From positions 1 to 23,059 of IMG/VR virus record IMGVR_UViG_3300028595_000059: a stretch of 23,059 nucleotides of DNA; one strand, written 5' to 3'. This DNA comes from a virus. The notes beneath the pieces are model-generated. The model was not told where the DNA came from and did not search any database. It saw only the letters and a list, made by a program, of their open reading frames with translations. Below are positions 1-23,059 of this stretch, piece after piece (position 1 is the stretch's first letter; every line of letters starts with the position of its first letter). A program made the translations under genes and the position numbers.

Positions 1-138
1 TCTGGTGGTCGCTAGCCCATAGCGACACTGTTTGCAGACAACGCACCACTTCAAACAGGGCGTGCTTGGGTCGGGGTTGTATAACAAGAGTGGATTTGAT
101 CCACATCTACACCGATGCAAAAGGGGATTCTCACTCAT
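1..138 (-). CDS. Lar-like small zinc protein (partial, runs off left edge)
   Basis: The first 46 residues of an open frame are visible, with no stop before the window edge. The ATG at 138-136 lies inside the last codons of the preceding gene (8 nt overlap) and has an AGGAGG about 9 nt upstream, which supports translational coupling. Cysteines at residues 10, 12, 28, 32, 35 and 38 surround a CGSNPLLLY segment and a WCVVCKQC segment. This matches the CxxCGs...C..C layout of Lar-type restriction-alleviation and related phage zinc proteins, although the first pair here is CxC rather than CxxC. In the family, Lar of the Rac prophage relieves type I restriction; whether this protein does so is unknown. 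It could equally be one of the many uncharacterised phage zinc-ribbon proteins. Confidence 0.6.
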   Translation of the reverse strand, partial: MSENPLLHRCRCGSNPLLLYNPDPSTPCLKWCVVCKQCRYGLATTR

Positions 139-145
139 AATCCCC
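119..145 (-). promoter_or_regulatory. Hairpin with a start codon in its loop; possible terminator
   Basis: A perfect 7-bp stem (GGGGATT with AATCCCC) encloses the 9-nt loop ATGAGTGAG and is followed on the minus strand by TTTT. The shape is that of a weak intrinsic terminator. However, the loop contains exactly the start codon of the downstream Lar-like gene and the stop of the upstream one. It may reduce read-through or modulate re-initiation. The coding evidence on both sides makes pure termination doubtful. Confidence 0.4.
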
Positions 146-463
146 ATCCTCCTGTGCTTGCGCCGCTAACTCATCGAGGGCGGCGGCCGCCATCATTGAA
201 TTCCACGCCTTGACTGCCTCGGCGGGGGTTGCCTCTGGTTGGGTGATGTATCCGCAAATAGGACACATAAACCGACATGTCTCAGTGTTATCAAAACCTT
301 TGCGTTCGAGGTGGACACTTGGTTCGTCGCCATCTTGCCCGAGTATGATTGTTTCTTCCCACCGCATATTTAGATTGCGGTAAAACGTTGGTTTGAAACA
401 ACATATTTTGTTTCGCTCACAGTCGTGCGGTAGTACAGTTTCAAGCAGTTCGCTCAATTCCAT
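131..463 (-). CDS. Lar-like zinc-ribbon protein
   Basis: A 110-residue protein whose ATG has AGGAG 6 nt upstream. The C-terminal part contains CRFMCPICGYITQ followed by a stretch ending EAVKAWN, the C..CG...(E)A..aWN signature shared by Lar-type restriction-alleviation proteins and other small phage zinc proteins. An earlier CERNKICC cluster near residue 15 could supply the other zinc ligands, with an unusually long insertion between the two halves. The tail is alanine-rich and acidic. It is the first gene after the structured RNA region and is followed by a second Lar-like gene, so the pair probably opens a non-structural module. Anti-restriction function is a family-level inference only. 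Confidence 0.55.
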   Translation of the reverse strand: MELSELLETVLPHDCERNKICCFKPTFYRNLNMRWEETIILGQDGDEPSVHLERKGFDNTETCRFMCPICGYITQPEATPAEAVKAWNSMMAAAALDELAAQAQEDGDYE

Positions 464-945
464 CTCTCTCTCCTTTGTATTGGGGGCGGGTGAGGCACGA
501 ACCGTCGCTCATGCCCCATATACAAACCCGCCTTGGTTTGGCCCCGTCTCTAGCTCCCCGGCGTGGCACGTCGGATCGTTGCGTGAGAAAGGGCCGTTCC
601 ACCCCAGTCTTCACTGGGTACAACAACCCCCGTCTTTGTTTATACTGGCACTTGAGCTTCTCCAGTGTTGCAGTCCTCCCCGTAGGGAAGATCGATCCTT
701 TCCTGCACATGGCAGGTAGGTAAAAGGTAGCCTTGCAAGTAAGGTCTTGGCTCGATGTGTGGTGCAGGCAATAGCACCATGCCGCGTTACGCTCACCCCA
801 GCCTCCACACGGATCAGCACTCGGGCGTCCGTGCTTCATACGTCTTAGTGACGAACCCACTACCTAGTGGACGTGCCGGGTTCTGCCCCCGGGTCTGACG
901 GGTTCCTTTGCAGGCTTTCACCGCCATCGACACTATTTCACGCCC
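464..945 (-). ncRNA. Candidate large structured RNA (or very long structured 5' leader)
   Basis: This gene-free stretch is dense in inverted repeats when read on the minus strand. The 3' arm is a nested hairpin: 526-532 pairs with 485-491 (7 bp), 512-517 with 492-497 (6 bp, one GU), and 505-507 with 498-500. Others are 685-690/675-680 closed by a UACG tetraloop of the stable C(UNCG)G type, 613-618/603-608 (loop GAAG), 591-595/540-544 with 585-588/547-550 inside, 662-666/644-648, 712-716/702-706, 774-779/760-765, 828-834/807-813, 858-862/846-850 and 88x-type stem 888-892/876-880. The promoter at 952-980 would start transcription near 945. No terminator precedes the Lar-like gene, so it may be a leader or be processed from one. 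Size and phage setting recall ornate RNAs such as ROOL or GOLLD, but I cannot assign a family. Confidence 0.5.
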
Positions 946-951
946 AGTCTT

Positions 952-980
952 ATTTTACCGTGTCACCTCAGAAAATTCAA
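952..980 (-). promoter_or_regulatory. Promoter for the structured RNA and Lar-like genes
   Basis: On the minus strand TTGAAT (980-975) and TAAAAT (957-952) are separated by exactly 17 bp, matching sigma-70 consensus at 4/6 and 5/6 positions. The predicted start is near 945, at the beginning of the structured region and downstream of the lysis genes. Confidence 0.5.
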
Positions 981-1005
981 GGCGCACCTCAACCAGATGC
1001 GCCCT
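979..1005 (-). terminator. Weak intrinsic terminator after the holin gene
   Basis: An 8-bp stem on the minus strand (AGGGCGCA with TGCGCCTT, one GU pair) and an 11-nt loop begins about 18 nt after the holin stop and is followed by GAATTTTC. The short U tract makes it weak. Its 3' side touches the -35 box of the next promoter, as expected at an operon boundary. Confidence 0.45.
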
Positions 1006-1022
1006 GTTTCCCTGCCTGCTAT

Positions 1023-1289
1023 TTAGCCGAATACATCCTCCAGCTCTTCCTCGAACTCGCCTTCAAGTTCAAAGTAATTCGGGGCTGACTTCTCCTTGCC
1101 GTCCTCGTAAGCGATACCACCGATAACGGCGATGATCACCGGCTGCAAGATGAGAATGAACTGGTTCACGGTTTCCTGGAGTTCAGGCTTGACCAGACCA
1201 ACGATGGTCAGGATCAATGCGATCACCGTATCCAGCACCAGCAAAAGGAACTTCCGGCTGTGCAGTAGTGCGTTTAGTGCTTCTTTCAT
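1023..1289 (-). CDS. Holin
   Basis: An 88-residue protein with two hydrophobic helices (about residues 14-34 and 43-60) separated by a short turn containing KPEL, a basic start (MKEALNALLHSRK) and a strongly acidic C-terminal tail. This is the layout of small two-helix phage holins, which form the membrane lesions that release or activate the lysin. It follows the peptidase and glycosidase genes. GGAG lies about 5 nt before the ATG, partly inside a 14-bp palindrome. A dedicated promoter and dyads upstream suggest its timing is controlled separately from the lysins. No holin family can be named with certainty from sequence alone. Confidence 0.75.
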   Translation of the reverse strand: MKEALNALLHSRKFLLLVLDTVIALILTIVGLVKPELQETVNQFILILQPVIIAVIGGIAYEDGKEKSAPNYFELEGEFEEELEDVFG

Positions 1290-1298
1290 TATGTTCTC

Positions 1299-1312
1299 CT
1301 AATTGCAATTAG
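1299..1312. repeat. 14-bp perfect palindrome at the holin ribosome-binding site
   Basis: CTAATTGCAATTAG is a perfect palindrome abutting and partly overlapping the AGGAG of the holin gene. It could be an operator or an RNA hairpin that limits holin translation. AT-rich palindromes of this size can also arise by chance. Confidence 0.35.
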
Positions 1313-1329
1313 ATAGTCCTACCTGGCTT

Positions 1330-1344
1330 GTCCAACTGTTGGAC
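1330..1344. promoter_or_regulatory. Operator-like dyad in the holin leader
   Basis: GTCCAAC-T-GTTGGAC has 7-bp arms around one central base and sits just downstream of the extended -10 element, at the expected transcription start. That position would suit a repressor site or a 5' RNA hairpin. Confidence 0.35.
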
Positions 1345-1351
1345 TACCCTG

Positions 1352-1360
1352 ATTATATCA
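1352..1360 (-). promoter_or_regulatory. Extended -10 promoter upstream of the holin
   Basis: The minus strand reads TGATATAAT, a perfect -10 hexamer with the TGn extension, overlapping the glycosidase stop codon. CTGAGT lies 17 bp upstream as a poor -35 box (3/6). It would give the holin a transcript separate from the lysin operon. Confidence 0.45.
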
Positions 1361-2263
1361 CAAACTGTCGATATACTCAGCGACGATCACAGGAATTGCA
1401 GACCCCCGCCATGCTTCCCACTCGAAGATCGGGTCGCTCGATGATTCAACAAACGAGAACACCGCACCGATCAGATCCCCGTTGATGTACTTATGGAATG
1501 TCGTTATCTCATTCCCCTTATAGCTCTTGTCGTATCCCTTCGTGGTATTCGAGAACTCAGTCACGAACACGGGAAGCGGGCGATATTCCTGGGCGAAGTC
1601 ATTCGCGCTCAACGCCGCGCCCATCGCGCCGTCGGTTCCCGCTGACCAGTACCGGTGACACGCTAACCACTGGCAATCTTTCAGAAGCGGCAAACACCGC
1701 GCCATGAATTCAGCCTCGGTAATCGGTCGAACATTATCAATCACAGCCCCCGGTGAAAGTCCAGGTATCCCAAATAGCGCATCTGGCATGTCAGGCCGTA
1801 AAAGCGACACCACATCGTTATACCAGCCAGCGAACTCTTCCGGCGTTCTCCATTGTGAAATATAGCCCTCCATTTTTAGATTGGGTTCATTGTGAACCTC
1901 GAAGTAACGAACCCCCGCCGCATATAACGCCCGCGCTGAATTACCCACAGAATGCACGAACTCTTCAGGCGTTACCGTCCCGCCGTTCACGGGGAAGAAC
2001 AGGCGGGCGAGAAAGAAGATCACCCCCTCGTTGCGTAACTGCTCGACCAGCGCACCATCAATACCGTCGCCGGTCAGTAATTTAACAGCCTGCACCTTCG
2101 ATTGTTTCACGGTCTCAATCCCGCCGAGCTGCCACGCCCAAAGCGCAGGATCAGCGGGGCCGTGAAGCCCTAACAAACACCCACCACCACCGGGCGGTTC
2201 TGGAGGTGGGTTATACGAGAGGGGAGAGATACTCAGAGGCGCACCAGCCAAGCGTTGTACCAT
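1358..2263 (-). CDS. Clan GH-A-like glycoside hydrolase (probable wall-degrading enzyme)
   Basis: About 301 residues from the ATG at 2263, chosen because GAGG lies 6 nt upstream. The frame is open to 2332 but without an equally good start. After a Pro/Gly-rich start (NPPPEPPGGGG) comes LGLHGPAD, a (beta/alpha)8-barrel-like sequence, the acid/base motif HNEPN (E126) and a candidate nucleophile in VFVTEFS (E236). The NEP motif and the spacing to the second glutamate fit retaining clan GH-A enzymes. Position between the peptidase-type lysin and holin points to cleavage of the cell-wall glycan or a surface polysaccharide. The start overlaps the SH3 end of the upstream lysin in another frame, and the Pro-rich start looks like an interdomain linker, so it may descend from one larger lysin. 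Confidence 0.65.
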   Translation of the reverse strand: MVQRLAGAPLSISPLSYNPPPEPPGGGGCLLGLHGPADPALWAWQLGGIETVKQSKVQAVKLLTGDGIDGALVEQLRNEGVIFFLARLFFPVNGGTVTPEEFVHSVGNSARALYAAGVRYFEVHNEPNLKMEGYISQWRTPEEFAGWYNDVVSLLRPDMPDALFGIPGLSPGAVIDNVRPITEAEFMARCLPLLKDCQWLACHRYWSAGTDGAMGAALSANDFAQEYRPLPVFVTEFSNTTKGYDKSYKGNEITTFHKYINGDLIGAVFSFVESSSDPIFEWEAWRGSAIPVIVAEYIDSL

Positions 2264-3725
2264 AGTACACCTCGTACCAGAGATACCCGCCACTCGGTAG
2301 TGATTGCCCAGTCCATGCAACGTCATCACCACTCGGCATGGTCAGCAAAACAGATCCACCCGGTACATTCCTGAGATTGAGATTCACCTTCGTTTTGTGC
2401 GTCGGTTCAGGAGGCTGGGGCGGTTCCACTGGCGGCTCAACCGGTACACCTCCGCCAGAGCAGTCCAGCGCCGCGATCTGATCTTTGATGTCCTGCTGCC
2501 CCTGCTTGAGTTCATCGAGCGCGGTCAACACCTCCGTGAGATCGCATTCTCCTGACGGCGGATCAACCGGCGGATCGGTAGGATCGCCCGGATCAATGCT
2601 GTCGCCGACTTTCTGCAAACTCGCCGCCTCAAAGAAAACTTCGTTTCTAAATATAGGCCAGAACGCCTCAGACCAGAAAAACACCATCACGCTCGATTGC
2701 GTCGGCCTGAATTCAATCTCGAAATCACGGAACTCGTCATACTTTGCGTTCTCGATTGACGGATCCCACGATTGCTTGATTACACTCGCCGCCTGCGGTG
2801 TGATGTCTGCATTCAGATCAACGCCGATCCAGGGTGAAAGCATCCCTGACGATTCAAGCCCGTCGCCCTCATTTCTCGGACGCGCATGAACTCTCACATG
2901 CAGTCGATAAAGCGCCCCGGTCTCAAGACCCTGTACAAGCTGGCGGATACCGACCCAATTATGGACGCGGTATGACGTATAAAGCCGGAATGAGTGTTCG
3001 CCCTCCTCTACAAATTGAGGCTCAAAAGCCGCCTCACAGTGTATCCCCTTCTGAGAACCGAAGTTAAAATACTGCCAGTTGAGCGGTATTTTAATATCGC
3101 CCATGCTGTCAACAGCATAATAATCGCCCTCGAAGGAGCCGTTCTTAAGTAGATTGGTCATTGTTTCCTCCTCTTTAATAACCGACGCATCCGGCACAAT
3201 CGCCGCCGCGTTGTAATAGTTCCCTGAAGATCCGATCTGATACGACGCCCAGACTGCCTCAAGCTGCGCCCATGTCATATAACGGAACCCGCCATCTTCC
3301 TCCTCAAAATACGGGTCATGGTAGATCAGTCCGCCGCTGTCGTAACCGACCGCCAGCACGAAATGACCGAACCGCGCCTGCTTCCATGTGAGGTCGAGAT
3401 CTGCCATCACGCCGTAATCCACCAGCAGGATCGGCAAGCGCCCCTCTGCTATGAAGTTGACGAGTTCGCTCTGTGCAATATCCGTCTTTGTAGCGGACGG
3501 CATCTGGTAGGCCCCTGCGAGTAGTCGGATCGTTTCTACACTGATCAGCGCGTCACTGTCAGGTATGATAGGCTCCCCCGGATCTTCCAGCACCATCTCG
3601 TCAACCGTCACCGATTGCCCATTAGCGCCCGCCATCATAGCAACGCACGCAATCCCGCAGTCGTTTAATAGTTCGTCAGCTTCGCTGTCCGTCTGGTTCA
3701 CATACGGAACCGGTAAAATCTTCAT
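2211..3725 (-). CDS. Multidomain lysin: C39-like peptidase, CenC-like module, SH3
   Basis: A 504-residue protein. Residues 1-140 look like a peptidase_C39-type papain fold: VPYVNQ (Q11), NDCGIAC (catalytic C23), GHFVLAVGYD (H121) and YHDPY (D137). Residues about 191-372 form a beta-sandwich carbohydrate-binding module opening with NLLKNGSFEG (CenC-like). Then come an Asp/Pro-rich linker, a short amphipathic helix (398-420), a second Pro-rich linker, and a bacterial SH3 domain (about 445-504) for wall binding. No signal peptide is evident, so export would rely on the holin. Neighbours (phosphoesterase, glycosidase, holin) support a lysis role. C39-like catalysis in an endolysin is less common than amidase or CHAP; a virion-associated protease is the alternative. 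Confidence 0.65.
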   Translation of the reverse strand: MKILPVPYVNQTDSEADELLNDCGIACVAMMAGANGQSVTVDEMVLEDPGEPIIPDSDALISVETIRLLAGAYQMPSATKTDIAQSELVNFIAEGRLPILLVDYGVMADLDLTWKQARFGHFVLAVGYDSGGLIYHDPYFEEEDGGFRYMTWAQLEAVWASYQIGSSGNYYNAAAIVPDASVIKEEETMTNLLKNGSFEGDYYAVDSMGDIKIPLNWQYFNFGSQKGIHCEAAFEPQFVEEGEHSFRLYTSYRVHNWVGIRQLVQGLETGALYRLHVRVHARPRNEGDGLESSGMLSPWIGVDLNADITPQAASVIKQSWDPSIENAKYDEFRDFEIEFRPTQSSVMVFFWSEAFWPIFRNEVFFEAASLQKVGDSIDPGDPTDPPVDPPSGECDLTEVLTALDELKQGQQDIKDQIAALDCSGGGVPVEPPVEPPQPPEPTHKTKVNLNLRNVPGGSVLLTMPSGDDVAWTGQSLPSGGYLWYEVYYGTTLGWCASEYLSPLV

Positions 3726-3726
3726 C

Positions 3727-4596
3727 TTATTCCACCTTCATCAATACATCGACATCGAAATCCTGCCCGTTTGTGCCATAGCGCAGATCCACAAAAGCCG
3801 AGCCACGCGGCAGCGGTTCGGGGTGCTTCTCAATATCGTAGCCCATTTCGTCACCATTCTCCAGCCCGCTCATCTTATAGCCCGGCGTGCGCAGGTAATG
3901 GACAACGCTCGTATATTCCTGCCCCCTGATCGTCAATCCATATTCTTTAATTGTGACGTGATACTGCTGGTGGTTGTGACCGTTCAGGACGATGTCGGCA
4001 TTTCGCAGAAAGACCGCCTGGCGGTTGGTCGATATGACGCCCCGCGTCACAGGCGCGTTTCCGCCATGTCCGTGATGCCAGTAGATACGCTGCTTTGCCC
4101 TTCCTTTTCCATGCTCATCTTTGCTCAGGATGTGCAGCCAGCCGTAATAACCGGCGTTAAAGGCTTCGATGCCCCGGTGTCTGAGTTCTTTCGCCGTCGT
4201 GTTGATCAGATGAGTGGAGGCGTTCTTAAGCACCGCCGTTTCATGGTTTCCCATTGCGAGGATGAATTTGCATCGGTTGAACTGCGATAAAAACACGGCG
4301 GCATCATCGGCGATTGCGTCATAGTAATCAGCGACTTTATATTCTTCACGAAGATTGGTATACGACTTACGTGGATCAAACCGCCCCTGCATGGCATCGA
4401 ACACATCCCCGGCAACCAGCACCACCGCGCCATCCTGATTCGCCCGCGTCAAATGCCTTGTGAGCAGATTACGATCACACTTGACTGAATCAAAATGCCA
4501 GTCGCTTGATAGCATAAGCGGGATCGTGTCACCGGAGCTTATACCATCAACCCGCATCGTCACCACGTTCCCGCGCTGTTCTAAAGTGCTATTCAT
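3727..4596 (-). CDS. Calcineurin-like metallophosphoesterase
   Basis: A 289-residue protein with every metal-binding block of the family in order: DWH (D32, H34), GDVFD (D64), GNHE (N117, H118), HGH (175-177) and GHNH (H207, H209). Such enzymes hydrolyse phosphomonoesters or diesters using two metal ions; the substrate cannot be read from sequence. AGGAGATCAA precedes the ATG. It ends 1 nt before the lysin start. Phage relatives include DNA-processing phosphatases and nucleases, but here it lies in the late region between the coiled-coil membrane protein and the lysin. It might degrade nucleic acid, a wall teichoic-type polymer or a signalling nucleotide; none of these is shown. Confidence 0.85.
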   Translation of the reverse strand: MNSTLEQRGNVVTMRVDGISSGDTIPLMLSSDWHFDSVKCDRNLLTRHLTRANQDGAVVLVAGDVFDAMQGRFDPRKSYTNLREEYKVADYYDAIADDAAVFLSQFNRCKFILAMGNHETAVLKNASTHLINTTAKELRHRGIEAFNAGYYGWLHILSKDEHGKGRAKQRIYWHHGHGGNAPVTRGVISTNRQAVFLRNADIVLNGHNHQQYHVTIKEYGLTIRGQEYTSVVHYLRTPGYKMSGLENGDEMGYDIEKHPEPLPRGSAFVDLRYGTNGQDFDVDVLMKVE

Positions 4597-4612
4597 TTGA
4601 TCTCCTGACTTT

Positions 4613-5086
4613 TCAGACTGTTTCGGACAAGCGCTTTCGCAATTCTTCGCGTTCCTCGATGAGTTGCTTGACCTGCTGCTCTAGCTCGATGATCCGCTCA
4701 TCTCTCGCGTCAATCTCGGTCTGCATCTCAGCGATCTTGCGCTCCAGATCCAATATACGCTTATTGCGTGTCCTGATCTGCTTTGTGAGACTGTCGATTC
4801 GATCTTCTTGAGATTGTACCGTATCCTTTAACTCATCATTGGATAATTCGAGCTTGAACACCCGCTCCTCAAGGCAACCCGCTTTTTCGATGTTCTTATC
4901 AGACGAAGCCCGGTAATCATCAGCCACGCCCTCGAAACTTCCGATAATCCGCGATTGTAAACCAGTCTTCAGCTCAGTGACTTTCCACCATGCTACCGCC
5001 ACCACCACCGCGACCACTCCTACCAATGCCCAGAACTCCAGGCGATTAAATACATCTGCCAGCCCTTCGATGCCTTCTAAACCCAT
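4613..5086 (-). CDS. Membrane-anchored coiled-coil protein (spanin-like or lysis accessory)
   Basis: A 157-residue protein with one N-terminal transmembrane helix (about residues 18-34, rich in Val, Ala and Trp). It is followed by a long charged heptad-rich region (about 70-155; ELSNDEL, RIDSLTKQ, ELEQQVKQL) predicted to be a coiled coil. A single cysteine is near residue 70. The N-in anchor plus coiled coil resembles Rz-type inner-membrane spanins, and it lies at the head of the lysis genes. However, no partner outer-membrane lipoprotein is seen, and the suspected host may be a monoderm. A structural tether is an alternative. It has its own extended -10 promoter at 5136-5144. Confidence 0.5.
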   Translation of the reverse strand: MGLEGIEGLADVFNRLEFWALVGVVAVVVAVAWWKVTELKTGLQSRIIGSFEGVADDYRASSDKNIEKAGCLEERVFKLELSNDELKDTVQSQEDRIDSLTKQIRTRNKRILDLERKIAEMQTEIDARDERIIELEQQVKQLIEEREELRKRLSETV

Positions 5087-5135
5087 CCGCGTTCATCGCT
5101 TTCTCTCAATTTCCAGTAAGCCTCTTACATCCTCA

Positions 5136-5144
5136 ATTATAGCA
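5136..5144 (-). promoter_or_regulatory. Extended -10 promoter upstream of the coiled-coil gene
   Basis: The minus strand reads TGCTATAAT in the 80-bp gap between the tail-type paralogs and the coiled-coil gene. No good -35 box is at 17 bp, as is common for extended -10 promoters. It would start the lysis transcript. Confidence 0.45.
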
Positions 5145-5166
5145 GATCGATCTACCTGAATATTTA

Positions 5167-5676
5167 CTAATCGCCAGACAATAACACAATCGAGAAGAAC
5201 GACGGATTGATTGTTCGATCTGCACCTGCCCCATCAATGCAAAATTCAACATACTGAGTAGCGGTCAGATAAACGTGTGCAGAAATGATCGCCACATCGT
5301 CGGCGTTGTTTTGCTCAGCGCTTGTGACCATCGGGGAGAAACTACCACCGTCCACCTTTAACTCTGGCTCACCAACTGAACCGTTTGCCAGCGCCCTTGC
5401 GTGTACTGCATACAATCCCGTCACTGGTGCAGTGAACCGCGATGTGTTAGATACCGTTGAATGATAATCATCTGTGTCATAAACTTCTGTGTCAAAGGTT
5501 ATCGCTGTTTTTACTGCTTGCGCCGCTGTCTGGTTGTTTGCGTCTGTGCAAACGCACATTGACAACGGCGCTGATCTATCATAAAGCGCCTGCGGATTCG
5601 TTACCACATCCTGATTCCATATCGCCGCCGTGATCAGATCGCCGAGCGACCTGCTTGAAGGTGCTACCCATGCCAT
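5167..5676 (-). CDS. Tail-associated beta-sandwich protein, paralog 1 (last of four)
   Basis: A 169-residue member of a four-gene tandem family. The N-terminus MAWVAPSS...GDLITAAIWN is the short motif seen at the start of many phage tail proteins (MAWTAP..W..G..VTAA.LN). The rest looks like a C1q/TNF-type jelly roll: ITFDTEVYDTDDYH, then a FTAPVTGLYAVHA strand pair, and a final FFSIVLLSG strand. Such domains trimerise and bind host surfaces at fibre tips. It differs from its paralogs by cysteines in CVCTDANN and an insertion near residue 115. AAGGGGG lies before the ATG. Receptor binding is inferred from fold type and position. Confidence 0.6.
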   Translation of the reverse strand: MAWVAPSSRSLGDLITAAIWNQDVVTNPQALYDRSAPLSMCVCTDANNQTAAQAVKTAITFDTEVYDTDDYHSTVSNTSRFTAPVTGLYAVHARALANGSVGEPELKVDGGSFSPMVTSAEQNNADDVAIISAHVYLTATQYVEFCIDGAGADRTINPSFFSIVLLSGD

Positions 5677-5688
5677 AAAATTACCCCC

Positions 5689-6165
5689 TTATTTTCCACT
5701 CAAAAACCGCGCCGAAACCGTAGCGTCTGCGCTGATCGTCCTGCCTGCCGTCCTGCATTTCAGGATCAGCTTGTCATCGGCATCCACTGAAACCACAATC
5801 GAGTAGATCAGCGTCGTCACCGTTCCCGCGTCCATCCACTCAGTCTCGCCCCCGCCCGTGTCCGTATAAAGCGTGAACCGTGTCGATGCCGATGACGGCA
5901 CGTAATACGAAACAAGATACTGCCCATCATACGGGAACGCGATCTCATCAGGCGATCCCGCATCATAGTAGTCATCGTTCTCATACGTCAGGTCATTCCA
6001 CTCGATATTGTCACCAGCCCCAACCGACTGCGTTCCTGATCTGCCAGCGTGAAACCCACTGATCCGGCTGTTGTAGATGTCGATTGAGTTGTTGACGGCG
6101 ATATTCCAGGTCGCCGCCGTGATGCTGTCGCCCGTTGATACTGCGCTCGGATTAACCCACGCCAT
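5689..6165 (-). CDS. Tail-associated beta-sandwich protein, paralog 2
   Basis: A 158-residue paralog beginning MAWVNPSAVSTGDSITAATWN and keeping the NDDYYD...FPYDGQYLVSYYV core, where the D-x-Y loop is followed by a P-x-G-x-Y strand shared by all four copies. The start overlaps the stop of paralog 3 by 1 nt (TGATG). The C-terminal half, which would form the exposed loops of a jelly roll, is the most divergent part, as expected for a receptor-contacting surface. No catalytic motif is seen. It could be a fibre subunit, a decoration of the baseplate, or a host-range cassette. Confidence 0.6.
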   Translation of the reverse strand: MAWVNPSAVSTGDSITAATWNIAVNNSIDIYNSRISGFHAGRSGTQSVGAGDNIEWNDLTYENDDYYDAGSPDEIAFPYDGQYLVSYYVPSSASTRFTLYTDTGGGETEWMDAGTVTTLIYSIVVSVDADDKLILKCRTAGRTISADATVSARFLSGK

Positions 6166-6647
6166 CAGCTCAAACTCCCGTTGATTTCCTGCTGGACCGA
6201 AAACGCCGCCCCCGCATAGATCGTCCGCGCCGCCGTGTTTGCGTAGACTTCCAGATACCAGCCCGCAACCAGCGTCAGTCTCACCACCCGGCTTATCTCG
6301 GTATGCGTGCCGTCGAATATCAGGTATGATCCGCCATTCAGCCCCAGGATGAACGACGTCGCCGCGTCTGCCTCAGCATAAAAGCTTACCAGATATACGC
6401 CGGTGTCCGGTACGGTCAATCGTGTCGGATTAACCCCGTCATGGTATGAATCGGTATCCTGCTCTTCATTATCGAATGAGATAGCCGTAGCCAATCCCAC
6501 AGACTGGTCAGTCGTCCGCGTCACGAAAGCGCCCGAATGAAACTGGTTGTAATCATGCACCGGGTTTGTATAGTGCGCATCGTTCCAGTTGTCGGCATCG
6601 ACCAGATCCCCGGTTGATTTCTGTCGCCCACCCTGCCAGTTTGCCAT
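6165..6647 (-). CDS. Tail-associated beta-sandwich protein, paralog 3
   Basis: A 160-residue paralog with a more divergent N-terminus (MANWQGGRQKSTGDLVDADNWN) that retains the G-D-x(4)-WN pattern. The jelly-roll core is clear: ISFDNEEQDTDSYHDG, then TVPDTGVYLVSFYAEADA, then LVAGWYLEVYANTAARTIYAG. The ARTI pattern near the end is also present in paralog 2 (GRTISADA) and resembles DRTINPSF in paralog 1, tying the three together. Start and stop overlap the neighbours by 1 nt, so the four are probably translated as a coupled set. Function inferred as in the other copies: a trimeric tail-tip or fibre subunit. Confidence 0.6.
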   Translation of the reverse strand: MANWQGGRQKSTGDLVDADNWNDAHYTNPVHDYNQFHSGAFVTRTTDQSVGLATAISFDNEEQDTDSYHDGVNPTRLTVPDTGVYLVSFYAEADAATSFILGLNGGSYLIFDGTHTEISRVVRLTLVAGWYLEVYANTAARTIYAGAAFSVQQEINGSLS

Positions 6648-7138
6648 TATATATCCGTCCAGTGTCCGTAATCAGTCCATCCACCGCTCACCAGCTTCAG
6701 TCCCATATATGAGTTTTGCGTCATGGTAACGCCGGCACTTGATTTCATCGTGACATATTCGCCCGCCGTCATGTATAACAGGTGTGTTTGCCAGAACCGT
6801 TGATATGATCCGAATACAAACTGGTTCGTGCCGTCCACCTGAAGCGTGAGCGTCGTCGCGCCGTTGAATTGCAGTATTCCGAAAAACTCATGCAGCCCTG
6901 TTTTGACGGCATATACCCGATCATCATTCGAGCCATCCCTGTACCCATCATAACCGCTAAGATCCGTATCGAATGTCAGATTGTTACCCGCGCCAATCGC
7001 GAGGTTCGTTGATTCAGACCCGCCGCCGTACTGGATCAGGTTGTAGTGGTTATCACGGTCATTGACGACTTCGATATTCCAGAGCGTCGCCGTAATCGGT
7101 GCGCCTGTTATCTGCGTCGATGGTGCAGTCCACGCCAT
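6647..7138 (-). CDS. Tail-associated beta-sandwich protein, paralog 4 (first in operon)
   Basis: About 163 residues from the ATG at 7138. An in-frame GTG at 7141 is possible, but the family start MAW favours the ATG, which overlaps the upstream stop as TGATG. It opens MAWTAPSTQITGAPITATLWN, the closest of the four to the widespread phage tail N-terminal motif. The core GYDGYRDGS...VKTGLHEFFGI corresponds to the D-x-Y / G-x-Y strands of its paralogs. It ends in an aromatic tail (WTDYGHWTDI) absent from the others, which might contact the next component. No enzymatic residues are recognised. Confidence 0.6.
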   Translation of the reverse strand: MAWTAPSTQITGAPITATLWNIEVVNDRDNHYNLIQYGGGSESTNLAIGAGNNLTFDTDLSGYDGYRDGSNDDRVYAVKTGLHEFFGILQFNGATTLTLQVDGTNQFVFGSYQRFWQTHLLYMTAGEYVTMKSSAGVTMTQNSYMGLKLVSGGWTDYGHWTDI

Positions 7139-7701
7139 CACTCACCCGCTTCCGGCTTCTTTTCTGCTGATGGTTTCTCTGGCTTTTCTTCAGCGTCCTC
7201 AATCTGAGGTATTTTCATTTCTGCCAATTCCTCAAGCGTTGGCGCTTTCTTGCCCTTGACCGGTTGTTTCTTTTTCTTCGGTTTAGCAACGATGCCGTGA
7301 GCCTCGTTCTCTTTGATCAGATCCGCAACCGTTTCCTTCTTTGCGTGCAACCAGTTCCGCGTTTTCGGATCAGGTCGTTTCATCAGAACCGCTTCGATCT
7401 CAGCATAGTTCTCAGGATAAACCACCGTCATCGCAAACCCGTCATTGCCTTCCATCATGCAATTCGGGCAAAAGAACGGCTCACCCGGTTCATGGATGAT
7501 CGGGTTGTCGCAGATAGGGCAGACCACCCGCCACGCGCTGTTTGTAATATCGGCGTATGCGTTGCCCCTCAGCCGCCAATTCGGCGTCCCGTTCCAGTTC
7601 GCTTTGCAGACGTGCGCCACGAAAGCGCGATAATTCCCGCCGAACTGCCTAACCGATTCCTGATCTCCTGCTCGTCTGATCTTCGTTTTCTTCACTGCCA
7701 T
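7138..7701 (-). CDS. Zinc-ribbon protein with lysine-rich linker, in the tail module
   Basis: A 187-residue protein with one four-cysteine zinc ribbon (C61-PI-C64 and C78-PN-C81). It is followed by a Lys/Pro/Glu low-complexity region (KPKKKKQPVKGKK near 140-152 and an E/K/P-rich tail). AAGGAG precedes the ATG. Zinc ribbons usually bind nucleic acid or proteins. Here the gene lies between the tail hub and the tandem fibre-like genes and overlaps the latter, which is unusual for a regulator. It could be a structural tail protein with a metal-stabilised knot, an assembly factor, or a misplaced regulatory gene. I do not recognise a named family. Confidence 0.5.
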   Translation of the reverse strand: MAVKKTKIRRAGDQESVRQFGGNYRAFVAHVCKANWNGTPNWRLRGNAYADITNSAWRVVCPICDNPIIHEPGEPFFCPNCMMEGNDGFAMTVVYPENYAEIEAVLMKRPDPKTRNWLHAKKETVADLIKENEAHGIVAKPKKKKQPVKGKKAPTLEELAEMKIPQIEDAEEKPEKPSAEKKPEAGE

Positions 7702-7711
7702 TGTTCGCTCC

Positions 7712-9265
7712 TTAACCTAAGTAACTCGTTTCACCAATTTCTGATCTACCCGGTACGCCAATCGCCCAGACCAGATACCGCTTCGCGTTCATCAGATGCC
7801 ACTTGACCGTCCAATCCTTTGCGCCGTCCTCAAGCGTGTGTTCTTCGCCCATGATAAAATAATCGTCCGAATTCGCCGTCTGCGTTTCTATCAGCGTGAT
7901 CCGGTCTCCAATCGTCCGGGTGATCGCTGCCGTCTTGAGCGTCGTGTTTTTGTACGGCTTGAGCGTCACCTGTGTTATATCACCTATCGGGTTGCGGTAG
8001 TTGCTGAGTTTGACCTTCGCAATCCTGGCGGCGGCTTCTGCGGTCGGCAGCAGTTGCGCCATGATCTGCAATGGTCGAGCGCCGTATGTGACGACATTCC
8101 CCGCGTCCTCAAGGAAATACAACTCAGCACCTTTGTCGGTCAGCTTGTTGTTGGATCGCTGGGTTGCCCCCGCTTGCAGGTATCCATCAGTCGTCACGTT
8201 GTTATTCGATACCGTCCACTCTGAGCCGTTCGCAAGGTGAACCGCCGTAACTGTGAAGTCCGCAGTCATATCAGCGCCCGATCCGTCATCCTCAGCGTTC
8301 GCCGTCCAGTCCGTTGTCGTCACCGGATCAATAGCGTCGGTTGTGCTGACCCGCTCATCACCGTCGCCCGTATAATTCATCGTGATCGTCACACTCTCGC
8401 CGAACCTCACGAGCATCGAGTTTTCCATCGTCGCCAGCGTAAAAGTTCCATCCTCGTCCAGCGTCCTCGGATTGTATTGGACGGTGATCTGGTTATAAAC
8501 ATCTTTGCCGTATGTATAACTCAGCCCGCTCATGCTTTCGTTGAATGTCTCATCGACGGTTGTGTCCAGATAAAAGTGGTTCTGGTTATAGAATGTGATC
8601 TTGCCGTCACGCCCTGTGAATAGCCAGCCCTGCTCACTATCCACGATATATTTCAGCGCATCATAAAGCCGGGTGAACTGCGTCGAGTTATCGAAAGCAT
8701 ACGGGAAAGTTTCGACGCCCGTTTCAGCGTTAAAGTACCCGCTAATCGATCCGAGATAAGTACTGATTCCCAATCCAGAGAAGCCAGCCACGCCCAGCAG
8801 CCAGACACCATCCGTCCCCGGAGGCAGTATGCTCGTGTTCACAAACAGATATGTGATCAGTTCATCAGCCGTCTTGTCGAGTTGAATTGCCGGGGCGATT
8901 GTGGCGCGTTGAGCGCGTTCCAGAAAGCCAGCCGTCGCCAGCGTGCAGGTCTTTTTCCCCATATACTGAAACGGATCAGGTTTGATCTCGTTGATCCATG
9001 CCGTATACATGCGCACGTCTGATCCATCGTTCACCACCACCCGGATCGGCAAACCCACATCAAGCCCGGCCAGCTTCGATGTGCTTTCAGGCGAGTATTT
9101 CAGATCGTCGTTTTTCATCATGAAAGTGCCATGCGCGGGCATTGGCATATTCTGGACTGTGTTCGTAAAGCCAACAGTCCACTTAGCACGGATCAGGTCG
9201 CACGTCACATCCGTCCAGGTTGTGCCGATCCGTATCTCTACCGTCCAATCAGGCAGAACCGTCAT
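7712..9265 (-). CDS. Distal tail / tail hub-like protein
   Basis: A 517-residue protein directly after the tape measure, with its ATG in a 4-nt ATGA overlap with the tape-measure stop. The N-terminus (WTVEIRIGTTWTDVT) and the segment GLPIRVVVNDGSDVRMYTAWI resemble the first beta-domain of distal-tail or gp27-like hub proteins. The middle, including LYDALKYIVDSEQGWLFTG with GKITFYN and later ITVQYNPR, matches the hub pattern found in siphovirus tail-tip proteins. It probably forms the ring at the tail end onto which the fibre-like paralogs attach. No peptidoglycan hydrolase motif is seen. Exact assignment (Dit versus Tal) is uncertain. Confidence 0.6.
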   Translation of the reverse strand: MTVLPDWTVEIRIGTTWTDVTCDLIRAKWTVGFTNTVQNMPMPAHGTFMMKNDDLKYSPESTSKLAGLDVGLPIRVVVNDGSDVRMYTAWINEIKPDPFQYMGKKTCTLATAGFLERAQRATIAPAIQLDKTADELITYLFVNTSILPPGTDGVWLLGVAGFSGLGISTYLGSISGYFNAETGVETFPYAFDNSTQFTRLYDALKYIVDSEQGWLFTGRDGKITFYNQNHFYLDTTVDETFNESMSGLSYTYGKDVYNQITVQYNPRTLDEDGTFTLATMENSMLVRFGESVTITMNYTGDGDERVSTTDAIDPVTTTDWTANAEDDGSGADMTADFTVTAVHLANGSEWTVSNNNVTTDGYLQAGATQRSNNKLTDKGAELYFLEDAGNVVTYGARPLQIMAQLLPTAEAAARIAKVKLSNYRNPIGDITQVTLKPYKNTTLKTAAITRTIGDRITLIETQTANSDDYFIMGEEHTLEDGAKDWTVKWHLMNAKRYLVWAIGVPGRSEIGETSYLG

Positions 9266-11232
9266 GCAGCCACCATCCCGCCCTCAATCACGCCCGCAGT
9301 CTGCAAAGCGTCCAGCGTTCCAGAAATCGCCCCGCGCCCGACCTCACGCCCATCGAGGATAACGGGGACGGTGATTGTCACCGACTGTGTACCGCCGCCC
9401 ATGCCTCCACCACCACCGCCGTTCGGTATGATCTGCCCGCCGACGCTTGGCACGAATAACTCCGGCCCTTCCTCGCCGACGACATACGGATGACCGGGCG
9501 TGACCGGGCCGCCTTCGGCAAGACCGCCCACCGCAATTTGTGGAATATACGGTATGCTCGTTGCACCACCAGCCCCACCGCCACCGCCTCCAAAACCCCC
9601 GCCAGAAACATTAACCTGGGCTGAATAAGTTCCTGCGATACTATCAAGCAATGATTTTATTTTCATCGCAGCGCCCAGCGCCTTATCGGTCTTTGCGATT
9701 ACTTCCGTGTACACACGCTGAGGCATTGTTGCCAGCGAGCCTTTGAGCTTACTGATTCCCCATTCTGCTGCCTCCGTATTGGCCTCGACCTCAATTTCAG
9801 CCGGTGATTCTTCCATGAGTTCAGCAATGCGATCCGCCGCATCATCTGCCATATCCTCAACGGCATCTTTTGCATTTTGAGCGCTCATCTCCATAGCCTT
9901 GAGACCGAGCGCCACGCCGTCAGCGCCGTTTTTCATATCCTGCAAGAGTTCTGCCGTCTGCTGTCCTGTCAGGTCAAAGCTGGCAAGTTCATTCGTCATG
10001 AATTGCCACGCTGACGCTGCCGCTTCTGCCTCTGGCGTTACAATCCCAAGCGCCCGCCCCATCTCAAGCAGTTCGCCAGTTGCCAGCCCGAAAGCCTCCG
10101 GTGATTCCGCAATCGCCCCGAACATATCTTCCATCCCAGGCATCCCGCCAAGCCCGAAGTCAATAGCGATTGAAACTTCCTGACGAGCGAGGGCTGCCGC
10201 TTGTTCACGAACAGCAGCCATCTGCTGAGTAATCTCGGCGTAGCTATACCCTAAATCTTCATTAGCCTGCGCCGCTTTCTTCGCCGCGCCTTCCTGCGCT
10301 CGAAGATCCGCAACAATCTCATTGTACATGCGCTCGTTCATGTGCAGGTTGCCCGTGAGCGCAATGACCGCCTGATCTGTATAATCAATGTTGCGCAGAA
10401 CGCGGGCTTGTTCGAGCCTGAATTCCTGATATGATCCCGTATTGGCAATAATATCCCGGCGCATATCACGCCAGACTTCACCGATGCCTCTCAGGTCTTG
10501 CGTTGCCTGTGCCGCACCGGTTGTTATGTCAGAGACCAGATTGATTGCCGGTTCCGCAATCTCGGCAAGCGCCTGACCAGCCGCCGCGCCCATATCCTGC
10601 ATGTCTGCCTCGATACGAGCCGCCGCCCCGCCAGCGTCATTCATAATGTCGCCGAACTGATCCGCCGTCGATGTGGCAATCTCCATCGTCGCCTGCAAGA
10701 AAGCCATCTCACGAGTTAAGCCGGGAACCGCCGCCTGCAATTCTGCAATCCGTGTCCTGACCTGCGCGGAGGATATACCGAAGGTGTCCAACCGTTGGAC
10801 ACTCATATTTGATAGCAACAGCGCAAACTGATCCGCCGCCTGCCCCGCGTTCAATCCCTGAAATACACCGCCAAGCGTTGCCGCGACACGCGCCATCTCA
10901 GCAGCTTCGGTTGATGTATTAGCTAGCCCCATCGAGAGGAACTTGGCAGACACCTGCATAGCATCCATCTGAGACATCGTTCCCGCCGTTGCCTCACCAA
11001 CCGCCTCGATATATTCGTCAGCGTTCCCACCTGATAAAGCATCCAGCGCCTTTTCAGCGCGGGTTGAAGCCACGCCCATCTTGATCAGTTCGCGAGTATA
11101 CTTTGAGACCGCACCAGCAACCGCCAACTTCGCAACGCCCTTAAGCGCTCCCGCGAGTTTGCCAAGCTGGTTAGTTACCTGCCCCTCACCAGATGCCGAT
11201 ATTTTTACTTCTGCGCTTGCAACCGTTGTCAT
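9262..11232 (-). CDS. Tail tape measure protein
   Basis: A 656-residue, alanine-rich, largely helical protein. The N-terminus (VKISASGEGQVTNQLGKLAGALKGVAKLA) and the region about 90-215 with repeated A/G/M-rich helices match the phage tape-measure N-terminal domain. A Gly-rich hinge (GGGFGGGGGGAGG) near residue 555 precedes the typical C-terminal segment GGPVTPGHPYVVGEEGPELF. It spans the tail lumen and sets tail length; at roughly 1.5 angstrom per residue it implies a tail near 100 nm (family rule of thumb). No lysozyme or peptidase domain is seen. It starts immediately after the gp10-like stop. Confidence 0.85.
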   Translation of the reverse strand: MTTVASAEVKISASGEGQVTNQLGKLAGALKGVAKLAVAGAVSKYTRELIKMGVASTRAEKALDALSGGNADEYIEAVGEATAGTMSQMDAMQVSAKFLSMGLANTSTEAAEMARVAATLGGVFQGLNAGQAADQFALLLSNMSVQRLDTFGISSAQVRTRIAELQAAVPGLTREMAFLQATMEIATSTADQFGDIMNDAGGAAARIEADMQDMGAAAGQALAEIAEPAINLVSDITTGAAQATQDLRGIGEVWRDMRRDIIANTGSYQEFRLEQARVLRNIDYTDQAVIALTGNLHMNERMYNEIVADLRAQEGAAKKAAQANEDLGYSYAEITQQMAAVREQAAALARQEVSIAIDFGLGGMPGMEDMFGAIAESPEAFGLATGELLEMGRALGIVTPEAEAAASAWQFMTNELASFDLTGQQTAELLQDMKNGADGVALGLKAMEMSAQNAKDAVEDMADDAADRIAELMEESPAEIEVEANTEAAEWGISKLKGSLATMPQRVYTEVIAKTDKALGAAMKIKSLLDSIAGTYSAQVNVSGGGFGGGGGGAGGATSIPYIPQIAVGGLAEGGPVTPGHPYVVGEEGPELFVPSVGGQIIPNGGGGGGMGGGTQSVTITVPVILDGREVGRGAISGTLDALQTAGVIEGGMVAA

Positions 11233-11571
11233 CTATAATCCCACCCGTCTAAATGCCTGTCTCAATATCTTCAACCATTGAACCTTTTTAACCGCCGGTC
11301 TGAGATAGGGTTGAGCAGGATAATTCGGGTTCGACGTGCCATATTCGACATAAGCCGCATAGTGCATCGAAGCCCTTACATATCCCACATTCCCCTGAAC
11401 CTCACGGCTGATCGAAGCCCTCAAAGCGCCCGTATCAACCGGCACATCCTGACGGGCGCTGTTAAAGACGCTTGTTGTCGCCGCGTCGATGATATAGGGT
11501 GTGAGCGTTGGCATCCTTGAGATCACCGACCTCAACACCGTATCGTTGACATTAACTTCGATTTCTGGCAT
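11233..11571 (-). CDS. HK97 gp10-like tail/neck protein
   Basis: A 112-residue protein with the family signature: an N-terminal helix, then ARQDVPVDTGALRASIS, YAAYVEYGTSN and PYLRPAV. HK97 gp10-like proteins act in head-tail joining or tail completion. They usually lie between the head-closure and tail-terminator genes; here the gene sits between the tail assembly chaperone and the tape measure. The ATG lies inside the end of the chaperone frameshift extension (20-nt overlap). The ribosome-binding site is weak, so translation is probably coupled. Confidence 0.75.
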   Translation of the reverse strand: MPEIEVNVNDTVLRSVISRMPTLTPYIIDAATTSVFNSARQDVPVDTGALRASISREVQGNVGYVRASMHYAAYVEYGTSNPNYPAQPYLRPAVKKVQWLKILRQAFRRVGL

Positions 11572-11791
11572 TTCTTTGTTTCGTCCTTGTGCGCCCTATC
11601 TTGTCGATTGCGTCCTCGATGCTCATATACTCATGCAGATCCCCAAGCGACAAATTATCTATGTATTCCAATGTCCAGCCCGTTTCCTTCACGATCCGCC
11701 ATCTCAGCGTCGCCCACCATTCCGCCCGTGTGTTCGGCGCTCTGGCAATCGCAGAGAGGTAGATGTTTCGGCTCAGGCTGTGATCAGCACT
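11552..11791 (-). CDS. Tail assembly chaperone T extension (expressed by -1 frameshift)
   Basis: This frame has no start codon of its own but reads 79 residues in the -1 frame after the slippery heptamer at 11791-11797. It begins SADHSLSRNIYLSA and contains AEWWATLRWRIVKETGW and LGDLHEYMSIEDAI, then a basic end and TAA. The W/R-rich pattern and position right before the gp10-like and tape-measure genes fit the T half of lambda-type G/GT chaperones. The GT fusion would be about 172 residues. A stop in this frame upstream (TGA across GTT GAT, about 60 nt before the G stop) confines the shift to the end of G. Confidence 0.7.
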   Translation of the reverse strand, partial: SADHSLSRNIYLSAIARAPNTRAEWWATLRWRIVKETGWTLEYIDNLSLGDLHEYMSIEDAIDKIGRTRTKQRNARNRS

Positions 11792-12069
11792 AAAGGGTCG
11801 ATTATGAACCGGTAAAGCATCGAAAGCATGACCTGGTGATCAACGTAGGCGAGGTTCTTGACCTTCGTTTTAGTCAGCCCGAAAGCGGACACAATCAGAT
11901 TGTCAAGCATCGCTTCTTTCTTTTCGTCGTCATCCTCAACCTGCCATGCCCGGATGTCGCCGCGTTTCAGCGTTTTGCCGTCGAAATGCACAACGGTCTC
12001 GCCGTCTTGCAGGGTGTACCCATCCTCAAAGAATACCTGTAATTTGCGCTCACGCTCTTTCTCGTCCAT
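11773..12069 (-). CDS. Tail assembly chaperone G
   Basis: About 98 residues from the ATG at 12069, preferred because GAGG lies 5 nt upstream and the previous stop sits in the spacer. The frame extends to 12135 without a better start. The protein is acidic and helical (MDEKERERKLQVFF...), with a C-terminal LAYVDHQVMLSMLYRFIID. It is placed exactly where lambda-like phages encode G, upstream of the tape measure. G binds the tape measure and, together with the frameshifted GT, recruits major tail subunits during assembly. The last codons hold the slippery sequence. Confidence 0.65.
   Translation of the reverse strand: MDEKERERKLQVFFEDGYTLQDGETVVHFDGKTLKRGDIRAWQVEDDDEKKEAMLDNLIVSAFGLTKTKVKNLAYVDHQVMLSMLYRFIIDPLVLITA
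11791..11797 (-). promoter_or_regulatory. Programmed -1 ribosomal frameshift site CCCTTTA
   Basis: The minus strand reads C CCT TTA in the G frame, a perfect X XXY YYZ heptamer, 15 nt before the G stop codon. Slipping to CCC TTT enters the T frame, which is open for 80 codons. The arrangement matches the conserved G/GT frameshift of tailed phages. Confidence 0.7.
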
Positions 12070-12071
12070 CT

Positions 12072-12305
12072 TTACCTCGACTTTACCCATTCGTAAGTTT
12101 TCATCGTCGTCTCGCCCCTGCTCACATCCACCCATTTGTAGGGATATGGCAAAGGCGGGAGGTCTGCACCGCCCGCCATCGTTATCCTATCAGGCATCTG
12201 CTCCACAAACTCGGCGGGCAATGTATAAGTCGCCTGACTGTCCATGCTCAACGCAACGGCTTTTAATAGCTCGAAGATCGCGTCGAGTTTTCTATGTATC
12301 TTCAT
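12072..12305 (-). CDS. Small protein between major tail protein and chaperone
   Basis: A 77-residue protein starting MKIHRKLDAIFELLKAVAL, an amphipathic helix, followed by a Pro/Tyr-rich region (LPPLPYPYKWV) and a basic end. The start overlaps the major tail stop by 1 nt and its stop lies in the ribosome-binding region of the chaperone gene, so it is a genuine member of the operon. I do not recognise a family. Its place suggests a tail-assembly accessory. Confidence 0.5.
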   Translation of the reverse strand: MKIHRKLDAIFELLKAVALSMDSQATYTLPAEFVEQMPDRITMAGGADLPPLPYPYKWVDVSRGETTMKTYEWVKSR

Positions 12306-12706
12306 CAGAATGTGTTTTCGGTTACGTCTCCACTGAACTGAACGCCGATGGTATAAGTCACAATGTCGTCGTATGTGTAATCCTCATCAAAGGACTGCAC
12401 GATTGCGTTGACCGTGATCTTGCGCTCACCGGCTGTGCTTCCCTCTGGCCCGATGATCAGACTGCCTTCGTCACCGACTGACATCAACTGCGGAATGTCG
12501 GTTGCGCCAACATCGTCAGTCTGCGCCAGGAAGGTCAGCGTTGCCGTGCCATCCTTGAGCGTTGTCAGATAAGTGCGACTGTCATCGCAGGCCGTAGTGC
12601 TGTCAACCAGCCCGATCTCTTTACTCAGAGACATCGTGCGATAAAAGCAGTTCACCTGAGTACCAGCGAAGCTGATATAAAGATTTTTACCTGTAAATTC
12701 TGCCAT
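12305..12706 (-). CDS. Major tail (tube) protein
   Basis: A 133-residue beta-rich protein with AAGGAG before the ATG. Sequence such as GKNLYISFAGTQVNC, TRTYLTTL-like DSRTYLTTLKDGTATLTF and YDDIVTYTIGVQFSGDVT fits the compact tube-forming fold of siphovirus major tail proteins. Position supports this: after the tail terminator and before the chaperones and tape measure. It would assemble as stacked hexameric rings around the tape measure. It is slightly short for the family but keeps the terminal strand that ends in SGDVT. Confidence 0.7.
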   Translation of the reverse strand: MAEFTGKNLYISFAGTQVNCFYRTMSLSKEIGLVDSTTACDDSRTYLTTLKDGTATLTFLAQTDDVGATDIPQLMSVGDEGSLIIGPEGSTAGERKITVNAIVQSFDEDYTYDDIVTYTIGVQFSGDVTENTF

Positions 12707-12720
12707 GTTTTACTCCTTGA

Positions 12721-13134
12721 TTATCCTGCCAGCCTGATCCGATAGTCAGCGCCGATGTTATAGACCCGCACGCCGTCATTCGGAAGTTCCGCAAACGAAA
12801 TCCCCGTCTCACGGCTTACCCAATAGACCGTCCAGCCTGTGACCGTGATGTCCTGCTGGATCATCCGTGTCTCAACCCTCGCGGCTATCGCGGAAGCCTC
12901 GGCGCGTGTCGTTGCCATCGCCTTGATCTGCCAGAGTTCATCGAGCGTCCTGTTTCCAGACACCAGATTCAACTCCTGCGGGGCAACGGCATCATAAACG
13001 ATATAAGGGAACTTCGTACCCGAAGGCGCAAGCCCCTCATATATCGCGTCGGTCTCAGACAGCAGCGCCGTAAGCACCGCGTCACCTGCCAGCCATTGAT
13101 AGATCGCCGGGCCGGTGTTTGTAGCGTTAGCCAT
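12721..13134 (-). CDS. Tail terminator / completion protein (DUF3168-like)
   Basis: About 137 residues from the ATG at 13134. A GTG six bases upstream is possible, but GGGGTGA lies close before the ATG. The protein opens with IYQWLAGDAVLTALL and IYEGLAPSGTKFPYIVYD, and continues LWQIKAMATTRAEASAIAARVE, the helix-strand pattern of DUF3168 tail-completion proteins such as lambda gpU. It ends with a strand, VRVYNIGADYRIRLAG. It caps the tail tube for joining to the head. Overlaps the end of the head-closure gene. Confidence 0.7.
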   Translation of the reverse strand: MANATNTGPAIYQWLAGDAVLTALLSETDAIYEGLAPSGTKFPYIVYDAVAPQELNLVSGNRTLDELWQIKAMATTRAEASAIAARVETRMIQQDITVTGWTVYWVSRETGISFAELPNDGVRVYNIGADYRIRLAG

Positions 13135-13504
13135 CGTCACCCCCGGTCAATCTCTCAACGACACACCGCTTATAAACAGGCCACTGGTGATCGATGACAA
13201 CATTCTGGACGCGATACAACTCGCCCTCTATCTCTGCCGTGTCATTCTCGGCGATTTCTTGATCCACCGAGACATGAAGTATCATCTCATACTGGGAAGT
13301 GATGCGCCCAGAATTGTTAGCCATCGGAGCCACCATGCGCTTGTTCGTCAGCGTGCAGGGTACATTCGAGCCGATGACCGTATTGGTCACAGACACGCCC
13401 CCGCTGCCATCGTTGCCTTCTATCTTGCGCGTCAAAACGCATGACTGGCGCATAAGCTCCAGCCCCTTCGCCTCGACGTAATCAACAGACCAGCCCCGGA
13501 TCAT
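13127..13504 (-). CDS. Head closure / head-tail joining protein
   Basis: A 125-residue beta-rich protein: SCVLTRKIEGNDGSGGVSVT..., ITSQYEMILHVSVDQEI, DTAEIEGELYRVQNVV and YKRCVVERL. This strand pattern, including the dihydroxy-like IEGELYRV segment, is typical of phage head-closure or joining proteins (SPP1 gp16 or lambda FII class). It is encoded between the adaptor group and the tail terminator, where such genes usually lie. Start and stop overlap neighbours by 1 and 8 nt. The exact subfamily is unresolved. Confidence 0.6.
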   Translation of the reverse strand: MIRGWSVDYVEAKGLELMRQSCVLTRKIEGNDGSGGVSVTNTVIGSNVPCTLTNKRMVAPMANNSGRITSQYEMILHVSVDQEIAENDTAEIEGELYRVQNVVIDHQWPVYKRCVVERLTGGDDG

Positions 13505-13914
13505 TATGTCGGAACCTGAATTCCTGGCACACAGAACGCCAATTTGATATTCGTCGCGGTCTCGCCAATCCCAACAAGCACCGGGTAATCATCGCCCGCA
13601 TAAGCGTCCGCAGTGATACCCCCGGCAGTCGCCGAAGAATGGTAGATCGTGCCGATCACCGTCACACCGCCGATGTCAATAGTTCCGGCGGTCTGTACAA
13701 CCCCCGGCTGCCCATCAGCACCTCCCGTCAGGGCAATGCCCACCGGCGTATCCTCGGTGATTGCGTCCTGCGCATCGACGAGCTTCCACTCGTTATCGCT
13801 TGAATCCTCGTAAACGAGTTGCCCGGCTGTGATGGTCGCGCCAAACACAACCTCACTTGTTACTGCATCCGTCTGTTTTTCAACATTCGCAGCAGTCACT
13901 GATATATCTGCCAT
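13504..13914 (-). CDS. Decoration-like beta protein in connector region
   Basis: A 136-residue protein with GAGGAGG before the ATG. It is rich in Ala, Gly, Thr and Val with short strands (FGATITAGQLVYEDSSDNEWKL, TPVGIALTGG, AGTIDIGGVTVIGTIY). The pattern, a small-residue beta-barrel with an ITAGQLVY strand, resembles DUF2190-type capsid decoration proteins. Such genes usually lie nearer the major capsid gene; here it separates the adaptor from head closure. It also resembles the 148-residue protein upstream of the capsid gene in composition, so the phage may carry two decoration-like proteins. Confidence 0.45.
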   Translation of the reverse strand: MADISVTAANVEKQTDAVTSEVVFGATITAGQLVYEDSSDNEWKLVDAQDAITEDTPVGIALTGGADGQPGVVQTAGTIDIGGVTVIGTIYHSSATAGGITADAYAGDDYPVLVGIGETATNIKLAFCVPGIQVPT

Positions 13915-13926
13915 GTTTCCTCCTCA

Positions 13927-14301
13927 TTATTCGCCATACGTAGACACGTCAGGATCTTGGTCGCTGTCCTTGCGATAAGAATAGACGACCTGCGGCGTGG
14001 CTGAAATCCCTGTGGGGCTGACCCCAAGCTCATTCGCCACATCCCGCCTCAGTCTCCTGAAATGCTCGAAAGCGTCACCATAGTTAACACTGATCCAATC
14101 CGCCGAAAAGTCCGGGTCTGATAGCTTCGTGAGGATGTGATTGAACGCTTTCATCGTCGCGCCAGCCACAGATCCCTCAGCCGTCAGCAGGTAGTCAATC
14201 GTCTCATCATGCAGGAAGAAAGCGTTCTCATCCGTGTCGCCTGTGTATAAGCGCACCTGATCTTTGTCTGTGCTGACGTTTATATCAAACGAAAAGCTCA
14301 T
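13927..14301 (-). CDS. Head-tail adaptor protein
   Basis: A 124-residue mostly helical protein: KDQVRLYTGDTDENAFFLHDETIDYLL, then AGATMKAFNHILTKL and AFEHFRRLRRDVANEL. The start (short beta, then DxxRLyiGDtD) and helical bundle match HK97 gp6 / SPP1 gp15-type adaptors that bind the portal ring from below. Its ATG overlaps the stop of the zinc-finger/SAP gene by 4 nt (ATGA). Confidence 0.7.
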   Translation of the reverse strand: MSFSFDINVSTDKDQVRLYTGDTDENAFFLHDETIDYLLTAEGSVAGATMKAFNHILTKLSDPDFSADWISVNYGDAFEHFRRLRRDVANELGVSPTGISATPQVVYSYRKDSDQDPDVSTYGE

Positions 14302-14549
14302 AAGACCCCCGCTTCCTGCAACCTCTGAGTGATGTCTGCTTTCGATCCCCGGATTGCCAGCCCGTTCTCACGCGCCATATCCCGCAGATCCATCACGGTC
14401 ATCTCATCCGGCGTATCGTCTGAGATACCATGCACGACTTCCAAGTGCATGATCATCTCATCACGCCCCGGCGTTTCCTTCCTGCAATGAGCGCATTTGT
14501 ACCAGTTGATACCATGCGGTCTTTTCTGATTGATTGTATAGTGTCTCAT
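14298..14549 (-). CDS. C2H2 zinc finger plus SAP domain protein
   Basis: An 83-residue protein with two recognisable modules. Residues 19-40 are a C2H2 zinc finger (C19-AH-C22, x12, H35, x4, H40). Residues 50-83 form a SAP-type helix-hairpin (MTVMDLRDMARENGL, then GSKADITQRLQEAGVL), normally a DNA-binding fold. It is translationally coupled to the adaptor gene and surrounded by structural genes, so it may act in packaging, connector assembly or binding of genome ends rather than in regulation. SAP/LEM-like helices also occur in phage head-region proteins with no shown DNA role. The pairing of both modules is the notable feature. Confidence 0.7.
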   Translation of the reverse strand: MRHYTINQKRPHGINWYKCAHCRKETPGRDEMIMHLEVVHGISDDTPDEMTVMDLRDMARENGLAIRGSKADITQRLQEAGVL

Positions 14550-14552
14550 TTT

Positions 14553-15293
14553 CTAACCCACGTCATAGATCAAACCAAAACCGGCTTCGATTGCCAGCGA
14601 ACCCGCAGCAGGAGCCGCCTGCACCTCTATCTTGTACCCATGACCGAGATACGGTGGAACCCGTGAATCACAGCACAGCGGCCCGCTTGTCACGATAGAC
14701 CCGCGCTTGCAGACCCCGAATGTCGAATCACTCGCCGTCAGAATTGAGATTTGCGCAATATCCGTCAGGTCGCCAAGCAAACGAGCATCAGCACCCGTCA
14801 GCCACGCGCCATGAATGACCGCGCCCTCAGATGTGAAACTCGGCACGATCATCACTGCCATCTCTGACTTGTTTGCACCCGCCAGGATGTGAGCGATTGT
14901 AGTCGCGCCATGCTTGACGCTGATTGCGCCTGCATTCTTACCGCCAGACCCCGCAGTCAGCCCGGTGATCAGATAGACGAAAGAGAATTCGTTGGTGAGC
15001 GTCACGGCAGTTGTGCCGTCAAGCGTCGCCGTCTCTTTCACGATCTGCCCGCCTGTGCGCCCGTTGATAGTGGTATTAACCAGCCCTTCAACCTGTACCG
15101 TCCTCAGTCCAGTTCCAGCCGCCGCGTCAGCAGCATCACCGCTCACGATGGTTGTCGCGGCATTTGTCCCCACACTTGCCCAGGGGAAAACAGACCCGCT
15201 CGTCCATACGGTCTCAGTCGTTGTAACCGCCGAGTTGTATCCGTGCTTCTCGATGCCGTAGTCAGTTGACTTGATCAGTCTTGCTTTGTTCAT
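14553..15293 (-). CDS. Virion structural protein, probable capsid fibre or decoration
   Basis: About 246 residues from the ATG at 15293, chosen because AAGGAAGGA lies just upstream; the 15 extra in-frame codons cross the hairpin at 15312-15340 and lack a good start. The protein is beta-rich and small-residue-rich: VNTTINGRTGGQIVKE, LDGTTAVTLTNEFSFVYLI, ISVKHGATTIAHILAG. The N-terminal 16 residues are basic (MNKARLIKSTDYG) and the C-terminus is a hydrophobic strand. I recognise this style from capsid-associated proteins of environmental phages but not a named family. It follows the beta-helix gene in the capsid cluster. Confidence 0.45.
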   Translation of the reverse strand: MNKARLIKSTDYGIEKHGYNSAVTTTETVWTSGSVFPWASVGTNAATTIVSGDAADAAAGTGLRTVQVEGLVNTTINGRTGGQIVKETATLDGTTAVTLTNEFSFVYLITGLTAGSGGKNAGAISVKHGATTIAHILAGANKSEMAVMIVPSFTSEGAVIHGAWLTGADARLLGDLTDIAQISILTASDSTFGVCKRGSIVTSGPLCCDSRVPPYLGHGYKIEVQAAPAAGSLAIEAGFGLIYDVG

Positions 15294-15311
15294 CGTTGAT
15301 CCTTCCTTAAA

Positions 15312-15340
15312 GATTGCAGGGGGCCGAAACCCCCTCAATC
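15312..15340 (-). terminator. Terminator-like hairpin between two capsid-cluster genes
   Basis: On the minus strand GATTG-A-GGGGG pairs with CCCCC-TG-CAATC around the loop TTTCGG, right after the beta-helix stop codon. Only TTTAA follows, so termination is probably partial. It may set different levels of upstream capsid proteins and downstream connector proteins. Confidence 0.55.
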
Positions 15341-16300
15341 TTATTCAGCCATCTCAACCGCAACGCCACTCAGATCAGCACCAGTCACGGCGTTCATGTT
15401 GCCATAAACAACGCCCCGGTCATTCGCGTCAACCTTAGTCACACCGGTGAACATGCAATCTTTCACCAGCAGCTTACGGAATGAAGCATCAGCAATCACA
15501 GGCACCACAAAAGCGCTTGCCATTGCCGTACCGGAGTTATTGATGAAGATGCAGTTGTCGAACAGGTTGTCACTATCAAACCCTGTGCCATCCACAGCCT
15601 CAACAAATCCAGCGCCGTTATTACCCGCACGCATCCGGAATGTGCATTCACGGAATGTGTTACGGTGAGCGATGCTATCCAGTATTAACCCCATCATCCC
15701 GGTTGCAGCCGCAACGGTATCAACGCCGATTGTGCAGCGATAGAAGGTGTTTTCCTCAGCACCATCCAGTGAGAGCGACGCCCCGCCGTTGACAGCCTGC
15801 GTAGCATGACCGCCGCCTGCGAAGTGTACGTTCTCGAAGTAGTTGCGCCCGCCCGTCACCTCAACATTGATCAGTGAAGTAGCATCGTCAACACCCTGGA
15901 AGATGTAGAAGTTCTTAAAGATACAGCCGGACCCGCTCACAGTGAAGAACGGCGAAGCGCCTGTCAGTGTTGAGAGCTGGAAGATCCTCGCACGTTGTGC
16001 CGTGCAGGTCGGAGCCGCAACCCCGATCAGGTGCGTATAGCTGTTTGACCAGTCAATCGCTGCCGACTCGGTTACGCCTGAACCAGAAGCGAGATACATC
16101 ACCACGTCGTTGTTACCGTCAGTCGTGAGTGCGTAGGCACCTGAGATGGTCGCCTTTGCATGCTCGGGTGATAACCCGTCATTGCTGGCAGACCCATTCG
16201 CGGCATCCACGAAGAACACTTTTGAATTTTTGCTGAACGGAATACCGCCCATAAGTGGCATCCCCCCCAGACTATAAACCATATCCCCGAAGGTAGTCAT
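15341..16300 (-). CDS. Right-handed beta-helix protein encoded next to the major capsid gene
   Basis: A 319-residue protein with AGGAGG 6 nt before the ATG. After a short start, KVFFVDAANGSASNDGLSPEHAKATI is the usual opening of pectate-lyase-like parallel beta-helix proteins. Successive rungs follow: FKNFYIFQG, YFENVHFAGG, ENTFYRCTIG, RNTFRECTFRM, DNLFDNCIFIN and RKLLVKDCMFTG. The repeated N-x-F-x-x-C/V-x-F ladder is visible by eye. Such folds usually occur in tailspikes that cut polysaccharides, but no obvious catalytic Asp/Glu cluster stands out, and the gene is inside the head module, next to the capsid protein. A capsid fibre or surface-binding decoration is therefore likely. Confidence 0.7.
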   Translation of the reverse strand: MTTFGDMVYSLGGMPLMGGIPFSKNSKVFFVDAANGSASNDGLSPEHAKATISGAYALTTDGNNDVVMYLASGSGVTESAAIDWSNSYTHLIGVAAPTCTAQRARIFQLSTLTGASPFFTVSGSGCIFKNFYIFQGVDDATSLINVEVTGGRNYFENVHFAGGGHATQAVNGGASLSLDGAEENTFYRCTIGVDTVAAATGMMGLILDSIAHRNTFRECTFRMRAGNNGAGFVEAVDGTGFDSDNLFDNCIFINNSGTAMASAFVVPVIADASFRKLLVKDCMFTGVTKVDANDRGVVYGNMNAVTGADLSGVAVEMAE

Positions 16301-16311
16301 TTCATACCTCC

Positions 16312-17256
16312 TTATGCTGCCACTTCGTGACCGTATACCCAGCGTGCATCATCCCAGCCGAATGAGTAGCGCATGTATCCGCGATACTTCGCGACCAGTT
16401 GATAGTCACTGGCAGGATCAAGCGCGATCTCAGGCTGAACTCGCCAGAACCAGAGCAGGTGCATCGGCGCGGCCTGTGAGTCGATCATGAACCAGTTGTT
16501 TGCATCACTCAGATACGGGTCAACCACCACTCGAAGCTCCCGGCGTGACATGAACTTGAGCGCATTCGCGTCGTTGTTCGCAGTCCCCGGTCTGGCCATC
16601 GCATTGACGATCTCATACGCCGTACCCTGGAGGGCAGTCGGCACATAAAGTATGTCATAGATTGACGGAAGCGGGTTGCCGCGATCATCGTTGAGATCCT
16701 GCCCGGCGATCAGTGTGTTTTTAACTGCGTCGTATGACAGCGCAGACGCTCCCGCGTTGTCAAAGGTGGTTGAAGTATCCACCCTGTTGACGGGGTGTGA
16801 ATCGCTGCAAAGCGCAACGGCATCACCACCGACGTATGACGCGCTAAAAGCGTTGTTAAGCACGCTCGACATGTGATTCGCAACGGTTGTACCGAATGCG
16901 AACCCAAGCGTCTGAGCTTTCCTGCGGATCTGACCAGAGCGGTCATCGTCCCACAGTTTGCGCTCAATCGCCACGCCCTTTGCGTATTCTTTGTGAGTGA
17001 AGGTTGTCTCATAAAGCGGATTGAAGTCGTCATACTCAATCGCCCCTGGACGGCCTTCCGCGTCGGCGCTGTTGTATTCAGGAACCAGATCAAATGCTCC
17101 GATGCCCTGTGAATACTCAACGCTGGACGCTGAACTTTCGATACCGAAGAACGGCATCAGCGGCGACTGAACCGCCGCCATTTTCTCAGTCCATTCCTTA
17201 CGGATAATCGGAAGGATGAAACGAGGCCATTCTTTTGAATTCATTGGAGTACCCAT
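16312..17256 (-). CDS. Major capsid protein (HK97 fold, Mu gpT-like)
   Basis: A 314-residue protein with GGAGGG about 7 nt before the ATG. It starts WPRFILPIIRKEWTEKM, includes FTHKEYAKGVAIERKLWDDD, LCSDSHPVN, YDILYVPTALQGTAYEIV, and ends YRGYMRYSFGWDDARWVYGHE. The HP motif followed by a T/N-rich loop and the LYVPTALQG segment resemble Mu gpT-type major head subunits. Gene order (scaffold, small decoration-like protein, then this) and length agree. Mature shells of this class are icosahedral HK97-fold lattices. No prohead protease is visible in the window, so maturation may rely on scaffold exit. Confidence 0.8.
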   Translation of the reverse strand: MGTPMNSKEWPRFILPIIRKEWTEKMAAVQSPLMPFFGIESSASSVEYSQGIGAFDLVPEYNSADAEGRPGAIEYDDFNPLYETTFTHKEYAKGVAIERKLWDDDRSGQIRRKAQTLGFAFGTTVANHMSSVLNNAFSASYVGGDAVALCSDSHPVNRVDTSTTFDNAGASALSYDAVKNTLIAGQDLNDDRGNPLPSIYDILYVPTALQGTAYEIVNAMARPGTANNDANALKFMSRRELRVVVDPYLSDANNWFMIDSQAAPMHLLWFWRVQPEIALDPASDYQLVAKYRGYMRYSFGWDDARWVYGHEVAA

Positions 17257-17270
17257 TGTTTATCCCTCCC

Positions 17271-17717
17271 CTATGCTTCGATCATCGCGCCAGTGGTGAC
17301 AATGCAGTCAACCTCAGTCCCGGCGCTGTTATTGACACGAAGAACCGACAGACAGCCATCCGAGGTATCACCCACGTCAAGCGATCCATCTGAATTTGTG
17401 TCGATTGTTTTACCATTCAAACCAGCAAGTGAGCTGGCATCTGCATCGGCGGTTCCGCGAATGATCATCCCCGGCGCAATCACCCAGACCCGAACCGGAT
17501 CTGCGGCGGTTGCAGCACTTGAGATTTCCTCAGCCGCGATACCAATGATCTCGGCGCTTGAATCGCCCGCCTCATCGACCTGCCCGCTATTATTGACCAG
17601 AAGCGTACCAACCTTAGTCAAAAGGTTCGTAGTCGCTTCGAAGGTCTGAATAACCGGGACGCGGTCTCCGCCCCAAAGATCACCGACGAATTTCCAAGTA
17701 TAAGTTGGAGCAGCCAT
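17271..17717 (-). CDS. Capsid decoration-like protein
   Basis: A 148-residue protein with AGGAGG before the ATG. It begins MAAPTYTWKFVGDLWGGDRV and carries beta-rich, Ala/Ser/Gly-rich sequence (KVGTLLVNNSG, IIGIAAEEISSAATAADPVRVWVIAPGMIIRG) and a DTNSDGSLDVGD loop that looks like a calcium-binding D-x-N/D-x-D-G motif. Position between scaffold and major capsid gene fits a head decoration or stabilisation protein, as in many siphoviruses. Family assignment is by context and composition. Confidence 0.55.
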   Translation of the reverse strand: MAAPTYTWKFVGDLWGGDRVPVIQTFEATTNLLTKVGTLLVNNSGQVDEAGDSSAEIIGIAAEEISSAATAADPVRVWVIAPGMIIRGTADADASSLAGLNGKTIDTNSDGSLDVGDTSDGCLSVLRVNNSAGTEVDCIVTTGAMIEA

Positions 17718-17729
17718 ACTTAATCCTCC

Positions 17730-18293
17730 TTAGTAATTATGTTTAGCATATTCCTCCTCAGTCAGTCCGAACTTCTTTGCCATCGCTGATTCCTCTGCGG
17801 TGATGTCCGGCTTGCCCTCTGGAGGCTTCCCACCCTGCTTTCCCGCACCAGTTCCGGGCGGGGCAGGTTTTACCAGTAATTCCCTGTTTTCTGCGATGTA
17901 ATCCAGCCGGTCTTTGATTGATAGCTTTTCAGGTACGAGCTTTCGAGACTGTTCGGGCAACGCCTCAAGCTGGGCGGCGAGAAGTTTTTCAAGTGTGCCT
18001 TCCAACTCATCGGATTTGTTTGCCCTGATCTTTGCCTCCGCTAATTCAGCACGAAGCGTCTCGGTCAGTTCTTTATACTTTCCCTGTTCTTCGAGCTGTT
18101 GCTCGATGCGCAATTTCTGATCTGCCTCAATCTCGGCTAGCCTGGCTTCAAGTTCGTTCTTGCGATTGTTGATCTCATCAAATCTCGCCTTCGGGATCAT
18201 CGGGCTGTCGGTGTTTTTCGCCTCCGCAGGCGTTCCCTTCGAATCCCCATCCTGACCCATGCCAGTCTTTACATCATTTTCGTTCTCACCCAT
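17730..18293 (-). CDS. Head scaffolding protein
   Basis: About 187 residues. The ATG at 18293 is preceded by AAAGGA; a GTG one codon earlier is also possible. The protein is highly charged and helical with a long predicted coiled coil (ELEARLAEIEADQKL through LEKLLAAQLEAL). A low-complexity Gly/Pro linker (about 146-163) and a small C-terminal helix-turn-helix (EESAMAKKFGLTEEEYAKH) follow. The last part is the type that binds the capsid shell in GP20/DUF4355-like scaffolds. It lies just upstream of the capsid genes. It would be expelled from the procapsid before packaging. Confidence 0.75.
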   Translation of the reverse strand: MGENENDVKTGMGQDGDSKGTPAEAKNTDSPMIPKARFDEINNRKNELEARLAEIEADQKLRIEQQLEEQGKYKELTETLRAELAEAKIRANKSDELEGTLEKLLAAQLEALPEQSRKLVPEKLSIKDRLDYIAENRELLVKPAPPGTGAGKQGGKPPEGKPDITAEESAMAKKFGLTEEEYAKHNY

Positions 18294-18342
18294 CACTCAG
18301 TTCCTTTCGTGTTTAACGAGCAACGACTCGTGGATAAAATAA

Positions 18343-18373
18343 AAACGCCGCACCCATTCAGAGTACGGCGTTT
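18343..18373 (-). terminator. Intrinsic terminator between packaging and capsid transcripts
   Basis: AAACGCCG at 18373-18366 pairs perfectly with CGGCGTTT at 18350-18343 (8 bp, 15-nt loop) and is followed on the minus strand by TTATTTTATCC, a good U-rich tail. It lies in the 125-bp gap before the scaffold gene, and directly downstream of a predicted promoter. Confidence 0.65.
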
Positions 18374-18393
18374 CTTGCGAACTACCTGATATG

Positions 18394-18402
18394 ATTATAC
18401 CA
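18394..18402 (-). promoter_or_regulatory. Extended -10 promoter upstream of the scaffold gene
   Basis: The minus strand reads TGGTATAAT with no good -35 box at 17 bp. The predicted start near 18387 puts the terminator hairpin at about +15 to +45, so the site could act with it as an attenuated leader for the capsid genes. Confidence 0.4.
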
Positions 18403-18418
18403 CAAAACTTTTTCGGCG

Positions 18419-18577
18419 TTACGGTCTCCGGTCTTTGACCGCTTTCTTGCCCTCTTTGCGTAACGCTGCCGTCCGCATTTCCTTGTCGATGCCGATATAT
18501 TCCTCTATCTTATCGACCACCATGAGCAGCGCCTGCCGTATACCGACCCAAAGCGTAACGGTGTCCTTATCCATCAT
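18419..18577 (-). CDS. Small helical protein (52 residues)
   Basis: An ATG at 18577 forms a 4-nt ATGA overlap with the stop of the minor head gene and opens a 52-codon frame ending TAA. The product (MMDKDTVTLWVGIRQALLMV, then a VDKIEEYIGID segment and a strongly basic end, RKEGKKAVKDRRP) looks like an amphipathic helix with a basic tail. The overlap, its operon position and the clean stop before the promoter support it as a real gene. I recognise no family. It may bind DNA or the capsid interior. Confidence 0.55.
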   Translation of the reverse strand: MMDKDTVTLWVGIRQALLMVVDKIEEYIGIDKEMRTAALRKEGKKAVKDRRP

Positions 18578-20898
18578 GCCCCCTGATTTCTCGCGTAATA
18601 CTGCGAAGCCCCATCGCCCAACGCCTGCGTCATCGACTGCTCGATCACCTGATTACCGAATACCGAATCCTGATGCGTCCCTACGAACTCAGACAACGGC
18701 ACGCCAGACTGGTAGGCGTTATACTTCCCTGGCGACCTGCGAAATGATGCTTGCTGACGCTGACGATCCTCTGACAATCCAGCGAACCACTGCTCACCCG
18801 TCTGCTTGACTGGCGGATCACCGCCTTCGACCTGATAGACCGCAGAGCAACGCCCTCCGTAGTGATCATCGACGCGCTGATCCAGTTCCAACTCAGTCCC
18901 ATGAAGCGCAACGCAGGTGAGACAGTTATGAACAACTACCCCATTTGCAATATAAGTATTATCTTCATCTACTTCCAAATTATACACAAATGCGTTATAA
19001 TTACGCTTAGATATATTAGACGAGGTGATAATATGCGTGGTGAAACTATTACAATGCCCTGCAAGACTTGCGGGAAGGATGTTACTATCTTCAAATCCCA
19101 ACTTAAGGGAAGGACTGAGATCGCTTGTTCCAAGGCTTGTAACGCTATTTGGCAGAAGAGAAACAGAACCAAGTATATCTGTAAGCATTGCGGAAATGTA
19201 TTTGAGCTTCGTCCATCCGAAGTTAAAAAGAGAACTCAATTTGATTACTGTTCTATTGAGTGTAAATTGGAAGCGACCGGCGTTTATAAAACTTGTGTTG
19301 GTTGTGGTAAAACGTTTAGAGTTCCGCAATCCAACGCTCATCGGTACAACTACTGCAGTATTGAATGCAGAAACATCCACAGACCGCCGAACCGTCTGAT
19401 TTGCAAAAGGTGCGGGAAGGAATTTATTAACAGCTCCAAACATGCACGCCATTATTGTAGCGAGGAATGCCGTCGTCCACCGCTGATAAAAACCTGCTTG
19501 AACTGCGGTGAAGATTTTCGCGTTTGTCCCGGCCCACTTAGCAGGGATCAGATATTCTGTTGTGCCAGTTGCTATCATCAATATACTGGCGAGACCGAAC
19601 CAGAAAAGAATGTCAGGCTTTGCCTCGAGACCATTGAAGAACCTTTTGACAAGCAATCTAAAATTGACAGATATGCTGTCGATTTTTTCATTCCACGATT
19701 GAATCTTGCTCTTGAAGTCGATGGGGTTTATTGGCATTCCAAACGCCCAGGAGCCGACGCCAGAAAAACGAAGAGGCTCAACGACGCCGGTTATTTTGTC
19801 ATCCGCATTCCTGATACGCCATTTTATGGTGACGTCACTGGTGATATGGTTGAGATCGTGCGAACCGTTCTCAGTAAAGATAAAGACCTCATCGCCGGAG
19901 TCAATTCTTTCGGCGATTTCCCAATAACAATATCCCCCCCGCTTAATTAGAATTGGATGATCTGAAGTGCATTCCAATTCACCAAAAGAGCCAGATAATT
20001 TAACCATGTCTTTACTATACATGCGCTTTAGTATTTCGTTAACTTTGCGATACTGCCCCGTGTGAGTTAGTACATATTCACCAGCATCAATATCCTGAAT
20101 GTATTTGTCTCCATCAATAGTTTTTACAACTGTGTTTTCTGGAAAACAGGTTCGGCTATCCAGCGCCGCGATCCTGTACTTCTTAACGATGAACTGGTTG
20201 TTCGCCATCACCTGCGCAACCTCAGCCTCGCGGTATGCCGTCAGTTGCAGCGTCCGCATGAGATTGTCGCTGGCGTGTGTCGGTATGCCCTCAGTCAGCC
20301 TCCGCACATCCAGCGCAGTCGTGAGCGGGTTCTGGCGGTTGCGTATGCCGTTGATGATCGTATCTTCCAGCAGGTTAGCGTAGCCATCACCCCACCCAGA
20401 AAGCCTTTGTTGCCACGCATCAGACCGCACGTAATCCGTCGCAATCTGCAACGCCCGATCATCCAGCGTGACATAGTTCAGCCCGCCCCCGATGATTTCC
20501 TGCTCATAGTATTGCATCGCTGAGGGTGATACCGGGTTACGGTCAGCCCTCGCAAGCGCCGCAGCCAGCACGCCGAAGATGGAAGCCGTCACCGCAGGAA
20601 CGGCAATCTGCGCACCGCTCATCTGCACATCCTCATCAATCGACGCGAGGATCAGTTCCGTATTATCCATAACGTCACCGAATGCGCTGAAAACCGCAAG
20701 CAGTTCCGCGTTGTCAATCGTCAGCGGCTCACCCGCCTCATCAAGCGCTTCTACCTCATCCTGAAACGCCCTCAAAGCCCGTTGCATCCTGCCGTTCCGA
20801 GCATCAACCAGCGCCCGGATTTGCCTGAACGCCGAAGCCGTCACCTGCGCATAAGAGCGATCAAGCTCCTCGTTTGCATATCCCTGAATAGTTGGCAT
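18574..20898 (-). CDS. Mu F / SPP1 gp7-like minor head protein interrupted by an intein
   Basis: The 774-residue precursor consists of an N-extein (1-250), an intein (251-658) and a C-extein (659-774). Joining the exteins restores the DSRTC-x2-C-x3-HG motif and, further on, HYGGRCSAVY, the conserved cysteine/histidine block of the Mu F / SPP1 gp7 head-morphogenesis domain. The spliced protein would be 366 residues, a usual size. It is expected to sit near the portal inside the procapsid and help genome delivery or portal incorporation. Its gene follows portal and a small ORF with a 1-nt overlap (TGATG), the standard order. The insertion interrupts the most conserved motif, as is typical for homing elements. 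Confidence 0.85.
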   Translation of the reverse strand: MPTIQGYANEELDRSYAQVTASAFRQIRALVDARNGRMQRALRAFQDEVEALDEAGEPLTIDNAELLAVFSAFGDVMDNTELILASIDEDVQMSGAQIAVPAVTASIFGVLAAALARADRNPVSPSAMQYYEQEIIGGGLNYVTLDDRALQIATDYVRSDAWQQRLSGWGDGYANLLEDTIINGIRNRQNPLTTALDVRRLTEGIPTHASDNLMRTLQLTAYREAEVAQVMANNQFIVKKYRIAALDSRTCFPENTVVKTIDGDKYIQDIDAGEYVLTHTGQYRKVNEILKRMYSKDMVKLSGSFGELECTSDHPILIKRGGYCYWEIAERIDSGDEVFIFTENGSHDLNHITSDVTIKWRIRNADDKITGVVEPLRFSGVGSWAFGMPINPIDFKSKIQSWNEKIDSISVNFRLLVKRFFNGLEAKPDILFWFGLASILMIATGTTEYLIPAKWAGTNAKIFTAVQAGFYQRWTTAFLATIMACMFGAVNKFLPAPFANQTVRRSVDVSAFNTAVVVPMSVGLRNSKRFTTTNTSFINAGRFQFTLNRTVIKLSSLFNFGWTKLKYISAMLTDILGSVSLLPNSVTSLGTSDLSPSLKLGFEDSNILPASLAGHCNSFTTHIITSSNISKRNYNAFVYNLEVDEDNTYIANGVVVHNCLTCVALHGTELELDQRVDDHYGGRCSAVYQVEGGDPPVKQTGEQWFAGLSEDRQRQQASFRRSPGKYNAYQSGVPLSEFVGTHQDSVFGNQVIEQSMTQALGDGASQYYARNQGA
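18973..19001 (+). promoter_or_regulatory. Promoter for the antisense endonuclease gene
   Basis: A perfect TATAAT at 18996-19001 lies 17 bp after TTCCAA (18973-18978, weak -35 with 3/6 matches), about 30 bp before the nuclease start codon. The bases also encode part of the intein C-terminal region on the other strand (Asn-Tyr-Asn). Confidence 0.45.
19033..19950 (+). CDS. Homing endonuclease: five zinc modules plus Vsr-like (EDxHD-type) nuclease
   Basis: The only convincing plus-strand gene, 305 residues. The ATG at 19033 has GAGGTGA (19022-19028) just upstream; the frame stays open to 18862 but without a start signal. Residues 10-180 hold five repeats of C-x2-C-G...C-x3-C type (C10/C13/C32/C36; C50/C53/C73/C77; C88/C91/C108/C112; C124/C127/C142/C146; C155/C158/C176/C180), probably a DNA-reading array. 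Residues about 185-262 form a Vsr/DUF559-like core: RYAVDFFIPR (D217), LALEVDGVYWHS (E228, D230, H235) and RLNDAGYFVIRIP. Vsr-like EDxHD nucleases are known homing enzymes linked to split inteins and introns (Dassa et al. 2009; I-Bth0305I). It lies wholly inside the intein, in antisense, and probably cuts intein-less copies of the head gene. Confidence 0.85.
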   Translation: MRGETITMPCKTCGKDVTIFKSQLKGRTEIACSKACNAIWQKRNRTKYICKHCGNVFELRPSEVKKRTQFDYCSIECKLEATGVYKTCVGCGKTFRVPQSNAHRYNYCSIECRNIHRPPNRLICKRCGKEFINSSKHARHYCSEECRRPPLIKTCLNCGEDFRVCPGPLSRDQIFCCASCYHQYTGETEPEKNVRLCLETIEEPFDKQSKIDRYAVDFFIPRLNLALEVDGVYWHSKRPGADARKTKRLNDAGYFVIRIPDTPFYGDVTGDMVEIVRTVLSKDKDLIAGVNSFGDFPITISPPLN

Positions 20899-21095
20899 CA
20901 GTTAATCGGCACATCCTTCCAGTTGATCATATCGACTTGCTCATCCGTGATTTGCATAGCAGTCGCAAGCAATCGCTGCGCCGTTCGCTTTGCCTCATCA
21001 ACGCTGACAACTTCGCCATCTTTCACCAGGAAGGTGAATAAAACCAGACTGCCTTCTCTGACGACGATGATTTCCCCTGCCTTTTCCATTTCCAT
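20898..21095 (-). CDS. Small conserved-position protein between portal and minor head protein
   Basis: A 65-residue protein: MEMEKAGEIIVVREGSLVLF, then TFLVKDGEVVSVDEAKRTAQ and a C-terminal NWKDVPIN. It looks like a small beta-hairpin followed by a helix. It starts a few bases after the portal stop and overlaps the minor head start by 1 nt, which supports translation as part of the operon. I do not recognise a family. A role in portal or packaging assembly is suggested only by position. Confidence 0.55.
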   Translation of the reverse strand: MEMEKAGEIIVVREGSLVLFTFLVKDGEVVSVDEAKRTAQRLLATAMQITDEQVDMINWKDVPIN

Positions 21096-21098
21096 ATT

Positions 21099-22577
21099 TT
21101 AGACCAACGGGATAGACCCGCCCCGACCTATGCTCAACGCCTCAAAATAATCTTCCTGATCCGCAGCTACCATGTCCTCGATGCTGGCAATCTCATCAGT
21201 CGAAAGCCCAAGCATCCCGCCGATGCGCTGGCGATACCATTTATTTGGGAATAGATTCGGCGCTGATTTGTACATATTGACCAGCGTGTTCAGGTCATCG
21301 TTCAGGTTGCGGATCTCTGCTGATTTCCACGACACGCTCACATAATCAATCGCCGGAGGCGTGCCGAAGCTGGTTGCGAATGCGCCCTGTATCTTGTGCG
21401 CAACCATCACCGCTTGCTTCCATGCGTCGGTGTTCTCTTTCTGGAAACGCTGACACTTGCCGATCAGCCCGATCTCAAGTTGCTTAAGCGCCTCGCCTGA
21501 CATATTGGATGTGCCTGCCCCGTAGATGGGTGTTTGCGTCGCCTGCGATAACTCTCGCACCATCCGGTCAAGCACCACGACGAACTGAGACATGTCGCCC
21601 GCCTCAAGCGATCCAATCTGGATTGACCTGAGGAAGTTTGCCGTCTCGTCATCAATCCCCGTGATCGCGTTGCCTGACTTATCCGTCAGAGGCAGGTTAA
21701 TCACCGCGCCGGGCATGATTTCCATCGGGTCAATCTCAAAGCCCACGATATACCGGATGATGAATGCCGTCAGTTCTGCGTTCATGGTCGTCGAGTAAAC
21801 CATGCGGTTGATAATGTCCTGGATCGGCAGCGCAGGCCGGATCTCGCTCTCGCCGTAACTTGAATAGTTATCGCGCTTATTGACCACCGGAACCACCGGG
21901 ACGATCCCAACGTTGCCCCAGAATTCCTCCTTTTCCATCACCAGCGCCCCATCCTGACGCCAATACGTCAGGCGACCCGGCTGGTAAACGATGGCTTTCA
22001 TCACCTCAGAGTAGCTATAATCATCTTCCTCCTGATTGACCAGCGCCTGCGAAGATACCGACCAGAGCTTACAAGCCCAGATCACCTCATCAGCCTCGCC
22101 GTAGATGACAGTCACGCCGTCATGTCCGTTGTATGCTGGTTCGCTTGTCAGGATCATATTCGCGGTGTCAACCATGATATAGCTGTCACCATCGCGGATT
22201 GATGAGCGGTAGATCGATCCCTCAAGATTGTCGATCTTTGACCGTTGCATAAGTTCCATGAGCCATTCATCGCCCTGCTCATTTCCCGTATTCCAGCTAT
22301 CCACCGCCAGGCGCGAAGCCATCTTATCAACCACCACCGAGCAGTAGTTGACATTCAGGTCGTTGAGTTCGTCGCTGGTCGATTTCAGCCTGAGCATCGC
22401 CTTCATCTGCTCAGTCATCGTCTGGTCGTGATCACCTACGTTATACCGGCGATACTTAGCGACCCGCGCACCTCTGACCATCTCCTGCTGCGCCCACCAA
22501 TCAGCGTTGATCCGGTCAGCCAGCGCCGGATCTGTCCTGATAAGCAGGTCTTTTAATATCCTCGAATTATCTGCCAT
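21099..22577 (-). CDS. Portal protein (SPP1 gp6-like)
   Basis: A 492-residue protein. The N-terminus with WWAQQEMVRGARVAKYRRYNVGDH and LNDLNVNYCSVVVDKMASRL matches the phage portal gp6-like family. GDSYIMVD, WRQDGALVMEKEE, and the conserved RPALPIQDIINRMVYSTTMNAEL segment followed by a helix that would line the channel (QATQTPIYGAGTSNMSGEAL) also fit. It forms the dodecameric ring at the packaging vertex, binding terminase and later the adaptor. The start overlaps the terminase stop by 11 nt. Length is normal for the family and the sequence is uninterrupted. Confidence 0.85.
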   Translation of the reverse strand: MADNSRILKDLLIRTDPALADRINADWWAQQEMVRGARVAKYRRYNVGDHDQTMTEQMKAMLRLKSTSDELNDLNVNYCSVVVDKMASRLAVDSWNTGNEQGDEWLMELMQRSKIDNLEGSIYRSSIRDGDSYIMVDTANMILTSEPAYNGHDGVTVIYGEADEVIWACKLWSVSSQALVNQEEDDYSYSEVMKAIVYQPGRLTYWRQDGALVMEKEEFWGNVGIVPVVPVVNKRDNYSSYGESEIRPALPIQDIINRMVYSTTMNAELTAFIIRYIVGFEIDPMEIMPGAVINLPLTDKSGNAITGIDDETANFLRSIQIGSLEAGDMSQFVVVLDRMVRELSQATQTPIYGAGTSNMSGEALKQLEIGLIGKCQRFQKENTDAWKQAVMVAHKIQGAFATSFGTPPAIDYVSVSWKSAEIRNLNDDLNTLVNMYKSAPNLFPNKWYRQRIGGMLGLSTDEIASIEDMVAADQEDYFEALSIGRGGSIPLV

Positions 22578-23059
22578 AGTCGTCCCTCTTTGCTACATCC
22601 CTCGCATAATTGCCAACCTTAACCGAAACCACCGGGCGCGGCTTGCCCCCGTCCAGGTACATAACTGCGTAGCGAGCAGAATCGACACTGTGATCATCTT
22701 CCTTGACCGGCGTGTCCTGCTTCTTATCGCTCCAGCGATACCCGCTTATCTCATCGATCAAACACGTCGGGCGCTTTGCCTTCGCCAGCACCGGGTCAAG
22801 TTCCATCAGCGCACCCCGCATGAAGAAGATCCGCTGATCCGCGAGCCTCTGCTTCACCGCCTGGATGCCCGTGATGACCGCCTTCCTGCTCGTCGTCGTC
22901 TTGATGCCGAGATGTTTCTCAAGCGTCGCCCTGTCCTCAGCGTCGTGGTCAGGTATCCACGCCTCGATCTTGCGCCCCTCTATCATTCGCCTGATCGCCG
23001 GTACGTGATCCTCAACCGTGCGCCCCGTCATGTATATCTGGCGGTAGTGGTACATCCGG
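22567..23059 (-). CDS. terL: Large terminase subunit, C-terminal part (runs off right edge)
   Basis: The visible 160-odd residues are the end of the nuclease domain of a large terminase; the frame stays open to the window edge, so the ATPase part and the true start are outside. Key segments are AWIPDHDAEDRATLEKHLGI, LIDEISGYRW and the terminal HSVDSARYAVMYL, where the acidic residues belong to the RNase H-like two-metal site that cuts concatemeric DNA. An internal Met near 23055 is not the start. It is followed by the portal gene with an 11-nt overlap, the standard packaging order. Confidence 0.8.
   Translation of the reverse strand, partial: RMYHYRQIYMTGRTVEDHVPAIRRMIEGRKIEAWIPDHDAEDRATLEKHLGIKTTTSRKAVITGIQAVKQRLADQRIFFMRGALMELDPVLAKAKRPTCLIDEISGYRWSDKKQDTPVKEDDHSVDSARYAVMYLDGGKPRPVVSVKVGNYARDVAKRDDYGR

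Follow-up and report, generated by a model that had tools for sequence, protein, structure and literature searches.

The window, a 23,059-nucleotide stretch of viral DNA, very probably carries a mobile intein whose homing endonuclease is encoded as an overlapping gene on the opposite strand; the activity of this element (protein splicing, antisense transcription and DNA cleavage) is inferred. The computational evidence establishes both reading frames, the protein families and fold classes of their products and the purging of stop codons, and in relatives of the element it establishes selection on both frames, a shared start motif and recent transfer of the whole as a unit. A first-pass annotation made from the sequence alone had proposed a continuous precursor containing a complete intein and reading through the complement of a separate, Vsr-like nuclease gene with its own start signal and the same codon boundaries. 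Each of these points was borne out, and the coordinates proved exact.

The interrupted head gene and its intein

The head module lies on the minus strand of the window and comprises genes for a terminase, a portal protein, a MuF-like precursor, an unassigned product and a major capsid protein. The unassigned gene occupies the position where a scaffold would be expected. The precursor gene (18574..20898, minus strand), with the portal gene (21099-22577) directly upstream, encodes 774 aa in a single continuous open frame with no stop. When precursor residues 1-250 and 659-774 are joined, the resulting exteins match minor-head PHROGs across the junction (595, E 3e-7; 4728, E 1e-6; 115, E 4e-5), as well as the head morphogenesis protein of Microcystis phage Mae-JY09 (29.7% identity over 179 aa, E 4e-11), so the host is a MuF-like minor head protein, and its ligated product would read DSRT/CLTC (the slash marks the junction). 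Homologs of the host protein without any insert exist, both among the minor head proteins that align across the junction and as intein-less Gordonia phage alleles at the site VIN/CRC. No close relatives of the window's nuclease, precursor or joined exteins were found in the viral contigs searched.

The insert spans 408 codons (precursor codons 251-658; 18925..20148, minus strand), running from Cys1 to His407-Asn408, with Cys+1 as the next codon. All of the class-1 intein residues are present (C1, T61, H64, H407, N408 and C+1, with T61 and H64 in the block B motif TSDH, residues 61-64); T61, H64 and N408 are invariant in the 29 inteins compared. Profile matches were obtained to Pfam Intein_splicing (E 2.3e-7) and NCBIfam intein_Cterm (E 6.7e-8). 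In the AlphaFold model, the N-terminal splicing half (intein residues 1-95; 19864..20148, minus strand, with block B at 19957-19968) and the C-terminal half (residues 366-408, ending in VVVHN; 18925..19053, minus strand) together form a Hint domain with pLDDT of about 94, and the best PDB fold matches are the gp41-1 intein (6riz/6qaz, the closest) and Hedgehog Hint. Between the halves, residues 96-365 (19054..19863, minus strand) form an open-frame linker opposite the nuclease gene; nearly all of it is predicted to be disordered, with pLDDT below 50, suggesting that the complement of the nuclease serves as a disordered linker where inteins usually carry an endonuclease domain. The middle thus does not qualify as an in-frame endonuclease domain, and nuclease homology is confined to the opposite strand, in keeping with the contrast that the first-pass annotation had drawn with large in-frame inteins. 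The assignment of the insert as a class-1-type intein is supported by its residues, the predicted Hint fold and the insert-free homologs of its host; protein splicing itself is inferred.

The antisense nuclease gene

Opposite intein codons 68-372 lies a gene of 305 codons plus stop (19033..19950, plus strand), encoding zinc-ribbon repeats followed by an EDxHD/Vsr-like nuclease. About 35 of the intein codons opposite it (68-95 and 366-372) nevertheless fall within the confidently folded Hint structure. A Shine-Dalgarno sequence, GAGGTGAT (19022..19029, plus strand), can be read directly 3 nt before the ATG at 19033. A TATAAT at 18996..19001 (plus strand), in the complement of the intein's C-terminal block, might be a -10 element for the nuclease, an inference from sequence reading only; a consensus scan scored no promoter upstream of the gene and did not list this TATAAT either.

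The predicted protein matches Pfam DUF559 (E 4.6e-9), a PHROG, and I-Bth0305I (PDB 3r3p; E 2.5e-7 by sequence, E 7e-6 with TM 0.81 by fold), which is the EDxHD prototype and the nearest solved structure; Vsr matches too. The I-Bth0305I match defines a catalytic domain at residues 186-263 (19588..19821, plus strand), which AlphaFold models with confidence (residues ~189-260, pLDDT ~90 over most of them), while the DNA-binding part is not modelled with confidence. Residues E191, Y214, D217 and E228 are invariant in the 36 nucleases compared. The catalytic-domain match and the conserved residues support assignment of the protein as an EDxHD (Vsr-like) homing endonuclease, and cleavage of a target by it is inferred.

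The intein frame and the nuclease frame are in exact codon register, with identical codon boundaries. The plus-strand frame that holds the nuclease is open for 391 codons and is the longest on the plus strand of the window (the next is 259). Two of the frames antisense to the nuclease contain 14 and 23 stops, while the frame in register contains none. In-register antisense stops arise opposite TTA, CTA and TCA codons, and the nuclease uses these in 0 of its 305 codons, although 16 of its codons specify Leu and 16 Ser; 5.8 would be expected if it used codons as the rest of the window's genes do (P=0.0015). The stop-codon statistic for the window copy alone is moderate, suggestive but not overwhelming, and it is the relatives that settle the question.

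We considered the possibility that the element has decayed, with a nonfunctional nuclease and open frames left over from the recent past. The absence of close relatives of the window copy leaves some room for this reading, but the catalytic residues of both the nuclease and the intein are intact, as is the Shine-Dalgarno sequence, and no TTA, CTA or TCA codon has drifted in. Decay is in our judgment unlikely, although it survives the evidence better than the other alternatives discussed below.

Intein transfer in Gordonia phages

In Gordonia phages of the genera Vividuovirus and Kroosvirus, the VIN/CRC site of the homologous head gene is either empty, as in Geodirt, Kroos and Jabberwocky, or holds one of three inteins (the Barsten, Fosterous and Keitabear types), each with its own in-register antisense nuclease ORF. 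The Barsten-type nuclease matches PHROG 5046, an endonuclease (E 2e-15), and the LAGLIDADG enzyme I-MsoI (E 1e-3), and it found no match in viral contigs. The Fosterous- and Keitabear-type nucleases consist of a helix-turn-helix and an EDxHD-like domain.

Not a single difference separates the 825-nt inteins of Barsten (Vividuovirus) and SchottB (Kroosvirus), which lie within exteins that differ at 323 positions in 752 codons (14%-diverged flanks), suggesting a recent transfer in which the intein and its antisense nuclease moved as one DNA unit. Counted per 60 nt upstream from the intein, the differences between Barsten and the intein-less Geodirt number 9, 5, 4, 1, 2, 1, 0 and so on, a pattern such as co-conversion of flanking DNA would leave. 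Homing cleavage is inferred, with intein transfer in these Gordonia relatives as indirect support.

The antisense nuclease might instead be a passenger with some other job, such as defence or competitor exclusion, that does not move the intein at all. Free-standing EDxHD/DUF559 genes are indeed found elsewhere, for example on a Kitasatospora plasmid and in Microcystis phage MaeS. A passenger, however, does not readily account for the transfer of intein and nuclease across genera as one identical unit, nor for three different inteins at one MuF site each having an antisense nuclease, and we regard this possibility as very unlikely.

A large class of related elements

The Fosterous nuclease matches 129 phage records, and in all 10 of the 10 Fosterous-type records fetched (E. 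coli phage Snoke, Haemophilus phage Aaphi23, Mycobacterium phage Sejanus, Cronobacter phage ES2, Gordonia phage Malisha, and phages of Pseudomonas, Klebsiella, Vibrio, Idiomarina and Salmonella) the nuclease is antisense, in register and inside a continuous head-gene intein. That the class is large and extends through phages of all these hosts had gone unnoticed in the first-pass annotation. Thirteen nucleases were too diverse to serve as a joint alignment query, and smaller alignments were used instead; two scans of viral contigs and one genome scan yielded 143 loci, and with the named phages included there were 126 distinct loci.

In this family of helix-turn-helix EDxHD nucleases, 125 of the 126 distinct loci are free of in-register antisense stops across 33,171 nuclease codons, and the remaining two antisense frames contain 2000 and 1082 stops. 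Only 1 in-register stop was observed, against 666 expected from each locus's own codon use, with the caveat that the loci are related and the summed codon-statistic probability is thus not a count of independent events. The sole exception, L030, is a frameshifted copy with both frames broken at the same place. Of 71 precursors inspected by profile, 62 match Intein_splicing, 50 Phage_Mu_F, 5 Phage_portal, 2 minor capsid 2 and 1 terminase; the host genes of the class are mostly MuF, with portal and terminase genes represented too. The arrangement was found, unannotated, in more than 100 other phages and bacterial genomes, and as far as sequences can tell, the antisense-nuclease intein of the window is one of a large class and not a singleton.

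The same loci bear on whether the window holds a fractured gene with a split intein, in which the precursor is truly broken up by the nuclease, its two parts are produced as separate proteins, and the unbroken frame has arisen by accident. Dassa et al. reportedly described such genes in 2009, with a separate EDxHD nuclease between split-intein halves, and nucleases of this type are said to be the typical partners of fractured genes. Fractured genes resemble the window's element in nuclease family, in separate expression of the nuclease and in being found in phage genes, but there the nuclease lies between two half-genes whose products splice in trans, whereas here a continuous precursor lies antisense to the nuclease. 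Nothing in the window's precursor, whether a stop, a start or a ribosome site, divides it into halves; it is a single 774-codon frame, and the intein frame is likewise open in those 125 of 126 loci of the related nuclease family in the face of the hundreds of stops expected. A fractured gene seems to us hardly tenable here, and the distinction that the first-pass annotation made from the genes of Dassa and colleagues stands. That the long antisense frames are a by-product of composition or codon bias, and the nuclease match fortuitous, is already excluded by these numbers: among 260-codon stretches of neighbouring genes used as controls, 42 of 142 are also stop-free in register in GC-rich phages (above 0.6 GC, where 68 of 68 nucleases are), but only 3 of 54 are at 0.5-0.6 (nucleases, 29 of 30) and 2 of 53 below 0.5, where the nucleases remain equally open (28 of 28), and the nuclease homology is found by Pfam, PHROG, PDB sequence and fold alike.

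Selection on both frames and a shared start motif

In this register, the first codon position of the intein is the third codon position of the nuclease. When Barsten is compared with Lennon, the intein codons opposite the nuclease show 44/4/9 substitutions at positions 1/2/3, as against 8/4/45 in the exteins (P 1e-12). The corresponding counts are 38/11/25 versus 13/6/78 for Fosterous and Vivi2, 44/5/18 versus 73/49/194 for Snoke and the Salmonella phage, and 639/254/445 versus 423/324/809 for further pairs pooled. Under the nuclease, substitutions thus peak at the third position of the nuclease codons, indicating that it is the nuclease frame that is conserved in the middle of the intein, whereas across the exteins and splicing blocks it is that of the intein.

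The two genes also meet at the start of the nuclease. In 69 of the 103 loci having the block-F motif GHVYNLQ/E, the His codon is CAT, the complement of the nuclease ATG, and in 57 of those 69 a suitably spaced sequence, typically GGAGG, resembles a Shine-Dalgarno; in many loci, the nuclease's GGAGG-N7-ATG lies on the strand complementary to the codons for the intein motif GHVYNLQ. The block-F Leu codon is CTC (complement GAG) in 51 of 65 cases, whereas for Leu codons in the remainder of these genes the figure is 502 of 2184 (P 2e-20). Judged by these codon counts, codon choice where the intein motif meets the nuclease start serves both genes. The window's nuclease differs from these relatives in starting further inside the intein, with a Shine-Dalgarno sequence of its own. 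Its zinc-ribbon EDxHD nuclease has no close nested antisense relative in the collections searched, and selection and mobility have been demonstrated for relatives only.

Other placements of the nuclease

A scan by the intein motif TPNHP, independent of the nuclease, found 15 inteins related to that of the window. Six contain an in-register antisense helix-turn-helix EDxHD nuclease, and one (L177) has an off-register antisense nuclease of zinc-ribbon/HNH-like type (NUMOD3, E 1e-6) with a GGAGG site. In three (L174, L180 and L184) the nuclease, a zinc-ribbon HNH or EDxHD type, is encoded in the +1 frame of the same strand, with a DUF559 match of E 1e-14 in L180 and 4e-14 in L184. Of the rest, three have conventional-looking in-frame endonuclease regions and two are mini-inteins. 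The sample is small and the pattern was derived from inteins of this class, so these counts are not frequencies. The window's nuclease is of the same type as those of L180 and L184, where it is encoded on the same strand. Exact register is the rule and is not universal, given the one off-register antisense HNH-type nuclease and the three same-strand cases, a point missed by the first-pass annotation.

The common principle, so far as can be read from these loci, is a nuclease overlapping an open intein frame, and antisense register is its most frequent form. We infer that this register is favoured probably because only there can the opposing stops at TTA, CTA and TCA be removed by synonymous Leu and Ser changes. 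No antisense nucleases were apparent in the methylase and portal inteins of Erwinia, Yersinia and Eggerthella phages, and the Eggerthella phage intein has an endonuclease-like middle in frame. The Vsr gene of Mycobacterium phage Seagreen, which is antisense in a methylase gene, was rejected as a further case for lack of a continuous intein. It seems reasonably likely that inteins with overprinted endonucleases constitute a large unrecognised class of phage mobile element. In such elements the nuclease gene could occupy any frame other than the host's while translation runs uninterrupted through the intein; coding selection would act on both strands, and a conserved intein splicing motif would also supply the nuclease with its ribosome-binding site and start codon.

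Proposed mode of action

For the mobile intein with an opposite-strand endonuclease, we propose that ribosomes would read the head-gene mRNA through all 408 intein codons without a break. Some 95 residues at the start of the intein and some 43 at its end would fold into the Hint domain, with the middle as a disordered linker, and the whole intein would then be excised and the MuF protein ligated at DSRT/CLTC. An antisense transcript would serve for separate production of the nuclease, whose own Shine-Dalgarno sequence and ATG lie inside the intein. It would cut intein-less head-gene alleles near the insertion site, and repair would copy the whole unit. Selection would be expected to keep both genes, as nonsense in the intein frame would kill an essential head protein, and loss of the nuclease would end mobility.

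Relation to known elements

Fusion of intein endonucleases with the intein is a textbook statement (Stoddard 2014, PMC3943268). The large bifunctional inteins, with in-frame LAGLIDADG or HNH domains, are like the window's element in having a class-1-type Hint domain, a nuclease inside the intein DNA and a conserved site in an essential protein. They differ in that the nuclease is translated as an intein fusion (PMC3943268), whereas here it is a separate opposite-strand protein and the linker is its non-functional complement. I-Bth0305I itself sits in a group I intron (PMC3943268); the catalytic domain of such EDxHD endonucleases is like that of the window's nuclease, while the DNA-binding parts, zinc-ribbon and helix-turn-helix, differ. 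In the ShiLan element, an HNH gene is hidden inside a methylase insertion that is itself in frame; the gene uses another frame of the same strand, and neither splicing domains nor a ribosome site accompany it (PMC11855218). In both ShiLan and the window, an insertion that keeps the host frame open is overlapped by a nuclease gene in another frame, and ShiLan likewise spreads between phages. The window does not fit the ShiLan type, however, as ShiLan's nuclease is out of frame on the same strand and comes without any splicing domain of an intein or intron and without a detectable ribosome site, whereas the window has a full intein, an antisense nuclease and a Shine-Dalgarno sequence.

The first-pass annotation knew of no described element of this form. 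No description of an antisense nuclease inside an intein was found in the open literature, and nothing found there contradicts that claim, but a 2025 preprint on actinophage inteins ('Non-Canonical Architecture') was not covered and may include some of the Gordonia elements. As the preprint is directly relevant, the claim to novelty carries a reservation. An intein-containing capsid morphogenesis protein has been noted in Salmonella Jerseyvirus (PMC8425127), and the Snoke record annotates the intein and not the nuclease. The class is hidden in public phage genomes, whose records give only the capsid protein, sometimes '+ intein', and annotation pipelines that forbid antisense overlap miss it.

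Besides in-frame fusion and fractured genes, an antisense nuclease in a read-through intein is a further way to join splicing with homing. As the nuclease can come from an antisense transcript and the intein is made whenever the head protein is made, the dosage and timing of the nuclease would be separated from those of its host protein. Piecemeal loss of the element would also be difficult, as one indel is enough to destroy both genes. The element is a naturally occurring case of long dual-coding DNA in which a regulatory motif is shared.

Open frames within and beyond the intein

In the stretch of the intein opposite the nuclease, a sense-frame motif, EDFHGDG...EVxVV (window 19054-19863, minus strand), is kept across the class of inteins with antisense nuclease genes, and F145 and G147 (window numbering) are almost unchanging in the alignment of these inteins. 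Because this motif is conserved, part of the stretch may, judging from sequence, have a function of its own. The second longest plus-strand open frame in the window (3511-4290, 259 codons) is antisense to two minus-strand genes; a family match was sought for the 241-residue ORF within it and none was found, and the frame is probably a product of chance.

Among related inteins, the +1 frame of the same strand encodes a zinc-ribbon nuclease, EDxHD or HNH, in three precursors (L180, 3251-3973; L184, 3269-4015; L174, 2942-3958; all plus strand), and the intein frame remains open across each. The nuclease type is that of the window, where it lies on the opposite strand. At L177, a zinc-ribbon/HNH-like nuclease (2296-3120, minus strand) is antisense in an open intein, off codon register in antisense frame 2; it is accompanied by a ribosome site, TAGGAGG, and its 12 TTA/CTA/TCA codons match the off-register expectation. 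In Mycobacterium phage Seagreen (L004, 2614-5110), two pieces of a DNA methylase gene flank an inserted Vsr-type nuclease gene antisense to the methylase, without a continuous frame, and a simple fracture of the host gene is possible.

Hosts and insertion sites

Bacterial genomes, MAGs among them, also carry antisense intein nucleases, presumably in prophages (L164-L170; Rubellimicrobium, Scytonema, Gemmatimonadales, Firmicutes and Actinobacteria). An ADP-ribosyltransferase domain was also matched in two of 71 intein-containing head precursors, which fits the known type of MuF-toxin fusions. The identical insertion site in six Gordonia phage MuF genes (L002, L012, L013, L015, L016 and L017) shows three unrelated-looking inteins as well as empty alleles, a ready-made system for competition among homing elements.
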